Shown here: positions 1 through 64,000 of the stretch, one piece after another
Layout: the number at the start of each line of letters is the position of its first letter
How positions within the stretch are numbered: the first letter of the stretch is position 1
DNA from: Chloracidobacterium sp. N
GTDB taxonomy: Bacteria; Acidobacteriota; Blastocatellia; Chloracidobacteriales; Chloracidobacteriaceae
Direction: 5' to 3'
DNA length: 64,000 nt
Assembly (NCBI RefSeq): GCF_018304765.1
Contig: NZ_CP072642.1
Location: forward strand, 169,501 to 233,500
The notes under the pieces: model-generated
The model's database searches: none
What the model was told of the DNA's origin: nothing
Seen by the model: only the letters and a program-made list of their open reading frames with translations
Position numbers and translations under genes: made by a program

Positions 1-364
1 TCCAGTAGTCCCGACACTCGGCGTCAGCCGGGCGGAAAAACTGAAGATTGTCGGCGACGAAGGGGGGCGCGATGTCGGGTTCACCAATGATCCAGACCTG
101 TTGTGAGGTACTGGCAATCGCCGCATAGCGTTCCTGCTGGTGCAGAAACAGCGACAGTCTCTGAAAGGAAGCGACGAACAGCCCGGAGAGCCGTTTCTCG
201 ACGAAGCGGTCTTCGATGTAGTGTGAAATGCTCAACATCAGGGAAAAGTTGAGCGTGCGGAACGTATCGGTCTCCGTGACGGGTAGCCCGCCACCGTTGC
301 GCTCGGCGCGTGCGTCGAGGTGATGCACAATGTCTTCAAACGTTTTGACGATGGGTGCCGACAT
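1..364 (-). CDS. DICT sensory-domain protein, N-terminal part (truncated by window edge)
   Basis: An open frame reads leftward from an ATG at 362-364 for 121 codons with no stop and leaves the window at base 1. The translation begins MSAPIVKTFEDIVHHLDARA and contains ISHYIEDRF, FVASFQRLSLFLHQQERY and QQVWIIGEPDI. This order (IE helix, FQR.S.F, Y..IA, VW.FGE.D) is the pattern of the DICT domain, a sensory module named from diguanylate cyclases and two-component systems and thought to be linked to light responses in phototrophic bacteria. What follows the domain, such as an HTH, GGDEF or kinase module, lies outside the window, so the output is unknown. A palindrome about 100 bp upstream (461-480) could be its operator. 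Identification rests on motif memory. Confidence 0.6.
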   Translation of the reverse strand, partial: MSAPIVKTFEDIVHHLDARAERNGGGLPVTETDTFRTLNFSLMLSISHYIEDRFVEKRLSGLFVASFQRLSLFLHQQERYAAIASTSQQVWIIGEPDIAPPFVADNLQFFRPADAECRDYW

Positions 365-460
365 GGCGAAACTCCCGTGGCAACCGCGCCCCATCGGCGA
401 CCGGCGGGAATGGGCTGCCGGGGACATGGCTCGTTGGTCGTGATGGTGTCTCCAACGGCT

Positions 461-480
461 AAGTGTATTTTCATACACTT
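461..480. promoter_or_regulatory. 7-6-7 palindrome upstream of the DICT gene
   Basis: AAGTGTA (461-467) and TACACTT (474-480) form a perfect inverted repeat around a 6-bp centre. A half-site, AAGTGTATTTT, recurs near 511-521. Read on the minus strand, the palindrome contains TGTATGAAAAT, which resembles an extended -10 for the leftward DICT gene, so a repressor bound here would occlude that promoter. Apart from this palindrome and the tRNA-Gly promoter I see nothing in the 303-bp gap 365-667. Confidence 0.4.
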
Positions 481-604
481 TGGGAGGGGACACAACCCAT
501 GTTCCGCGAAAAAGTGTATTTTTTTTTAACTTTGTCCCGGGGCGCGCCGTTCCGGGGCAGGACGTGGGGAGGGAGGGCAACGGCAGGTGCCACAAACAAA
601 GGGC

Positions 605-634
605 TTGACAAAGCCGTTTCAGGCTGTCTATCCT
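605..634 (+). promoter_or_regulatory. Promoter of tRNA-Gly
   Basis: A perfect -35 TTGACA (605-610) is followed after 18 bp by TATCCT (629-634), which matches four of six -10 positions. The tRNA begins 34 bp downstream. Confidence 0.55.
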
Positions 635-667
635 GCTGAGCGCTCGACAGTCCCGGTGAGCATGTCT

Positions 668-742
<75 letters not shown>

Positions 743-753
743 GACAATCCAGC

Positions 754-791
754 AAAAAGACGACGGCAGCCTTCTGGCGCGTCGTCTTTTT
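754..791 (+). terminator. Rho-independent terminator after tRNA-Gly
   Basis: A perfect 12-bp stem, AAAAAGACGACG (754-765) with CGTCGTCTTTTT (780-791), has a 14-nt loop, and its 3' arm ends in five T residues followed by GTTT. This ends the tRNA transcript before the rpsA promoter. Because the 5' arm begins with five A residues, it could also work on leftward transcripts. Confidence 0.85.
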
Positions 792-825
792 GTTTATGAT
801 GTTTGTTTATGATGCTTGACGCGGC

Positions 826-855
826 TTGACACAGGCTACGTGAAAGTTGTAGAGT
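826..855 (+). promoter_or_regulatory. Promoter of rpsA
   Basis: TTGACA (826-831), an 18-bp spacer and TAGAGT (850-855, four of six matches) precede the rpsA start codon by about 46 bp. A second TTGAC lies 10 bp upstream (816-820). Confidence 0.45.
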
Positions 856-901
856 CGCAAGCTTCCACCAGCACAATTTCAAAAAAGAGATTTCCGAACT
901 C

Positions 902-2719
902 ATGGCAGACAATGTACAGCCGTCCGGTCCTGAAGGCTTGACGATTAAGCCGTTACGCACACCGGGCATCACTTCACCACCAGCGCCAGAAGAAGCCACC
1001 CCGGATGCCGAGTCTGCGGCGACGCCGGGGATGGAAGCGTCCGAGGACACCGACTTTGCCTCCATGCTCGACGACTACGAGCAAACGTCCACTTCGGTTT
1101 CGCCCGGGGACATCGTGGTTGGGCAGGTCGTCTCGATTACGGAGCGTGGCGTCGTCGTTGATATTGGCTTCAAGTCGGAAGGGCTGGTGCCAAAAGAGGA
1201 GTTTACCGGGCCGGATGGTGAGCTGACCGTGGCGCGGGGCGCTTCGGTCGAGGTCATGGTCAAGCAGATTGAAGGCGGGGATGGTTATGTCGAGCTTTCG
1301 TATGCCGATGCCCGGCGCCATCACCTCTGGGAAGTCATCGAAAAAGCCTTTACGGAAAACCAGACCGTCACCGGAAAAATCACGGAGCGCACCAAGGGTG
1401 GGCTCCAAGTGGACCTGGGTGGGGTGATGGCATTTTTGCCGGGAAGCCAGGCGGACACCCGTCCGCTCCGCAACCTGGATGCCCTCATCGGGCGTGAGAT
1501 GACCTTCCGCATCCTCAAGCTCAACAAGAAGCGCAACAACATTGTCCTGTCGCGCAAGGTCCTGCTCGAAGAAGAGACCACCGCCCGGAAGGCGGAAACC
1601 CTGCGCATGCTCGATGAAAACGTCATTGTCTCCGGGCAGGTCAAAAACCTCACGGATTATGGCGCTTTCATTGACCTTGGGGGGATTGACGGGCTGCTGC
1701 ACGTGACGGACATGTCGTGGGGACGGCTGCCGAAGCCGTCCGATATGTTCAACATCGGCGACACCGTTCAGGTCAAGGTGCTCAAGTTCGACCGCGAGCG
1801 GGAGCGGGTCAGTCTGGGCTACAAACAACTGCTTCCCGATCCGTGGGATACGGTGACGGAGCGGTTTCGCAAGAATGACATCGTCAAAGGGCGGGTGGTC
1901 TCGGTCACGGACTATGGCGCGTTCGTCGAACTCGAAGACGGCATCGAAGGGCTGGTTCACGTTTCCGAAATGACGTGGTCCAAGCGGATCAAGCATCCCT
2001 CCAAGCTGGTCTCGGTCGGCGACGAGGTCGAAGCCATGATTTTGGAAGTCGATCCGGCCAATCGCCGCATCAGTCTGGGGATGAAGCAAATCCAGCCCAA
2101 TCCCTGGGATTCGGTGGCGCAGCGGTATTCGGTGGGCTCACGGGTCAGTGGCAAGGTGCGCAACCTGACCGACTTCGGGGCTTTCGTGGAAATCGAGGAT
2201 GGCATTGACGGCCTCATTCACGTCTCCGATCTGTCCTGGACGAAGCGCGTCAAGCATCCTTCCGACGTTTTGAAGAAGGGGCAGTCCATCGAGGCCATCA
2301 TCACCAACATTGACACGGCAAACCGACGGCTGAGCCTGTCCATCAAGGACCTTGAACCCAACGCCTGGGAGCGCTTCTTCCAGAGTCACCGGGTGGGCGA
2401 TGTCGTGACGGGCAAGGTGGTGCGTCTGGCGGGTTTTGGGGTCTTCGTCGAACTCGAAGAAGGCATCGAGGGACTGTGCCACATTTCTGAACTTTCCGAT
2501 CAGCGTGTGGACCGGGCTGAGTCGGTCGTTTCTGTCGGGCAGGTTCTGCCCTTCAAAATCCTCAAGCTGGACGAGTCCAACCGCAAGATTGGCCTGTCGG
2601 CGCGTGCGGTAGGCAAGGAAAATGACCCCGAGGATGTCAGCAACTACCTCAACAACGAAAGCATGACCAGCCTGGGTGAAGTGGCCCGTTTCCTGCGTGG
2701 TGACAAGGAATCACGTTAG
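902..2719 (+). CDS. rpsA: 30S ribosomal protein S1
   Basis: S1 binds single-stranded mRNA on the 30S subunit and helps initiation on structured or weak Shine-Dalgarno messages. The 605-aa product has an acidic, Pro-rich leader of about 65 residues followed by six S1 (OB-fold) repeats. The first starts near residue 68 (GDIVVGQVVSITERG), and repeats 3-6 carry the regular signature V.DYGAF(I/V)(D/E)L..GI.GL.HV.(D/E)(M/L)SW. The length is near that of proteobacterial S1 (about 557 aa) plus the N-terminal extension. The ATG at 902 is the first in frame after a weak purine-rich stretch. The gene stands alone, with its own promoter and the tRNA-Gly terminator upstream. Confidence 0.95.
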   Translation: MADNVQPSGPEGLTIKPLRTPGITSPPAPEEATPDAESAATPGMEASEDTDFASMLDDYEQTSTSVSPGDIVVGQVVSITERGVVVDIGFKSEGLVPKEEFTGPDGELTVARGASVEVMVKQIEGGDGYVELSYADARRHHLWEVIEKAFTENQTVTGKITERTKGGLQVDLGGVMAFLPGSQADTRPLRNLDALIGREMTFRILKLNKKRNNIVLSRKVLLEEETTARKAETLRMLDENVIVSGQVKNLTDYGAFIDLGGIDGLLHVTDMSWGRLPKPSDMFNIGDTVQVKVLKFDRERERVSLGYKQLLPDPWDTVTERFRKNDIVKGRVVSVTDYGAFVELEDGIEGLVHVSEMTWSKRIKHPSKLVSVGDEVEAMILEVDPANRRISLGMKQIQPNPWDSVAQRYSVGSRVSGKVRNLTDFGAFVEIEDGIDGLIHVSDLSWTKRVKHPSDVLKKGQSIEAIITNIDTANRRLSLSIKDLEPNAWERFFQSHRVGDVVTGKVVRLAGFGVFVELEEGIEGLCHISELSDQRVDRAESVVSVGQVLPFKILKLDESNRKIGLSARAVGKENDPEDVSNYLNNESMTSLGEVARFLRGDKESR

Positions 2720-2884
2720 TCAGGGCTGTGAGTCAGGCCCGTGAGTCAGGTACGTACTGCGAGCCAGCAGTCCGCATTTCTTTGGGTCGGGTGAAGTTCT
2801 GGGGTCGGTTGGTACTGCCTGTTGAATGACGTCATTTGAAGGCGTCACCTTACCGCCACCCATCATCTGCTCTGGTGTATCGGC

Positions 2885-4126
2885 ATGGGAAAGCACCGGG
2901 TTCTGATCTTGGGAGGCGGGTTTGGCGGACTCTACACCGCGCGGGCGCTGAGCGCCCTAGGCGTAACCCAAACGGCAGAGGTTACCCTCGTCAGCCGTAC
3001 TCCGACCTTTCTTTTCCTTCCACTGTTGTATGAAATCCTGACCGATGAGGTGGCTGACTGGCATATTGCGCCACCTTTTGAGGAAGTGTTGCCACGGAAC
3101 TGCCGGTTTGTCTGTGGGGAAGTACTCGGCGGCGAATTTCAGCCACGTCGGTATGGCGTCCGCGTCCGCTGTGCCGACGGAGAGCAGACCCTTGAGGCAG
3201 ACACCCTTGTACTGGCACTGGGCAGCGTAGCCGACGACTTTGGCCTGCCGGGCGTCAAGGCGCACACCCGTCCCTTTCGCTCCCTGGCGGATGCCCATGC
3301 TCTGAAAAGGTCACTGGTGGAGGCCGTGCAGCACGCGGCTGCTGCGCCACGGGAAACCGTCTCACTGGTCGTCATCGGGGCTGGCCCGAGTGGGGTTGAA
3401 CTGGCGGCCGTGGCGGCTGACAGGCTTCAGTCCGAACTCCGTCAGGCCGGGCTGCCGCCAACCCGGGCGCATCTGCATCTTGTGGATCGCCTGCCTGACA
3501 TCCTGCCCCAGTATGCCTCTGCTCTGCGGCATCTGGCGCACCGTGAGCTGGCGCGCCGCCACATCAAGCTGCACTTGGGCGTTGGGGTCGCCTCCTGCTC
3601 GTCCGCTGGCGTGGAGCTGGAAGACGGCACACACATTGCCGCCAAGACCATCGTGTGGACGGCCGGCAGCCGTCCGGCGCCGGTACTGGCGGAGTTTCCT
3701 TTTGTCCGTGACCGACGCGGGCGGATTCCGGTCAGCCGGACGCTTGAAGTTCCCGGTTTTCCAAGCGTGTATGCTTTGGGTGACATTGCCGCCAGCGTCG
3801 CCGCGCCGGCAACGGCCCAGGTCGCGGTACGGCAGGCGCTGGTCGTGGCCCACAACATTGCCGCGGCGCAGCAGGGGGCGGCTTTGCGGGAGTACCACTA
3901 CGAACCGCTTGGTGAAATGATGACCCTGGGGCGTGGCTGTGCGGGGGCCAACATCCTTGGTGTGGCGTTCAATGGTGTGGCGGGGTATCTCACGCGCCGT
4001 TTGGTGTACCTGCTGGCGATGCCGGAGCCGTGGCATGCCGCGCGGGTTGGACTGAGCTGGCTGGGGCAGTCGCTGGAAGAAACCTGGCAGGCATGGTCAG
4101 CGCCGGCGCCCACATCGGCTTCCTGA
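2885..4126 (+). CDS. ndh: Type II NADH dehydrogenase (NDH-2), FAD-dependent
   Basis: This is a non-proton-pumping NADH:quinone oxidoreductase, a peripheral membrane flavoprotein. The 413-aa sequence opens with the FAD-binding fold (VLILGGGFGGLYTAR, residues 6-20). A second Rossmann motif for NADH follows near residue 161 (VVIGAGPSGVELAAVAA). The conserved ALGD near residue 299 contacts FAD, and AQVAVRQA lies in the quinone-site helix. The C-terminal segment after about residue 350 is hydrophobic and amphipathic (LTRRLVYLLAMP), as in membrane-attached NDH-2. The ATG at 2885 puts the glycine motif at its normal distance from the N-terminus. Related disulfide or sulfide:quinone reductases are less likely because no redox-active Cys pair is visible. 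Confidence 0.85.
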   Translation: MGKHRVLILGGGFGGLYTARALSALGVTQTAEVTLVSRTPTFLFLPLLYEILTDEVADWHIAPPFEEVLPRNCRFVCGEVLGGEFQPRRYGVRVRCADGEQTLEADTLVLALGSVADDFGLPGVKAHTRPFRSLADAHALKRSLVEAVQHAAAAPRETVSLVVIGAGPSGVELAAVAADRLQSELRQAGLPPTRAHLHLVDRLPDILPQYASALRHLAHRELARRHIKLHLGVGVASCSSAGVELEDGTHIAAKTIVWTAGSRPAPVLAEFPFVRDRRGRIPVSRTLEVPGFPSVYALGDIAASVAAPATAQVAVRQALVVAHNIAAAQQGAALREYHYEPLGEMMTLGRGCAGANILGVAFNGVAGYLTRRLVYLLAMPEPWHAARVGLSWLGQSLEETWQAWSAPAPTSAS

Positions 4127-4144
4127 GCAGGGGCAGTGCCCGGC

Positions 4145-4174
4145 TTGACAAAAACGGCTGGTGCCACCTATACA
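4145..4174 (+). promoter_or_regulatory. Promoter of tRNA-Lys
   Basis: TTGACA (4145-4150), an 18-bp spacer and TATACA (4169-4174, five of six) lie 26 bp upstream of the tRNA. This is the best sigma-70 match seen in the window. Confidence 0.65.
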
Positions 4175-4199
4175 ATTCGGCATACGGTTTGGCACACGT

Positions 4200-4275
<76 letters not shown>

Positions 4276-4439
4276 CGCTGCCCTGTTCCCGACCTCACTG
4301 GGAGCGCGGGTTTCCCGACTGCTTCCATGGAAGCCTGATCTTCCCTCTCACTTCCTCTGTCAGGTAGGGTAACTCAGGAAAAGCCGGTCATCCGATAGAT
4401 GCCTTGCGTGGCGACGCACCTGCGCCCCCATAGTCAGAA

Positions 4440-4570
4440 GCGGGCGGGACGCCCGCACTCCCAGGATGCTATAAGCGGGTTGTACGCCCGCGCTCCCAAG
4501 AATGCTATACGTGGGCGGGACGCCCACGATCCCAAACCGTCATAGCGGGTGAGACGCCCGCACTTCTCCA
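4440..4570. repeat. Tandem hairpin array, four units of about 35 bp
   Basis: Four consecutive units follow the plan [GCGGG(C/T)GGGACGCCCGC][ACTCCCA][GGATGCTATA]. Each starts with a short hairpin, for example GCGGGCGGGACGCCCGC at 4440-4456. Changes in one arm are matched in the other: GTGGGC...GCCCAC in unit 3 keeps pairing. The array fills most of the gap 4276-4572 and runs into the start of the next gene. The same core (GGGCGGGACGCCCGCGCTCCCA) recurs near 56305-56329. Confidence 0.85.
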
Positions 4571-4572
4571 TT

Positions 4573-5445
4573 ATGCGCCTTGGATTGTTCCGTCATCCGT
4601 CCCGCCCCTTGCCCTTCACCGGTCTTGTGCTGGACAGCCTGGCCGTGGATGTCAGCCACGCCCTGACCACACCCGGCGATGTCTTCAACCTTGATACCAA
4701 CGCCCGAATTGCTCTTGTCACCCACGCCCAGGCCGAAGCCGAACGGCAAAGCCAGTCCGTCCTTCCCCTGACCGAAGTGACCTACCTGCCGCCTGTACCG
4801 CGTCCGGGCAAAATCATTGCCGTCGGACTGAACTACCGCGACCACGCCGCCGAACAGGGCAAAACACCGCCCACGGAACCCGTCATCTTTGCCAAGTACG
4901 CCAGCGCCATAACCGCCCACAACGCACCCATCGTCCTGCCGCCCAACAGCCGCGAAGTGGACTACGAAGCCGAGCTGGCTGTCGTCATCGGAAAAACCGC
5001 CCGCTGCGTGCCGCGCGAAGCCGCGTACGACTACGTTGGCGGCTACACCATTCTCAACGATGTCAGCGCCCGCGACATGCAACGCCAGGACAAGCAGTTT
5101 ACCCGCGCCAAATCCTGCGACACCTTCGCGCCCATAGGGCCCTGGCTCGTGACGCCGGACGACATCCCCAACCCGCACGCCCTCGACATCCGCCTGACGC
5201 GCAACGGAGAGGTCATGCAGGCTTCCAACACCCGGGAAATGATTTTCGACATTCCCTATCTCATCTGGTTTCTGTCACAGTCCATGACGCTTGAACCCGG
5301 CGATGTCATCTCAACCGGGACACCCGGCGGCGTCGGCGTGTTCCGGCAACCGCCGGTCTTTCTCCAGCCCGGCGACGAAGTAGCCATCACAATCGAACAT
5401 ATCGGCACCCTTCGCAACCATGTCGTCGCCAGCGTCGCCGCCTGA
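4573..5445 (+). CDS. Fumarylacetoacetate hydrolase (FAH) family protein
   Basis: FAH-fold enzymes use a divalent metal to cleave C-C bonds or decarboxylate/tautomerise 2-oxo acids such as oxaloacetate, acylpyruvates and homoprotocatechuate products. The metal ligands are visible in DYEAELAVVIGK (ExE) and NDVSARDMQ (D). The C-terminal STGTPGGVG loop is typical of the acylpyruvase/isomerase branch. I start at ATG 4573 (MRLGLFRHP, 290 aa). A GTG at 4549 would add eight residues encoded inside the hairpin repeat unit and is unlikely to be native. The 3' end overlaps selA by 26 bp, suggesting one transcript. The exact substrate cannot be read from sequence. Confidence 0.8.
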   Translation: MRLGLFRHPSRPLPFTGLVLDSLAVDVSHALTTPGDVFNLDTNARIALVTHAQAEAERQSQSVLPLTEVTYLPPVPRPGKIIAVGLNYRDHAAEQGKTPPTEPVIFAKYASAITAHNAPIVLPPNSREVDYEAELAVVIGKTARCVPREAAYDYVGGYTILNDVSARDMQRQDKQFTRAKSCDTFAPIGPWLVTPDDIPNPHALDIRLTRNGEVMQASNTREMIFDIPYLIWFLSQSMTLEPGDVISTGTPGGVGVFRQPPVFLQPGDEVAITIEHIGTLRNHVVASVAA

Positions 5446-6853
5446 CGTACGCCAGCGGTTGCGCGCCCTGCCGTCGGTCGAACGACTGGCCCAGGCCCTT
5501 GCCCGGTCGCTTGCCGCCGATGCCGCACCAGCCCGCCACACGCCCGCCGAGCAGCGCGCTGCCGCCCGCGAAGCCATTGCCCGCCTGCGCGCCGAACTCC
5601 GCCAGCAGCCCGCAACCGAGGCCACACCGGCAGACCTGCTGGCGCGTGGGCTGGACCTCGCCCGGCAGCGGCTGGCCGCCCAGCCGGGCCTGATCCCGGT
5701 CATCAATGCCACCGGCGTCATCCTGCACACCAACCTCGGTCGCGCGCCCCTGGCAAAAGCCGCCCTGGACGCCCTGCTGGCTGTCGGACAGGGCTACAGC
5801 AACCTGGAATATGACCTGTCCGCCGGCGAACGCAGCCGCCGTGACCGCCACAGCGAAGCCCACTGGCAGGCGCTGCTTGGCTGCGAAGCCGCGCTCGTCG
5901 TCAATAACTGCGCCGCCGCCGTGTGGCTGGTTCTCGATACACTGGCACGCGGTCAGACGGCCCTGATTTCACGCGGCGAACTCGTGGAAATCGGCGGCGG
6001 GTTCCGCATTCCCGACATCATGGCCAAAAGCGGCGTCCGGCTGTGCGAAGTCGGCACAACCAACCGTACCCGCCTGTCCGACTACGAAGCCGCACTGACA
6101 AATGCGCCGGATGTACGCCTCATCGTCCGGGTTCATCCCTCGAACTTCCGCCTGCTGGGTTTTACGGAACGTCCATCGCTGGCAGCGTTGGCCGCACTGG
6201 CACGCCAGCACAACCTGCTGCTGTTTGAAGACGTGGGCAGCGGACTGCTGGCCGACCTCGCCGGCTGTGGGCTTGACGATGAACCCTCTCCGGTGCGCTC
6301 GCTGGCCGAAGGCGCGGATGTTGTCACCTTCAGCGCCGACAAACTGCTGGGCGGCCCCCAGGCGGGTATCATCGCCGGACGGCAGGCGCTCATCGCGCGC
6401 CTCCGGCAAAATCCGCTGCTGCGTGTGCTGCGCGCTGACAAGCTGACCTACGCGGCGCTGGAAGCCACCCTGCGGCTGTACCGCACCGGTCAAACGGATG
6501 CCATTCCGGTGCTGGCCATGATCCGCCAGTCGCCAGCCGACCTTGACCGCCGCGCCCGGCGGCTCGCCCGTTCCATTCGTCGTCAGATACCGCCCGGAAG
6601 CGCCACGGTGACGCTGGAAGCCGGCCAGTCCGTTATCGGCGGTGGCTGCGCGCCCCACGTCCAGCTTCCCACGACGCTCATCTGCCTCTCTCCCAGACAC
6701 CTTGCAGCCGAAGAACTGGCTGCCCACCTGCGCTGTGGTACACCGCCTATCGTGGCGCGCATCGTGCGAAACAACATCGTGTGCGACCCGCGTACCGTGC
6801 TGCCCGCCCAGGAACGTGATCTGGTGGCAGGCATTGTCAGAAGTCTGGCCTGA
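5420..6853 (+). CDS. selA: L-seryl-tRNA(Sec) selenium transferase
   Basis: SelA is a PLP enzyme converting Ser-tRNA(Sec) to Sec-tRNA(Sec) with selenophosphate. The 477-aa product has the N-terminal tRNA-binding domain (LRALPSVERLAQ, residues 16-27), the INATGVILHTNLGRAPL motif near residue 95, and the PLP lysine in FSADKLLGGPQAG (Lys308, matching E. coli Lys295). The ATG at 5420 is needed to keep the N-terminal domain and lies inside the preceding hydrolase gene (26-bp overlap). selB, selC and selD are not in this window. The gene implies the organism makes selenoproteins; I found no in-frame TGA interruption of a recognisable gene here. Confidence 0.95.
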   Translation: MSSPASPPDVRQRLRALPSVERLAQALARSLAADAAPARHTPAEQRAAAREAIARLRAELRQQPATEATPADLLARGLDLARQRLAAQPGLIPVINATGVILHTNLGRAPLAKAALDALLAVGQGYSNLEYDLSAGERSRRDRHSEAHWQALLGCEAALVVNNCAAAVWLVLDTLARGQTALISRGELVEIGGGFRIPDIMAKSGVRLCEVGTTNRTRLSDYEAALTNAPDVRLIVRVHPSNFRLLGFTERPSLAALAALARQHNLLLFEDVGSGLLADLAGCGLDDEPSPVRSLAEGADVVTFSADKLLGGPQAGIIAGRQALIARLRQNPLLRVLRADKLTYAALEATLRLYRTGQTDAIPVLAMIRQSPADLDRRARRLARSIRRQIPPGSATVTLEAGQSVIGGGCAPHVQLPTTLICLSPRHLAAEELAAHLRCGTPPIVARIVRNNIVCDPRTVLPAQERDLVAGIVRSLA

Positions 6854-6951
6854 CGGGCCTTCCGCCCAAAGTCGCTGGCGACGGCCACAGCGCCTTTCGG
6901 TTATGCTTGCCGGACATCGCATGATTTCCGGTCAGATAACCCTTTCCGTCT

Positions 6952-8223
6952 ATGCGCCAGCTTTTGCCTGAACGGTTTCGGCCACTCCTTTCGGCGACGG
7001 TGATTGTTTCGGCTTTGGGCTACTTCGTGGACATCTATGACCTGCTGCTGTTTGGCATCGTGCGCGTTCCCAGTTTGCAGGCGCTTGGTCTGGAAGGCCA
7101 GCGCCTGCTCGATGACGGCATCCTGCTGCTCGATGTGCAGATGATCGGGCTGCTGCTCGGCGGCATCATGTGGGGCGTCCTTGGCGACAGGCGCGGACGG
7201 CGTTCCGTCCTGTTCGGTTCGATTCTGCTCTATTCCGTCGCCAACTTTGCCAATGCCTTCATCATCGAGTTGGCGGCGCTGCTGCCCGGCGGCGTCACGG
7301 CATTCCAACTCTATGTTGTGCTGCGTTTTCTGGCCGGCGTCGGGCTGGCCGGAGAACTGGGGGCAGCCGTGACGCTCGTCAGTGAAAGTCTGCCCAAAGA
7401 CCTGCGCGGCTACGGAACAGCCATCGTCGCCGGCGTCGGCGTGTCAGGGGCCGTGGTGGCCGCTACCGTGGGCAAGTATTTCTCCTGGCAGGTGGCCTAC
7501 ATGACGGGCGGCATCCTGGGCTTTCTCCTGCTGGCGACCCGCGCCACCCTGCTCGAATCGCGGATGTTTCAGGCGCTTGAAACCCAGGAAGTGTCGCGCG
7601 GCGATTTCTTCGCCCTGTTTACAAACGGCGACCGCTTCCGCCGGTTCTTCTGCTCGATTCTCATCGGCGTGCCACTGTGGTTTGCCATCGGGATTCTCAT
7701 CACGCTGTCGCCGGAGTTGTCCCGTGAGTTGGGCATTCCGGGCATCACCGCCGGCGAATCCATCAAGTATGCCTACGCCGGCCTCGTGGTGGGCGATCTG
7801 GCCAGCGGCCTGCTCAGCCAGTATTTCCGCAGCCGGCGGCGGGTCGTCTTTGCCTTTCAGACGCTGACCCTGCTGCTGACCTTCGTCTATGTCGGCTCAC
7901 GGGGCGCGTCGCCGACCTACTTCTACGGGCTGTGCTTCTGCATCGGCATTGCGGCCGGCTACTGGGCGGTGTTCATCACGATTGCCGCCGAACAGTTCGG
8001 CACAAACCTGCGCGCCACTGTGGCCACCAGTGCGCCGAATTTTGTCCGGGCCTCGGTCGTCCCCCTGACGCTGGCGCTCCAGTGGCTGACACACCACACG
8101 GCGCTTGGGCTACTCTACAGCGCCCTGGCCGTCGGGATTGGCTGCACGCTGCTGGCCTATCTCGCGCTGGCGCTGCTGGAAGAGTCCCACGGCAAGGCGC
8201 TGGATTTCGTCGAGGCGACATAA
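6952..8223 (+). CDS. MFS transporter, about 12 transmembrane segments
   Basis: This 423-aa polytopic membrane protein has the major facilitator motif A between helices 2 and 3 (WGVLGDRRGRRSVLF, near residues 75-89). Related residues occur in the second half (LASGLLSQYFRSRRRVV). Hydrophobic segments occur throughout, in two halves. The acidic residue in helix 1 (GYFVDIYDLLLFG) resembles the metabolite:H+ symporter branch that includes carboxylate and shikimate carriers, but the substrate is not deducible. It ends 16 bp before trpS on the same strand, so the two may be co-transcribed. Confidence 0.8.
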   Translation: MRQLLPERFRPLLSATVIVSALGYFVDIYDLLLFGIVRVPSLQALGLEGQRLLDDGILLLDVQMIGLLLGGIMWGVLGDRRGRRSVLFGSILLYSVANFANAFIIELAALLPGGVTAFQLYVVLRFLAGVGLAGELGAAVTLVSESLPKDLRGYGTAIVAGVGVSGAVVAATVGKYFSWQVAYMTGGILGFLLLATRATLLESRMFQALETQEVSRGDFFALFTNGDRFRRFFCSILIGVPLWFAIGILITLSPELSRELGIPGITAGESIKYAYAGLVVGDLASGLLSQYFRSRRRVVFAFQTLTLLLTFVYVGSRGASPTYFYGLCFCIGIAAGYWAVFITIAAEQFGTNLRATVATSAPNFVRASVVPLTLALQWLTHHTALGLLYSALAVGIGCTLLAYLALALLEESHGKALDFVEAT

Positions 8224-8239
8224 CCGAGGCAACATCACG

Positions 8240-9214
8240 ATGACCCAACCAAAACGTTTTCTCTCCGGCATTCAACCTTCGGGCAAACTCCATCTGGGCA
8301 ACTACTTTGGCGCGATTGCGCAGCATCTGGCGCTTCAGCACGAAGGCGAGGCGTTTTATTTCATCGCCAACTACCACGCGCTGACGACGATCAACGACGC
8401 CGCCCAACTGCGTGCGCTGACGCGCGAGGTGGCTGCCGCCTACCTGGCGCTGGGACTCGATCCCCGGCGCGCCGTGCTGTTCCGCCAGTCGGATATTCCC
8501 GAACTGCACGAGCTCGCGTGGCTTCTGGCCACCGTGACCGGCATGGGGCTGCTCGAACGCGCCCACGCCTACAAGGACAAGGTTGCGCGCGGGATTGCCC
8601 CCAAAGTCGGGCTGTTTTACTACCCGGTGCTCATGGCCGCGGACATCCTGGCTTACCGTTCAAACGTCGTTCCGGTCGGGGCCGACCAGGTGCAGCACGT
8701 GGAGATGACCCGCGACATGGCCGGCTACTTCAACCACACCTACGGCGAGGTGTTCGTGCTGCCGGAAGTCCGCGTCAGTGAAGTAGCTGGCATTGTGCCG
8801 GGAACCGACGGGCAGAAGATGAGCAAGTCGTACGGAAATGTCATCGAACTCTTTGCTGATGACGCGGCGCTGAAAAAGTCCGTCATGGGGATTGTCACTG
8901 ACTCCGCGCCCGTTGAAGCCCCCAAGGACCCGGAGCGGAATACGATTTTCCAGCTTTACGCGCTGGTCGCCACGCCGGAGGAAAAGGCTGCCATGGCGGA
9001 TGCCTTTCGCGCTGGCGGCTACGGCTACGGAGAAGCCAAAAAAGCCCTGCTGGCCAAGCTGAAAACCTTTTTTGGTCCGGCGCGTGAGCGTTTTGCAGCT
9101 TTGCTGGCGCGGCCCGATGACATCGAGGACGTACTGCGGGAGGGCGCCCGGCGCGCACGCACCGAGGCGCTGGCAACCATCGAGGCCGCGCGTGCGGCCT
9201 GCGGTCTGGCATGA
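8240..9214 (+). CDS. trpS: Tryptophanyl-tRNA synthetase
   Basis: This class I synthetase charges tRNA-Trp. The 324-aa product has the HIGH-type signature HLGN (residues 18-21, in SGIQPSGKLHLGNYFG) and the KMSKS loop GQKMSKSYGN near residue 193. GADQVQHVEMTRDMA is also typical of bacterial TrpS. The ATG at 8240 is chosen because the signature then sits at its normal N-terminal position; an upstream start at 8105 would read through the MFS gene. The next ORF begins at an overlapping ATGA (9211-9214), indicating translational coupling. Confidence 0.95.
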   Translation: MTQPKRFLSGIQPSGKLHLGNYFGAIAQHLALQHEGEAFYFIANYHALTTINDAAQLRALTREVAAAYLALGLDPRRAVLFRQSDIPELHELAWLLATVTGMGLLERAHAYKDKVARGIAPKVGLFYYPVLMAADILAYRSNVVPVGADQVQHVEMTRDMAGYFNHTYGEVFVLPEVRVSEVAGIVPGTDGQKMSKSYGNVIELFADDAALKKSVMGIVTDSAPVEAPKDPERNTIFQLYALVATPEEKAAMADAFRAGGYGYGEAKKALLAKLKTFFGPARERFAALLARPDDIEDVLREGARRARTEALATIEAARAACGLA

Positions 9215-9780
9215 GAGGGCCGCGTGATTCGGCGGCCGGGTGGCGGCACCGGGCCCAGACGCTGCGCGTTCCGTTGGGTTTTGTGGCGGCGGCGCTGTTT
9301 GTGCTGCTGGCGCAGCCGACGCCGGTTTCCATGGCAATTGGCGGCAGCCTCAGTCTCGTCGGGCTGGGCTGGCGGGCCTGGGCCACCGGCCACCTGCGCA
9401 AGGACGAAGTGCTGACGGTGCGGGGGCCCTACCGTCTGGCGCGCAATCCGCTGTACTGGGGAAGTGCCTGGATGACCACGGGCTGTCTGACGGCCGGCGC
9501 GCCATGGCCGCTCGCTCTGTTGGTTGCCGGGTTGTTTGTCGGGATTTACTGGCCCGTCATGCAGGCGGAAGCCGCGCACCTGGCCCGTTTGTTTCCCGAT
9601 ACCTATCCAGCGTACGCGGCCCGGACACCGCTCTTCGTGCCCGACCTGCGCCGCCTGGCAGCCGCCTTGGGGGATGGCTTTGACTGGCGGCTGTACGTGC
9701 GCCACCGCGAATATCAGGCCGGGCTGGGACTGGCAACGGTTTTCCTGCTGCTGGGCCTCAAGCTCTGGTGGGCAGGGTGA
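9211..9780 (+). CDS. Isoprenylcysteine carboxyl methyltransferase-like (ICMT/PEMT) membrane protein
   Basis: The 189-aa protein has four or five hydrophobic segments and the conserved cytosolic motif GPYRLARNPLYWGS (residues 73-86) of the ICMT/PEMT membrane methyltransferase superfamily. These enzymes use SAM on lipidic substrates such as prenyl-cysteines, phosphatidylethanolamine or isoprenoid quinone/carotenoid-like molecules. Bacterial members of this length are mostly uncharacterised. Its ATG overlaps the trpS stop (ATGA), so it is translationally coupled to trpS without obvious functional connection. It converges on the minus-strand permease gene, with 9 bp between stops. Confidence 0.7.
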   Translation: MRGPRDSAAGWRHRAQTLRVPLGFVAAALFVLLAQPTPVSMAIGGSLSLVGLGWRAWATGHLRKDEVLTVRGPYRLARNPLYWGSAWMTTGCLTAGAPWPLALLVAGLFVGIYWPVMQAEAAHLARLFPDTYPAYAARTPLFVPDLRRLAAALGDGFDWRLYVRHREYQAGLGLATVFLLLGLKLWWAG

Positions 9781-9789
9781 GGGCGCGGG

Positions 9790-11091
9790 CTACTCGTACC
9801 GCAGCGCCTCGGCCGGGTCGAGTTGGGCGGCCCGCAGCGCCGGCAGGAAACCGGATACGAGTCCGACAGCAACCGAAATACCAAAACCGACGCCGATGGA
9901 CCAGAGCGGCACCAGCGACGGCACACTGGGCACAAAGGCGTTGAGTCCGGCGCTCATCCCGACGCCAATCCCGATGCCCAGCGCGCCGCCGATGAGGGAA
10001 AGCACCACGGCTTCAATGAGAAACTGCGTCAGAACGTCCCGGCGGCGTGCGCCGACGGCGCGGCGCGTCCCGATTTCCTTCGTGCGCTCCGTGACCGACA
10101 CGAGCATGATGTTCATCACACCGATACCGCCGACGAGCAGACTGACCGACGCCAGGGAGACGGCAATGATGCCCAGCACAGAGGTGATGCTGTTGAAAGT
10201 CTCAAAAATAGCATCAGGCGTGCTGATGCCGAAGTTGTCGGGCTGGTCCGAGCGAAGCCGGCGGCGGCGGCGCAGCAGCTCCGTGATTTCGTCGCGCATA
10301 GCTTCGAGACGGCCCTCACGGGCGTGGGCAATGATGGTGATGCCACGGTCGCGGAGCAGGTCGGGATACCGCTGGGCCAGATTGGCGTAGGGAATCAGGA
10401 TTTGCCGGTCTTCCGGCGTATCACCGAAAATGCCGGTCGGGCCTTTTTCGACGACCCCGATGACCCGGTAGGAACGTCCTTCAAATTCCACCATCTCGCC
10501 AAGCGGGTTCTGCGTGCCAAAGAGCTGTTCGGCAGCAACGGGGCCGAGCACGGCTACGTCCAGCTTGCGGTCGTGTTCTTCCGGGGTAAAAAAGCGTCCC
10601 AGGCGCAGGTTCAGCCAGCGGACTTCCGGGTAGTTGGCCCAGACGCCAAAGGCAATCGGGCGAGTGGCTTCGCGCCCCTTGTACTTGAGACGGTACTGCG
10701 TGGCACTCGGCCCAAAGCTGCCGACAACAAGCTGCGGGGTGGCGGCACGGACGGAAGGCAGGCGGTTGACGGCTTCGGCATCCTCTTCGGTGAGCGGTTT
10801 GCGCTGTCGTTCTTCGGGCGTCACCCGTGAAAAGCGCGGCCCGATGGAATCGTAGCGGCTGATGTAAAGCACCTCGGGCCCAACCTGCGCCGCCAGCTTC
10901 GCCGTCCGGTCCTTGACGCCGGTCAGCACCGAGGAAACGGCAATGACCGTCGCCGTGCCCACCAGCACGCCCAGAACAGTGAGCAGCGAACGAAGCTTGT
11001 TGGCCCAGACATTGATGAGCGCCAGCCAGATGTTTTCAAGAAAAAGTTGCACCGTCAGCGTTCCGGTTTCAGAAATCAGGGCCTCAAACAT
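9790..11091 (-). CDS. MacB/FtsX-type ABC transporter permease
   Basis: The 433-aa protein has one transmembrane helix near residues 29-53 (NKLRSLLTVLGVLVGTATVIAV). A periplasmic MacB-PCD domain follows (about 60-290, including the LTEEDAEAVNRLPSVRAATP pattern), then three C-terminal helices with the FtsX core (VGGIGVMNIMLVSVTERTKE). This is the MacB mechanotransmission architecture without the fused ATPase. The N-terminal 15-20 residues precede the usual start of the family. Its ATG overlaps the stop of the upstream SPOR-Ycf48 gene (TGATG), so the two are coupled. No partner ATPase is adjacent; the ABC ATPase at 58.7 kb is too far away to assign. Confidence 0.85.
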   Translation of the reverse strand: MFEALISETGTLTVQLFLENIWLALINVWANKLRSLLTVLGVLVGTATVIAVSSVLTGVKDRTAKLAAQVGPEVLYISRYDSIGPRFSRVTPEERQRKPLTEEDAEAVNRLPSVRAATPQLVVGSFGPSATQYRLKYKGREATRPIAFGVWANYPEVRWLNLRLGRFFTPEEHDRKLDVAVLGPVAAEQLFGTQNPLGEMVEFEGRSYRVIGVVEKGPTGIFGDTPEDRQILIPYANLAQRYPDLLRDRGITIIAHAREGRLEAMRDEITELLRRRRRLRSDQPDNFGISTPDAIFETFNSITSVLGIIAVSLASVSLLVGGIGVMNIMLVSVTERTKEIGTRRAVGARRRDVLTQFLIEAVVLSLIGGALGIGIGVGMSAGLNAFVPSVPSLVPLWSIGVGFGISVAVGLVSGFLPALRAAQLDPAEALRYE

Positions 11092-12815
11092 CAGGGCCGG
11101 TAGCGCAGCACCGTGCCGCCCTGCCCCACGGCCCAGCCGGTTTGCGGATCGAGGAAGAAGGCTCCGTAAATCTGCGTGCCGGCAAGGGTTTTTTCCTCCC
11201 GCCAGGTGCGGCCGCCATCCCGTGTCGCCCAGATGCCGACTTCATACGGCGGGGAAGAGCTGTCACGGGAAAGCAGTGCCCCGATAGTCCAGCCCGTACG
11301 TTCGTCCAGAAAGTGTGTCACATGAAAGCCCGGCACTGCCATCCGGCGTTCGCTCCACGTCGCGCCGCCGTCGTTGGTGAAGTGCAGGGTGACGAAGCGG
11401 GCGTCGCCCCGGTAGAGTTCCGAGACGACACTGCCGCGCCGGGCATCGAGGAAGCGCATCGAGGTGATGTCGGCGCTCGTGGCGGCAAACGGAATCGGGT
11501 AGCGCGTCCAGGTTTCGCCGCCGTCCTGCGTCCAGAACACACCGGCCGGGCGCGTGATGCCGCGTCCGAAAAAGTTGCCGGCCACCCAGCCCCGGCGCTC
11601 ATCGAGAAACTGCACGAGCGTAAACGTCAGGACGACATCGGGGAGACCTTCGGGCCGCTCGATGGCACGCCGCAGTCCCTCGCAGGCCGTCCACGTTGCA
11701 CCGCCGTCCGTGGTACGGAACACCGCGCCGTAGTTGCCGACGGCAAACCCAACCTGTTCGTTCACAAACCACAGGCTGCGCACATCGAGTTCCGCGATGG
11801 GACGCCAGACCGTCCCGCCATCGTCCGTGCGCAGGATGGTGGGTTCGATGCCATCTACCGCCGGGTCAAGTCCATAGGTGCCGCCGACGGCTGCCCAGCC
11901 GGTCTGGGCATTCAGAAAAAACAGACCGGTGATGTTGGCTTTGGTGCCAGTGACCTGTTCGACCCAGTGCCGGCCGCCATCTTCGGTGTGGAGAAGCGTG
12001 CCGCGCCGTCCGCCAACCCAGCCTTTTTCCGGGCTGATGAAGTAGGCGCAGTGCAGATCGGCGCGGGTGGGTGTGGAAAGGCGTATCCAGGGTGACGGGT
12101 CAGGACGGAAATCCGCCCAGGCGGGCGTCACCGGGGCCGCGATTCCTTCCATAAGCAGCGCCGGACGTTCGGCCTGCCGGGGCAACTGCCGCCCCGGGGC
12201 TTCCACCGGGGGAGGGGGTGTTTCTCCGGGCGCTGTAGCCGCGTCGCCGGGTTGTCCGCCGGTGCTTTGGTCGCCAGCCGGCAGCGGGCTGGTATCCGGC
12301 GGCGGCTTGACGACGGCCGGCGGTGGTGCCGGCTGGCCCTTTGGCTTGATGACCAGCACCGGCGGCGGCAGGGCTTTGGCAGGAGTGTTTCCCCCGGATG
12401 CCGTGGTTGACGGCGGAGTGTTTCCCGGCGGTGGAAGCGGGGCCGGGAGCGCCGGCGCGCGCGTCAGCGCGGCATCTGCCGGGCCGTCATAGACCGTGAT
12501 AAACGCATCCCGGACGCCGATGGCACGCGCGTAGCGTTGGGCTTCGGCCGGGCTGGCAAAGCGTCCGACCCGCACCCGGTAAAATGTCCCCTGGGGCAGT
12601 TCAACCTTGACGTAGTAGGCCGCCACGCCCCGCGCCCGGTAGGCGGCCACGGTTTCGCGGGCTACCGTTTCATCGTTGACCGAGGCCACCTGGACGGTGT
12701 GTGTCCGTCCCTGGCCGTGGCCCTGGCCGTGGCCCCGGCCGTGGCCGATGGACGTTCCCAGCCAGAACAACAGGATGGCAACCAGAATGTATCCGGTGGG
12801 CGCGCAGGTTCTCAC
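11091..12815 (-). CDS. SPOR domain - Pro-rich linker - Ycf48-like beta-propeller protein
   Basis: From a GTG at 12813-12815 with a well-placed GGGAG ribosome site, this encodes 574 aa. Residues 7-24 form an N-terminal membrane anchor (YILVAILLFWLGTS). A His/Gly/Gln repeat follows, encoded by 12-bp repeats near 12715-12750. Residues 38-110 look like a SPOR domain, which binds denuded septal glycan (VQVASVNDETVARETV, FYRVRVGRFASPAEAQRYA). A Pro-rich linker leads to a C-terminal half with BNR/Ycf48-type blades (GWVGGRRGTLLHTEDGGRHW, GFAVGNYGAVFRTTDGGATW). Ycf48/HCF136 proteins are photosystem assembly factors in oxygenic phototrophs, but related propellers occur widely. A start at 12959 would add 48 residues without family support. 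It is coupled to the MacB-type permease. Confidence 0.7.
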   Translation of the reverse strand: MRTCAPTGYILVAILLFWLGTSIGHGRGHGQGHGQGRTHTVQVASVNDETVARETVAAYRARGVAAYYVKVELPQGTFYRVRVGRFASPAEAQRYARAIGVRDAFITVYDGPADAALTRAPALPAPLPPPGNTPPSTTASGGNTPAKALPPPVLVIKPKGQPAPPPAVVKPPPDTSPLPAGDQSTGGQPGDAATAPGETPPPPVEAPGRQLPRQAERPALLMEGIAAPVTPAWADFRPDPSPWIRLSTPTRADLHCAYFISPEKGWVGGRRGTLLHTEDGGRHWVEQVTGTKANITGLFFLNAQTGWAAVGGTYGLDPAVDGIEPTILRTDDGGTVWRPIAELDVRSLWFVNEQVGFAVGNYGAVFRTTDGGATWTACEGLRRAIERPEGLPDVVLTFTLVQFLDERRGWVAGNFFGRGITRPAGVFWTQDGGETWTRYPIPFAATSADITSMRFLDARRGSVVSELYRGDARFVTLHFTNDGGATWSERRMAVPGFHVTHFLDERTGWTIGALLSRDSSSPPYEVGIWATRDGGRTWREEKTLAGTQIYGAFFLDPQTGWAVGQGGTVLRYRP

Positions 12816-13012
12816 AGGTGTCTCCCGGCGTGGAAGGCGGCAATGCAAAGTCCTGACCTGGATAACTGCCGTCGCTTCAGAGAAAAAGGCGGACAGATGG
12901 ACTGGGCCTGTGATGAAACATACAAAAGTTGGCGGGATGTCGCTTGCCGTCGCTTGCACCGGTGATTATGGTGTGGTGTGCGCAAGTCCATTTCGTTTCT
13001 GCTCCATCCACG

Positions 13013-14521
13013 ATGCCCGTCAATCCAGACATCAACTATACCGCAGTTCTCCCGGAAATCTGCCTGACCGCTACCGGTTTGGTAGTCATGATGTATGACG
13101 CTTTTGCCAGAGAAAGCCGGCGGTGGGCTGGTCTGATCGTGTTGGGCGGGCTGGGTCTGGCCGCCTATGGCGTCTGGCGCTGGGTTGGTCTGTCGCCGGG
13201 TTCAAGCTTCAACGGCATGCTGGTGACGGACCCCCTGCGTACCGCCTTTGCCTTTGTGTTGCTCCTTGTGGCGGCGCTCTCGGCCCTGCTGGCGATGCCA
13301 ACTTTTGGACATCAGTCCAAAAGTGGCGGCGAATACTTTGCCCTGCTGACCTTTGCCACGGTAGGCATGCTGCTCATCGCCGGCGCTGGCGACCTCGCCA
13401 TGCTGTTTCTGGGTATCGAGATTCTTTCGATTGCCTCCTACGCCATGGCCGGTTTCCGGCGCAGCGATCTGCGGTCGAATGAAGCGGCCGTCAAGTATTT
13501 CATTCTGGGTTCGTTTTCGACGGGCTTTCTCGTCTATGGCATGGCGCTGGTCTATGGCGCGACGCGCACGACCAATCTCAAGACCATTCAGATCGTCGTG
13601 CAAAACGGCAACCTGACGTCGGAATCACTGCTCCTGACCGGGGCGGCGCTGATGCTGGTCGGACTGTGTTTCAAGGCGGCCGCCGCGCCGTTTCACCTCT
13701 GGGCGCCGGATGTGTACCAGGGCGCGCCGACGCCCGTGACGGCCTTTATGGCGGCCGGCCCCAAGGCGGCAGCCTTCGTCGCCCTGCTGCGGGTCTTTGC
13801 CGAGATGTTTCCGGCTGAAGCCGGGGCGCTGCACCAGACGTGGACGCTCATCCTCGCCACGGTGGCCGTGCTCTCGATGGTCATCGGCAACGTCGTGGCC
13901 ATCGTGCAGGACGACATCAAGCGCATGCTGGCTTATTCCTCGATTGCCCACGCCGGCTATGCCCTGTTGGGGGTTATCGTCGGCGACTGGAAAGCCACTC
14001 TGTTTTACCTCGCCGGCTATGCCGTGATGACCTTGGGGGCGTTTGCCGTCGTGGCCTATGTGGCGCGTGAGGACGACCGCCAGACGCTCATTCTGGACTA
14101 CGCCGGGCTGGGCTTTCAGGCACCGGGAGCGGCTGTGGCGCTTGCGGTCTTCCTGCTTGCACTGGGGGGGCTTCCGCTGACGGCCGGCTTTATGGGCAAA
14201 TTTGTTCTCTTCCGGGAAGTCTGGCAGGGGGGCTACGCCGAACTGGTCGTCGTTGCCGTGCTCAACAGTGCCGTGTCGCTTTACTACTACCTGCGCCCGA
14301 TTGTGACGATGTTTTTCCAGGAAGGGCGGCAAAACGAGGACGAACTGCCCGACCTGCCGTGGACGCTGACCACGGTGCTGTCAGTGACGCTGGCCGCCGT
14401 GTTCTATCTTGGTGTGTTTCCAGAACCCATCCTGGCCGGGCTGACGCGCAAGGTGGAATCCGCCCCGGCCGGTGAGCTGCCACGGGCTACGCCGTTGCCA
14501 CGGGCGATGCCGGGCCGGTAA
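13013..14521 (+). CDS. nuoN: NADH-quinone oxidoreductase subunit N
   Basis: NuoN is one of three antiporter-like, proton-pumping membrane subunits of complex I. The 502-aa product has about 14 hydrophobic segments and family signatures LFLGIEILSIASYAMAG and NEAAVKYFILGSFSTGF, plus the helix-broken segments with Lys/His (GLCFKAAAAPFHLWAPDVYQG). I start at ATG 13013 (MPVNPDINYTAVLPEI), where the first helix begins as in homologues. An upstream start at 12929 adds 28 residues without support. The gene is flanked by minus-strand genes on both sides, so it is not in a nuo operon here; nuoL and nuoM must be elsewhere. It converges on bchP with 9 bp between stops. Confidence 0.93.
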   Translation: MPVNPDINYTAVLPEICLTATGLVVMMYDAFARESRRWAGLIVLGGLGLAAYGVWRWVGLSPGSSFNGMLVTDPLRTAFAFVLLLVAALSALLAMPTFGHQSKSGGEYFALLTFATVGMLLIAGAGDLAMLFLGIEILSIASYAMAGFRRSDLRSNEAAVKYFILGSFSTGFLVYGMALVYGATRTTNLKTIQIVVQNGNLTSESLLLTGAALMLVGLCFKAAAAPFHLWAPDVYQGAPTPVTAFMAAGPKAAAFVALLRVFAEMFPAEAGALHQTWTLILATVAVLSMVIGNVVAIVQDDIKRMLAYSSIAHAGYALLGVIVGDWKATLFYLAGYAVMTLGAFAVVAYVAREDDRQTLILDYAGLGFQAPGAAVALAVFLLALGGLPLTAGFMGKFVLFREVWQGGYAELVVVAVLNSAVSLYYYLRPIVTMFFQEGRQNEDELPDLPWTLTTVLSVTLAAVFYLGVFPEPILAGLTRKVESAPAGELPRATPLPRAMPGR

Positions 14522-14530
14522 ACGCACGAA

Positions 14531-15727
14531 TCAGGCTGGAGTGGCGTCGAGCCGGGTAGGGCGGTACAGCCCCAGCAGGGCGCGGGTCAGGTGGTAGAAG
14601 TTCTTGCTCATGATGCGGATGCCGTCGAGCATCGGCATCCGCACCAGCGTTTTGTACATGTAGGATTGAAACGTCAAATCCTGCACGCCACGGTCGCGGC
14701 AGATGGCCACGAATGCTTCCCGCCGGGCGTCGTTTTTGTAGTACAGGTTCTGCATCAGTTCGAGGAAGCGGAACGTGGCGCCGTACTTCTTCAGAAAAGC
14801 CTTCTGGTAGGCGCGATGGAGTTTTTCGCTGCGCAGATCGTGACGACATTCCAGCATGGCCTCAGCGGCCATCTCGCCGCTTTTCATGGCATAGAAAATC
14901 CCCTCGCCTGAACTCGAGGCCACGAGTCCGGCGGCGTCGCCAACCAGCGCGACGCGGTTCGTCACCCAGCGGTCATAGGGGCGGAGCGGAATGGGCGCGC
15001 CTTCGCGCAGCGTGGGGCGTTCACTGATGCCCAGGTGCTGCTTGAAGGCTTCAAGGTGTCCCTTGAGATTGGCGCTGCGAATGGCCGTGCCGGTGCCGAC
15101 GGCGACGTGGTCGGCTTTGGGAAAGACCCAGCCGTAAAAGTCGGGCGAGTAGCGGCCGTCATAGTAAATGGCACAACGGTCGTTGAGGCGGCGCGCTGTT
15201 TCGGTATTGAGGGCAAACCGCTCCTGGACGGCCGCCGCGACGAGACCGCCCTGGTGCAGATCGAAGGTGCGCGCCACGAAGGAATTGGCCCCGTCCGCGC
15301 CGATGATGGCATCGGCCACCAGCGTCTGGCGGTTTCCCTGGGGCGTGGTGAAGGTGACGGTCGCGCCGCGTTCGGTGGCATCCACGCCTTCAACCCGTCC
15401 CTCGACGACAAGAGCGCCGAGTTGGCTTGCCCGCTGGCGCAGAAACGCATCGAACGCCTCGCGGCAGACCATGCCGACGTAACCCTGGTGGATGTCCATG
15501 GTGACGGCCCGCCCCGACGGGGCATAGACCGCCACGGAGGAGACCCGCCGCTGGATGAGGTGCTCAGGAATGTCGAAATCCCGCACCAGAACCGGTGGAA
15601 TGGCACCACCGCAGGGTTTGATCCGGGAAAAACTTTTTTCGATGAGTACCGTCTCAACGCCGGCCCGCGCCAACGTGGCCGCCGCTGTGGACCCGCCCGG
15701 CCCCCCTCCACATACAATCACCCGCAT
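14531..15727 (-). CDS. bchP: Geranylgeranyl reductase (BchP/ChlP family)
   Basis: BchP reduces geranylgeranyl groups of bacteriochlorophyll (or free GGPP) to phytyl using NADPH/FAD. The 398-aa product has the FAD dinucleotide fold (VIVCGGGPGGSTAA, residues 3-16) and the reductase signature KPCGGAIP near residue 37, followed by DFDIP and the RR after LIQ seen in plant and bacterial ChlP. GDAAGLVASSSGEGIFYAMKSG is the second FAD motif. Archaeal lipid and menaquinone-tail reductases share the fold, but this N-terminal block is closest to ChlP/BchP. A PucC-family gene lies upstream on the same strand, beyond about 480 bp containing a putative promoter, leader hairpin and structured direct repeats. 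Confidence 0.85.
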   Translation of the reverse strand: MRVIVCGGGPGGSTAAATLARAGVETVLIEKSFSRIKPCGGAIPPVLVRDFDIPEHLIQRRVSSVAVYAPSGRAVTMDIHQGYVGMVCREAFDAFLRQRASQLGALVVEGRVEGVDATERGATVTFTTPQGNRQTLVADAIIGADGANSFVARTFDLHQGGLVAAAVQERFALNTETARRLNDRCAIYYDGRYSPDFYGWVFPKADHVAVGTGTAIRSANLKGHLEAFKQHLGISERPTLREGAPIPLRPYDRWVTNRVALVGDAAGLVASSSGEGIFYAMKSGEMAAEAMLECRHDLRSEKLHRAYQKAFLKKYGATFRFLELMQNLYYKNDARREAFVAICRDRGVQDLTFQSYMYKTLVRMPMLDGIRIMSKNFYHLTRALLGLYRPTRLDATPA

Positions 15728-15799
15728 AAAACACGCTCCCGGTAATGGATTTCAACGGTGGGAAGCCGGGCTGTTCTGTGCCTGGCCACTTCTGCATCA

Positions 15800-15829
15800 C
15801 GGTTTTATGCCGCGCTCCCGGCAAAACCG
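15800..15829 (-). promoter_or_regulatory. Leader hairpin upstream of bchP
   Basis: CGGTTTTATGCCG (15800-15812) can pair with CGGCAAAACCG (15819-15829), forming an 11-bp stem with a 2-nt bulge and 6-nt loop. It would lie in the bchP 5' leader, about 75-100 nt before the start codon. No T-run follows on the minus strand, so it is more likely a stability or translation-control element than a terminator. Confidence 0.4.
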
Positions 15830-15850
15830 GGCGATCTGTCTGGGGCAACG

Positions 15851-15879
15851 TGTGTAACGCTACAGAGAAAAAGTTTCAA
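15851..15879 (-). promoter_or_regulatory. Candidate bchP promoter with overlapping TGTA-N4-TACA palindrome
   Basis: On the minus strand TTGAAA (15874-15879) and TACACA (15851-15856) are separated by 17 bp. The palindrome TGTAACGCTACA (15853-15864) overlaps the -10. TGT...ACA palindromes are used by several bacterial repressors, including the PpsR/CrtJ type (whose spacing is longer), so a photosynthesis regulator is possible but not shown. Confidence 0.35.
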
Positions 15880-15942
15880 AAGGCGCAGCGTACCTTTGCT
15901 CGTTCCCACTCGACTCGGACACTCAAGCTCCATCCTTCCGGC

Positions 15943-16019
15943 AATCAATTTGCAGGGAAGGAAGCGTCTGCTTGCTGCGTCCCCACTCAACAAGGACACG
16001 CTCCTCCCTGCAAACCCGG
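15943..16019. repeat. 77-bp structured direct repeat, copy 1
   Basis: This copy differs from copy 2 (16063-16139) at a single base (G15964 versus A16084). The ends are inverted repeats, TTTGCAGGGA near the left and TCCCTGCAAA near the right, enclosing further partly paired sequence (GGA.GCGT with ACGCTCC), so each copy can fold into a long hairpin. A degenerate third copy seems to lie at about 15893-15936 (TTGCTCGTTCCCACTC, then GGACACTC and CTCCATCC). No protein function is apparent. The repeats sit between the PucC-like gene and bchP. Confidence 0.9.
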
Positions 16020-16048
16020 CCGTACTTCCCCACCAACGGAAGTACGGC
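16019..16048 (+). terminator. Perfect 11-bp hairpin between the 77-bp repeats
   Basis: GCCGTACTTCC (16019-16029) pairs perfectly with GGAAGTACGGC (16038-16048) around an 8-nt loop and is followed on the plus strand by TTTATT. It resembles a rho-independent terminator for plus-strand transcripts coming out of copy 1. Alternatively it is a structural part of a composite repeat RNA. Confidence 0.45.
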
Positions 16049-16062
16049 TTTATTCCTGACAG

Positions 16063-16139
16063 AATCAATTTGCAGGGAAGGAAACGTCTGCTTGCTGCGT
16101 CCCCACTCAACAAGGACACGCTCCTCCCTGCAAACCCGG
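16063..16139. repeat. 77-bp structured direct repeat, copy 2
   Basis: This second copy is offset from copy 1 by exactly 120 bp (77-bp repeat plus 43-bp spacer holding the 16019-16048 hairpin) and is 76/77 identical. The near identity suggests recent duplication or conversion, or strong selection on structure and sequence. The 478-bp interval 15728-16205 is otherwise the bchP promoter/leader region. Confidence 0.9.
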
Positions 16140-16205
16140 GACCGTATCGGGCGCCTTTGTGTCGCCACACGATACGGCAGTCTCTTCAAAGCGCGCTCAT
16201 CTCAA

Positions 16206-17597
16206 TCATGAGTTCGCGCTGACGGCATCGGCCAGATGCTCGATGCCGCGACGGTCATCCCGCCGTTCCTCCTGCTTTTGGGGCGTCGTCCGCCCCATGG
16301 ACAGCAACAACCACACGGTGGCCATCAGGGCCAGGGCTTCAAGGGCAAACACACCCTGGTAGGCCAGCCCAATTTGTCCCGTCACCGCTTCCAGTCCAGC
16401 GCGTCCGACACCGGCGGTCAATCCGGCCGTGCCCTGCGCCAGTGCCTGGGCAATGCCCCAGACGCCCAGGTAGGTGGCCGCCTGACCAGGGCGCGTCATG
16501 TCCATCATCATCGAAAGGGCCCCGACGGCGAAAATCCCGCTACCCATTCCCAAAGTGAACACCCCAACCCGCAGAACTCCGCTTCCCAGGCCTGCGGCTG
16601 CAATAACAAGTCCCAATCCCAACGTACTCAAAAATGCTCCCAGCAATGCAATCTGTTTGCGTGAGAGTCGTCGGGCCAGGATGAAACCGGCAAACAGCAT
16701 CGAGATGAGTGTGGCTCCGCCCCAGGTCGGCTGGAGGCGGGTTGTATCTGCCAGCGACATCTGCAACACCTGCGCGCCGTAAGGTTCGAGGAGCACATCC
16801 TGGGCGTTGACGCCGAAGATACCCAGCGCGACGACGGCGAAGAAAATCTTTGAATCCCGGTCGGCCGTCATAACGGCAATGGTTTCGCGCAGCGTCGGGG
16901 GCTTTTCATCCTCAGCCGCCAGATTCCGGTAGCGCGGCTCCATGCCGATGATGGCGACCAGCATCAGCAGGGCGGAAATTCCCACTACGGCGTAAAACAA
17001 CTGCCGAAGCACCTGGTCGAGTGCGGCCGTGTCGAGGGCCGTTATGTCGGTGGACAGCTTCGACAGGTTCAAATCAAAGTACTTCGCAATGATGATGCCC
17101 GTCGCCACGATGCCAAAGGCCACCATCATGAACCAGGCCACGGAAATCGTCCGGGCGCGGTGTGGCCCCGACAAATCACTCATCAACGCCAGGTAGGGCA
17201 CCGAAGCGGCGTTGAGTCCCAGCCCCCAGAGCGCAAACGCCATCCCACAGGCCAGACTGCCCCAGACCGGCTGGATACGCATCCACTGCGCCGCATGCAG
17301 GATGAGCAACAGTGAGCCGAAGGCCACCAGCATGCCGCCCACAATGTAGGGCGTACGGCGGTAGCCCCAGAGCGGCCGCGTGTCCGAGGCATAGCCAGCC
17401 AGCGTGCGCATCGGGCAGACGACATAGTGCGCACAGACGAATATCCCCACGAGCGCTGCGTTGATTTGCCACTCACTGATCATCACCCGGTTCAGGATGC
17501 CGAAGACGAGCAGCGCATTCATGCCAATCGCCACATTGAGCAGTCCCAATCGGATGGTCGCCGGTAATGACAAAGGGAGTACGGATGGGGATGACAT
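16206..17597 (-). CDS. PucC/LhaA (BCD) family MFS-like protein
   Basis: The 463-aa protein has about 12 hydrophobic segments. It carries the family signature around residues 18-75: LLNVAIGMNALLVFGILNR, then HYVVCPMRTLAGYASD and a GYRRTPYI motif. LhaA/PucC/Bch2 proteins are required for assembly of light-harvesting complexes or pigment delivery and interact with (bacterio)chlorophyll synthase. They are restricted mostly to phototrophs. The ATG at 17595-17597 fits family N-termini. The next gene downstream on this strand is bchP, consistent with a pigment/antenna role. Which complex it serves in a chlorosome/type I reaction-centre organism is not evident from sequence. Confidence 0.82.
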   Translation of the reverse strand: MSSPSVLPLSLPATIRLGLLNVAIGMNALLVFGILNRVMISEWQINAALVGIFVCAHYVVCPMRTLAGYASDTRPLWGYRRTPYIVGGMLVAFGSLLLILHAAQWMRIQPVWGSLACGMAFALWGLGLNAASVPYLALMSDLSGPHRARTISVAWFMMVAFGIVATGIIIAKYFDLNLSKLSTDITALDTAALDQVLRQLFYAVVGISALLMLVAIIGMEPRYRNLAAEDEKPPTLRETIAVMTADRDSKIFFAVVALGIFGVNAQDVLLEPYGAQVLQMSLADTTRLQPTWGGATLISMLFAGFILARRLSRKQIALLGAFLSTLGLGLVIAAAGLGSGVLRVGVFTLGMGSGIFAVGALSMMMDMTRPGQAATYLGVWGIAQALAQGTAGLTAGVGRAGLEAVTGQIGLAYQGVFALEALALMATVWLLLSMGRTTPQKQEERRDDRRGIEHLADAVSANS

Positions 17598-17812
17598 AGG
17601 TTTCAGGCGTTTGGTTGGGGGGATTCAGTTCATCTGCTACCAACCTACTTTCAACTCGGCAGAAGTCAAAGTGAAAGTGTCTTTTTACGAACAGAACTTT
17701 TTGACGCCCGGCTTCCCCGGCCTTCCGTGGATGTCATCGGGCAGGTCTCTGCCGGTTCGGTCCGGTTTCGGGGTGCGCCACGGCTTTGTGCGGCGACTGT
17801 CCGCTAACCTAC

Positions 17813-17841
17813 TTGAGTCACGGCAAGTCTTGGCGTAAGTA
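17813..17841 (+). promoter_or_regulatory. Candidate promoter of the MoaD/ThiS-like gene
   Basis: TTGAGT (17813-17818), a 17-bp spacer and TAAGTA (17836-17841) lie about 80 bp before the start codon. A small hairpin, GCCGG/CCGGC, follows in the leader. The rest of the divergent 325-bp gap (17598-17922) shows only a short direct repeat, AAAGTGAAAGTG near 17668-17679, and no RNA gene. Confidence 0.35.
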
Positions 17842-17922
17842 TGGAATACGCCGGGTAATCCTCCGGCTGGCGCTGCGTCCTCACCTTTTTCAGAAGCATT
17901 GCCTGCGGAGTCATGTGAACCT

Positions 17923-18216
17923 ATGGCTGTCACCATTGAACTGTCTTCGGTGTATCTTCCCCTGACCGACAACCAGCGCGCCGTTACTGTCGAGGCGACG
18001 ACGGTCGGCGAGGCGCTACGCAAGCTGACGGAGAAATACACCAAGCTCAGCAAAGAGATTTACAACGGGCGTGGGCTGCGTCAGCCAAGCGTGAGCATTT
18101 ACGTCAACAGCCGTGACATCAACACCCTGGACGACATCAACACGCGCCTTGAAAACGGCGATGTGGTTACGGTTGTGCCTTCCGTGGGGTGGAAACGCCC
18201 GTACGGCACAATATAA
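17923..18216 (+). CDS. MoaD/ThiS-family ubiquitin-like protein lacking the C-terminal GG
   Basis: The 97-aa product has the beta-grasp pattern of sulfur-carrier proteins: a hydrophobic first strand, TVGEALRKLTEKYTKL helix, SIYVNSRDINTLD, and the terminal block LENGDVVTVVPSVG. Canonical MoaD, ThiS and CysO end here in Gly-Gly, which is adenylated and thiocarboxylated. This protein instead continues GWKRPYGTI and has no diglycine. It may be a non-carrier paralogue, need processing that I cannot predict, or carry a mutation near the 3' end. ATG 17923 is preferred over TTG 17899, which only adds eight residues. Confidence 0.72.
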   Translation: MAVTIELSSVYLPLTDNQRAVTVEATTVGEALRKLTEKYTKLSKEIYNGRGLRQPSVSIYVNSRDINTLDDINTRLENGDVVTVVPSVGWKRPYGTI

Positions 18217-18287
18217 ACCGTGTGTCTCCGGCCGAATGTTCCGGTAGCCGGGCCGGACGGAAGGGGTTAGAACCGGGGGATGTTGTC

Positions 18288-19007
18288 ATGCGCCTGAGTC
18301 TGACGTGTCTGGTGGGCGCGGCGGTCATGCTCTCCGGCTGTGCAGCGGACGCGCCACGTCCTGTCACCACACCGCCGACACCGCCAGCCGCCGTCCCGGT
18401 GGCTGATGCCGCGCCCGAACCGTCACTCAGTCCGCTTGATGATCCCCGCGCTCCGGTCGAACGTGTCGCGCAGGCGCTGCTGGCGCAGCGCGAGTTGAAG
18501 GACCGGGCCTTCCGGCTGGAGGCTGATTCACCCATCCCGGCCGAACGGCGGACGACCTTCAGGGGGCTGACCTATTTTCCCTTTGATCCCAACTATCGCT
18601 TCGTCGTCACGCTCGAACCATGTTCCAAAGAAACCACCATCGAGATGGCGACGAACCGCCCCGGTGAAATCCGGCGCTACCGCTGCGCCGGAGTCTTCCG
18701 GTTCAAGGTGGAGGGCGTGGACTGTTCGCTGCTGGTTCTGACGCCGGACCTGGGCGTGCCGGAAGCTGCGGCCGATTTGTTCATTCCGTTTCGGGATACG
18801 ACCGCCGGCCGGGAAACCTATGCGGCCGGGCGTTATCTTCAGCTCAGACGCCGCCCGACCAACGAATACGTGCTCGATTTCAATCAGGCGTTCCATCCGT
18901 ACTGCGCATACGGCGGCGCTTACAGTTGTCCCCTGCCGCCGCCGGAAAACCACCTGCCGGTCGCCATCCGGGCCGGCGAGAAGCTGCCGGAAAAGCCGCC
19001 AAAGTAG
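18288..19007 (+). CDS. DUF1684 lipoprotein
   Basis: The 239-aa product starts with a lipoprotein signal (MRLSLTCLVGAAVMLSGC; lipobox LSGC, Cys18), then a Pro/Ala-rich spacer to about residue 60. The rest matches the DUF1684 family. In its second half I recognise IPFRDTTAGRETYAAGRYL, LDFNQAFHPYCAYGGAY and CPLPPPENHLPVAIRAGEK. The function of DUF1684 is unknown. The lipobox suggests anchoring to the outer face of a membrane. The start was moved from 18189 to the ATG at 18288, which begins the signal peptide. It converges with hutH. Confidence 0.82.
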   Translation: MRLSLTCLVGAAVMLSGCAADAPRPVTTPPTPPAAVPVADAAPEPSLSPLDDPRAPVERVAQALLAQRELKDRAFRLEADSPIPAERRTTFRGLTYFPFDPNYRFVVTLEPCSKETTIEMATNRPGEIRRYRCAGVFRFKVEGVDCSLLVLTPDLGVPEAAADLFIPFRDTTAGRETYAAGRYLQLRRRPTNEYVLDFNQAFHPYCAYGGAYSCPLPPPENHLPVAIRAGEKLPEKPPK

Positions 19008-19064
19008 CCTTCGGCCGGCGGGCGTGGGGTCTCTCACTGGTTTGCGCCCGGTGGGGCGGAAGGG

Positions 19065-20585
19065 TTACGCGCTGTTGCCGGCGACAGCATTCCGGGCTAC
19101 GTCCAGGATGTCCGGCAGGCGCGTCTGGATGGCCTGAATGCAGGGCGTCAGGGGCGTGTCGCCTTCCAGCGGCGGCGCGAGCGTGTGAATGAAATCTTCA
19201 ACCCGTTGGAGCTGTGGGCTGGTGCGCAGCGGCCGCAGAAAGGGCAGGGCCTGGGTGGCCACCAGCAGTTCAATGGCCAGGATGGCCGCAAGGTTTTCGG
19301 CGACCGTCCGCAGCTTGAGCGCCGCCGTCATGCCCATCGAAACGAAGTCTTCCTTGGCAGCTCCCGTCGGCAGCGATCCGACTGAAGCCGGGTGGGCCAG
19401 TCCCATGTTTTCGTTGCACAGCGCAGCGGCCGTCACCTGCGCCATCATCAGCCCCGACTGGAGGCCCGGCTGCCGCGAAAGAAACGCCGGCAATTCCGAC
19501 AGGTCCGGGTTGAGCAGACGCTCAATGCGGCGTTCGGCAATGCCGCCCAGGGTGGCCGCGGCCATGGCGCAGGCATCCAGCGCCAGCGCCACCGGCGCGC
19601 CGTGGAAGTTGCCGCCAGAGAGCACCTCACCTGTGTCGGTGAAGACCAGCGGATTGTCGGTGGCGCTGTTGAACTCGGTCTCAAGGGTGTGCTGCGCGAA
19701 GTGAAAAACATCCCGCGCCGCGCCGTGTACCTGGGGCATGCAGCGCAGGCTGTAGGCATCCTGTACCCGTGGGCAGTCGCGGTGCGACGCCATAATCGCG
19801 CTTCCGTCCAGCAGGGCGCGCAGATGCCGGGCAACGGCGGTCTGTCCGGGATGGGGACGCGCCGCGTGAATGCGGGCGTCAAAGGCCGCAGCCGTACCGT
19901 GGAGCGCATCGAGCGAAAGCGCACCGGCAATGTCGGCCAACTCGGCCAAGTCAAGCAACCGGGCCAGCGCCAGCCCGCCCACGGCGCTCATCGCCTGCGT
20001 GCCGTTCAGAAGCGCCAGACCTTCCTTGGCCTCAAGGGCAAGCGGGCGCAGCCCGGCGCGGGCCAGAGCGATGCATCCGGGCAGGCGTTCGCCCTGAAAA
20101 CTGGCTTCGCCTTCACCGATGAGCACCAGCGCCAGGTGTGCCAGCGGCGACAGATCGCCGCTGGCCCCGACCGAGCCTTTTTCCGGGATGACCGGATGCA
20201 CACGGGCATTGAGCAGCGCCACAAGCTGTTCCAGAACCACCGGCCGGACGCCGGACGTGCCCTGCGCCAGCACGTTCGCCCGCAGCAGCATCATGGCGCG
20301 GGTTTCGGCTTCAGAGAGCGGCGCTCCGACACCACATGCATGCGAGCGCACGAGGTTGAGTTGCAGCTCCGTCAGCGCCGCCGGGGAGATGGTGACGGAT
20401 GACAGCTTGCCAAAGCCCGTGTTGACGCCATAGACGATGCGCCCTTCGGCGAGAATGGCGTTGATGAGGGCGCGACTGCGGGCCAGCCGGGCCGGAACGT
20501 CAGGGGCAATTTCGACCACTGCCGAGCCGTCGTAGGCGACATGAACGACATCGGCCAGGGTCAGTCCATGACCGCGAATGTGCAT
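19065..20585 (-). CDS. hutH: Histidine ammonia-lyase
   Basis: HutH deaminates L-histidine to trans-urocanate, the first step of histidine degradation. The 506-aa product shows YGVNTGFGKLSS (catalytic Tyr, residues 52-63) and the Ala-Ser-Gly triad at residues 141-143 (GSVGASGDLSPLAH), which cyclises to the MIO electrophile. SHACGVGAPL favours histidine over phenylalanine or tyrosine specificity. ATG 20585 (MHIRGHGLT) matches family starts; an in-frame start at 20606 adds seven residues. No hutU, hutI or hutG is adjacent. The gene is divergent from gatA, with a short direct repeat, GATTACCGATTACC, near 20658-20671 between them. Confidence 0.93.
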   Translation of the reverse strand: MHIRGHGLTLADVVHVAYDGSAVVEIAPDVPARLARSRALINAILAEGRIVYGVNTGFGKLSSVTISPAALTELQLNLVRSHACGVGAPLSEAETRAMMLLRANVLAQGTSGVRPVVLEQLVALLNARVHPVIPEKGSVGASGDLSPLAHLALVLIGEGEASFQGERLPGCIALARAGLRPLALEAKEGLALLNGTQAMSAVGGLALARLLDLAELADIAGALSLDALHGTAAAFDARIHAARPHPGQTAVARHLRALLDGSAIMASHRDCPRVQDAYSLRCMPQVHGAARDVFHFAQHTLETEFNSATDNPLVFTDTGEVLSGGNFHGAPVALALDACAMAAATLGGIAERRIERLLNPDLSELPAFLSRQPGLQSGLMMAQVTAAALCNENMGLAHPASVGSLPTGAAKEDFVSMGMTAALKLRTVAENLAAILAIELLVATQALPFLRPLRTSPQLQRVEDFIHTLAPPLEGDTPLTPCIQAIQTRLPDILDVARNAVAGNSA

Positions 20586-20727
20586 TGGGGGGAAACTCCA
20601 CAGCAAAAATGGGTGAGAGGTTGGCCGGTGGGGACAGGCGTCGAATTGACCGCAGGGGGATTACCGATTACCGTCACGGCATCCGCCGGCCAGCCACGGC
20701 GACGATTTCCAAGTCCTTCGATCAAGC

Positions 20728-22173
20728 GTGAACGTGGTGAATCTCCTCGATTTCGATATTGACCGCCTGCATGCCGCGTTTCAGGCGCGGACCTGTTCGG
20801 CTACCGAAGCCTGCCAGGCGGCGCTGGAAACTATCGCGCAACGCAATCCCGACCTCAATGCCCTGCTTTCGGTGCTCTCTGACCGGGCGCTGCAACAGGC
20901 CGCAGAAGTGGATGCCCGGTTGGCCGCCGGCGAACCGCTGCGCCCGCTGGAAGGGGTGCCCATTGTCGTCAAAGACAACCAGTGTCTGGCCGGCACCCGG
21001 ACGACATGCGCCTCGAACATCCTCGCCAACTACACGGCAACCTATACGGCCACGGCCGTGGCGCGCCTGGAAGCCGCCGGGGCTGTCATCGTCGGCAAGG
21101 CCAATCTGGACGAATTCGCCATGGGGTCGTCGAATGAAAACTCGGCCTTTGGCCCCGTCCGCCATCCGCTGGACGCGACGCGCGTTCCCGGCGGGTCAAG
21201 CGGCGGCAGCGCGGCCGCCGTCGCCGCCGGCATGTGTCTTGCGGCAACGGGCAGCGACACGGGCGGCTCCATCCGGCAGCCGGCCAGTTTCTGCGGCATC
21301 GTCGGCGTCAAGCCGACCTACGGGCGCGTCTCACGCTATGGCCTCGTCGCCTTTGGTTCATCGCTGGACCAGATTGGCCCGATGACGCGCACGGTACGCG
21401 ATGCTGCGCGCATGCTCGGCATGATGGCCGGCTACGACGTGCACGATGCCACGAGTTCGCTGCATCCGGTTCCCGACTATCTTGCCGAACTCGAAGCTGA
21501 CCTGCGCGGCTGGCGGGTGGGCGTGGTACAGGAAGCCTTCGGTGCCGGGTTGGACGCGGACGTGGAAGCCGCCGTGCGGGAAGCCCTGAAGACTTACGAA
21601 AGCCTGGGGGCAACGCTGGTTGAAGTCTCCCTGCCACATCTGGGCTATGCCATTGCCGACTACTACATCATCGCCACGGCCGAGGCGAGCGCGAACCTGG
21701 CGCGTTTTGATGGCGTCCGCTACGGCTACCGCGCACCGGAGGCGACCACGGTTCACGACATGTATGCCCTCAGCCGTGAGCAGGGCTTCGGGCCCGAGGT
21801 GAAGCGACGCATCCTGCTGGGAACGTATGCGCTTTCATCGGGCTACTATGACGCCTACTACCTCAAGGCCCAGAAGGTGCGGACTCTCCTGCGTCGTGAT
21901 TTTGAACGGGCCTTTGAGCAGTGCGGGGTGCTCATGATGCCGACCGCGCCAACGCCGGCGTTCAGGCTGGGCGAAAAGACGGACGATCCCCTGCAGATGT
22001 ACCTGTCTGACATTTACACCGTTACGCTGAACCTGGCCGGTGTTCCCGGCATGAGCCTGCCCTGTGGCACAAGCCGGGAAGGGTTGCCAATTGGCCTGCA
22101 AATTGTGGCCCCGGCCTTTGAAGAGACCCGGATGTTCCAGGCCGGGCGGGCGCTGGAGCGTGCCCGCGCGTGA
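20728..22173 (+). CDS. gatA: Glu-tRNA(Gln)/Asp-tRNA(Asn) amidotransferase subunit A
   Basis: GatA releases ammonia from glutamine for GatB to transamidate misacylated tRNA. The 481-aa product has the amidase-signature triad: Lys82 (VVKDN), cis-Ser157 (GGSSGGS) and nucleophile Ser181 ([12 protein letters not shown]), each offset by three from the S. aureus enzyme. [26 protein letters not shown] is typical of GatA rather than other amidases. GTG 20728 is the likely start; GTGs at 20734 and 20737 are alternatives. gatB and gatC are not adjacent. A HEAT-repeat gene follows with only 41 bp between. Confidence 0.93.
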
Positions 22174-22214
22174 CAGCGCGCCCCAGGAAGCCGGAACCGA
22201 CTGGAGGTGTCAGT

Positions 22215-23183
22215 ATGGTAGCTGTGTCCAGCCGCGGCTGGAGACCGGCGAAGCGGTGGCGCTGGGGACGCCTGGGCGGCGGGCTGTTGCTCGTGCTTGG
22301 GCTGTCGCCAGCGCTTGTGGGCGGCCAGTCGCCGGCGGCCGGGGCCGCTCCGATGAAGGAAGCGGTTGCCGACGAACGGCAGGCGAACCTCGAAGCGGCG
22401 CGCCTGATCCTGGAGCAGGGGCTGAAGGAAAGAAATCCCGACCACCGATGTGAAGCCGTCATCGCACTGAGCCTGACCCGCGTCGAGAACAATCCCTTTC
22501 CGTTGCTTGAAACCGCCCTGGCCGACAAGGATGTGTACGTTCAGGTGGCCGCCTGCGCGACGCTGGCCGGGCTGTCCGATCCGCGCGCGCTGCCGCTGCT
22601 CCGGCAGGCGCTTGGCAGCGAGACACCCGAAGTGGCCTTTGCGGCGGCCAAGGCCCTGTATGCCCAGGGAGATGAAGAGGGGCGGCAGGCGCTGCTCGAT
22701 GTCGCCATGGGGGAGCGTCAGGCCAGGTCGGGCTACTTTTCGGTACAGCGGCGCAACCTGTTGCGTACGATGAAGACACCGGGTGGTTTTTTTCGTCTGG
22801 CCTTTCGCTACGGGATCGGTTTTGCGCCCGTGCCGGGGCTGGGGATGGGACTGTCTTCGCTTGCCGGGCTGCTGGCCGATGCCAACATTTCGGGCCGCGC
22901 CCAGGCCATTGCCGCCCTGCCGCCTGTCCGGGACCAGGAGACCGTCGCCATGCTGCGCGAGGCGCTGACGGATGAAGACTGGGCCGTGCGTGCGGCGGCT
23001 GTCCACGCGCTGGCGGTCAGTGACCAGAGCCTGGCGGTGCATGATCTCGTGCCGCTGTTTCAGGACAGGAAGGAAGCCGTACGGTATCGCGCGGCGGCGG
23101 CGTATCTCCGCCTGGCGCCGCCGCCGGCAGCGTCAGCGCGCCCGCCGGCCAAGAAGCCACGTCCGGGGCGTCGCCGGGGTTGA
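22215..23183 (+). CDS. Exported HEAT-repeat protein
   Basis: The 322-aa product has an N-terminal signal or anchor (LGGGLLLVLGLSPALVGGQ, residues 21-39). About six HEAT/PBS-lyase-like helical repeats follow (DPRALPLLRQALGSETPEVAFAAAKALYAQG; DQETVAMLREALTDEDWAVRAAAVHALAVS). Such repeats form solenoid scaffolds for protein binding. The ATG at 22215 has a good upstream GGAGG 9-10 bp away; an earlier GTG at 22170 lacks one. The tail is basic and Pro-rich. It may be co-transcribed with gatA but has no evident functional link. Partner unknown. Confidence 0.75.
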   Translation: MVAVSSRGWRPAKRWRWGRLGGGLLLVLGLSPALVGGQSPAAGAAPMKEAVADERQANLEAARLILEQGLKERNPDHRCEAVIALSLTRVENNPFPLLETALADKDVYVQVAACATLAGLSDPRALPLLRQALGSETPEVAFAAAKALYAQGDEEGRQALLDVAMGERQARSGYFSVQRRNLLRTMKTPGGFFRLAFRYGIGFAPVPGLGMGLSSLAGLLADANISGRAQAIAALPPVRDQETVAMLREALTDEDWAVRAAAVHALAVSDQSLAVHDLVPLFQDRKEAVRYRAAAAYLRLAPPPAASARPPAKKPRPGRRRG

Positions 23184-23360
23184 GATGGAGACATGGCACG
23201 CCCGTCTCCAGCGGAGTATGATGGTGAAGCTTGCGGCTGACATTTTGGCACCTCGAACGCGCCTGCACTGGTGTGCCGCGAGCTGTCTGCTTTTGGTGCC
23301 GGGATCAGACAGGCAAGGCTGGCAGCGATGGTTTTCTTTCGGTTTTTCTGAACAACAGCC

Positions 23361-26300
23361 ATGGCTCAAAAGATTCGTGACTGCCTGAGTGTGGCGGAGT
23401 TTGCGCCGGTGGATTTCACTTCTCCGGGCTGGGAAGGTGAACTGCTCCAGCGGGCGCTACTGACCTACGAGTTCGGGGATGTGTTGCAGCGTTTGAGTGA
23501 GCGCCTGCTGGCTCCATCTCCGGCCGGGCACCGGGCGTCACTGCTGGTCGGCCCGCCGGCCAGCGGAAAGTCGTTTCTGCTGCGCCTGGTGCATGCCCTG
23601 GCCCGGTCCGCCGGCCGCCCTCTGGGGCAGGCCGCGCGGCGGCTCCAGGACATCCATGCCCAACTTGGTTCCCGGCGCTGGCACATCGTGAGCATCTATG
23701 GGGAGCAGGTCAGCACCTCGGATGTGACCCTCACACCGCTGGACTACCTGGGGCGCTTCATCAGTTACACGCTGGCCTCCAGCGGCTCGGCGGCCGTCGG
23801 GAGCAATCTGACAGCGGCTGACATCCTGATGTCCTGCCGTGCCATCCCGGATGAGGAAGGCATCGTCGTGATCATAGACAGCCTCGACGATCTGCTGCGG
23901 AACCGCACGCCACGCACGGCCGGCGTCGTGGTGGAGATGCTGGAGTTGCTCAGTCAGGTGTCGCGTCAGTTTCCGCTCTGTGTGTATGTCTCGGCAACCG
24001 ACATCCTGCTCGACAGTGCCAGGGGACATCGCCTCTCACCCGCTCAGGTGGCGACGCTGCTGGCCAGTTACACGGTTGAATACATCGGGGAAAATGCCAT
24101 TCCGGCGCTCATCGGCGCGCATCTGCTGACCAAAAATGCCCGGCAGCGCCATGCCGTGACCCAGGTGCGGGAGCAACTGCAACGCAAGCTGCCGGAACTG
24201 CACCTCGACGAACAGCGGCTCATCAACCTCTATCCGCTGCATCCGATGGCGTGGGATATTGGGTCACGGCTGCGCCGCTACCTGGGCGGTTTTTCCTTCC
24301 CGGCCTTTGCCCTGAAAGCGGCGGAGCGGATTCGGAATCGTCCGGCGGAAAGCCTGTTTACCGTGGATGAAATGTTCGATGTGCTGGAGCCGCTGCTGCG
24401 CGCCGCGCCACCGCTGGCTCACGCCTTCGAGAACTACGACCAGTCCGTGGAAGCCGTGCTGCCGCGCATCAGCCAGGGGCAGCGGCTGCACACGCGCATG
24501 CTGCTCAAGGCGATTCTCATGCACTCCCTGGCCGGCATTCCCGCCACAGTGCGCGACCTGACCAATGGCATCCTGTTTTACGATCTCTATGGGCAGAAGC
24601 CGACCTACAAGCTGTCGGCGGCGTTGCTCCAGCAGATCAGGGCGCTGGCCAAGAATGTCATCGTCACAGGGGATGACCCGGAGACCCGTGAGTATCGTTT
24701 TCCGCTCCATCCGGGCGAAGCCCTGACCAGTTTGCTGGATGCCCAGGCGGCAAGTCTGTCTGACCACGACCCGCGCCTCAGCCTGGCGCTGCTGGCCGCA
24801 GCCAGTCAGCTCTTTGAGGATTTTCCCCTCGGCTTTGCCGAGGGGGGCGACAAACTGTGGGGGCTACGCTGTACGCACCTGTGGCACATCGTCCGCCAGG
24901 ATGTGCTCGGTGTAATCTGGGAACCGGCGCAGGCGAACCGGGGTAGCGACCATCAGATGCGGGTTCACTTTCCACGCCGGGCCGGGCAGGCGGACTTTGA
25001 TCTCGAAGCCATCCGGGCGGAAGACCTGGGCGTGCACTGGTTGCCGGGCGCGCTTGATACTGAGGATGTCTGGGCGCTCAAGCGTCTCGTGTGCCTGTCC
25101 GACCCGACACTTCTGGGGGGCGTCACGCCAGCCGATGAACTGACCCAGCGCATGTTTGAGGAAGTGCGCCAGGCAGGTATCGCCCTCTTTCGCCGGAAGT
25201 ACCTGACCGAAGGCCGCTTCGTCTTTCGGAGCGGGACGGTCAGCGATGTCCCGCTGCCCACCCGCCCGGAACCCTGGCAGATGTGGGAGTGGCTCCTGCC
25301 GCTGACCTCGCCGGTTTCGCCCGAAGGGATGCCGGAGGCGCTGTCCCTGGACGCGGCGCTGTGGATTGGGCATCTCGTGGCCCCGACGCGCCAGCGTGTG
25401 GAGATGTGCATTCCCGACGACCTCGACCGGGCGCTGGCGGAACTGGGGGCGTACTACCACGCCTGGCGGCAGCGTGATCTCTCCAAAGCCGTCGAGACGC
25501 TGTCACAGGCACCGGAAGAGGCCACGGACATCTGGGAAGCCATCCAGGTCGTCCGCCGCTTTGACCGGGTGGCTTCCCACGTCCGGCACGCGCTGATGCA
25601 CAAATCCATCACCGAAGAAATGGAAGAGGTGAGCCTGCTGTTTGACAGCGATCTCGATGCGCTCTGGCGCGACCGGGCGACAATGGAGGCGGTCTATAGC
25701 TACAGCCAGGCGCAGGCCAGTTGCGAAGCCAAGCTGCGTTACCTCAACGACAGCTTCCCCACCAACAATCCCGTTGCCGAGCGGATTCGCTCCACCTTCA
25801 AGCTGCGGGGGGCGCCGGCCTGGCAGTTGTTTTACCCGAACAACCGCAAGCAGGTGGATTTGGCCTTTGGTGCGTTCCAGCCGGTGTATGCCGAGTTTTA
25901 CATCCTGCTCCACGCCGGCGCGACTCAGTCGAATGTCATCGAGCCGCTCTGTACACACCTCGTTTCCAGTCCCGAATGGCGCAACCTGGAAATGCTCACC
26001 CAACTCAGCATCAGCCGCCAGGACTTTCTCGTGGATGCCATCAACGAAATCTCAAACCTGTATCAGATGGTGTGTACAGAGCCGGTGGAAGACATCCTGC
26101 TCACCCAACCCAAATGCCGCTGTGGGTTTGCGCCGGAAGAAGCCGGCCGGCTCAAGCTGGCGGAGGAACGGGCGCTGAGTCTCGTGCGGCGGGGGCTGGA
26201 AATTCACCGCGACATCCTCCGGGGCCAGCGGGACGTGATACGGGACCGGCTCAAGCGCCGCCGCCAGCAGGTGCCGCCGGAAATCATTCACACCATTGCG

Positions 26301-26378
26301 GCCCTGGTGGGTAATGACGAAATGCCGCTGCTGGATGATGGGACAATTGCGGTCCTGAATGAGGTGCTCGCAGAGTGA
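23361..26378 (+). CDS. Large P-loop ATPase resembling the BrxC/PglY/DUF499 group
   Basis: This 1005-aa cytosolic protein has a Walker A, GPPASGKSFLLRLVHALAR, near residue 64 and a Walker B, GIVVIIDSLDDLL, near residue 166. A sensor-like VSATDILL and the segment NLYPLHPMAWDIGSRLRRY follow; a YP.HP motif after the AAA core is also seen in BrxC, PglY and DUF499 ATPases of phage-defence systems. The long C-terminal half is helical, with a CRCG zinc-type cluster near residue 917 and a basic coiled stretch (DRLKRRRQQV). No methylase, PglZ-like phosphatase or restriction gene is nearby. Instead it leads a same-strand run with a 90-aa unknown, PII and Amt. Function unknown; the family link is my inference. 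Confidence 0.6.
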   Translation: MAQKIRDCLSVAEFAPVDFTSPGWEGELLQRALLTYEFGDVLQRLSERLLAPSPAGHRASLLVGPPASGKSFLLRLVHALARSAGRPLGQAARRLQDIHAQLGSRRWHIVSIYGEQVSTSDVTLTPLDYLGRFISYTLASSGSAAVGSNLTAADILMSCRAIPDEEGIVVIIDSLDDLLRNRTPRTAGVVVEMLELLSQVSRQFPLCVYVSATDILLDSARGHRLSPAQVATLLASYTVEYIGENAIPALIGAHLLTKNARQRHAVTQVREQLQRKLPELHLDEQRLINLYPLHPMAWDIGSRLRRYLGGFSFPAFALKAAERIRNRPAESLFTVDEMFDVLEPLLRAAPPLAHAFENYDQSVEAVLPRISQGQRLHTRMLLKAILMHSLAGIPATVRDLTNGILFYDLYGQKPTYKLSAALLQQIRALAKNVIVTGDDPETREYRFPLHPGEALTSLLDAQAASLSDHDPRLSLALLAAASQLFEDFPLGFAEGGDKLWGLRCTHLWHIVRQDVLGVIWEPAQANRGSDHQMRVHFPRRAGQADFDLEAIRAEDLGVHWLPGALDTEDVWALKRLVCLSDPTLLGGVTPADELTQRMFEEVRQAGIALFRRKYLTEGRFVFRSGTVSDVPLPTRPEPWQMWEWLLPLTSPVSPEGMPEALSLDAALWIGHLVAPTRQRVEMCIPDDLDRALAELGAYYHAWRQRDLSKAVETLSQAPEEATDIWEAIQVVRRFDRVASHVRHALMHKSITEEMEEVSLLFDSDLDALWRDRATMEAVYSYSQAQASCEAKLRYLNDSFPTNNPVAERIRSTFKLRGAPAWQLFYPNNRKQVDLAFGAFQPVYAEFYILLHAGATQSNVIEPLCTHLVSSPEWRNLEMLTQLSISRQDFLVDAINEISNLYQMVCTEPVEDILLTQPKCRCGFAPEEAGRLKLAEERALSLVRRGLEIHRDILRGQRDVIRDRLKRRRQQVPPEIIHTIAALVGNDEMPLLDDGTIAVLNEVLAE

Positions 26379-26408
26379 GGCGGCCGGCACGCCCGATGAA
26401 CAACACCC

Positions 26409-26681
26409 ATGGTCAGGACGGAACGAACCTATCTCGGCAAAAGCAACATGATTTTCGGCTCGCGGTACATCACCCAGACCGACGATGACCGGGTCGAGTA
26501 CCGCTACATTGCTTCCTGTGGGCAAAGCTACCTGTTTGAGGTCATTGGAGACGATGTCTATGTCGTGGCCGAGGGGGGCGACTTCGGGGAATTTGAAGCC
26601 TACGCCCGCCATCTGGCCGAGGTGGTCTATCCAGGGCTATCTTCCCAAGCCATTCCAGAAGAAACCGAGGCAGCACCATGA
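26409..26681 (+). CDS. Small conserved-looking protein of unknown function (90 aa)
   Basis: I do not recognise this acidic 90-aa protein. It has a basic start (MVRTERTYLGKS) and a compact beta-rich middle (YRYIASCGQSYLFEVIGDDVYVVAEGG). An amphipathic helix (EAYARHLAEVVYP) and a disordered tail follow. It begins 30 bp after the large ATPase gene, and its stop overlaps the PII start (ATGA, 26678-26681). It is therefore translated between the ATPase and PII and may be an adaptor of either. There is no signal peptide or membrane segment. Confidence 0.65.
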   Translation: MVRTERTYLGKSNMIFGSRYITQTDDDRVEYRYIASCGQSYLFEVIGDDVYVVAEGGDFGEFEAYARHLAEVVYPGLSSQAIPEETEAAP

Positions 26682-27139
26682 AGCTCATCACGGCCATCAT
26701 TCGTCCCGAACGTCTCTCCGATGTCAAAAGCGCGCTGTTTCGCGTTGGCGTCACCGGTTTGTCCGTCCACGGTATCCGGGGACACGGCGGTGAACCGGAA
26801 ATTATCGAGTATGTTCGCGGACAACGCATCGTGGTTGACTTCACGGAAAAAGTCGCGCTGCGCATTGCCGTTTCCGAGCCCTTCGTGGAACCGACCATCA
26901 CGGCCATTCTCACGGCGGCGCGAACCGGGAATGTGGGCGATGGGAAAATCTTTGTTCAACCCCTGGAGCGGGTCATCCGCATCCGTACCGGCGAGGAAAA
27001 CGAGGCGGCCCTGACGCCGCTCACCGCGGACGAGGTACAGGCGCGGGCGCTCCAGGAAACCTCCGGCCAGACAACTTCCGGACAGACAGCTTCCGGCCAG
27101 ACAGCTTCCAGGAAGACAACCGACCATCCTGAACGATAG
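26678..27139 (+). CDS. glnB: PII-family nitrogen regulator with altered T-loop and repeat tail
   Basis: PII trimers sense ATP/ADP and 2-oxoglutarate and plug AmtB. The 153-aa product keeps the core numbering of E. coli GlnB: MKLITAIIRPERLSDV, B-loop ARTGNVGDGKIFV (81-93) and R101/R103 in RVIRIRTGEE. In the T-loop the uridylylation Tyr51 is replaced by Ile51 and Gln39 by Glu39, so classic covalent modification and 2-oxoglutarate coordination look impaired. A 40-residue C-terminal extension contains SGQTTSGQTASGQTA, encoded by four 15-bp repeats (27062-27121). The start overlaps the preceding gene; amt follows after 16 bp, as in glnK-amtB operons. Confidence 0.85.
   Translation: MKLITAIIRPERLSDVKSALFRVGVTGLSVHGIRGHGGEPEIIEYVRGQRIVVDFTEKVALRIAVSEPFVEPTITAILTAARTGNVGDGKIFVQPLERVIRIRTGEENEAALTPLTADEVQARALQETSGQTTSGQTASGQTASRKTTDHPER
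27062..27121 (+). repeat. Four tandem 15-bp repeats inside the PII gene
   Basis: The units are TCCGGCCAGACAACT, TCCGGACAGACAGCT, TCCGGCCAGACAGCT and a degenerate TCCAGGAAGACAACC. They encode the polar S-G-Q-T-(T/A) tail of the PII protein. Because 15 is a multiple of three, slippage would change tail length without breaking the frame. Confidence 0.85.
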
Positions 27140-27155
27140 CTTTGGGTAAAGCGCC

Positions 27156-28451
27156 ATGAACGAGACAGCGATTTCATCCGGGGATACCGCGTGGCTGCTG
27201 GTTTCCACTGCGCTGGTGTTTCTCATGACGCCCGGACTGGCCTTTTTCTACGGCGGACTGGTCAGCCGGCGGCACGTGCTCAACACCCTGATGATGACCG
27301 TCGGTGCGCTGTGCGTGGCCGCCATCATCTGGGTGCTGGTAGGTTACTCCCTGGCCTTTGTGCCCGGCGGGGCGCTGGTGGGCGGCCTGGCCTGGGTGGG
27401 CTTCCAGGGCGTGGGCGACGCGCCCCAGAGCGATTATGCCGCCACCGTGCCGCACCTCGCCTTTGCGGCCTTTCAGGGCATGTTTGCCGTCATCACCCCG
27501 GCGCTCATCGCCGGGGCGGTGGTCGGGCGCATGGACTTCCGGGCCTTTCTGCTGTTCGTTGCCCTGTGGTGTCTTGCGGTCTATGCCCCGGTGGCGCACT
27601 GGGTATGGGGCATCGGGGGGTGGATTCGCGCTTCGGGGGCGCTGGATTTTGCCGGTGGCACCGTGGTTCACATCACCGCCGGCTGTGCGGCGCTGGTGGC
27701 CGCGGCGCTCGTCGGCGCGCGTGCGGATGTCAAGCGTGCGCCTCTGCGTCCGCACAATGTGCCCTTCGTTCTGCTGGGGGCGGGGTTGTTGTGGTTCGGG
27801 TGGTTTGGTTTCAACGCCGGTTCGGCGCTCACGGCGGGCGGTCTTGCCAGTCTCGCGCTCGTGACCACGCACCTGAGCGCGGCGGCGGCGGTCCTGATGT
27901 GGCTGGCCATCGAAGTCTGGCGCACTGGGAAAGCCACGGCCGTTGGTGCGGCGACAGCCGCGGTCGTGGGGCTGGTCGGCATCACGCCGGCGGCCGGTTT
28001 CGTGTCACCCTTGGCCGCCATGGTCATCGGCGGTGTAACCTCGGCCGTGTGCTATGCAGCGATCCAGTGGCGCAGCCGCCTCAGCCTGGATGACACCCTC
28101 GATGTCTTTGCCTGCCATGGCGTCGGCGGCATGTGCGGCGCTTTGCTGACCGGCGTCTTTGCCCGGCAGTCCCTCAACGAAGCCGGGGCGGATGGTCTGC
28201 TGGCAGGCAACCCGAAGTTGCTGCTGACCCAGTTGATGGCCGTGGCGGCCACGCTGGCCTACACGCTGGTTGTGACGTTCGTCCTGCTGAAGCTCGTGGC
28301 CCTCATTGTGCCGCTGCGCCTGTCTCCGGCGCAGGAGCGGGAGGGCATTGACCGGTCGGTGCATGGCGAAGCGGCCTATCACGAGACGACCGGGGATGAT
28401 TTGTTTGACCTTGGCGCGGCCTCGGACAACCTTGATCCAGCCGTGATGTAA
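27156..28451 (+). CDS. amt: Ammonium transporter (Amt/MEP/Rh family)
   Basis: This trimeric channel conducts NH3/NH4+ across the inner membrane. The 431-aa product has 11 predicted helices. The twin-His pore residues are in DFAGGTVVHITAG and in CHGVGGMCGALLTG, and the family signature GWFGFNAGSALTAGG is present. The N-terminus (DTAWLLVSTALVFLMTPGLAFFYGGLV) carries the first helix directly, with no separate signal peptide. It lies 16 bp after the PII-type gene, and the pair is expected to interact through the PII T-loop, which here is divergent. Confidence 0.96.
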   Translation: MNETAISSGDTAWLLVSTALVFLMTPGLAFFYGGLVSRRHVLNTLMMTVGALCVAAIIWVLVGYSLAFVPGGALVGGLAWVGFQGVGDAPQSDYAATVPHLAFAAFQGMFAVITPALIAGAVVGRMDFRAFLLFVALWCLAVYAPVAHWVWGIGGWIRASGALDFAGGTVVHITAGCAALVAAALVGARADVKRAPLRPHNVPFVLLGAGLLWFGWFGFNAGSALTAGGLASLALVTTHLSAAAAVLMWLAIEVWRTGKATAVGAATAAVVGLVGITPAAGFVSPLAAMVIGGVTSAVCYAAIQWRSRLSLDDTLDVFACHGVGGMCGALLTGVFARQSLNEAGADGLLAGNPKLLLTQLMAVAATLAYTLVVTFVLLKLVALIVPLRLSPAQEREGIDRSVHGEAAYHETTGDDLFDLGAASDNLDPAVM

Positions 28452-28473
28452 CCGTAGCCAGATTGGTGTTTTC

Positions 28474-28935
28474 GTGGAACCTATCGCGCGACTTCTCCCG
28501 GAGCTGATCCGGCTGTCCAACGGGCAGCCGGAAGTGCTTTCGGCCGCCTGCTGCGCGGCCTGGGCGCTGTCGGTCGGCGAAGCCACCCTGCGGGCCAGCC
28601 GGGCGGTGGCGCTGACCGACCGTACGTTGACCGTGGCTGTCCAGGACGCCCGCTGGAAACGCCAGCTCGAAGTGCTCGCACCCCAGATTCTGTTTCGGCT
28701 CAACGGTCTGCTGCGGCAACCGCTCGTGACCCGGATTCACATCATCGTGGACAGGAAGTTCATGGTGGCTGAAACCCGGCGGCCGGCGGCGCTGCCGGCC
28801 GTGACACTCCCGGAGGAACTGCCGGAGGAACTGGTGGACGGCGCCAGCGTCATCCACGATGCGGCTTTGCGCGCCCAATTTCTGCGGCTGGCCGCAGCCT
28901 GCCTCGCCCGTGACCGTCTGACAGAAAACCCCTGA
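28474..28935 (+). CDS. DUF721/DciA-like protein
   Basis: The 153-aa product has the DUF721 core: an N-terminal helix, WALSVGEATLRASRAVAL, LTVAVQDARWKRQLEVLAPQIL and a VTRIHIIVD strand. DUF721 includes DciA, which helps load the replicative helicase in bacteria lacking DnaC/DnaI. The domain also binds nucleic acid in other contexts. The start is GTG 28474, 22 bp after amt, so it is probably co-transcribed although unrelated to nitrogen control. Assignment as DciA rather than another DUF721 member is not certain. Confidence 0.72.
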   Translation: MEPIARLLPELIRLSNGQPEVLSAACCAAWALSVGEATLRASRAVALTDRTLTVAVQDARWKRQLEVLAPQILFRLNGLLRQPLVTRIHIIVDRKFMVAETRRPAALPAVTLPEELPEELVDGASVIHDAALRAQFLRLAAACLARDRLTENP

Positions 28936-29076
28936 CCGGGGAACGCGCCGGGGAACGCGCTCCACTGCCGGTTACGGCAGGGTGTCGTGCATCCGGCGCG
29001 CCGAAGCGTAAACTGGGGGCAACACTCCATTCCGGCTTTTCCAGTCTGGGCGGCCAGCGGCAAGCCCTTTGCACTC

Positions 29077-30444
29077 ATGTTTGTTTGCGCTGTTTGCCAC
29101 TATGCACTCGATGACGACCTGCGCGTTCCCGCCTCGGCGATGTCACGCTTTTCACGGGATGTGCTGCACCTCAACCTGCCGCACTGGGACGAGCGCGAAG
29201 GTGTCTGCCGCGACTGCCTCGAGCGTTTTACCCACGCCCGGTCACGGGTAGGTCTCTATCTGCCCACTCCCGGCGGCGTGACCCTGCCCAAGTTCAAAAT
29301 TCTGCCCACTCCCCTGCGGCTTGGGGCCAGCCCACGCTATACGGGCCGTGGTGTGACCATCGCCTTTCTGGATTCGGGCTTTTATCCGCACCCGGACATC
29401 ACCCAACCGGTCAACCGCATTCTCCACTACCACAGTGTGCTGACGCGACGGGCGGACCTCGCCGAGCTGGCCACGCCGGATGACTCCAGTTGGCATGGTT
29501 TGATGACCTCGGTCGTGGCGGCAGGCAATGGCTTTCAGTCCAGAGGGCTGTATCGCGGGATTGCTTCGAGCGCGAAACTGGTGCTGGTCAAGGTGGGCAC
29601 CACCCGCCGGATTTACCACGACGACATCCGGCGTGGTTTGGACTGGGTGTACCGCCACCGGCACCGCTTTGGTATCCGCATCGTCAACATTTCCTGCGGC
29701 GGCGATTATGAAGCCTCGTACCTGACGGATCCGCTCTCCCAGGCGGCTGAGCGGCTGGTCAAGGCCGGCGTGGTGGTGGTGGCGGCCAGTGGCAACGCCG
29801 GGCACCAACGGGAGCATCCTGTCCTACCGCCGGCCAGTGCTCCGTCGGTCATTGCCGTCGGCGGTTTTGACGACAAAAACACCCTCGACCCCAACGAACA
29901 CGACGTGTATCACTCCAGTTACGGCGTGACGGTGGACGGTCTTCAGAAGCCCGAAATCATTGCACCGAGCATCTGGATTGCCGCGCCCATTCTGCCGGGG
30001 ACGCCGACCGCCCAGCAGGCCGCCCTGTATGAGCAACTCAGCCGCGCGCCGGATGGCGAACTGCGGGCCATTCTGGCGCAGCACACCGGGATTGACGCCG
30101 AACTCGATGCGGCCGCGCACCTGGAGCCGTACCAACTGCGCCTGCTCGTGGAAGGCAAGATGCGCAACGAAAAGGTCATTTCCGGGCACTACAAACACGT
30201 GGACGGCACTTCATTTGCCGCACCGATTGTTTCCTCCATCGTGGCCCAGATGCTGGAAGTCAATCCGCGCCTGACGCCGCAGCAGGTCAAGCGCATTCTC
30301 ATCCGCACGGCGCGGCGGTTGCCCAATATCGAAGCCGACCGCCAGGGGTGGGGCGTGGTCAATGCGCGGCTGGCCGTGGCGGCCGCGCTCAATGGCGGCG
30401 ACATCCTGCCTTCAGGGCACGACTTCCACCTCAACGGGCTGTGA
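29077..30444 (+). CDS. S8 subtilisin-like serine peptidase with N-terminal zinc-knuckle
   Basis: The 455-aa product has the full catalytic triad: Asp99 (GVTIAFLDSGFYPH), His140 (SSWHGLMTSVVAAG) and Ser379 (DGTSFAAPIVSSIVA). The oxyanion Asn240 is in VVVAASGNAGH. There is no signal peptide or long propeptide. Instead residues 4-47 hold a CAVC...CRDC pair of knuckles that could bind zinc, so the enzyme looks cytosolic. ATG 29077 starts directly before this motif; an upstream start at 28987 would add 30 Pro/Ser-rich residues. Its 3' end overlaps the convergent lipoprotein gene by 33 bp. Confidence 0.88.
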   Translation: MFVCAVCHYALDDDLRVPASAMSRFSRDVLHLNLPHWDEREGVCRDCLERFTHARSRVGLYLPTPGGVTLPKFKILPTPLRLGASPRYTGRGVTIAFLDSGFYPHPDITQPVNRILHYHSVLTRRADLAELATPDDSSWHGLMTSVVAAGNGFQSRGLYRGIASSAKLVLVKVGTTRRIYHDDIRRGLDWVYRHRHRFGIRIVNISCGGDYEASYLTDPLSQAAERLVKAGVVVVAASGNAGHQREHPVLPPASAPSVIAVGGFDDKNTLDPNEHDVYHSSYGVTVDGLQKPEIIAPSIWIAAPILPGTPTAQQAALYEQLSRAPDGELRAILAQHTGIDAELDAAAHLEPYQLRLLVEGKMRNEKVISGHYKHVDGTSFAAPIVSSIVAQMLEVNPRLTPQQVKRILIRTARRLPNIEADRQGWGVVNARLAVAAALNGGDILPSGHDFHLNGL

Positions 30445-31521
30445 CCGTTCGCTTTCATTCCCGAACACATCCACCGCCGTGACGAAGTAGAGATAGACCC
30501 TGCCGCGTACGCCGGTCAGGTCCTGGAAGGTCGTGCGCTGGATGGGAGTCGGCGTCAGCCGGGTCGGTGGGTCATTCGTGCCGCGTTCGCGGCGATAGAT
30601 GATGTAGCCCCGCAGGTCCTTCTCCGGGCTTGACGGGAAAAAGAGATTGACGATGCCGGCCGCGGAAGCGCCGGTCACGTTGGTTGGCGCTGCCGGCGGG
30701 AAGGTATCCACGGGGCGGACCCGTAGCGCCGGCGACGGGCGGCTCTCCACCGGCGCGCCCTGAACGTAGCTCACCGCCCGCACGACGTACTCATACTCCT
30801 CGCCAAACGTGAAGTCTGTCTCGGCAAACTGCGGGGTGGGCAGGGGCGCGCCATTGCGCCGGGATTCCACGGCGCTTCCCGCAGCGCGCCGATAGACGTT
30901 GAAGCGCACCTCCGTTGCCGGAGAGGCGTCAAGGTTCTGCTCCGGCGGTTGCCACTGAAGACGGATGGCTTCCTGGGTGACTGTGGCCTGCACATCGCGT
31001 GGCGGCTGCGCCACGGACAGCGCCGGATAGACCATGACATATCCCGACAGGGGGGACGGGCGCCCACGGGCATCCACCAGCCGGATGGCATACCGAATCC
31101 GTTTGTCTTTCCAGCTTGTGTCCTGGGGATCGAAGGCATCCACGTAGGCCGGCCCCGCGCCGGAAGACAGCTCCTGACCGGTAAGCGACCCGATGAGCCG
31201 TGCGTCCTGCACGAAGCGGTCTTCCGGCAGCGCCAGCGGCGCGTTGCGGGGTTCAATCCGGCGCAGAATATCGGCGCGCGCGGCCCGGTCGGCGGCGACA
31301 AAGCGCACCACGATCTGCTCGCCGTACTGGGTGGCGGTTGGCTCGCCGGCCGCCGCCAGCGTGAAGCGCGGCGGAGGTACGGGCGGCCCAACCTTGGCGC
31401 AACCGGCGCTGCCCAGCGCCAGCAACAGCCCACCCCAGGCCAGCCAGAGCCGGGCGGTCTGCCGCCAGCCCAAGTGGGGCTGCGGCTCCCCGTCAGAGGA
31501 TGTACTTGCTGAGGTCTTCAT
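30412..31521 (-). CDS. Lipoprotein with fibronectin type III domains
   Basis: From ATG 31521 the 369-aa product starts with a basic stretch, a hydrophobic helix and a lipobox (LLALGSAGC). Two or three FN3-type beta sandwiches follow, recognisable from [48 protein letters not shown] and [10 protein letters not shown]...[15 protein letters not shown]. It is likely a periplasmic or surface lipoprotein that binds polymers or proteins. Its start lies inside the hslU 3' end (29-bp overlap), so it is probably translated from the hslU message. An upstream start at 31617 would read far into hslU and is rejected. Confidence 0.72.
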
Positions 31522-32887
31522 CCTGCACGATGCCGGCCAGAACCTTGCGGACGTATTCGGCATCCACGCGGAAGTGCTTGTCTTCCAGGTCGGGTGCCGT
31601 GAAGGACACCTCATCAAGCACCTTTTCCATCACCGTGTGCAGCCGGCGGGCACCGATGTTTTCGGTATTCTGATTGACGGTGTAGGCAAAGTCGGCGACA
31701 GCTTCAATGGCGTCATCGGTGATTTCGAGTGTGACGCCTTCCGTTTCGAGCAGGGCAATGTACTGCCGGATGAGTGAGTTGCGCGGCTCGGTCAGAATCC
31801 GTTTGAAGTCTTCCTTGGTCAGGGGATCGAGATTGACGCGGATGGGAAAACGTCCCTGAAGCTCCGGGATGAGGTCCGAGGGTTTCGAGACGTGAAAGGC
31901 CCCGGCGGCAATGAACAGGATGTGGTCCGTCCGCACCATGCCGTAGCGCGTGTTGACCGTCGTGCCTTCGATGATGGGCAGGATGTCGCGCTGGACGCCT
32001 TCGCGGGAAACATCGGGGCCACTGCTGTTTTCGCGGCCGGCAATCTTGTCAATTTCATCCAGAAACACGATACCGGATTCCTCGACGCGCTCGACAGCGA
32101 GGCGCGCCACCTGATCCATGTCCACCAGTTTTTGCTCTTCCTCCTGGGTCAGGTACTCTACGGCCTCCCGTACGGACATGTTGCGCACCTTCGTGCGCGT
32201 TCCTGGAAACATGCCCGGCAGCATGTCCCGCAGGTTGATGTCCATTTCCTCGATGCCCTGGGGCGTGATGATTTCGATGCCGGAGGGAAAACCACGTTCC
32301 TTGACCTCGATTTCCACAAGCCGGTTGTCGAGCCGGCCTTCACGCAACTGCTGGCGGAGTTTTTCGCGCGTCCGCTGGAAGGCGGCTTCATCCTCCGGCG
32401 CGGCGGCCTCACTGTCACGGCGGGTTGGGAGCAGGATGTCCAGCAGCCGTTCCTCGGCGTTCTGGCGGGCCTTTTCCTCGATTTCCGCAATCTTTTCCTC
32501 CCGCACGAGGTCAATGGCAATGTCCACGAGATCGCGGATGATGGATTCCACATCGCGCCCGACGTAGCCGACCTCGGTAAACTTCGAGGCTTCGACCTTC
32601 AGAAACGGCGAGTTGGCCAGACGCGCCAGACGCCGGGCGATTTCGGTTTTGCCCACGCCCGTCGAGCCAATCATGATGATGTTTTTCGGGATGACATCCT
32701 GTGCCAGGTCGGGCGGTAACTTCTGGCGGCGGATACGGTTGCGCAGTGCAATGGCCACGGCCCGCTTGGCAGCGGCCTGACCGACAACGTGTTTGTCAAG
32801 TTCCTGGACAATTTGGCGGGGTGTCAGATCATCGAGGCGCGGCGTATCTTCGACCGTGCCGGGGAGGTAAATGACCATGGGTGTCAT
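31493..32887 (-). CDS. hslU: ATP-dependent protease ATPase subunit HslU
   Basis: HslU (ClpY) is the AAA+ unfoldase of the HslUV peptidase. The 464-aa product has [17 protein letters not shown], Walker [16 protein letters not shown] near residue 76 and the pore-loop motif [11 protein letters not shown]. The charged I-domain spans about 115-240, Walker B is [10 protein letters not shown], and a C-terminal SKYIL tail matches the segment that docks into HslV. The intact tail implies a functional HslV partner, but hslV is not adjacent: arsC lies upstream on this strand. ATG 32887 or 32878 could be the start. Confidence 0.95.
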
Positions 32888-33050
32888 GCGGGCGGGATTG
32901 GAGGTGTCACGTTCCCATCCTGAAACGGTAACGGGGCAGTGGGGCCACGTCCGTGCACATAATCCGATTGCCCGGTCTTGTCAACAGACGGGCGGCGGGA
33001 GCAAAGCCGTCTGGAAAAGGATTCGTTGAACCGCCCGCGTGCCGTCAACC

Positions 33051-33452
33051 TCACGGCTGGACGTTCTGCAGCCAGGTCGGAATGGCCTCCAGCATTTCGT
33101 CGCGCACGCGGCGAAAGTCAGCCAGATCGTCCGTTTGGGCCGGATCAAAGAAGCTGTGGTGCCGTTTCCGCCCCGTCCCCAGCCATACCGGACAGTCCTC
33201 GGCGGCCGCGTCACAGACGGTCACGACCAGATCAAAGTCCTGATCCTGAAGTTCATCGGCATGCTTGGAGCGCCCCGCGTGCCGGATACCGATTTCTTCC
33301 AGCACGGCCAAGGCTTTGGGGTGCACGTAGCCGGCAGGCCGGGTGCCGGCGCTGAACGCCTGCCACTCACCGGCATACCGGGCATTGACGATGGCTTCCG
33401 CCATCTGCGAGCGGCAGGAGTTACCGGTACACAAAAACAGCACCTTCTTCAT
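33051..33452 (-). CDS. arsC: Arsenate reductase, low-molecular-weight phosphatase type
   Basis: This 133-aa protein has the P-loop CTGNSCRSQ (Cys8), an internal VVTVCDAAAEDCP region with the second and third redox cysteines, and FFDPAQ near the end with the catalytic Asp. That is the thioredoxin-coupled ArsC pattern, which reduces arsenate to arsenite. No arsB, acr3 or arsR is nearby, so it may simply be a resistance housekeeping gene. It lies between the polyprenyl synthase gene and hslU on the same strand, with a 31-bp upstream gap. Confidence 0.9.
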   Translation of the reverse strand: MKKVLFLCTGNSCRSQMAEAIVNARYAGEWQAFSAGTRPAGYVHPKALAVLEEIGIRHAGRSKHADELQDQDFDLVVTVCDAAAEDCPVWLGTGRKRHHSFFDPAQTDDLADFRRVRDEMLEAIPTWLQNVQP

Positions 33453-33483
33453 GCGGTTGTCCCCCGGCTGTCAGTGCCGTGCG

Positions 33484-34539
33484 TCAGTGTCGCCGTTGCA
33501 GCATAAAGTCAGCGTACATGTCAAGCAGCTTCCGGTGCGGCCCGGCCGGCAGGACGGACAGGTGCTGCCTGGCGTCCACCAGGTAACGGATGGCGAGGTC
33601 ACGGGCAAAGGCAATCGAGCCGGTTTCCTCGAGCAGGGCAATGGCTTCGGGCAGCTCTCCATTGAGATCGCGTTTGCCCAGCAACTCCAGGAAGCGACGG
33701 CGGGCCGCGGGTGATGCATGCTGGAGAAAGTGAATGACGATGAGGGTCTTTTTGCCCTCACGGATGTCGAGTCCGAGCGGCTTGCCGAGGCGCAGCGGGT
33801 CGGCCTGCAGGTCGAGCACATCATCCCAGATTTGAAAGGCTGTGCCGATGTTCTCCCCGAAGGTCGCCATGGCCTGCAGGTCGGCTTCGTCGGCGTCGGC
33901 TGTCAGCATCCCGAAGATGCAGCTTGCCCGGTACAGCGCCGAGGTCTTGCGGGCGGCCATGCGCAGGTAGTCTTCAATGGTCAAATCCGGGCGGCGCTCA
34001 AAGTAGAGGTCATCGAACTGCCCGTAGCACATCTGTTTGGCGGTTTGGCCTAGGATGTGCACCATCCGCAGGGCATGGTGGCGGATGCGGGAAGCCTGCT
34101 CGACGGCTTTGGCATAGAGCAGGTCGCCGACCAGCAGGGAAAGATTCAGCCCGAAGCGGGTGTGGAGCGTGGGGCGGCCGTGCCGTTCGGGGCTGCCATC
34201 CATCATGTCGTCGTGGATGAGCGAGAGATTGTGCAGGTACTCCACGGCCAGCGCCGGTGGCAGGGCTTCTTCCAGCGTGCCGCCCGCGGCCTCGGCCGTG
34301 GTGATGACCAGAAACGGACGGAGCCGTTTGCCCTTGCCGTCAAAGAGGTGCATGACCGCCTGCCGGAGTTCCGGCTGCGTGACTTCGCTCAAGTCCTCGG
34401 CTATTGCCGTCTCGACGAGGTGGGCAACCGTCTGAATCCGCTCGACAAGCGGTGTGAAGGACAGCGGCAGGGAAAGACTGGGCGGTACGATGGACAATCC
34501 ATTGGTGGTCGGCACCGCGTTGGCGGGCACATGTGTCAT
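33484..34539 (-). CDS. Polyprenyl (geranylgeranyl-type) diphosphate synthase
   Basis: This trans-isoprenyl diphosphate synthase condenses IPP onto allylic diphosphates. The 351-aa product has the first Asp-rich motif HDDMMD (D110-D114), the second, WDDVLD (D239-D243), and GKRLRP (69-74) for IPP binding. GGPP here would feed bacteriochlorophyll tails (the BchP substrate) and carotenoids; longer products would serve quinones. Product length cannot be decided from sequence. Its ATG overlaps the stop of the small TPR gene upstream (4 bp), so the two are translationally coupled. Confidence 0.85.
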   Translation of the reverse strand: MTHVPANAVPTTNGLSIVPPSLSLPLSFTPLVERIQTVAHLVETAIAEDLSEVTQPELRQAVMHLFDGKGKRLRPFLVITTAEAAGGTLEEALPPALAVEYLHNLSLIHDDMMDGSPERHGRPTLHTRFGLNLSLLVGDLLYAKAVEQASRIRHHALRMVHILGQTAKQMCYGQFDDLYFERRPDLTIEDYLRMAARKTSALYRASCIFGMLTADADEADLQAMATFGENIGTAFQIWDDVLDLQADPLRLGKPLGLDIREGKKTLIVIHFLQHASPAARRRFLELLGKRDLNGELPEAIALLEETGSIAFARDLAIRYLVDARQHLSVLPAGPHRKLLDMYADFMLQRRH

Positions 34540-35096
34540 GATGGGCGTCTCCCGACAGAAATTCGACTGGGACGCTCACCCGCCGGGAGGCTGGGCGGGA
34601 GGGGGTGGGCGTCATCTGAAACCTTGGGCGATACGTTCAGGTCGGCCAGGCGCCGTTCGAGCCGTTGCCGCTCAAACGAGCCCACTTCCGGGAAATCCCG
34701 CAGATAGGCGTGGTAAGCCCGGTGGGCGCCGTGCCGGTCGCCGGCATATTCCAGCGCGCGTCCCAGCCAGGCAGCGGCCGAGCGGCGCAGCTCGCGGTCT
34801 TCCGCGGCGCTGGCAACCCGTTGAAAGTGCTGGGCGGCCTCGGCATAGGCGCGCTGGCGGATGCACAGCTCGCCCAGGGCCTGAACGTCCTGCCAGTCGG
34901 TGTCGTCCCCGGCCGTCGCCTGGCGGAGTTCCTGCGTGAGCACCGCAACGGCCTGGTCTTCAGCGGCCAGCCGGGCCTGCCAGAAACGACGGACCACCCA
35001 CGGCCCAATCCGCTGGGCCACCCACCAGGTGAAACGCGGGTAGCGCAGGGCAATGCGCGTGATGACCGTCACGGCTCGCATCTTGAGAGTTGTCAT
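34536..35096 (-). CDS. Small TPR-like helical repeat protein
   Basis: The 186-aa protein starts with an amphipathic, tryptophan-rich helix (YPRFTWWVAQRIGPWVVRRFW) that may associate with membrane. Two or three TPR-like repeats follow (VQALGELCIRQRAYAEAAQHFQRV; SAAAWLGRALEYAGDRHGAHRAY). It has a disordered Pro/Arg tail. I do not recognise a specific family. It overlaps the polyprenyl synthase gene by 4 bp and has a plausible own promoter upstream, so it leads the minus-strand run. Confidence 0.65.
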   Translation of the reverse strand: MTTLKMRAVTVITRIALRYPRFTWWVAQRIGPWVVRRFWQARLAAEDQAVAVLTQELRQATAGDDTDWQDVQALGELCIRQRAYAEAAQHFQRVASAAEDRELRRSAAAWLGRALEYAGDRHGAHRAYHAYLRDFPEVGSFERQRLERRLADLNVSPKVSDDAHPLPPSLPAGERPSRISVGRRPS

Positions 35097-35143
35097 GAGA
35101 GTGCCTTCTTGTACGCTGGCGATGCGGGAACGTGTCGCGCCAT

Positions 35144-35171
35144 CCTATATGAAGCCGGCTGGATGTACCAA
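35144..35171 (-). promoter_or_regulatory. Candidate promoter of the TPR/polyprenyl-synthase operon
   Basis: On the minus strand TTGGTA (35166-35171) and TATAGG (35144-35149) are separated by 16 bp and lie about 48 bp before the start codon. The rest of the divergent 606-bp gap 35097-35702 holds the CarH-like gene's control region and a GACGC/GCGTC inverted repeat near 35309-35336. I see no RNA gene. Confidence 0.4.
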
Positions 35172-35611
35172 GCCAGCCAAGGCCACCGGGCGCCGCTTCG
35201 TGGGTTGCTGACCGGGGACTGCCCGGCGGTCGGACTCAAACGGAAGGCCGAGGGGGCGTGCACCCATCCTCGGCCCGGCTCGTGTCGGTTGTCCCGACTC
35301 CCTAAGTTTTGACGCGCAGCGCAACCCCCCAAGCGTCAAGAGACTTGAAAACTCCCCCCGGAGTCGTCGTTCCAAGCCTCCAAACAAGAGCGATGCGCGC
35401 CAAGCCCGCAAATACCTTTGAGCGCCGGGCCGTGTCACCGTTGCACGGCAGTGTTTGGGTCGCTCACAGACGGAAGAATATGGAAAACGCCCAAAGCGGT
35501 CAAGTCAATTTGTAAAACTTTTTCCGGGCGGGATGTGTCCGGTCCGGGGTGTTTGGTTCAAATGGCATATAAATCAAGATTTTGTGGGCTTGGCGGGAAA
35601 GTTGGGACAGC

Positions 35612-35640
35612 TTGACCAAATGCCTTGCGCGGCGTAGAGT
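35612..35640 (+). promoter_or_regulatory. Promoter of the CarH-like regulator
   Basis: TTGACC (35612-35617), a 17-bp spacer and TAGAGT (35635-35640) are present. The -10 is identical to that proposed for rpsA. Predicted transcription starts just before the tandem AAACGTTCA repeats. Confidence 0.5.
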
Positions 35641-35658
35641 AGGCGCGTTCCCGATTGG

Positions 35659-35676
35659 AAACGTTCAAAACGTTCA
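35659..35676 (+). promoter_or_regulatory. Tandem 9-bp repeats, candidate operator
   Basis: AAACGTTCA occurs twice head-to-tail (35659-35667 and 35668-35676), with a related CGTTCAAAAC at 35709-35718. CarA/CarH/LitR repressors bind short direct repeats overlapping or following their own promoters, so an autoregulatory operator is likely. Binding is inferred from position and pattern only. Confidence 0.5.
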
Positions 35677-35702
35677 CTCTTGTCGGAATTGGGAAACCCG
35701 GC

Positions 35703-36665
35703 GTGCCGCGTTCAAAACACACCATCCAGCCTGTCACCACCGCACAACAGACCTATTCCACCGCCGAGGTGGCCCGGATGTGGGCCGTCAGTGAGTCCTC
35801 GGTCAAGCGGTGGAGCGACAGCGGCGTCCTGGCCTGCATTCGGACGCCGGGCGGACACCGGCGCTTTACGCCGCAGGCGTTGCTGGATTTTCAGCGGGCC
35901 GGTGGTGTGCTGCGGCACGGCGGGCAGTCCGGGTCCGGCGCCGTGTCGGTGGTGTCCGATGAAGCGGCGGCGGTCACGGCGTCGCTGGATCAGGCGTTGG
36001 CGGCGCGCGACTGGGCGGTGCTTCAGGCGCAGTACTACGAAGCGGCCGTGGCGGGCGATGAGCTGGCCGGTGTGGCGGTGCTGGAGCGGGCCTACCGGAG
36101 CGGGATACCGGTGGTGGCGTTGAAGGAGCACGTGTTGACGCCGGTGCTGCACCTGATTGGCGAGCGGTGGCGGCGGGGTGAACTCAACATCTGGGAAGAG
36201 CACCTGGCGTCGCAGGTGACACTGGCGGTGACCGAGCATCTGCACCGGCAACTGCCGCGTGCGCCGTTCAACGGGCGGCTGGCGCTGTGCGGCTGCCCGG
36301 AGGGCGACCTGCACGGAATTGCGCTGCATCTGGTTATGGAAGTGCTGGAAGTGGAAGGGTGGCGGGTGCTGTCGCTCGGGCCGAACACGCCGTTGTTTTC
36401 GTTTGCCGATGCCGTCCGGCGGTTTTCACCCCAACTCGTGTGTATTTCGGCGACGATTGTGCACGATCTGGAGCGGCTGCGGCGCGACTACGGAGACTTT
36501 TACCATACGGTGCGGCAGCACGGGGCGCGGATTGTCATTGGCGGCGCGGCGTTTGCCGATCCGCAGGTGCGGGAAATTTTCATTCACGACTACCGGGCGG
36601 CAGGACTGACGGATTTTCTTGACTACCTGCGGCGTGAATTCCCCGCACCGGCGGTCGCCACCTGA
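35703..36665 (+). CDS. CarH-like B12-binding photoreceptor / MerR-type repressor
   Basis: The 320-aa product (GTG start) joins a MerR-type winged helix (residues 18-65: STAEVARMWAVSESSVKRW and GGHRRF) to a helical bundle and a Rossmann B12 domain. The bundle carries the CarH signature W-x9-EH (Trp156, Glu166, His167; HLASQV). The B12 domain has D-x-H (Asp202, His204, in EGDLHG), the lower axial ligand. In CarH, adenosylcobalamin drives tetramerisation and DNA binding in the dark, and light breaks the Co-C bond and releases DNA, switching on carotenoid or other photoprotective genes. An upstream TTG at 35655 would place the candidate operator inside the gene, so I prefer 35703. A B12-synthesis gene (cobS) is in the same window. 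Confidence 0.8.
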   Translation: MPRSKHTIQPVTTAQQTYSTAEVARMWAVSESSVKRWSDSGVLACIRTPGGHRRFTPQALLDFQRAGGVLRHGGQSGSGAVSVVSDEAAAVTASLDQALAARDWAVLQAQYYEAAVAGDELAGVAVLERAYRSGIPVVALKEHVLTPVLHLIGERWRRGELNIWEEHLASQVTLAVTEHLHRQLPRAPFNGRLALCGCPEGDLHGIALHLVMEVLEVEGWRVLSLGPNTPLFSFADAVRRFSPQLVCISATIVHDLERLRRDYGDFYHTVRQHGARIVIGGAAFADPQVREIFIHDYRAAGLTDFLDYLRREFPAPAVAT

Positions 36666-36727
36666 CCAAGCCGTACGCCAAGCCGTGCGGGTTGCTCACG
36701 TGCCAGCGTCTCATGCCGGCGCCCTTC

Positions 36728-36778
36728 CAGTTGCAATCCCCGGCCAGTTGCAATCCCCGGCCAGTTGCAATCCCCGGC
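36728..36778 (+). repeat. Three perfect tandem 17-bp repeats
   Basis: CAGTTGCAATCCCCGGC occurs three times in exact tandem at 36728-36744, 36745-36761 and 36762-36778. It lies in the 245-bp gap between the CarH-like gene and the TPR gene. A copy number of three with no mismatch suggests recent expansion. No other element is evident in the gap. Confidence 0.95.
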
Positions 36779-36910
36779 GGGCGGCTGCTGGTGGTCCCGC
36801 CCGTGCGGGCCGGGCAGAATATCCAGCCGAAGACTGCCTGCCATCATTCCCATGTGGCGGCAAGTCGGTTAGATTTACAGACTGCAACTGCGCCTCGCCG
36901 GAGGCGTACG

Positions 36911-39019
36911 ATGAGTCATAGGCTTCTCCCTGCGCACTTCTGGAGTTTCACCGCCATGCCAGCTTCACGCCTTGCCCTACTGCTTTCAGGCTGCTGCCTC
37001 ACGGTCGGTTCCCTTGCGGCCCCGGCGTTTTCCCAACAATCACCCAAGCCACGGGTCGAGAAGCCCCAGCCCGCCGCCCCGGCCCCAGCCGCCGCCCCGG
37101 CCCCAGCCGCCGCCCCGGCGCCGGCCAGAGTGTCCCGTGAGCAGCGCATCCAGGCCTACGAAAAGTTCCTTCAGGCACGGCGCTACATTGCCCAGGCCGA
37201 CCCGCTCAACGCCATCACCGCCTTCAAGGAAGTGCTGGCGCTTGACCCCACGGCCGCCACGGCACACGTCGAGTTGGGCAATCTGTACCTGGAAGGACGC
37301 AACCTGCGGGATGCCGAATATCACGCCCGCCAGGCCGTGGCGCTCGACCCCGAAGATGCCATGGCCCACTGGCTGCTCGGACGGGTGCTCTTTCTCCAGT
37401 CCAGCGGCGCGGCACTCAACCGCGAAAAAGCCCGCGAAGCCGTTGCCGCCTTTGAAACCGTTGCCAAACTGGACGCCCTCAATCTCGATGTGTACCGGTT
37501 GCTTGGCCGGCTCTACCGCGATTTGAACGATACCGAAAATGCCCTCTCCGCCTACGCCAAACTCATTGGTGCCAATCAGGGCGGACCCGAAGAGTTCGCC
37601 GCCGCCACCGAGCTGTACTTCCGCAAGCGGCGCTACCGGGACGCCGCCAACACCGCCCGCCAGGCCTATGCCCTGAGCGGCGAAAACCCCCAGTGGGGCT
37701 ACCAGCTTTCACAGGCCCTGCTGTACGCCGGCCAAACCGCCGAGGCCATTGACGTTCTCAAGGAACTGCTCGAAGAAAACGGCAACAACCTGCGGCTCAT
37801 CCTCAGTTACGCCGAAGCCCTCATGCGCGGCGGACGCTACCCTGAAGCCGAGCAGCAGGTCCAGCGCGTCCTCTCCGAACGCCCCAACCATCCCGAAGCC
37901 CTCTCCATTCTGGCCCAGGTGCAACGGCGCAGCGGCCGGCGCGAAGAGGCCGTCAAAACCCTCCGCCAGGCGCTGGCCGGACAGGACGTGACCGAAACGC
38001 TCGCCCAGCAGTATGCCCTGGCTGAAACCCTCGTGGAGCTGGGGCGGACTGAAGAAGCCGTGGCGGCCTATGAAGCGGCCCTGCGCAGCGTCTCCAATCC
38101 TGACAACTCCGTGAGCGAAAGCCAGCGGGAGCGCGCGGAACTGATCCTGATGCGCATGGCCAGCGCCTACAAGGCTGCCGGAAAACTCGATCAGGAACTG
38201 GCGACCTACGACCGTATGCGCCGTCTGCTCGGCAGTGAAAGCACCTTGGCCGACCTGCTGCTCATCGAGTCGCTGCGTAGTGAAGGGAAGCACGAAGAAG
38301 CCCTCAAGTCCGCACGCGCCGCCCGGCAGCGCTTTCCCAACGAGCGCCAGTTCGTGTACCTCGAAGCCCAGGTGCTGGCCCGCCTGGGACAGGTTGACCA
38401 GGCCCTGAAAGAGTTGTCCAGGGTTGCCGAAGAGGCCGACGACGCCGGCGAAGTCGCCCAGATGAAAGCCATCGTGCTCAGCGACGCCAACCGCTTCGAG
38501 GATGCCGAACGCCTGGCGCGCCAGGCCGTGCGCTACGACGAGAAAAACATCGCTTACCTTGTCACCCTCAGCTCCATTCTCGAACGCCGCAAGCAGTATG
38601 CCGAATCTGAGCAACTGCTGCGCACCGCGCTGGCGCTCGACCCGGACAACCCCACCGCCCTCAACAACCTGGGCTACTTCCTCGCCGAGCGTAACGAGCG
38701 CCTCGATGAGGCCCTGACCCTTGTCCAGCGGGCAGTCAACATCGAGCCGACGAACAGCTCCTTTCTCGACAGCCTCGGCTGGGTCTATTTCAAACAAAAC
38801 CGCCTCGATCTGGCCCGGCAGTACATCGAGCAGGCCCTCAGCTACGACCGGCGCAACGCCACCCTCAACGACCACCTGGGCGACGTACTGGAGCGCCTGG
38901 GCGATCTGGAAGGCGCCCGGCGGCACTGGAAAATTGCCCGGAGCCTGGCCACGGACCCGGAGGACATCAACCGGATCGACGCCAAACTGCAACGCGGACA
39001 AACGGCTGAAACCCAGTAA
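36911..39019 (+). CDS. Exported tetratricopeptide-repeat (TPR) protein
   Basis: The 702-aa product has a signal or lipoprotein-like N-terminus (LALLLSGCCLTVGSLAAPAFS), an Ala/Pro linker encoded by 18-bp repeats near 37075-37125, then about 14 TPR units. Clear examples are AITAFKEVLALDPTAATAHVELGNLYLEG and, at the end, NPTALNNLGYFLAERNERLDEAL with SFLDSLGWVYFKQNRLDLARQYIEQAL. Such proteins are periplasmic or outer-membrane-associated scaffolds. ATG 36911 is preferred because GGAGG lies 8 bp upstream; ATG 36956 is an alternative. A start at 36692 would translate the 17-bp repeats and is rejected. The next gene starts 38 bp downstream. Confidence 0.8.
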   Translation: MSHRLLPAHFWSFTAMPASRLALLLSGCCLTVGSLAAPAFSQQSPKPRVEKPQPAAPAPAAAPAPAAAPAPARVSREQRIQAYEKFLQARRYIAQADPLNAITAFKEVLALDPTAATAHVELGNLYLEGRNLRDAEYHARQAVALDPEDAMAHWLLGRVLFLQSSGAALNREKAREAVAAFETVAKLDALNLDVYRLLGRLYRDLNDTENALSAYAKLIGANQGGPEEFAAATELYFRKRRYRDAANTARQAYALSGENPQWGYQLSQALLYAGQTAEAIDVLKELLEENGNNLRLILSYAEALMRGGRYPEAEQQVQRVLSERPNHPEALSILAQVQRRSGRREEAVKTLRQALAGQDVTETLAQQYALAETLVELGRTEEAVAAYEAALRSVSNPDNSVSESQRERAELILMRMASAYKAAGKLDQELATYDRMRRLLGSESTLADLLLIESLRSEGKHEEALKSARAARQRFPNERQFVYLEAQVLARLGQVDQALKELSRVAEEADDAGEVAQMKAIVLSDANRFEDAERLARQAVRYDEKNIAYLVTLSSILERRKQYAESEQLLRTALALDPDNPTALNNLGYFLAERNERLDEALTLVQRAVNIEPTNSSFLDSLGWVYFKQNRLDLARQYIEQALSYDRRNATLNDHLGDVLERLGDLEGARRHWKIARSLATDPEDINRIDAKLQRGQTAETQ

Positions 39020-39057
39020 CCCCGACCCGGCAGGGATGGAACCGTGGGTCTGAAACT

Positions 39058-40305
39058 GTGGGCTACGTCTGGTTCATTGCACAGCGTTATCTTCGCGCCC
39101 GCCGCCGCGCAACGCTGTCCGTCGCGGCTGGGCTGGCCGTGCTGGGCATCACCGTTGGTGTCTGGGCGCTGACCGTTGTCCTCGCCTTCCAGAGCGGAAT
39201 GGAATCCGAGCTGCAGGGCAAAATCCTGGCCGGAACGGCCCATCTCAATGTGCTGCGCCGGGGTGGGCGTCCGCTGCCCGACCCGGACGGCCTCAAGGCG
39301 CAGATTCAGCAGACGCCGGGCGTCCGGTCCGCCACGCCAACGACCTACCGGGAGGTGCTGCTGACGAGCGGCTCGCGGGCGGCCGCCGGGGTTTTGAAAG
39401 CCGTTGACCTTGCGGAGCCGCCGGAAACACTTGAAGTCACCCGCACCCTCTGTCCGGGAACCAACCTGAAAGACCTTCAGCCGACACGCGGCCCCGAAGG
39501 CCGGGTGCTCGACGGCATCATTCCCGGCAAACGCCTGGCGCAGGAAGCCGGACTGCGCATTGGCGATCTGGTGGAAGCCCTGACCCCCGGCGCCCGTGGG
39601 GAACTGTCGCCCTTTGGCTGGCTGCCGACGACCTACACCTTTCGCGTCGTGGGTTTTTTTGAGTCCGGGTTGTATGAGTACGACGCCGCCTGGGCCTACA
39701 TTTCCCTCGACGCAGCGCGGCAGCTCACGGGTGAGGAGACACCGGCGACGGTCATCCAGGTCATGCTTGATGACGCGCGCGCCTACCGTGACGTGGGCGC
39801 GGTGCTCCAGTCCCGGCTTGGCCCCGACTACGTCATCGAAGACTGGGCCACGCTCAACCGGACGGCCTTTGCCGCCCTCAACCTTCAGCGCCTGGCCTTT
39901 GCCGTCGTCATCGGGCTGGTCATTCTCGTGGCGGCGCTCAACATCGTGACGACCCTGATGTTGCTGGTCACGGAAAAACGCCGCGACATCGCCATTCTGC
40001 TCGCCATGGGAGCGACGCCGCGCACGATTCTGCTGGTATTTCTGGCGCAGGGATTGGCGCTGGGACTCGCGGGGGCGCTGTGTGGCGGTTTGCTGGGCGC
40101 CGCCACGGCCATTATCTGTGACCGCTACGACCTGATTCAGCTCGATGCCCGGATGTACTCCATCGCGTCCGTACCTTTTCGCTTTTCGCTGCTCGATACG
40201 GGCATCGTGCTGGGCGTTGCGCTCAGTGTGAGTCTGCTGGCCACGATTTATCCGGCCTGGCGGGCTGCCACCCTCAACCCGGTGGAGGGATTGCGCCATG
40301 CGTAG
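39058..40305 (+). CDS. LolC/LolE-type ABC transporter permease
   Basis: The 415-aa protein resembles the lipoprotein-releasing permease family: N-terminal FIAQRYLRARRR, a first helix (LAVLGITVGVWALTVVLAFQSGMESELQGKIL), a periplasmic domain of about 200 residues, and three C-terminal helices with the FtsX core (LNIVTTLMLLVTEKRRDIAILLAMGAT). LolCDE extracts lipoproteins from the inner membrane for transfer to LolA. No LolD ATPase is adjacent. The start is GTG 39058. The downstream HEAT-repeat gene overlaps by 8 bp, so the TPR protein, permease and HEAT protein form one probable operon. Confidence 0.85.
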   Translation: MGYVWFIAQRYLRARRRATLSVAAGLAVLGITVGVWALTVVLAFQSGMESELQGKILAGTAHLNVLRRGGRPLPDPDGLKAQIQQTPGVRSATPTTYREVLLTSGSRAAAGVLKAVDLAEPPETLEVTRTLCPGTNLKDLQPTRGPEGRVLDGIIPGKRLAQEAGLRIGDLVEALTPGARGELSPFGWLPTTYTFRVVGFFESGLYEYDAAWAYISLDAARQLTGEETPATVIQVMLDDARAYRDVGAVLQSRLGPDYVIEDWATLNRTAFAALNLQRLAFAVVIGLVILVAALNIVTTLMLLVTEKRRDIAILLAMGATPRTILLVFLAQGLALGLAGALCGGLLGAATAIICDRYDLIQLDARMYSIASVPFRFSLLDTGIVLGVALSVSLLATIYPAWRAATLNPVEGLRHA

Positions 40306-42982
40306 CCGGCGGCACATCGCTTTTCAGCTCGCAGCCTGGCTGGTGGTGGGGTTCACCGGCTGGCTGGTCCTGGAAGCTCCGGCGCAAACGTCGCCCCCGC
40401 CCGATGACTGGCTGGCGCGCGCGACGGTGCTGGCCGCCGCGCCCCCCTGTGCGCCGGAGGTGACGGCTGCGCTCGATGACCCGCAATGGTACGTCCGCGC
40501 CCGCGCCATCCAGACTCTGGGACGGCAACGCTGCACAGCGGCGGTCCCGGCCCTGCTGGCGCGTTTCTACCGTGAAGACTGGGACAATCAGGCGCGGCTG
40601 CTCGTGGCGCTGGGGCAGATTGGCGACCCGGCCGGGTTGCCGCCGGTGGCCCGGGCCGCCACGGGCCCGGCCGGCACGCTGCGCACCGTGGCCCTGGCCG
40701 CCCTGGGAGGTTTTACGGCCGCCCAGGTCGCGCCGGTGTTGGCCACGGCGCTCGAACAACCGCTGAACCGCGATGAAAAGTGCATTGTTGCCCGCCAGAT
40801 TGGCGTCTTCCGCCTGGCGGACTGCGCCTCCCGGCTGGCGGACTGGCTGGATCAGGATGAGGAACTCGACCGCCTCATCGCCGTGGCGCAGTACCGCACC
40901 GGAGATCAGGCTGCCGGGCGGCGCGTCATCGAAGCCTTTGACCGTCTCGATGCGCCAACCCGGTTGCAGCTTCTCAGCGACTGGGCGGAACGGCCGGACA
41001 TGCGCGCCAAAGCCATCCTGCTGAAGTCCCTGCGCTCGGAAGCGCCGGAGACCCGGCTGGCGGCAGCGCGGGCCTGGGCGGCATACGGTGCGCAGATGCC
41101 CATCGCGGAAACCCTGAACGTCCTGCCCGATGTGGATGCCGAGGTGCGTCACGTCCTCGTAACAGCGCTGGGAGGCTGCCCGGCAGAAGAAACCGTGGCG
41201 GCCGTCATCGAACGGCTGAAGGCGGAGCTACCGGCGGCGGCCCGAGTGACCTACCTGGACGCACTTGAAGCCCTTGACCGGGAGGTGGTGACGGCGGCGC
41301 TGCTGGTGGCCCGGCAGGCACGGCTGCCATTCGCCGAACAGGCTCTGGAAAAACTGGGCATCACGCCGGAGGCGCTGGCGGCCCGGCTGGCCGCGCCGAC
41401 GTTGACGCCGACGGCGCGGGTCACGCTGGCAGTTCAGCTTGGACAACTCGGCGACCTGCGGGCCTTTGACCTTCTCCGCCAGGCGTTGTTGTCCGGGGAT
41501 GAAGCGACGCGCTGCACCGCCGCCGAAGCGTTAGGGCGGTTGCAGGACGTGCGGGCGGTCGAACTGTTGCTCGATGTCCTGGACGATGATGTGCCGCGCG
41601 TCCGGTCGGCGGCGGCCGCGTCCCTGGCGCGTCTGGGGATGACGCCTGCGCGCCTGGTGGCTGTGCTGAATGCACCGAACACAAACCTGCGTACTGAGGC
41701 ACTGCGGCTTCTCGGAAGGCTCAGTGACGTTGCGACGCTGCCGGCCGTGGCGGCGCAGACGCAGGAAGGGGAGCCACTTCCGGTACGCCTGGCCGCCGTG
41801 GCAGCACTGGGTCGCCTGCGTCATCCAGATGCCGTTCCGGTGTTGGTACGTCTGCTGTCGGCCCGGGAGCCAGCCCTGCGGATGCAGGCGGTCAGCGCCC
41901 TGGGCGAGATTGGAGAGGAGCGCGCCGTTGCCGCGCTGCTGCCGCTGCTGCGCGACCCGGATGCGGCCGTGGTGGGAAAGGTCGTTGCGGCGCTCTCCCG
42001 GACAAAAGCCCCGTCGGCCGTGACACCGCTGCTGGCGGCGCTTCAGCACCCGGACTGGCGGGTCCGCGCCGCCGTGGCACACAGTCTGGATGCCTGGGAG
42101 GACGCACGCATTCCGCCGGCCCTGGCCGCGGCGTTGGAAGACCCTTCCGCGCTCGTGCGGTTTCACGCCCGCCAATCGCTGCTGAAACTGGCCGTTGCGC
42201 CAGAGACGCTGCTGCCGGTAGCCCTCGGCCAGAGCCGCCCGCGTGGGTGGTATGGCGCTTACGTTACGTTGCAGGAACTGGCGCCCGAATCCATACGGGA
42301 TGAGCTGCGGCGCTCCCTCGATGCACCCGACCCGAAGACCCGTGCCCTGGCGGCGGCGCTGGCGCGGCGCTATCCGGACCCAGACATGCTGGCGTTGCTC
42401 TGGCAGCGCCTGGACGCCGAAACCCGCTTTACCGTCCGGTGGTGGCTCGTCCGCGCCCTGGCCGACTTCGGTGAAGCGGCGCGGGAAGGGGCCATGAAGC
42501 GCGCCCGGTCGAAACAGCCCCGGTTGCGCGCCGATGCCATGCGCGTTCTGGGTTGGCTTCCGGCCAACCGGGAAAGCCAGTTGGTCTTGCGGGAAGGGCT
42601 GGCCGATGCGGAAAGCCAAGTTCGTTCGGCCGCTGTGGAAGCCTTGGGACGCATCGGCGATGTCGCCGCCCTGGCGCCCTTTCTGGCCCGCCAGAGCGGG
42701 GCTTTCACCATTGCCCCGGATGAGCTGGTGGATGCGCTGCTCGCCTGTGGTGACGCCGGGCGGGCCGTGTTGCGTCAGGCCGTGGCCGGAAGCGAGCCAG
42801 CCATTCGGGCGCTGCTGCTTCAGCGGCTTGGGGCCGACGGGCATCCTGATGCGCTGCCCCTGCTGCTGGAGGGCCTGCGCGATGCGTCACCCCTTGTACG
42901 CCAGTCCGCACGCCAGGGCTTGGCGCGGCAATCGGATGAACGCGCGGTGCAGGCGCTGGCTGCGTTGCCGGATGAACCATAA
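40298..42982 (+). CDS. Large exported HEAT-repeat protein (894 aa)
   Basis: After a signal/anchor segment (FQLAAWLVVGFTGWLVLEAPAQ) the protein is almost entirely HEAT/PBS-lyase repeats of about 31 residues, roughly 25 in number. Examples are DLRAFDLLRQALLSGDEATRCTAAEALGRLQ and HPDAVPVLVRLLSAREPALRMQAVSALGEIG. It forms an extended solenoid, probably periplasmic. It overlaps the LolC/E-like permease by 8 bp, suggesting that its partner is that transporter or its cargo. The repeats are diverged in DNA sequence, so the expansion is old. Specific function unknown. Confidence 0.8.
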   Translation: MRSRRHIAFQLAAWLVVGFTGWLVLEAPAQTSPPPDDWLARATVLAAAPPCAPEVTAALDDPQWYVRARAIQTLGRQRCTAAVPALLARFYREDWDNQARLLVALGQIGDPAGLPPVARAATGPAGTLRTVALAALGGFTAAQVAPVLATALEQPLNRDEKCIVARQIGVFRLADCASRLADWLDQDEELDRLIAVAQYRTGDQAAGRRVIEAFDRLDAPTRLQLLSDWAERPDMRAKAILLKSLRSEAPETRLAAARAWAAYGAQMPIAETLNVLPDVDAEVRHVLVTALGGCPAEETVAAVIERLKAELPAAARVTYLDALEALDREVVTAALLVARQARLPFAEQALEKLGITPEALAARLAAPTLTPTARVTLAVQLGQLGDLRAFDLLRQALLSGDEATRCTAAEALGRLQDVRAVELLLDVLDDDVPRVRSAAAASLARLGMTPARLVAVLNAPNTNLRTEALRLLGRLSDVATLPAVAAQTQEGEPLPVRLAAVAALGRLRHPDAVPVLVRLLSAREPALRMQAVSALGEIGEERAVAALLPLLRDPDAAVVGKVVAALSRTKAPSAVTPLLAALQHPDWRVRAAVAHSLDAWEDARIPPALAAALEDPSALVRFHARQSLLKLAVAPETLLPVALGQSRPRGWYGAYVTLQELAPESIRDELRRSLDAPDPKTRALAAALARRYPDPDMLALLWQRLDAETRFTVRWWLVRALADFGEAAREGAMKRARSKQPRLRADAMRVLGWLPANRESQLVLREGLADAESQVRSAAVEALGRIGDVAALAPFLARQSGAFTIAPDELVDALLACGDAGRAVLRQAVAGSEPAIRALLLQRLGADGHPDALPLLLEGLRDASPLVRQSARQGLARQSDERAVQALAALPDEP

Positions 42983-43065
42983 GCGAAACACGGCCCCGGC
43001 GTTGCCGTCACACGCTGCCGGTGGCTTGGTTGATACGTCGCACATGTGTTACAAAACGCAAATGT

Positions 43066-43102
43066 CATAACGCTCTGCCGATGGGAATCCGGCTGCGTTA
43101 TG
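43066..43102. promoter_or_regulatory. 8-bp inverted repeat upstream of the PTS genes
   Basis: CATAACGC (43066-43073) and GCGTTATG (43095-43102) form a perfect inverted repeat with 21 bp between arms, about 65-100 bp before the EIIA-type gene. A palindromic ACCGGTACCGGT follows at 43103-43114. These could be operator sites. I saw no convincing -35/-10 pair. Confidence 0.35.
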
Positions 43103-43164
43103 ACCGGTACCGGTTACGGCTTCCGGCCGCGTAACTTTCCCGTAAAAAACACAGGACGGTCACC

Positions 43165-43578
43165 ATGCCCCGCGTTGGCGGCGTCATTATCACTCACGGA
43201 CAACTGGCGACGGAGTTGCTCCACGCCGCAGAAATGATTGTCGGCGACATCCGCCACGTGCGCGCCGTCTCGATTGACTGGCACGATGATGTGGAGATGG
43301 CGCAGGGAGTCATCGAGCGCGCCATTACGGAAGCCGATCAGGGGGGTGGCGTGCTCATTCTCACGGACCTGTTTGGCGGTACGCCGACCAACCTCGTCAT
43401 GGCTTACAGCGGGCAGGTACGGGTGGAAATCGTCACCGGCGTCAACCTGCCGATGGTCATCAAGCTGGCGACGGCGCCCCCTGACTGGTCACTGCTCGAC
43501 GTTGCCCGGTGCGTGACGGAACAGGGGCGCAAGAACATTCATCTGGCAAGTGAGCTGGTGCAGATGCGGACAAGTTGA
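43165..43578 (+). CDS. PTS mannose-family EIIA domain protein
   Basis: This 137-aa stand-alone EIIA-Man domain has a phosphoacceptor His11 in GGVIITHGQLATELL, the LILTDLFGGTPTN motif and GVNLPMVIKL. It accepts phosphate from HPr. No IIB, IIC or IID gene is nearby, so it probably serves regulation rather than sugar uptake, as in other incomplete PTS systems. HPr follows after about 70 bp and EI after that. Confidence 0.88.
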   Translation: MPRVGGVIITHGQLATELLHAAEMIVGDIRHVRAVSIDWHDDVEMAQGVIERAITEADQGGGVLILTDLFGGTPTNLVMAYSGQVRVEIVTGVNLPMVIKLATAPPDWSLLDVARCVTEQGRKNIHLASELVQMRTS

Positions 43579-43651
43579 GTCTCCGCCATCCGGGCCGGCT
43601 TGATCGCTCTCCATTTTTCCTTGCTTTCCGCAGCATTGTCGAAAGGTCCCC

Positions 43652-43936
43652 ATGCCACTTGAGCGTCTGGTCACGGTGACGAATCCGTTGGGGCTGCATG
43701 CGCGTCCATCGGCGCGTCTAGTGACTGTCGTCAATCAGTTCAAGAGCCGGGTGCTTCTGCGCCGGGCGGATGATCCGAACTTTGTGGATGCCGGAAGTAT
43801 CCTGAGCGTGATGTTCCTGGCCGCGGCGCGTGGAACACCGCTCGTCATCCGCGTCGAAGGCGAAGATGAAGCGGCGGCAATGGCGGCTGTTGTGGCGCTG
43901 TTTTCCGAAGGCCAGGAGTCCTCCCATGTCTTCTAA
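43652..43936 (+). CDS. ptsH: Phosphocarrier protein HPr
   Basis: The 94-aa protein has the active-site His16 in NPLGLHARPSARL. The second site region AGSILSVM (Ser49) corresponds to the HPr-kinase serine of HPr proteins. It shuttles phosphate from EI to EIIA domains. Its last 11 bp overlap the ptsI start, a typical coupled arrangement. HPr kinase (hprK) is not in the window. Confidence 0.93.
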   Translation: MPLERLVTVTNPLGLHARPSARLVTVVNQFKSRVLLRRADDPNFVDAGSILSVMFLAAARGTPLVIRVEGEDEAAAMAAVVALFSEGQESSHVF

Positions 43937-45668
43937 TCCACTGACCGACACCGAACGGCACTTCACGGGGCTGGCCGCCTCGCCCGGCGTTGGTTTCGGG
44001 CAGGTGGCGCGCCTCGTGCCGCAGACCCGCCCGCCGCTGTTCATCCATGTGCTGCCGCACCGCGTAACACTCGAAATCGAGCGCGTCAAACGCGCCATGC
44101 AGCGCGCCCGCCGGCATCTGGAAAGCGTCCAGCACCATTTTCGGGAACAGGTCGGACATGGCTCGGCCTATCTGCTCGATCCATACATTCTCATGCTTGA
44201 TGACGCGGTTTTGACGCAGGCCATCGAGGACAACATCCGCCAGCACCGCATCAATGCGGAGTGGGCGGTCAAGCGTGCGGTTGAGTCCCTGCTGGCGTCC
44301 TTCGACAACATCCAGGACGCCTACCTCGCGCAGCGCCGGGACGACATCCGGGATGTCGGTCAGCGGCTCATTGGCATCCTGTCAGGCCAACCAATGCGCA
44401 TGCCGCAGTTGGATACGCCTTCGATTCTCTTTGCCGACGACATCCTGCCGACCATGCTGGCCGAGGTGAATCCGACGAACCTGAACGGACTTGTGACAGA
44501 TACCGGCGGCGTGATGACGCACACGGCAATCATTGCACGCAGCCTTGGCATTCCGGCGGTATTTGGCGTTCAGGAAGCCCTCAATCAGGCGACTGAAGGG
44601 TCCGCCTGCATCGTGGATGGCTCGCACGGCGAAGTCATCCTGCATCCCCGGCGGGCAACCCAGACCGTGTATCTGGGACGCCGCGCCGCCGAGCAGCGTC
44701 TGCGCCGGGACGGGCTGAGTGTGGCGCGGCTGCCGGCGGTGACACGCGATGGCATCGCCTGTCACCTGCTGGCGAATGTCGAAATCCAGTCGGAACTCCC
44801 CGGCGTCGAACGGTGTGGGGCGCAGAGCATTGGGCTGTTTCGCTCCGAGTTCATCGTTTCCAGTGATGCCAGCAGCCTGCCGGATGAAGACACCCAGTGC
44901 GCGGCCTATCAGGCGGTCATTACCGCTTCACCTGACCACACCGCGACGATTCGGACGTTTGATTTCAGCAGCGACACCCTGCCGGGCGAAACGCGCATCG
45001 TGGAACCGAATCCGGCCCTTGGTCTCCATGGCGTCCGGTGGTGGCTGGCCCACGAAAACGTTGCCAAAACCCAGCTCCGCGCCATCGTGCGCGCGGCGGC
45101 GAGCGGGCGCGTACGGATTCTGCTCCCCCGTGTGACCTGCATCACCGAGTTGCGTGCTGCCCGCGAGTTGCTCACGGCGGTCTGCCGCGAACTGGGCGCA
45201 GACGACCGGCTCCGCCGGCGGCTCGAACTGGGAGCAATGATTGAAATGCCGGCCGCGGTGTTCATTGCCGACCGTCTGGCGCGGGAAAGCGATTTTCTCT
45301 CCATTGGCAGCAACGATCTGGTGCAGTACGTGCTGGCCAGTGACCGGGGCAACGAGCGGGTAAGCTACTTGCAGCAACCGCTGCATCCGGCCGTGCTGGC
45401 GAGTCTGAACCTGGTTGTCAGGGCGGCGCAGGAAACCAAAAAACCACTGACGATGTGCGGCGAGATGGCGGCCCAGCCGGTCTGTGCCTTCGCCCTGCTT
45501 GGTCTGGGAATCCGCCGGTTCAGCCTGTCGCCAGCCGCCCTGCCACAGCTCAAGTCCACGTTGCGCCGGTTGTCCGTCCGGGATGCCGAACAGTTCATGG
45601 CACAGGCGCTGACCCTTGATACGGCCCACGCCATCGAAGCCTGCGCGCAAACCTACCTCAAACCTTGA
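43926..45668 (+). CDS. ptsI: PTS enzyme I (phosphoenolpyruvate-protein phosphotransferase)
   Basis: EI takes phosphate from PEP and passes it to HPr. The 580-aa product has the phospho-His motif GGVMTHTAIIARSLGIPA and the TIM-barrel signatures GLFRSEF, IGSNDLVQY and TMCGEMA. The usual DIGGDK after the PEP-binding Arg (RTFDFSSDT here) is altered, so kinetics or PEP/Mg handling may differ from classical EI. ATG 43926 gives the usual EI N-terminus and overlaps ptsH by 11 bp; an upstream start at 43830 is out of family. Confidence 0.9.
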   Translation: MSSNPLTDTERHFTGLAASPGVGFGQVARLVPQTRPPLFIHVLPHRVTLEIERVKRAMQRARRHLESVQHHFREQVGHGSAYLLDPYILMLDDAVLTQAIEDNIRQHRINAEWAVKRAVESLLASFDNIQDAYLAQRRDDIRDVGQRLIGILSGQPMRMPQLDTPSILFADDILPTMLAEVNPTNLNGLVTDTGGVMTHTAIIARSLGIPAVFGVQEALNQATEGSACIVDGSHGEVILHPRRATQTVYLGRRAAEQRLRRDGLSVARLPAVTRDGIACHLLANVEIQSELPGVERCGAQSIGLFRSEFIVSSDASSLPDEDTQCAAYQAVITASPDHTATIRTFDFSSDTLPGETRIVEPNPALGLHGVRWWLAHENVAKTQLRAIVRAAASGRVRILLPRVTCITELRAARELLTAVCRELGADDRLRRRLELGAMIEMPAAVFIADRLARESDFLSIGSNDLVQYVLASDRGNERVSYLQQPLHPAVLASLNLVVRAAQETKKPLTMCGEMAAQPVCAFALLGLGIRRFSLSPAALPQLKSTLRRLSVRDAEQFMAQALTLDTAHAIEACAQTYLKP

Positions 45669-45774
45669 GAGACGGCGGCCCGCCTCGCGCCGCCAGCGTC
45701 GGACTTCCGGGCGTTGACAGCGCGCCCGGTTTTCGTCAGAAGTCACACCAACCTTTGCCTGCGGACGGGTCACG

Positions 45775-48255
45775 GTGACATCCAGGACGCCCTTTACTGC
45801 CGATTTCGAGACGCTGGATTTCGATGCCATCCGGGAACATCTGGCGCGTGAGACACGAACGCCTTACGGGCGCGAGCTGGCGCGCGACCTGCTGCCCAGC
45901 GCCGACCCGTCTGAAGTGCGCTACCGGCTGCGGTTGACGACGGAAGCACGCCATTGGTTGGCCGAGCAGGGGGGCTTCGGAATGGGCGAACTGCCGGATG
46001 TGCGCCCGCTGCTGGATCGTCTGCGGCTGGAAAATGCCACATTGACCGTGGACGAAATCCATGCGCTGGCGCGAACCATGGAGGCGGGGCTGCATCTGCG
46101 CGCGACGTTGCGCCCGCACCGGGAGCGGTTTCCACGGCTCGGCGCGATTGCCGAGACGATTCCCGATTTCCGGGACACCCTGGCGCAGGTTCGCCGCATC
46201 GTGGCACCGGGCGGACAGCTCGATGAACGGGCCAGCCCGGAGTTGCAGCGCCTCCGCCAGGAACAGCAGGTCCAGCGCGACCGCCTGCAACGGCGGCTGG
46301 AGCGGTTGCTCCGCCGCCCCGACCTGGAAGGCGTTTTTTCTGACGACATTGTGACCCAGCGCCACGGCCGGTTTGTCATTCCGGTGCGGGATGATCACCG
46401 GGGACGGGTGGCCGGGGTCGTCCACGGGATGTCGGGCAGCGGCATGACGGCTTTTGTCGAACCACTCGACGCCATCCCGCTCAACAACGAACTCACCCGC
46501 CTGCAGGAGCTGATCGAAGCCGAAGTCCTGCGTCTGCTCCAGGAAGCCACGCAGCAGTTGCGTCACCGGCAGTCCTGCCTGACCGCGTTGGTGACGGCGC
46601 TGGGCGAACTCGACCTGGTGGTGGCCAAAGCCCGTCTGGCCGAGCGTTTGCGCGCCGTCGAGCCAACGGTTTCGGAAACCGGCCGGTTTCAGCTCACGGC
46701 CGCGCGGCATCCGTTGCTGATGCTGACGTTTCAGGCGCAGGGGCGCGAAGTCGTGCCGTTGAGTCTGACGCTGGATGCCGCGCAGCGGGCGCTCGTTGTC
46801 AGTGGGGCCAACGCCGGCGGCAAGACGGTCGTGCTCAAAACGGTCGGATTGTGTGTCCTGCTGGCACAGTCGGGGCTGCACGTTCCGGCACAGGCGGCCG
46901 AGCTTCCGGTGCTGCGGCAGGTTAACGCCGACATTGGCGATCAGCAGTCGCTGGTGGCAAACCTTTCGACGTTTTCTTCCCACATCACCAAACTGGCCCG
47001 GGTGGCGGCCGAGTTGACGCCGCCAGCACTGGTGCTGCTCGATGAAGCCGGAACAGGTACGGACCCGGACGAAGGCGCGGCGCTGGCGCAGGCGCTCATC
47101 GAGCATTTTCGGACACGCGGGGCCTACGTCCTGGCGACGACCCACTTCAACGCCCTGAAAATCTATGCCGATTCGACGCCGGGCGTCATCAGCGCCGCTG
47201 TGGCCTTCGATCTGGAAACCCTGACGCCGACGTATCAGCTTCATCTGAACGCCGTCGGCAGTTCGAGCGGACTGGTCATTGCCCGCCGCCTGGGCCTGCC
47301 GGAGGCGCTGATTGAACAGGCGCAGAGCTATCTGCGCGAACGGGAGGTCATCCTGGCGCAGTATGTCGCCGAACTCGAACGCCGGGTGACGGAAGCCCGT
47401 GACGCCGCTGCCGCGCTGGACGAAGAGCGCGCCGCGCTGGCCGAACGCTATGCCCGGCTCGAACAGGAGTTTCTGGCGCGCGATGCCGCCCGGCAGGCCG
47501 ATTTCGAGACCCGCGTACAGCAACTTTCCACGGCGTTTGAAGCGCGGCTGGCATCGCTGCTGGAGCGCATCAGTGAGGCCGAAACCCGCGAACGTCTGCG
47601 CCGGGAGGCCGTTCGCCAACTGGAAGCCACGGCGGCCGAGGTCAAGGCCGACGCCGCGGCCGACAAGCCACTGGACAAGCCCTCGCTTGCGGCCGAAGTG
47701 GCCGCACGGCGTCCGCAGAAGTCCAAAGCCGCGCAGCGGGCGCTGGTGGCGGAATCGCTGACGGCACAGCCGGTCAGGACGGCGGCGGAACTGCGTCCCG
47801 GCGACCGCGTCCGCACGGCCTTCGGGACGGTCGGGCAGGTTGAAGCCATTTCCGGCGAAGAAGTGACCGTCACCAGTGGCGCTTTGCGTCTGAAAGTGCC
47901 GGCGACGACCCTGGCCAAGCTCCCGCCGACGAAGTCCCAGCCGGCACCATCCGCGCCCCCGGCGCGGCAAACGCTGGTGGCCATGCACGACGTGACGCTG
48001 GAAGGGCAGGTGCCCTCCGAAATCAATCTCATCGGGCTGACGACGGATGAAGCCACGGATGCCCTTGACCGCTACCTTGACCGCGCCGCGCTGGCCGGAC
48101 TCACCCAGGTGCGGGTCATTCACGGCATTGGCACGGGGGCCCTGCGAAAGGCCGTGGAAGCCTTTCTGCTGACACACCCGCACGTGGAAAGCTTTGCCCG
48201 CGCCGACCGGCGGCAGGGCGGAGACGGGGCCACGCTGGTGAGTTTGCATCCGTGA
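45775..48255 (+). CDS. mutS2: Endonuclease MutS2
   Basis: MutS2 is a recombination/ribosome-collision-linked MutS homologue with a C-terminal Smr nuclease. The 826-aa product has the clamp/lever region, Walker A SGANAGGKTVVLKTVGLC near residue 343, and Walker B VLLDEAGTGTDPDEGAAL. A long coiled-coil arm runs from about 515 to 640. The Smr domain includes VRVIHGIGTGALRKAVEAFL. The N-terminal mismatch-recognition domain of MutS1 is absent, as expected. GTG 45775 is the start. The stop overlaps the cobS GTG by 4 bp. Confidence 0.95.
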   Translation: MTSRTPFTADFETLDFDAIREHLARETRTPYGRELARDLLPSADPSEVRYRLRLTTEARHWLAEQGGFGMGELPDVRPLLDRLRLENATLTVDEIHALARTMEAGLHLRATLRPHRERFPRLGAIAETIPDFRDTLAQVRRIVAPGGQLDERASPELQRLRQEQQVQRDRLQRRLERLLRRPDLEGVFSDDIVTQRHGRFVIPVRDDHRGRVAGVVHGMSGSGMTAFVEPLDAIPLNNELTRLQELIEAEVLRLLQEATQQLRHRQSCLTALVTALGELDLVVAKARLAERLRAVEPTVSETGRFQLTAARHPLLMLTFQAQGREVVPLSLTLDAAQRALVVSGANAGGKTVVLKTVGLCVLLAQSGLHVPAQAAELPVLRQVNADIGDQQSLVANLSTFSSHITKLARVAAELTPPALVLLDEAGTGTDPDEGAALAQALIEHFRTRGAYVLATTHFNALKIYADSTPGVISAAVAFDLETLTPTYQLHLNAVGSSSGLVIARRLGLPEALIEQAQSYLREREVILAQYVAELERRVTEARDAAAALDEERAALAERYARLEQEFLARDAARQADFETRVQQLSTAFEARLASLLERISEAETRERLRREAVRQLEATAAEVKADAAADKPLDKPSLAAEVAARRPQKSKAAQRALVAESLTAQPVRTAAELRPGDRVRTAFGTVGQVEAISGEEVTVTSGALRLKVPATTLAKLPPTKSQPAPSAPPARQTLVAMHDVTLEGQVPSEINLIGLTTDEATDALDRYLDRAALAGLTQVRVIHGIGTGALRKAVEAFLLTHPHVESFARADRRQGGDGATLVSLHP

Positions 48256-49001
48256 CCGTCCTGCGGCTGTTTCTGGCAGCGGTGGCGTTCCTGACGCGCC
48301 TGCCGATACCGGCCTGGGCGCACCCGGACGGCCGGACACTGGCGGCTGCCATGGTGTTTTTCCCGCTGGTCGGGGCGCTGCTGGGCGCGGGGCAGGCGGC
48401 ACTCATTCTCGTGCTGCACCCGGTGCTTGCGCCGGATGCGCTGGCCCTGCTGCTCATTGCCACGACGGTACTCGTCACCGGGGCATTGCACTACGACGGG
48501 CTGGCCGACACGGTGGACGCGCTGGGCGGCGGCTGGTCGCCAGAGCAGCGGCTGGCCATCATGAAGGACCCGCACATCGGGACGTTCGGCGTGCTGGCGC
48601 TGGTGGTGGCCGTTCTGGCCCAGTTTGTGGCGCTACGGAGTTTTCAGCACGTGGAGTCGCTGTGCCGGGCGGTGATGGTTGCGCCATGTCTGGCCCGGAT
48701 GACGATTGTCTGGCTGGCGTGGCAGGAGCCTTATGCGCGGGCTGAAGGTGGCAAGGGACGCTTCATCGAGGCGCTCCAGGGGCGGCATGTGTTGGGGGCG
48801 CTGCTGACCGGCGGGGCAATCGTGCTCGGCGTGGGCGGCTGGTTGGGCAGTCTGCTGTTGGCGTTGGCGGCGGTACTCGTCATGATGGCGGCCTTTCGTT
48901 TTCGGCGCTGGCTGGGTGGGATTACCGGCGATGCGCTGGGTGCGGTCTGTCAGACGTGTGAACTTCTGGTCTATGGCGTGTGGGTTGCATTTCGGCCGTG
49001 A
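48252..49001 (+). CDS. cobS: Adenosylcobinamide-GDP ribazoletransferase (cobalamin synthase)
   Basis: CobS joins adenosylcobinamide-GDP and alpha-ribazole in the last steps of cobalamin assembly; it is an integral membrane enzyme. The 249-aa product has several hydrophobic helices and the family motif TGALHYDGLADTVDALGGG near residue 76, plus MKDPHIGTFGVLAL. GTG 48252 overlaps the mutS2 stop (GTGA). No other cob genes are adjacent. Adenosylcobalamin would serve the CarH-like regulator at 35.7 kb and B12-dependent enzymes. Confidence 0.92.
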   Translation: MTVLRLFLAAVAFLTRLPIPAWAHPDGRTLAAAMVFFPLVGALLGAGQAALILVLHPVLAPDALALLLIATTVLVTGALHYDGLADTVDALGGGWSPEQRLAIMKDPHIGTFGVLALVVAVLAQFVALRSFQHVESLCRAVMVAPCLARMTIVWLAWQEPYARAEGGKGRFIEALQGRHVLGALLTGGAIVLGVGGWLGSLLLALAAVLVMMAAFRFRRWLGGITGDALGAVCQTCELLVYGVWVAFRP

Positions 49002-49635
49002 ATCGGCATCCGGCGGCTGGCGCTGGCGGCTGGGCGCGGCCCTGCTGGGGCTGCTGCTGGCTGCCTGCGCCCGTGAGCCGTTTCGCGTCCGTCCCAAAAC
49101 GGACCCGCCGGTGTCTGAAACCCGGGCCGTGGCCGTTGCGGAAACCGATTACGTTCTGCGCGCCCGTGCCGTCTGGGATGGCAACGAACTCGTGGACCGC
49201 TTTGACGCCAATCATCTGACGGCCGGGATGCTGCCGGTGTATGTCTGGCTGGACGTACGCACGGCCGCACCACTAGACCTCAACGCCTTCCGCTTCCGCT
49301 TGCGTGATGCGGCGGGACAAACCTGGCAGCTACTGTCCGTCCGGCAATCCGAAAAGCGGCTGATGAAGTCCTACGGCATCCGCGCCTACAGTGTGGATGG
49401 CTACCAGACGTTTCGCCAGCGCTACACCGACTCGTGCTTTCCGACGACGGGCACTGTGGCCGCCGGAGAGCGCGCCGATGGCTTTCTGTTTTTCGAGATA
49501 CCACGCGCCCGGTGCGACCTCCCGGCCGGAACTCTCTGGCTGGAAGTCGAACGACGCGGGCCGAGTCCGCGCACCGTGACGCGCATCGAACTCCCAGCAG
49601 CGGATGTGGTAACGTCGTCCGCACCGGAGGAGTGA
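48973..49635 (+). CDS. Lipoprotein of unknown function
   Basis: The 220-aa product has a lipobox (LLGLLLAAC) after a basic N-terminus. A beta-rich domain follows (ETDYVLRARAVWDGNELVDRF; PVYVWLDVRTAAPLDLNAFRFRL) that looks like an immunoglobulin-like periplasmic domain. I do not recognise a named family. ATG 48973 overlaps the 3' end of cobS by 29 bp; the ORF could extend further upstream within cobS, but the signal peptide argues for this start. It is co-directional and close to the next exported protein. Confidence 0.65.
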   Translation: MACGLHFGRESASGGWRWRLGAALLGLLLAACAREPFRVRPKTDPPVSETRAVAVAETDYVLRARAVWDGNELVDRFDANHLTAGMLPVYVWLDVRTAAPLDLNAFRFRLRDAAGQTWQLLSVRQSEKRLMKSYGIRAYSVDGYQTFRQRYTDSCFPTTGTVAAGERADGFLFFEIPRARCDLPAGTLWLEVERRGPSPRTVTRIELPAADVVTSSAPEE

Positions 49636-49637
49636 GT

Positions 49638-50276
49638 GTGCGTGGTATGAAGCCTTTACGAGTATTCGCCCTGATGGGGTTGGGGTGGCTGGTGCTGGGC
49701 AGCGGCGCGGGCGAAGCGCCGGCGCAGTTTTCGGTGGCGGCCGGCTCGCTGACCGTGCGCGGGCGGGTCCTGGATGCCCAGACAAAGCAACCGCTGGTCA
49801 ACGCCCAGGTGAATATACGGACGAAATATGACGACTACCGGACGCTGACCGATGCCGAGGGGTACTACACGCTTCAGGTGTCGGCCGGACGGGAGTTGCG
49901 CGACTTTGAGCTGATTTTCAGTCACCCGGACTACCGGGAGAAGTACTTTCACACGGCGTTCCAGCCCGTTCTGCGGGATGACCTGACAGCAACCGTCGAA
50001 CCGCTGCGTGCCCGCGTCAAGTACCGTAAAAACAAGCTGGACATGCCTTGTGGCGACCGCAAGGCGCTCATCACCAAGGGCGGCGATACGCTTTCGTGTA
50101 CCTTTGCCTGTGAGTCGGCGCCGGCTTTGACGGTGCGCCTCCCGGCCGGCAATGAAATGCGTGTGACGGCGGCCGGCGGCTTTTCACTCAGGATTACCGA
50201 TGAGAAAGTGGAGTTGCGCGGCGCGGAAAACCAGGCGGTGGCTTTGCAGGTGACCGCTGTGATGTTCAGGCGTTGA
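49638..50276 (+). CDS. Exported protein with carboxypeptidase-like regulatory domain
   Basis: From GTG 49638, placed 7 bp after a GGAGG, the 212-aa product has a signal peptide (RVFALMGLGWLVLGSGAGEAPAQ). A CarboxypepD_reg-type beta-sandwich follows (GRVLDAQTKQPLVNAQVNI; TDAEGYYTLQV), a fold common in exported proteins and TonB receptors. ATG 49647 (MKPLRVFAL) is an alternative start. The C-terminal half has paired Cys (MPCGDRK, SCTFACES) and beta strands. It starts 2 bp after the preceding lipoprotein stop, so the two are coupled. A repeat-filled gap follows. Confidence 0.65.
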   Translation: MRGMKPLRVFALMGLGWLVLGSGAGEAPAQFSVAAGSLTVRGRVLDAQTKQPLVNAQVNIRTKYDDYRTLTDAEGYYTLQVSAGRELRDFELIFSHPDYREKYFHTAFQPVLRDDLTATVEPLRARVKYRKNKLDMPCGDRKALITKGGDTLSCTFACESAPALTVRLPAGNEMRVTAAGGFSLRITDEKVELRGAENQAVALQVTAVMFRR

Positions 50277-50280
50277 CTGC

Positions 50281-50900
50281 CTGGGAGCGCGCTGGGAGCG
50301 CGGGCATCCTGCCCGCGTGATGAGTTGAGAGCGCGGGTATCCTTGCCCGCATGAATCCAACGGGCGGATTCAACCGTCGCTACGCGACGAGCCTGGGAGC
50401 GCGGGCATCCTTGCCCGCATGAATCGAACGGGTGGATTCAACCGTCGCTACGCGACGGGGGGTGTGTTGGGGGCGTATGTGATCCGTGGGTTGAAACCCA
50501 CGGCTAAATTCATCCGTCGCTACGCGACGAGTCTGGGAGGGCGGGCATCCTGCCCGCGTGATGAGTTGAGAGCGCGGGTATCCTGCCCGCATGAATCCAA
50601 CGGGCGGATTCAACCGTCGCTACGCGACGAGCCTGGGAGCGCGGGCATCCTGCCCGCATGATGAGTTGGGAGGGCGGGCATCCTGCCCGCATGATGGCTG
50701 GGAGCGCGGGCATCCTTGCCCGCATGAATCCAACGGGCGGATTCAACCGTCGCTACGCGACGGGGGGGGTTGGGGGCGTATGTGATCCGTGGGTTGAAAC
50801 CCACGGCTAAATTCAACCGTCGCTACGCGACGAGCCTGGGAGCGCGGGCATCCTGCCCGCAGATGAGTTGAGAGCGCGGGCATCCTGCCCGCATTTTGGC
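50281..50900. repeat. Cluster of interspersed palindromic repeats, block 1
   Basis: The 650-bp gap 50277-50926 is almost entirely short hairpin units of four kinds. (A) GCGGGCATCCTGCCCGC appears about ten times with small changes. (B) CGTCGCTACGCGACG is present several times. (C) CCGTGGGTTGAAACCCACGG, a 9-bp stem with GA loop, appears twice in the same composite followed by CTAAATTCA. (D) GAATCC-AACGGGC-GGATTC is also repeated. Units recur in set order as longer composites rather than at one fixed spacing. No gene or promoter is obvious until the ribosome site of the next CDS (GGGAGGTG). Confidence 0.9.
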
Positions 50901-50926
50901 CGGACAGTCCGGCAGGGAGGTGCGTC

Positions 50927-52081
50927 ATGACGGATTACTTCGACCGTTTCAGTGAGTGGCGACGCAAAATCCAGCGCAAGGCCGAGGAAGTGGATGCGCA
51001 GTTGGGACTGTCGGAGGCCATCGGGAAAACCGTCGAGAAGACGGTCGAGCAGACCGAAAAGCTGACGGAGGAGGTCCGGCGGGCAACCGGACAGCTTTCG
51101 GCGAGCTTTCAGCGGGCTGCCGAAAACGCGCCGGAAGTCGTCAGCGAAGTGGTGCAGGAAGTTACCCAGGCCGTCGGGGAAGTTTCAGAGCGGTTGCCCG
51201 ATGCGCAGACCGTGACGGACACCATGGCGCGGGTGGTGGAGACGGTACGCGACGAGTTCAGGAACCTCGATGAAAAGCACCACGTGACGGAAAACCTCAA
51301 ACAGGCGGCAGAAAAGGTGGCCGACAAAGTGACCGAAGTCGGGGCGGAGACCCTGCGTACCGGTGGCGAGAAGGCCTCCGAGGTGGTGGATCGGGCCGGT
51401 GAAGCGTTTGATGCCGTGCGGGAGACGGCGCACAAGTACTACAGCCGGGCGGAAGAGGCCTACAACTTTGGTTCGCGCGTGTTTCACGCGACGGTCGAAA
51501 CCCGCGACGGCTACCGCAAGGCGCGGGAGTGGGTTGTGGCCAATCCCGGTACGTCGGCGGTGATGGGGTTGTCCCTGCTGCTGGGTTTCCGGTTGGGCGC
51601 GGCCTTTCCGGGGCTTGACCGGGTGATTCTGGGGCAGTCGCGGCACTGGGTGTTTCACAGTGGTCTTGCCGCCTATGGGGCCAAGCAGCTTGCAGAACGC
51701 TACATGCGCTTTCTGCGCGAGCAGGAACGGCTGGTGGCCGAAGGCAGGCTGGACGAAGCGGCGCAGGCGCGGGTTGCCTTTCAGCGGAAGGCAGCGCGCT
51801 ACGTGGGCGCGCCGTTGCTGGGGGCGTTCAACGTCGCCCTGGGGACGGCGCTCTGGGCGGAAATCTTTTCACCGGGACGGATCGTGGGGTTTCCAATCAG
51901 CATCGTGCTGGGGGGCAATCCGGTTCTGGAAACGGTCTGGCTGTTTGGCAACGGGCTGGTGTGCATTTACACCGGCTATGAACTCGTCATGCTGGCCTTT
52001 GAGGATGAAGCCGACGTGCAGCGGGTCGTCCGCGCCATTCGTGCGCTGCTGCCGGAAGCCGACAGCTCGCAGGCGGCCTGA
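50927..52081 (+). CDS. LEA-like amphipathic coiled-coil protein with membrane domain
   Basis: Residues 1-185 of this 384-aa protein are a long charged, amphipathic helix with an irregular repeat (KTVEKTVEQTEKLTEEVRRATGQ; ASEVVDRAGEAFDAVRETAH), resembling late-embryogenesis-abundant or apolipoprotein-like helices. The C-terminal half has three or four hydrophobic segments (GTSAVMGLSLLLGFRLG; GAFNVALGTALWAEIFSPG; TVWLFGNGLVCIYTGYELV). There is no signal peptide. A role in membrane or stress protection is a guess from composition. ATG 50927 follows GGGAGGTG. The DUF58 gene begins 21 bp downstream. Confidence 0.6.
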   Translation: MTDYFDRFSEWRRKIQRKAEEVDAQLGLSEAIGKTVEKTVEQTEKLTEEVRRATGQLSASFQRAAENAPEVVSEVVQEVTQAVGEVSERLPDAQTVTDTMARVVETVRDEFRNLDEKHHVTENLKQAAEKVADKVTEVGAETLRTGGEKASEVVDRAGEAFDAVRETAHKYYSRAEEAYNFGSRVFHATVETRDGYRKAREWVVANPGTSAVMGLSLLLGFRLGAAFPGLDRVILGQSRHWVFHSGLAAYGAKQLAERYMRFLREQERLVAEGRLDEAAQARVAFQRKAARYVGAPLLGAFNVALGTALWAEIFSPGRIVGFPISIVLGGNPVLETVWLFGNGLVCIYTGYELVMLAFEDEADVQRVVRAIRALLPEADSSQAA

Positions 52082-52102
52082 ATCCGACGCCTTTGGATTC
52101 AC

Positions 52103-53563
52103 ATGTTGGCAACTTTCCGCGAGCGCCTCGCTTCGCCTGAATTTCGCGCGGAACTCAAAAGCGCGGCTATCACGTTTGTCATCACCAGCCTGCTGTTTGG
52201 CGGCTCGCTGCTGGCTCTGGCGCTGGCCTTTCTCGCCCAGCTCCTGTCTATCTACCTTGCCTGGCTTGCCGAGTGGCTGTTTATCCTGTCGCTCGTCCTG
52301 GCTGCCCTCGCCGGGTTGTATGTCGTTCCCAAGCTGGCCCGCCGCGTCCGTATGGAGCTGGCCCGCCTGGACATCAGCTATGCTCCGACGCAGGAAACGG
52401 CCTTTTTTGTACTGCTGACGGTGGTTGTGGCGCTGTCGGCCTTCAACACCGGCAACAATCTGCTGTACCTGATTTTTGCCATTCTCATCAGCGTCATCGT
52501 GGCGTCGGGGATTGTCTCCGAAAGCATGTTGCGTGGGTTGACGGTGGGTTTGCGCTTCCCGGAGCACATCCACGCCGGACAGGCGGCGGTGCTGGAGGTG
52601 AGCGTTGCCAATCAGAAATACCTTGTGCCTTCGATGTCGTTGACTGTGGGCGTCCGGCTGTCACAGAAGGCTGGCCCGCGGACGACCGCCCAGGCCGCAG
52701 CCAAACGGTGGTGGCCATGGGGCGGCAAGCCACAGAACAAGCCGCAGGACAGGCCCCGGGTGGAAGCCGCAAAACTGGACAACCTTGTTCACTTCGTCAT
52801 CGTCGGGCCGCGCGCCAGAGTACGCCAGACCATCGAGCACCGGTTTCCGGCGCGTGGTCAGTACAACATCACGGGTTTCACGGTGACGACGAAGTTTCCC
52901 TTTGGCTTTCTGCAGAAGACGCGCCGTTTTGCAGCTTCCGGGACGATTGTGGTGTATCCGGCGGTGGATGCAGCGGTTTCCGTCCCAAAGGCGTTGTCGG
53001 AGGCGCTGGGGGCGCGGGAGACGAACCGGCGCGGGCTGGGGGCGGACCTCTACGCCATCCGGCAGTACCGCGATGGCGACCGGCGGCGCGACATTGACTG
53101 GAAGGCCACGGCGAAAACGCGCCGGCTTATGGTGCGTGACCGTCTGCGCGAGGATGAGCGCCGGGTGACGGTGCGGTTTGACCCGCGTCCGGCGCGTGAT
53201 TTGAGCGATGCTGAGCTGGCGGCCTTTGAAACCGGCGTGACCCAGGCGGCGTCGCTGCTGAACCGGTTGGTCAAGTCCGGGGTGCTGGTGCGGCTGGTGA
53301 CACCGGAGGCGGCCACCGAGTTTGGCAACACGCCACGTCACCTGCACGACATGCTGCGGATACTGGCGGTGGTCGAGCCACGGCGGGAAGTCTCCGCGAC
53401 CGGAAGTGCGCCGAACCTGCCGACGCGGGAGCCAGCGCCGGAGGTGGTGTTTGCGTGGAACGGCCTGCCGGCCGGCGGGCCGGTTCTGGCGCGTATCAGC
53501 TTCGATGACCTGCGGCCGGCGGATGATCTGAAACCGGAAAACAAGGTGAAAAAAGAGGCGTAA
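52103..53563 (+). CDS. DUF58 domain membrane protein
   Basis: The 486-aa product has two N-terminal hydrophobic hairpins (about residues 15-75 and 95-135) and a C-terminal DUF58 core with the hallmark YRDGDRRRDIDWKATAKTRRLMVRD near residues 315-339. DUF58 proteins are usually encoded beside MoxR ATPases and von Willebrand-type proteins and are often linked to envelope or stress functions. No MoxR gene is nearby here. It is in line with the LEA-like gene and the zinc-ribbon gene, with gaps of about 21 bp. Confidence 0.85.
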   Translation: MLATFRERLASPEFRAELKSAAITFVITSLLFGGSLLALALAFLAQLLSIYLAWLAEWLFILSLVLAALAGLYVVPKLARRVRMELARLDISYAPTQETAFFVLLTVVVALSAFNTGNNLLYLIFAILISVIVASGIVSESMLRGLTVGLRFPEHIHAGQAAVLEVSVANQKYLVPSMSLTVGVRLSQKAGPRTTAQAAAKRWWPWGGKPQNKPQDRPRVEAAKLDNLVHFVIVGPRARVRQTIEHRFPARGQYNITGFTVTTKFPFGFLQKTRRFAASGTIVVYPAVDAAVSVPKALSEALGARETNRRGLGADLYAIRQYRDGDRRRDIDWKATAKTRRLMVRDRLREDERRVTVRFDPRPARDLSDAELAAFETGVTQAASLLNRLVKSGVLVRLVTPEAATEFGNTPRHLHDMLRILAVVEPRREVSATGSAPNLPTREPAPEVVFAWNGLPAGGPVLARISFDDLRPADDLKPENKVKKEA

Positions 53564-53584
53564 GGCTACGTCCGGGGGGCAGTC

Positions 53585-54085
53585 ATGATTGTCTGTGTCA
53601 ACTGTGGACAGGTGAATGAAACGGCTGCCAGCCGGTGTCTGCGCTGCGGGGCTTCGATCTTTGAGTATCCCAGTTACCTGGGTTCGGCTGGGGTTGCGCC
53701 GTCCGGTCCGCCGCCAGCTCCGCCCCCGCCGTCAGTGCCACCGCCGAAGCCTGCACCACCGCCACACAAACAGCCGCTGCCGCCGCCATACGGTTCGCCA
53801 TACGGTGCATCGCAAACGGCGGCTCCTCCGCCAATGCCGTTGCCGCCGCCGGTGTCTCCGCCGTTGGCACATCCGCTGCCGGTTCAGCCCGTGGTGGTGG
53901 TTGGCGGTTTTGCGTGTCCTTATTGCCGGACAACCCTGCCGCCGCGCATTACCTATCGCACGTCACCGGCCGGGTGGGTCATTTTCGCCCTGCTGCTGTT
54001 GTTGTGCTGGCCGCTGTTTTGGGTTGGTTTTCTGTTTCAGGAAGAGTGTCTCCGGTGCCGCAACTGCGGCCGGCGGCTGGCGTGA
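53585..54085 (+). CDS. Zinc-ribbon protein with C-terminal LITAF-like membrane domain
   Basis: The 166-aa protein begins with a double-zinc-knuckle ribbon (VNCGQVNE, CLRCGAS) and a Pro-rich stretch of about 70 residues. The C-terminal domain has a CPYC knuckle, a hydrophobic helix (VIFALLLLLCWPLFWVGFLF) and a second knuckle (CRNCGRRL). A zinc site split by a hydrophobic insertion is the LITAF layout, which monotopically inserts in membranes; it is rarely noted in bacteria. Function unknown. It follows DUF58 by 21 bp, so it is likely co-expressed. Confidence 0.6.
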   Translation: MIVCVNCGQVNETAASRCLRCGASIFEYPSYLGSAGVAPSGPPPAPPPPSVPPPKPAPPPHKQPLPPPYGSPYGASQTAAPPPMPLPPPVSPPLAHPLPVQPVVVVGGFACPYCRTTLPPRITYRTSPAGWVIFALLLLLCWPLFWVGFLFQEECLRCRNCGRRLA

Positions 54086-54209
54086 GTTGCCGAAAAAACC
54101 ATTTGCGCCGGTGCAACGCGCTGCGTAATGTCTCGCCGTCATGCTGGCCGGATGCCGATGATCACTGGTTTTGCCGGTGACGCCTGAAGCTTGTGGAGAG
54201 GGGACTGCG

Positions 54210-55124
54210 ATGAAGATCATTCGGGAACCGCACGAAATGCAGCAGACGGCGCTGACGTTGCGGGACAAAGCCATTCGCATCGGGCTGGTGCCGACCATGG
54301 GGGCTTTCCACGATGGTCATGTTTCCCTGATGCGGCGCGCCAAGCAGGAAAATGACGTGTGCGTGGTGTCGCTTTTCGTCAATCCGCTGCAATTCAACGA
54401 CCCTTCGGATTTCGAGCGGTATCCGCGCGATGAAGCGGCTGACCTGGAGATTGCCCGCACGGTTGGCGTGGACATTCTGTTCATGCCGAGTGCGGCGGCG
54501 ATGTATCCGCCCGACGCACAGACCTTTGTGGAGGTGACGCGGGTTTCGCAACCGCTGTGTGGTCGGCATCGTCCCGGACACTTTCGCGGCGTGGCGACGG
54601 TCGTGGCGAAGCTGCTGATGATTACGCTGCCGCGCCGGGTCTATTTTGGTCTGAAGGACTATCAGCAGTGCCGCGTGGTGGCGCAGATGGCGCGGGACCT
54701 GTACTTTCCGCCGGATTTGGTCTTTTGCCCGACGGTACGGGAAGCCGACGGGCTGGCGATGAGTTCGCGCAACGCCCGGCTTTCGCCGGAAGAGCGGCGC
54801 GCGGCCGTGGTGTTGCCCCGGTCGCTGGAGTTGGCGCAGGAACTGTTTGCGGCGGGGGAAACGAATCCGGCGGTGATTCGGGAGCGGGTGCACGGGCAGC
54901 TTATGACGGAGCCGCTGGCCGAGGTGGAGTACGTTGAGGTTGTGGATGCTCAGACGCTGGAACCCATCACGGAGATTACCCAACCGGCGCTGGTGGCCAT
55001 TGCCGCGCACTTTGGCCGGACGCGCCTTATTGACAGCGTAGTGCTGACGCCGCCGCGTCCTGAACCGGAGCCGTCAGCGCCCGACCCGCTGGACATTTCG
55101 GACGTGCCTGGCCGCGCCAGGTAG
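54210..55124 (+). CDS. panC: Pantothenate synthetase
   Basis: PanC ligates D-pantoate and beta-alanine using ATP in coenzyme A biosynthesis. The 304-aa product has the nucleotide motif LVPTMGAFHDGHVSL (HIGH-type), FVNPLQFNDPSDFERYPR, GRHRPGHFRGVATVV and the KMSKS-like SSRNARLS. ATG 54210 follows GGAGAGGGGACTGCG; an earlier start at 54171 adds 13 residues before the first strand. The last 30 or so residues are an acidic Pro-rich tail. panD lies about 1.3 kb downstream, separated by a hypothetical gene and a repeat block. Confidence 0.94.
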   Translation: MKIIREPHEMQQTALTLRDKAIRIGLVPTMGAFHDGHVSLMRRAKQENDVCVVSLFVNPLQFNDPSDFERYPRDEAADLEIARTVGVDILFMPSAAAMYPPDAQTFVEVTRVSQPLCGRHRPGHFRGVATVVAKLLMITLPRRVYFGLKDYQQCRVVAQMARDLYFPPDLVFCPTVREADGLAMSSRNARLSPEERRAAVVLPRSLELAQELFAAGETNPAVIRERVHGQLMTEPLAEVEYVEVVDAQTLEPITEITQPALVAIAAHFGRTRLIDSVVLTPPRPEPEPSAPDPLDISDVPGRAR

Positions 55125-55154
55125 CCATTCATTGGTCATCGCAGGAGAAACATC

Positions 55155-55664
55155 ATGTCAACAAGCCGGTTGCGGTGGATGGGGGTCGTGTGGGCACTGG
55201 CGCTGGCGGTTGGGGTGGGCGCGCAGGGTATGGGGCTTCAGGATGCGGACCGCACGGGGGAAGGGCGGCAGGGGACGATTGTCAACAGCCGGACGGGCTA
55301 TGCCCAGCTCCTGGGGCAGCACAAGCTCCAGTTGCAGTGGATAAGCTGGTTTGAGCCAAAAAAGTCCGGTGATCTCACGGTGACGGACCGGCAGGGGCTG
55401 CTGGTGATACAGGGGGCGCAGCGCGACCGTCGGACCGGGGATTTCGTCGAGGTGGATGGCATTGTGACGCGCGTTGAGGACCGGACGTTTGACTTTCGGG
55501 GGAGGATCGTCACGCGCGTGAGCCACATCAACGGTGGCGAGCCATGCCTGCGCGAAGGCGATATGACGTTTGCCATCAAGGGGAAGCGGCGTTTCTGGCG
55601 GTTGCAGCAGATGGACAACCCGTGTGATGGCGTGACCGATTACGTGGATATTTTCCTGCGCTGA
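55155..55664 (+). CDS. Exported protein of unknown function (169 aa)
   Basis: I do not recognise this protein. It has a signal-like N-terminus (MGVVWALALAVGVGAQGMG, residues 9-27) followed by a beta-rich mature part (QLQWISWFEPKKSGDLTVTD; GIVTRVEDRTFDFRGRIVTRV). One Cys pair (PCLREGD, NPCDGV) could form a disulfide. It starts 30 bp after panC with no obvious promoter, so it may be co-transcribed. A repeat-filled gap of about 800 bp follows. Confidence 0.55.
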   Translation: MSTSRLRWMGVVWALALAVGVGAQGMGLQDADRTGEGRQGTIVNSRTGYAQLLGQHKLQLQWISWFEPKKSGDLTVTDRQGLLVIQGAQRDRRTGDFVEVDGIVTRVEDRTFDFRGRIVTRVSHINGGEPCLREGDMTFAIKGKRRFWRLQQMDNPCDGVTDYVDIFLR

Positions 55665-55669
55665 TTGCC

Positions 55670-56335
55670 GGGAGCACGGGCGTCCCGCCCGCATTGGCCC
55701 GCATGGGAATGGGGGCATCACCGCGATCCGTGGGTTGAAATCCACGGCTAAAATCAGGCGTCACTACGCGACGATGGAGATTCCAATAAATTCAACCGTC
55801 GCTACGCGACGCGGGCCGATGCGGCACGTTTTCCCTGCGCGAGGGGGGCAACCTGGCGGGGTGGTGGCTGCCCGTACGCAACGATGAAGATTTGGGGATG
55901 CCCACGGAAATGCGGGGTGGGAATACCTACGGGCCGCGAAGTGGGAACGGGCCGCGAAGTGGGAAACCATGCCGCGTCAGCGGCAACTGAATTTAGCCGT
56001 GGGTTTCAACCCACGGATTCGGGGGGGCAACCCACGGATCACGTCGCCCCCAATTGTTTCCCGTCGCGTAGCGACGGATGAATGCCACCGGCAGGGGGCG
56101 TCCGATACGTCGCGCAATCCGTGCAGGCGGGACGCCCGCGCGCCCAAGCGCGTCGCGTTAGCGACGATTGAATTTAGCCCGGCGTTTCAACGCCGGGAAA
56201 ACGGTGTCACATCGCCCCGCGTCGCGTAGCGACGCCTGAAATCCATCGTGGGTTCAAACCCGCGACGGATTTCAACCCCCGAATCGTGTGATGCCCAATG
56301 CCCACGCGGGCGGGACGCCCGCGCTCCCAGGGACG
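55670..56335. repeat. Cluster of interspersed palindromic repeats, block 2
   Basis: This gap (55665-56463) holds the same hairpin families as 50.3-50.9 kb, here in both orientations. Examples are CGTCGCTACGCGACG near 55798-55812 and its inverse CGTCGCGTAGCGACG near 56063-56077. Also present are GCCGTGGGTTTCAACCCACGG near 56000 and a related CCCGGCGTTTCAACGCCGGG near 56178. GCGGGCGGGACGCCCGCGCTCCCA near 56307 matches the 4.4-kb array. The mix of orientations and compensatory changes suggests mobile or recombining REP-type units. No coding region is supported here; panD begins at 56464. Confidence 0.88.
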
Positions 56336-56463
56336 CATGCGCTCCCGGCAAGAAAAACATGCACGACACACGCCGGATTCCGCTATGTTTCCCCAGCCGA
56401 TTTTCCCTACAGTACGCGCTGCGCCCCACACATCCGGGAACAGCGCGCGGACGCAAAACGCTT

Positions 56464-56820
56464 ATGTTCCGCCTGATGCACAAATCCAAAATTCACCGCG
56501 CCACGGTGACCGAAGCCAACCTCAACTACACCGGCAGCCTGACCGTTGACCAGGACCTGCTCGATGCCGCCGACATCCTCCCCAACGAAAAAGTCTCTGT
56601 CGTCAACATCAACACCGGCGCCCGCTTCGAGACCTACGCCATTTCCGGCCCACGCGGCTCCGGCACCATCTGCCTCAACGGCGCTGCCGCGCGGCTCGGT
56701 ACGCCCGGCGATCTCGTCATCATCATTTCCTACGGGCTGTTTACCGACGAAGAAGCCCGCCACCTCAAACCCCGCGTCGTCAAGGTGGATGCCCACAACC
56801 GCCCGCTGCCCGAAGCGTAG
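56464..56820 (+). CDS. panD: Aspartate 1-decarboxylase
   Basis: PanD makes beta-alanine from aspartate and is a self-processing pyruvoyl enzyme. With the ATG at 56464 the cleavage dipeptide Gly24-Ser25 ([10 protein letters not shown]) has exactly the E. coli numbering, which fixes the start. Lys9, Tyr58-type residues (FETYAI) and [16 protein letters not shown] also match. The product is 118 aa. It supplies beta-alanine to PanC (54.2 kb); the two are separated by a repeat block, so they may not share a transcript. Confidence 0.94.
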
Positions 56821-56886
56821 GCGCTCCACAGCACAGGCGCTTCAAAGCATAGGCATTCCATAAGCATCCAGGTCACGCTCCAGCCC

Positions 56887-57627
56887 GTGCTGCCGGCCCA
56901 GCCTTCACCGCTCTTTCAGCGCGTCGTCCACGCCTACAACCAACACCTGCTGCGCCGCGCCTTCCACGCCGTCTGGTGGCGCGGCGTTGACGTGTTCACC
57001 GCCGAACCACGCCGGCCGCTGCTCATCTACGCCAACCATCCGGGATGGTGGGACCCCCTGCTGGCCTTCTTTGTCGTCCGCCGTACCGGACGCGACGGCT
57101 ACATGATGGGCGAAGAAACCACCCTCCGTACCTTCCGGTTTTTCCGCTGGATGGGCGGCTTTTCCGTCAACCGCGCCGATGCCCGCGACGTAGCCCGGTC
57201 CATCCGCTATGCCAGTGAACGCCTGGCGGCTCCCTCAACCGCCCTGTGGATTTTCCCCCAGGGCGAAATCGTCCCGCCCGACAAACGCCCCCTGACTTTT
57301 CTGCCCGGCGCAGCCCACATCCTGCGCCGGACAACCGCCTGCATCGCCGTTCCGACCGCCATCCGCTACGAGTTCCACGACCAGCCGCGCCCCGAAGTGT
57401 TTCTCGATTTCGGTCCCGGTGAACTGATCCGTGGCGCTGAAGTCCACGACATCACCGCGCTGACCTGCCATCTGCAAGCCCGGCTGACCGAACGCATGGA
57501 TGCCCTGCGCGATGCCGTCTGGGAACGCCGCCCGGAAGGATTTTCCCTGGCGCTGCGCGGGCAACCCTCCATCAGCGACCGCTACGCTGCCGTCGTCGCC
57601 CGGCTGACCGGAAAGCGTGCCGCCTGA
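56887..57627 (+). CDS. PlsC-family (HX4D) lysophospholipid/carotenoid acyltransferase
   Basis: This 246-aa protein shows the acyltransferase motif I NHPGWWDPL (His-x4-Asp) near residue 46, motif II GGFSVNRADA and motif III FPQGEIVPPD. It is the right size for PlsC-type 1-acylglycerol-3-phosphate acyltransferases. The closely related CruD/CrtO-type enzymes acylate carotenoid glycosides in green bacteria, an attractive but unproven alternative in a phototroph. GTG 56887 is the start. No signal peptide; one weak N-terminal hydrophobic stretch. Confidence 0.72.
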   Translation: MLPAQPSPLFQRVVHAYNQHLLRRAFHAVWWRGVDVFTAEPRRPLLIYANHPGWWDPLLAFFVVRRTGRDGYMMGEETTLRTFRFFRWMGGFSVNRADARDVARSIRYASERLAAPSTALWIFPQGEIVPPDKRPLTFLPGAAHILRRTTACIAVPTAIRYEFHDQPRPEVFLDFGPGELIRGAEVHDITALTCHLQARLTERMDALRDAVWERRPEGFSLALRGQPSISDRYAAVVARLTGKRAA

Positions 57628-57755
57628 ACAGATGCCGGATGAACAAATCTTTACCCGGCCCACAGGCCGGAAAGCTTGCGCCGGCAACCCATCCGTGCCA
57701 TACAGAAACCAGCTTCAGAAGCCTGATTTCCGTTGCCAGCAAGGAGCCAAAGCCA

Positions 57756-58682
57756 ATGTCTGAAGGCGTTTTTTCCGTCCGCCGCCCGGTCTGGTGGGCG
57801 GCTGCCGTCGGTGGGGTGTTCGTCTCGGCCGCGTTGTTTTCCCCAACGGTACGCGCCGTCGGACAGTCCTTCCTGGACGCTTTCCGCCTGCCGCGTGTCG
57901 TCGCCATCGGTCTCGATGACCAGCAGATGACCGCCCTGCGGGAGCGCCTCAACCGGGTACAGTCGAAGTTTGACCTGCCGGCGCTCGTCGCTGAAAACGT
58001 CGAAGTCGCAGAGCCGAAGGTCAGGTCCGCGCGGGTGAACTCAGCCAGGGAAGCCGGTCAGGTGGCGGGTATGGCTATCCGTACGCCGGCGTGGTTGCCG
58101 GAGGGCGTCACCATGCAGGACATGCGCGCCACGTCCAGCGGCGGCGGCGCGCGCTTCAAGGTGGACGTTGGCTTTGCCAATCAGGTGCTCGACTTCCTCG
58201 AACTGCGGGACGCCCTGCTGCCGGCTTCACTCGACGGCCAAACCATTGCTTTCCGGCTGGGCGGGCGCGTGGAAACCAGCTTTGCCCGTGGCGACGAACA
58301 CCGGTTCGCGCTGGTGCAGGCGCGCCTGCCCGAAGTCAGCCTGCCGGAAGGGACATCGCTGACGCCGTTTGGCTACGCCTACCTGCGGATGCTCGGCATG
58401 GATGCCGAAGCCGCCCACCGCGTCGCCGCCACGACCGACTGGCGTTCGACCTTCGTGCTGCCCATCCCGGCCCGCTTCCACGATCTGCAGCAGGTCATCG
58501 TGCGCGGGCAGCCGGGCTTTCTGCTGACACCGCACGCCGTTGAAGAAGCGCCACGGCGCAACCGTCGCTGGCAGCCAGCGCGGGCAACAACGCTGGCCTG
58601 GACGGAAGGCGACCAGGTGTTCGTCCTGAGCGGCAACCTGACCGAACAGGAAGCTCTCACCATCGCCGGCGCGTTGCAGTAG
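57756..58682 (+). CDS. Membrane-anchored exported protein, unknown function
   Basis: The 308-aa product has one N-terminal transmembrane segment (VWWAAAVGGVFVSAALFSP, residues 11-29) and a periplasmic part with AWLPEGVTMQDMRATSSG and a later TPFGYAYLRMLGMD region. The layout resembles DUF4367-type anti-sigma-factor-associated or lipoprotein-sensing proteins, but I cannot name it. ATG 57756 follows AAGGAG at a good distance; an upstream start at 57639 lacks one. The ABC ATPase gene begins 27 bp downstream. Confidence 0.55.
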   Translation: MSEGVFSVRRPVWWAAAVGGVFVSAALFSPTVRAVGQSFLDAFRLPRVVAIGLDDQQMTALRERLNRVQSKFDLPALVAENVEVAEPKVRSARVNSAREAGQVAGMAIRTPAWLPEGVTMQDMRATSSGGGARFKVDVGFANQVLDFLELRDALLPASLDGQTIAFRLGGRVETSFARGDEHRFALVQARLPEVSLPEGTSLTPFGYAYLRMLGMDAEAAHRVAATTDWRSTFVLPIPARFHDLQQVIVRGQPGFLLTPHAVEEAPRRNRRWQPARATTLAWTEGDQVFVLSGNLTEQEALTIAGALQ

Positions 58683-58709
58683 GGGCCGGAGCCGGTTCCG
58701 GGGCTGGCT

Positions 58710-59630
58710 GTGACCGCCGGAAACTGGGTGATTGAAGCGGAAGGTCTGCGCAAGGTGTTCGGCCGCAAGGTGGCCGTCGCCGACCTTTCGCTGCGCGTGG
58801 CTGCCGGCGAGGTGTTCGGGTTTCTCGGCCCGAACGGCGCGGGCAAGACCACGGCCATGAAAATGCTGCTGGGCCTTGTCCATCCGACGGCCGGACGCGG
58901 CTTCGTTCTGGGGCATCCCGTCGGCTCGCGGGAAGCGCGCCGGTGGGTGGGTTTCCTGCCCGAACACTTCCGCTTTCACGACTGGATGACCGGCCGCGAG
59001 TTGCTCAATTTTCACGGGCAACTGCACGGGCTGCCGGCGACCGCGCGCGCCAAGCGCATCGAGACCCTGCTGGCACAGGTGGATTTGGCCGATGCCGCCG
59101 ACCGCCCGGTAGGCACCTACAGCAAGGGCATGCAGCAACGGCTGGGACTCGCCCAGGCGCTCATCCATCAGCCCAAACTCGTCTTTCTCGATGAGCCAAC
59201 GTCCGGGCTTGATCCCATCGGGCGCATTCTCGTGCGCGATCTCATCGTGCGGCTGCGCAGCGAAGGCGTCACGGTTTTTTTCAACTCACACATTCTGGGC
59301 GATGTCGAAGCCGTCTGCGACCGCGTTGTGTTTCTCAAACGCGGCCGGGTGGTTCACGAAACCGCGCTGCGGGAGGGGCTCACACCGGAACTGCACCTGC
59401 GCCTTGGCGAAGTCCCACCGGAACTCGTCCGGGGACTGGCTGCCTTCGGCCGCGTGCTGCGTACGGCAGAACGTGAAGTCTGGCTGCAACTGGAACAGGA
59501 AACCGCCGTGCCGGGCATCGTCCGCTGGCTGGTTGAACGAGGGGCGGCGGTCTATGGCGTACGGGTGCAGCGCCCGTCACTCGAATCCCTGTTTCTGGAA
59601 ACCATGGGGCCGGAAGAACGCGCCGGCTAG
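58710..59630 (+). CDS. ABC transporter ATP-binding protein
   Basis: The 306-aa protein has Walker [16 protein letters not shown] near residue 36, signature [15 protein letters not shown], Walker [14 protein letters not shown] and an H-loop in [13 protein letters not shown]-terminal extension of about 70 residues ([31 protein letters not shown]) is typical of drug- or lipid-export ATPases. No permease gene is adjacent on this strand, so its membrane partner is elsewhere. GTG 58710 starts 27 bp after the preceding stop. Confidence 0.92.
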
Positions 59631-59647
59631 CGGTGGCTTATGTCCAT

Positions 59648-60463
59648 TCAAGTCCATTCGAGTTCGTCGGCGCGGAAAACCGGGCCTTCAACACATGCCC
59701 GGCGGTAGTCCGTCGCGCCCTCCTGACCCCTGACGGCAACGACGCATCCGACACAGACGCCAAAGCCACAGGCCATGCGTTCCTCAACCGAAACGTAGGT
59801 CAGTACGCAGGCCGCAGCCGTCAGCGCCGCCACCCGCGCCAGCATCGGCCCGGGGCCGCAGGCATAGACGACGAACTTCCCGCTGCGTACTTCATCCGCG
59901 TGGTCATGAAGAAACCGCTCGAAGGGTGTGGTGACAAAGCCCCTGACGCCGCGTGAGCCATCATTCGTGGCGACATGAACCGGAATACCCAGCGCGGTGA
60001 AATCCTCCAGCCCGATGAGGTCCACGGTGGAGCGTCCGCCGAGAAACAGGCGCGTGGTCACATGTTCCCGTTTGAGCTGTTCGGCCAGCGCAAGCAGCGC
60101 CGCACTCCCGACACCGCCGGCAACGAGCAGGGCTTCGCGTCCGCCAACAGCCACGGGGGCAATGTCGAACGGCCGCCCCAGCGGAAGCAGCGCCTGCACG
60201 GCATCGCCCGCGTGTACGCGCCGCAACGCCTGTGTGCCGCGCCCGAAGACCTGATAGATGAACTCAACCTGGCTGCCGGCCCCGCTGCGCCGCAGGCGGT
60301 AAATCGCCATGGCGCGTCGCCACATGGGGTCAAGTGCACCGGCCGGTTTGAGCATGGCGAACTGTCCCGGCGCAAATGTCAGCGGGGTCTCCGCCGTCAG
60401 CGTGAGGTGGCCGTAGCTGCCAAACGTACGGTGTCCGGTGACGGTGAGCCTGATGTCCTGCAC
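59648..60463 (-). CDS. pyrK: Dihydroorotate dehydrogenase electron-transfer subunit (PyrK type)
   Basis: PyrK moves electrons from PyrD-B flavin to NAD+ through FAD and a [2Fe-2S] cluster. The 271-aa product starts at GTG 60463 with a GGAGG 7 bp upstream. It has the FAD region (PGQFAMLKPA), an NAD region (LLVAGGVGSAALLALAEQL; YACGPGPMLARVA) and the C-terminal Cys cluster MACGFGVCVGC...YRRACVEG. No pyrD is adjacent. Related ferredoxin-NADP reductase-like subunits share the pattern, so the assignment is not exclusive. It is divergent from dnaG. Confidence 0.82.
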   Translation of the reverse strand: MQDIRLTVTGHRTFGSYGHLTLTAETPLTFAPGQFAMLKPAGALDPMWRRAMAIYRLRRSGAGSQVEFIYQVFGRGTQALRRVHAGDAVQALLPLGRPFDIAPVAVGGREALLVAGGVGSAALLALAEQLKREHVTTRLFLGGRSTVDLIGLEDFTALGIPVHVATNDGSRGVRGFVTTPFERFLHDHADEVRSGKFVVYACGPGPMLARVAALTAAACVLTYVSVEERMACGFGVCVGCVVAVRGQEGATDYRRACVEGPVFRADELEWT

Positions 60464-60620
60464 GGCAATCCTCCGGTCTGGAAAACCTGTTTTCCGACAA
60501 AAACATGCCGCCGCAACGTGGTCAACCGGAACGTTCGGCGCGGGCGGAATTGGTATGGCGGGCTTGCATCCGGGGGCGCTGCAAGGTAGCCATGGGCGTC
60601 TCTGAAACAGGTGCTTCACC

Positions 60621-62549
60621 ATGTTGCTTGACCGCCAAACCGTTGACGATCTGCGCGCCCAGGCGGACATCGTGCGCGTGGTTTCCGGCTATGTCACGCT
60701 GCGCAAGCGCGGCGCGAACTACCTTGCCTGCTGTCCGTTCCACAGCGAAAAAACGCCCAGCTTCAACGTCCATCCCGGCAAGCAGGTGTTCAAGTGTTTT
60801 GGGTGCGGCATCGGCGGTGATGTGTTCACCTTCGTGATGCGCATGGAGAATGTCGGCTTTGCCGAAGCCGTGCGCATCGTGGCCGAAGTGTGCGGCCTGC
60901 CGCTGCCGGAAGCCCGTCCGGCCGCCCCGCCGGCACACGGGAAAGGGGCGCATCAGGAAGGGGCGCTGCCGGAAGCGGAAGAACGGGAGCGGCTGCTGCG
61001 CCTGCACGAACTGGCCCTGCGGTTTTTCCAGAGCCAGCTTGCCGCCCCGGAACACTATGCCGCCCGCGAGTATCTGGCGCGGCGTGAGGTGGCGTCGTCC
61101 ACGATTGCCACGCTCGGCCTCGGCTATGCCCCCGACCGCTGGGATGCGCTGCTGAACTTTCTGCGCGGCCACGGCGCAAGCCTGACCGACCTCGAACGCA
61201 GCGGTCTGATCACGCCACGGGAAAGTGGCAGCGGTGGCTACGACCGCTTCCGGGGACGGGTCATGTTTCCGATTGCCGATTCGCAGGGGCGCGTCGTGGC
61301 CTTTGGGGGACGCACACTGGGCGACGGCGAGCCAAAGTACCTCAACTCGCCGGAAACGCCGCTCTACGTCAAGGGAAAGCACCTGTTCGGGCTGCATCTG
61401 GCGAAGGAAGCCATCCGGCGCAGCGGCTTTGCCATTCTGGTGGAAGGCTACATGGACTTTCTGCGCCTGTATCAGGAGGGCGTTCACAACGTCGTGGCGA
61501 CCCTGGGCACGGCGCTGACGGAGGCGCAGGTGCGCCAGTTGCGGCGGTATCTGGAAACGCCCAAAGTCGTCATCAACTTCGACAGTGACCGCGCCGGACA
61601 GGCGGCCACCCGGCGTGGCTTTGAGCTGCTGCTGGAGCAGGGGTTTCGCGTCAACGTGCTCCATCTGCCGGAGGGCAAGGACCCGGATGATTTCGTGCGG
61701 GCCCAGGGCGTCCGCACCTACCGCGCCTGCCTCCGACAGTCACAGCCGCTGGTGGAATATCTGGCGGATGCGGCGGGACTGGAGTACGACCTGACGCGCC
61801 CGGCCGGGCGGGCCCAGGCCGTCAATGCTGTGCTGCCATACATTGCCAAACTCAACGATCCCATCGAGCGCGCGCTGGCGGCCGAACGGCTGGCTGACCG
61901 GCTTCAGTTGGATGTAGGGTTGATTCGTACGGCCCTGGAGCAGTCCGCCCGTGAGCGGCGCACTGAGCTGGCGGTGGAAACCGTCGAGGTGGCGGCCAAG
62001 CTGACGCTGGCCGAGCGGCAGGTGCTTCAGGTGTTGCTATCCCATCCGCCGCTGTGCGAACTGGCGTTTGCCGCACTGGATGACGAACTCATCAGCATGC
62101 TTTCGGGACGGGTGTTTTTCCGCGCAGTGCGGGAGGTCTATCTGAAAGGCGAGCCGTTTGACTACAGCCCGCTGGCCGCGGCGGTGGCCCGTTGGCAGCG
62201 GGCCGAAACCAGCGGAAACGCCCACGGGCAGTTTGATTTCCTTGCGGAAGCCGACCACACGCCAACGCCGCTGGACCGGGAAATGGAAAACCACATGGCC
62301 GAACTGCTGCTGGGGGCCGAGCCGCCGGCCGACGACACGGCGCTGGCAAAGTACCGTTCCATTCTGGAAGACGGATTGCTGGTGCTTCAGCAGCGGCGGC
62401 TGGAACACCAGAGCGCTGCCATGCACCGGAATGTGCAGAAGGCGGAGGAATCCAATGCCGATGACCGTGCCCTGGCCTACGTCCATGAACGGTTGCAGCT
62501 CAAACGGGCGCGTCTGGCGGCGCTGCACCATCGGCAGAAAAAGCCATGA
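60621..62549 (+). CDS. dnaG: DNA primase
   Basis: DnaG makes RNA primers at the replication fork. The 642-aa product has the N-terminal zinc finger (C38, H41, C59, C62 in [13 protein letters not shown] and KCFGCG), the TOPRIM core ([23 protein letters not shown]) and a C-terminal helicase-interaction region. ATG 60621 is the first in frame and gives the usual N-terminus. The sigma factor gene overlaps the stop (ATGA), the dnaG-rpoD arrangement of the macromolecular synthesis operon. rpsU is not adjacent; the divergent pyrK-like gene lies upstream. Confidence 0.95.
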
Positions 62550-64000
62550 CCGGTGAGACGACCCAGCCGCTTGTGACGCAAGTGATAACCGCCGCGCGTG
62601 GCCGGGCTTTTCTGTCCTATGACGAACTCAATGCCCTGCTGCCGCCGGGGATGACCGATGTCGCGGTCATCGAGGCGCTGCTGTCCGCGCTGGAGCGGCG
62701 TGGCATTCGCGTGGGAGAGGAACATGAACGCCCGTTGCCAGCAGGGGCGGTTCCGCTGGCGGGGGCGGTTCCGCCGGCAGGGGCGGTTCACGGAACCGCC
62801 CCTACAGCGCCGGCGTCGCCGACCGCCTTTTTTGAAGACCCGCTGCGCCCGTACCTTCAGGAAATGGGACGGATTGCCACGTTGTCCGCCGAAGATGAAG
62901 CCGCACTGGTGGCCGGCATCCGCCGCGCTGAGGCGCGGTTTCGGAAGCAGCTTTCCCGCCTGCCGGCCACAGCGGTCCTGCTTATTGAAAAAGCAGAAGC
63001 CCTGGCGCAGGGAGAGAGTGCGGCAGCCCGCTGGTTTGATCTGTCGGGAACGGCAGCCGGGCCGGAGCCGGGCGAAACAGCATCGTCGGAAGCTGCTTCT
63101 CTGGAGGCGGCCCTTGACGAGGCTGTGGCGCGTGTACGGCAGGCGCTGGAAGCCGTTCAGGATGAGTGGTCTCTGTTGTCCGCCGTGGCTGATCTGCCGG
63201 CATCGGCGGACTGGCAGCGCCGCCGCCTGGCCCGGGCGCGGATTGTCCTGTCGCGGGCCGTGCTGGATGTGCCGCTTTCCCGTACCGGTTACACGTCCCT
63301 GCTTGAAGCCCTGGAGGCTGGACGGCGTACCAACGCCGCGTGGCTGCTGACGGCCGCCGAGCCGGAGGGCATCGCGCGCACCCTGGCGCAGGCGCGGCAG
63401 ATGTTTGACCGGGCGGCGGCAGCGCGGCAGCGGCTGGTGGAAACCAATCTGCGGCTGGTGGTGTCGGTTGCCAAGCACTACACGCACCGGGGACTCGGAC
63501 TGACAGATTTAATCCAGGAAGGCAATCTCGGACTGCTGCGCGCTGCCGAGCGGTTCAGCGGGCAGCGCCCGGAACGGTTTGCTTCCTACGCGACGTGGTG
63601 GATTCGCCGCGCCATGGCGCAGGCGCTCAGTGAGCAGCCGCGCCTGATTCGGTTGCCGGCGGCCGTGCGCGCCGAACTCACGCGGCTGCTCGAAGCCGTG
63701 CACCGTCTGACGCTGGAACGGCGCCGTGAGCCAAAACAGGCCGAACTGGCGGAACATCTGGGCATGTCGCTTGAAAAAGTGCAGATGTTGCTCCAGTTGG
63801 CGCAGCCGCCGGTCAGCCTTGAAACACCGGTGGGCGATGAAGAAGACCAGAGTCTGGGGGATTTCATTGCCGATGCCCACGCGCCGAATCCGCTGGATGA
63901 TGCGGCGCGCGTCCGCCTGCGGGAAGACCTCGATGCCGCGCTTCAGTCACTCAATGCCCGTGAGGAAAAGGTACTGCGGATGCGCTTCGGGTTGGGTGCG
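62546..64000 (+). CDS. rpoD: RNA polymerase sigma-70 factor (RpoD-type), partial at right edge
   Basis: At least 485 codons read to the window edge from the ATG overlapping the dnaG stop. An N-terminal helix bundle like region 1.1 is followed by a Gly/Ala/Pro linker (about residues 66-90) encoded by 18-bp repeats and a perfect hairpin. Region 1.2 ([25 protein letters not shown]) and region 2 ([41 protein letters not shown]) are well kept. In region 2.4-3 the usual TIRIPVHM is changed to [12 protein letters not shown], so -10 recognition or core binding may differ. Region 4 continues outside the window. The dnaG-coupled position supports RpoD, but a second primary-like sigma is possible. Confidence 0.75.
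62741..62803 (+). repeat. In-frame 18-bp repeats and REP-like hairpin inside the sigma gene
   Basis: Three 18-bp units (GCAGGGGCGGTTCCGCTG type) at 62741-62794 run into a perfect inverted repeat, AGGGGCGGTTC (62779-62789) and GAACCGCCCCT (62793-62803), with a 3-nt loop. The sequence is in frame and encodes an Ala/Gly/Pro linker. The hairpin resembles intergenic REP-type elements of other genomes more than coding DNA, suggesting insertion of a repeat unit into the gene. Confidence 0.8.

Follow-up and report, generated by a model that had tools for sequence, protein, structure and literature searches.

A BldC-like B12 photoreceptor of Chloracidobacterium with predicted 9-bp operators at its own promoter and at a divergent promoter preceding a conserved structured RNA

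Light-dependent regulators of the CarH/LitR type are commonly accompanied by carotenoid, photolyase, and folE genes. The CarH proteins of Thermus, Bacillus, and Myxococcales join a MerR-type helix-turn-helix (HTH) domain to a helical bundle and a cobalamin domain bearing the W-x9-EH and DxH motifs, and their operators are composed of 11-bp nnnnTnnACAn repeats (PMC9304148). A different operator architecture is found with BldC of Streptomyces, the protomers of which each sit on one 9-bp direct repeat, AATTXXXX(C), in a head-to-tail arrangement, with Arg30 reading a C-G pair (PMC5859096). The closest characterised relative of the protein considered here is CtMerR (WP_157850694; PDB 8JBS and 8JBT), described in the SignatureFinder paper. 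Its cobalamin domain binds adenosylcobalamin (AdoCbl), responds to 530 nm green light, is photolysed, and passes from tetramer to monomer upon illumination; the domain was crystallised in the dark and after anaerobic light, and, unlike in CarH, no bis-His light state was seen in CtMerR under anaerobic light (PMC11796333). The DNA-binding domain of CtMerR is divergent, with 25% identity to TtCarH, and ‘an alternative DNA-binding site’ was proposed; the word ‘operator’ is absent from the main text of that paper, and its sections 8-14 report no target gene or RNA (PMC11796333).

The stretch of DNA analysed here, referred to as the window, spans 64,000 nucleotides (positions 169501-233500 of contig 1 of a two-contig, 3.7-Mb genome of the genus Chloracidobacterium) and encodes a regulator of this kind (Table 1). 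Its domains HTH_17, MerR_1, B12-binding_2, and B12-binding score above the Pfam cut-offs. An in-frame TTG at 35655 sits at a repeat discussed below; the N-terminus MPRSK, or one similar to it, is found in the solved homologue and in most members of the genus. The only strong match of the regulator in its own genome is itself (next best E 0.03 or worse). At E 1e-20 or better, the regulator was found in all ten genomes of the family—the own genome and nine others, G001-G009, hereafter the family genomes—and in 1 of the 48 other relatives searched. One genome of another family, G056, carries a homologue that is 30% identical, with neither the prenyl synthase gene nor the RNA described below in the 15 kb around it. 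Three head-to-tail copies of ccagttgcaatccccgg (36727-36777) lie in the interval that separates the regulator gene from the TPR gene following it. A cobS gene lies in the same window at 48279-48974 (+), as had been pointed out before.

Table 1. Features of the regulator locus; positions are counted within the window.
Feature	Position	Strand	Details and basis
Polyprenyl diphosphate synthase gene	33484-34539	-	beside regulator in 10/10 family genomes
TPR protein gene	34536-35096	-	weak TPR matches below cut-off; adjoins RNA in 8/10 family genomes
Promoter-like TTGGTA-18-TAGGAT ahead of TPR and prenyl synthase genes	35142-35171	-	sequence; TAGGATG in 10/10 family genomes
GC-rich hairpin past RNA core, then TTCCGTTT; candidate terminator	35246-35275	-	sequence
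Conserved structured RNA core: P1 closing stem, P2, P3, G-rich strand	35295-35408	-	comparison of 10 genomes
Divergent promoter-like TTGACC-17-TATTCT	35475-35503	-	sequence; family comparison
Predicted operator site 1, AAAACGCCC AAAGCGGTC	35484-35501	+	like site in 10/10 family genomes
Regulator promoter-like TTGACC-17-TAGAGT	35612-35640	+	sequence; equivalent in 8/10 family genomes
Predicted operator site 2, GAAACGTTC AAAACGTTC, 9-bp units	35658-35675	+	17 nt past -10 of regulator promoter
CtMerR-type B12 photoreceptor/putative repressor gene	35703-36665	+	320 aa, GTG start; PDB 8JBS/8JBT and Pfam matches
BldC-like winged HTH, residues 18-66	35754-35900	+	R36 at presumed BldC Arg30 place
Cobalamin-binding domain	36024-36566	+	helical bundle with W156/E166/H167; Rossmann part with H204

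The sensor half of the protein is readily assigned. The residues W156-x9-E166-H167 and D202-x-H204, named in part by the original prediction, are present and align with 8JBS; W156, E166, H167, and H204 are invariant across 11 aligned homologues, and the signature residues described in CtMerR—Trp156, Glu166, His167, and His204—are the same ones with the same numbering (PMC11796333). In a phmmer search of the PDB, 8JBS/8JBT (“CtMerR”) is matched at E 3.2e-207, with 13 differences over 320 residues, i.e., about 96% identity as counted by eye in the alignment. One difference lies directly beside the ligand His204: residue 205 (36315-36317) is Gly in the window protein, Glu in 8JBS and in 9 of the 10 other aligned sequences, and Gln in the remaining one, and Gly205 may alter the cobalamin pocket. 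The photoreceptor itself is therefore not new, a near-identical protein having already been characterised, and AdoCbl binding, photolysis, and the tetramer-to-monomer transition, as established for the cobalamin domain of that protein, would be expected here by analogy.

The DNA-binding half, by comparison of sequences, is BldC-like and not of the CarH type. Pairwise comparison of the HTH domain yields 34.0 bits with BldC and 17.7 bits with TtCarH, and a profile of 16 sequences yields 54.3 bits with BldC and 19.3 with CarH. The NCBIfam models for the CarH equivalog (NF052513; 74.7 bits, cut-off 400) and for BldC (NF033787; 49.2 bits, cut-off 77) are both matched below their cut-offs. Arg36 is invariant in 11/11 homologues; from the offset in the HTH alignment and the BldC numbering, we take this residue to be the equivalent of BldC Arg30. 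A repeat at lag 9 (8/9 or better) is found upstream of the regulator in 10/10 family genomes, as opposed to 0/10 for lag 11; the expected counts for these lags come from mononucleotide shuffles, for which the matrix scans of distant loci described below provide better controls. The protein thus shares with CarH the overall domain arrangement, the W-x9-EH and DxH motifs, the dark tetramer and light monomer of near-identical CtMerR, and a predicted operator on a promoter; it differs from CarH in its BldC-like DNA-binding domain and in 9-bp repeats of the type AAnnCGnnC instead of 11-bp repeats. With BldC, it shares the HTH sequence, the presumed Arg30 equivalent, and what appear to be direct repeats of 9 bp that begin A/T-rich and carry C at position 9 (PMC5859096); the BldC site AATTCGGTC compares with AAATCGGTC in G004, G007, G008, and G009. 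Unlike BldC, which consists of 68 residues devoid of a sensor domain, the window protein has one attached. Of the initial assignment as a B12-dependent CarH-like light sensor, the sensor residues and the behaviour of near-identical CtMerR bear out the B12-dependent light sensor, whereas a CarH-type DNA-binding half is not supported, the repeat being of 9 bp and not of the 11-bp TnnACA type.

A tandem repeat downstream of a sigma-70-like promoter, claimed in the original prediction, is indeed present with a period of 9 (site 2, Table 1). Scoring against the sigma-70 consensus, which is assumed for this organism, returns two promoter-like sites in 35100-37000 as compared with a mean of 0.2 in shuffles. 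The 18-mer of site 2, AAACGTTCAAAACGTTCA, occurs exactly only once in the genome, and a similar repeat lies at the same place in 10/10 family genomes. In the eight of these with a clear regulator promoter, site 2 starts 6-21 nt past the -10; the promoter equivalent is not clear in G007 and G009, where site 2 is weak as well (3 and 2 mismatches to the pattern, respectively). Of the divergent -35 element, 4 of 6 bases fall within site 1, as do 14 of the 17 bases of the spacer. The counterparts of site 1 in the ten genomes deviate at 0-2 positions from a pattern drawn from these same sites, and TTGACY-17/18-TAnnnT is found at a constant offset from them in every case. Identity to the window amounts to 17-19 of 20 positions at site 1 and 14-20 of 20 at site 2, and to 49-81% in the intervening DNA. 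In G007, three places lie within 3 mismatches of the pattern, and the two located at promoters were taken. Site 2 is likely, judging from this comparison, to be an operator of the regulator at its own promoter.

The divergent promoter at site 1 is followed, on the same strand, by a predicted structured RNA of ~110 nt. Column conservation within the genus peaks not at the operators but at ~35300-35405, where the alignment is almost invariant over 7 genomes. Twelve copies of the RNA were found in the ten genomes, two each in G002 and G003, where they are doubled in tandem (L027:9256-9562 and L029:8705-9027). Their predicted fold comprises a closing stem of 14 bp, a P2 of 12 bp, a P3 hairpin, and a conserved G-rich strand. 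Over all copies, 96.0% of cells are paired, and 7 of 36 pairs as well as 11 cells carry changes on both sides; 0/500 shuffles reach any of these three values. Versions with slid partners pair to 33-56%, the +2 slide still yielding 6 both-side-changed pairs; further pair types are not in excess (reached by 200/500 shuffles), and the covariation term of RNAalifold is small (-1.11). The alignment thus points to a modest covariation. Single-sequence z-scores for the RNA strand and the plus strand, respectively, are modest in the window (-2.53/-1.99) and stronger in G007 (-4.00/-4.84) and G008 (-4.25/-3.97), and do not separate the strands. A model of the RNA, built from the ten genomes that it later found and applied with stricter filters in the wide search, matches 10 of 162 genomes of the class, in each case at this locus only, and the same ten carry the family regulator. 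In 61 distant regulator loci, the model gave one match, which is not credible (E 0.45).

Several identities were considered for this RNA. Rfam 15 covariance models gave no match up to E 1 in 33000-37000, and tRNA and tmRNA were not found in 34900-35800. A closing stem with an internal bubble is also the shape of 6S RNA, which is likewise small and structured; this identity was rejected, as 6S RNA is matched at another place in the genome (C1:2332814-2332991; 50 bits, above the gathering score). A coding sequence at the core is disfavoured by indels of 1-2 nt between genomes and by the covarying stems. Location on the plus strand is disfavoured by the folding energy in the window (-28.2 vs -47.2 kcal/mol on the minus strand); moreover, a G-U pair that would be A-C on the plus strand is kept in 12/12 copies. 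An antisense target of the G-rich strand common to the family was not obtained: its exact complement of 11 nt occurs at 19 places in the ten genomes; in the own genome, G001, G002, G006, and G008 it is found in the RNA itself and nowhere else, G009 has none, and 8 other places lie in G003, G004, G005, and G007.

The reading that we consider probable is that of a repressor released by light from two operators, the divergent transcript being primarily a structured noncoding RNA. In the dark, AdoCbl-bound tetramers would occupy the 9-bp direct repeats head to tail through their BldC-like domains. At site 2, just past its own promoter, the regulator would limit its own synthesis; at site 1, it would block the divergent promoter. 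Green light would then cleave the Co-C bond, the tetramer would fall apart, and both promoters would open. What the divergent promoter yields would chiefly be a structured noncoding RNA, about 110-240 nt long; the TPR and prenyl synthase genes further downstream have a promoter-like element of their own. Comparison between genomes provides the repeats on promoters, the BldC-type domain together with the matching period, and the conserved, covarying RNA. DNA binding and repression by the regulator, as well as induction of the RNA by light, would be consequences of this arrangement; the RNA would constitute a separate species and might act in trans. The position of one predicted operator on the promoter of a conserved RNA suggests that the direct output of the light response is an RNA and not the pigment genes. 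The second operator, the divergent promoter, the RNA, and the characterised near-identical protein all go beyond the original prediction.

Alternatively, the RNA might be a cis-acting leader, akin to an attenuator or riboswitch, of the TPR-prenyl synthase operon, in which case the repressor would govern the supply of isoprenoids, in the way CarH does through crtE. The nearest solved relative of the prenyl synthase is geranylgeranyl pyrophosphate synthetase (1WY0, E 5.4e-74), and two PF00348 genes are present in each of 6 genomes searched. The constant position of the prenyl synthase gene beside the regulator speaks for a leader, since among the 12 other window genes tested, it alone has remained there in G007 and G009; the hairpin after the RNA core and the tandem doubling in G002 and G003, a feature that occurs in some riboswitches, point in the same direction. 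So does the consensus terminator scan, which made no call past the RNA in the window. T-tracts past the RNA are clear in G007 and G008 and poor or absent in several other family genomes; read-through into the TPR and prenyl synthase genes is therefore possible. On the other hand, the element TAGGATG stands between the RNA and the first gene, be it the TPR or the prenyl synthase gene, in 10/10 family genomes, and in G007 the closing stem runs directly into TTTTTTT. Based on these two features, a separate RNA is likelier than a leader, and the leader appears rather unlikely. A reading in which site 1 controls the prenyl synthase directly is likewise made less likely by the RNA and the separate TAGGATG element that lie in between.

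Repeats of this kind are not confined to the family. A scan of genome contigs detected 66 homologue loci, of which 5 belong to this family and the 61 distant ones were analysed with a matrix built only from the 20 sites of this family. Within 250 nt upstream, a two-unit site on the strand of the gene was found at 35/61 distant loci at 1/100 dinucleotide shuffles or better, as opposed to 5/61 for the opposite strand; 26/61 have no site at that threshold. Sites of at least 12 bits are present at 31/61 loci, where the remaining sequence of those loci predicts 0.42, and at 3/61 on the opposite strand. Start codons were chosen mechanically at the distant loci and some were placed too far upstream, so that some sites may be hidden. 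Represented among the positive loci are Ignavibacteria/Bacteroidetes, Planctomycetota, Opitutales, Acidobacteria, and Deltaproteobacteria, and four repeat units are apparent by eye at several of them. The original prediction had made its case depend on the repeats recurring in related genomes, and they occur in 10/10 family genomes and many distant ones. A 9-bp operator type common to distant bacteria and unlike that of classic CarH is therefore likely, as far as comparison goes.

Site occurrence differs with the sensor residues. In an alignment of 58 of the 61 distant homologues (3 fragments under 150 aa were dropped), 33 of 46 that bear the W, E, and H residues have a site, as compared with 1 of 11 lacking W, EH, and the ligand His; the single partial case has none. 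Ten acidobacterial loci with the same kind of DNA-binding domain lack W, EH, and the ligand His (L128, L130-L132, L136, L139, L140, L148, L150, and L155), and an operator on the strand of the gene was found in 0/10 of these at 5/100 shuffles. In a further group, found in Planctomycetota, Opitutales, and others, W-x9-EH is kept and the ligand His is replaced by Tyr (18/58), Ser (3), or Thr (1); the 9-bp operator is present in 18 of these 22 regulators (L153, L154, L156, L157, L160-L166, L168-L173, L175-L177, L179, and L185). Operator-like matches also occur outside the regulator genes themselves. At L176:3870-4938, a gene with weak MerR/HTH_17 matches just below the cut-offs adjoins the homologue and has three such matches around its start. 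At L172:4340-4431, they lie before and at the start of a gene near the homologue that encodes 357 aa and has no Pfam family; this gene is possibly a further target of the regulator.

Under an ordinary CarH-like wiring, light would act directly on pigment or chlorosome genes by way of additional operators elsewhere in the genome; this reading draws on what surrounds the distant homologues. Out of 286 flanking ORFs, 30 were picked by hand, mostly by size, for Pfam analysis. In Ignavibacteria, distant homologues stand at the head of CrtI-CrtB-lycopene cyclase operons. At L134, genes for a CrtI-type protein, CrtB, and lycopene cyclase form one operon, and similar genes were recognised through sequence similarity at L137, L149, L159, and L183. 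Photolyase genes are found near the homologue at L133, L142, and L146, those for GTP cyclohydrolase I (folE) and phytoene synthase at L180, and those for NmrA/DUF2867 proteins at L153, L154, L165, and L169. Prolyl-tRNA synthetase, fasciclin, and E1-E2 ATPase are among the unrelated families in the other picked flanks, 6 of which have no family; with the choice made by hand, no rate of light-related neighbours can be given. Here, just the prenyl synthase gene is near, behind the RNA and its own promoter-like element. In support of such wiring, when up to 2 mismatches are allowed, the strict pattern is matched 32 times in the own genome, vs 14 for a reversed control. A looser pattern has exact places elsewhere among the ten genomes in G008 (1) and G007 (3) only; from these counts, additional weak sites elsewhere in the genome are possible. 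Without mismatch, however, the strict pattern, which was derived from these very sites, occurs only twice in the own genome, each time at this locus, which leaves direct control of pigment genes unsupported. Furthermore, FMO is present in 8/10 family genomes and absent from G007 and G009, which nevertheless keep the regulator, both sites (site 2 in weakened form), the RNA, and the prenyl synthase gene, and are without the TPR gene. A third gene of the phytoene-synthase type occurs in 4 of 6 genomes searched, G007 and G009 not being among them. The circuit is therefore not bound to chlorosome phototrophy. Given the strict motif and the FMO-less relatives, the direct light input to pigment genes considered plausible at the outset is not supported, and this wiring is very improbable. 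Just as little credence is due to the reading that the repeats are promoter or leader elements and that the protein binds elsewhere: AACGTT is itself a palindrome, but the 9-bp unit stands upstream of homologues from several phyla, on the same strand as the gene, has the spacing of BldC sites, and is hardly ever seen with homologues that have lost the sensor residues.

What looks new, on present comparison, is the DNA side of the system, namely the BldC-like domain, the 9-bp operators, the divergent promoter, and the RNA. A narrow search of partial open-access literature found no CarH-type B12 photoreceptor linked to a small RNA and no B12 photoreceptor linked to BldC. On balance, we lean towards a B12 photoreceptor that switches on a dedicated structured small RNA in the light in a family that includes chlorophototrophs and FMO-less lineages, and towards a wider class of B12 sensors, present in several phyla, that combine BldC-type DNA-binding domains with a distinct 9-bp operator code; in one branch of this class the ligand His is replaced by Tyr. 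The sensor half of CtMerR is solved, and the proposed operator makes its DNA target testable. The resulting DNA-binding module would respond to green light, use 9-bp repeats, and differ from that of CarH. The operator would also make the regulon accessible in Ignavibacteria, Planctomycetota, and other groups, in which carotenoid, photolyase, and folE genes adjoin some of the homologues. If true, the arrangement would place an RNA layer under direct light control in this family.
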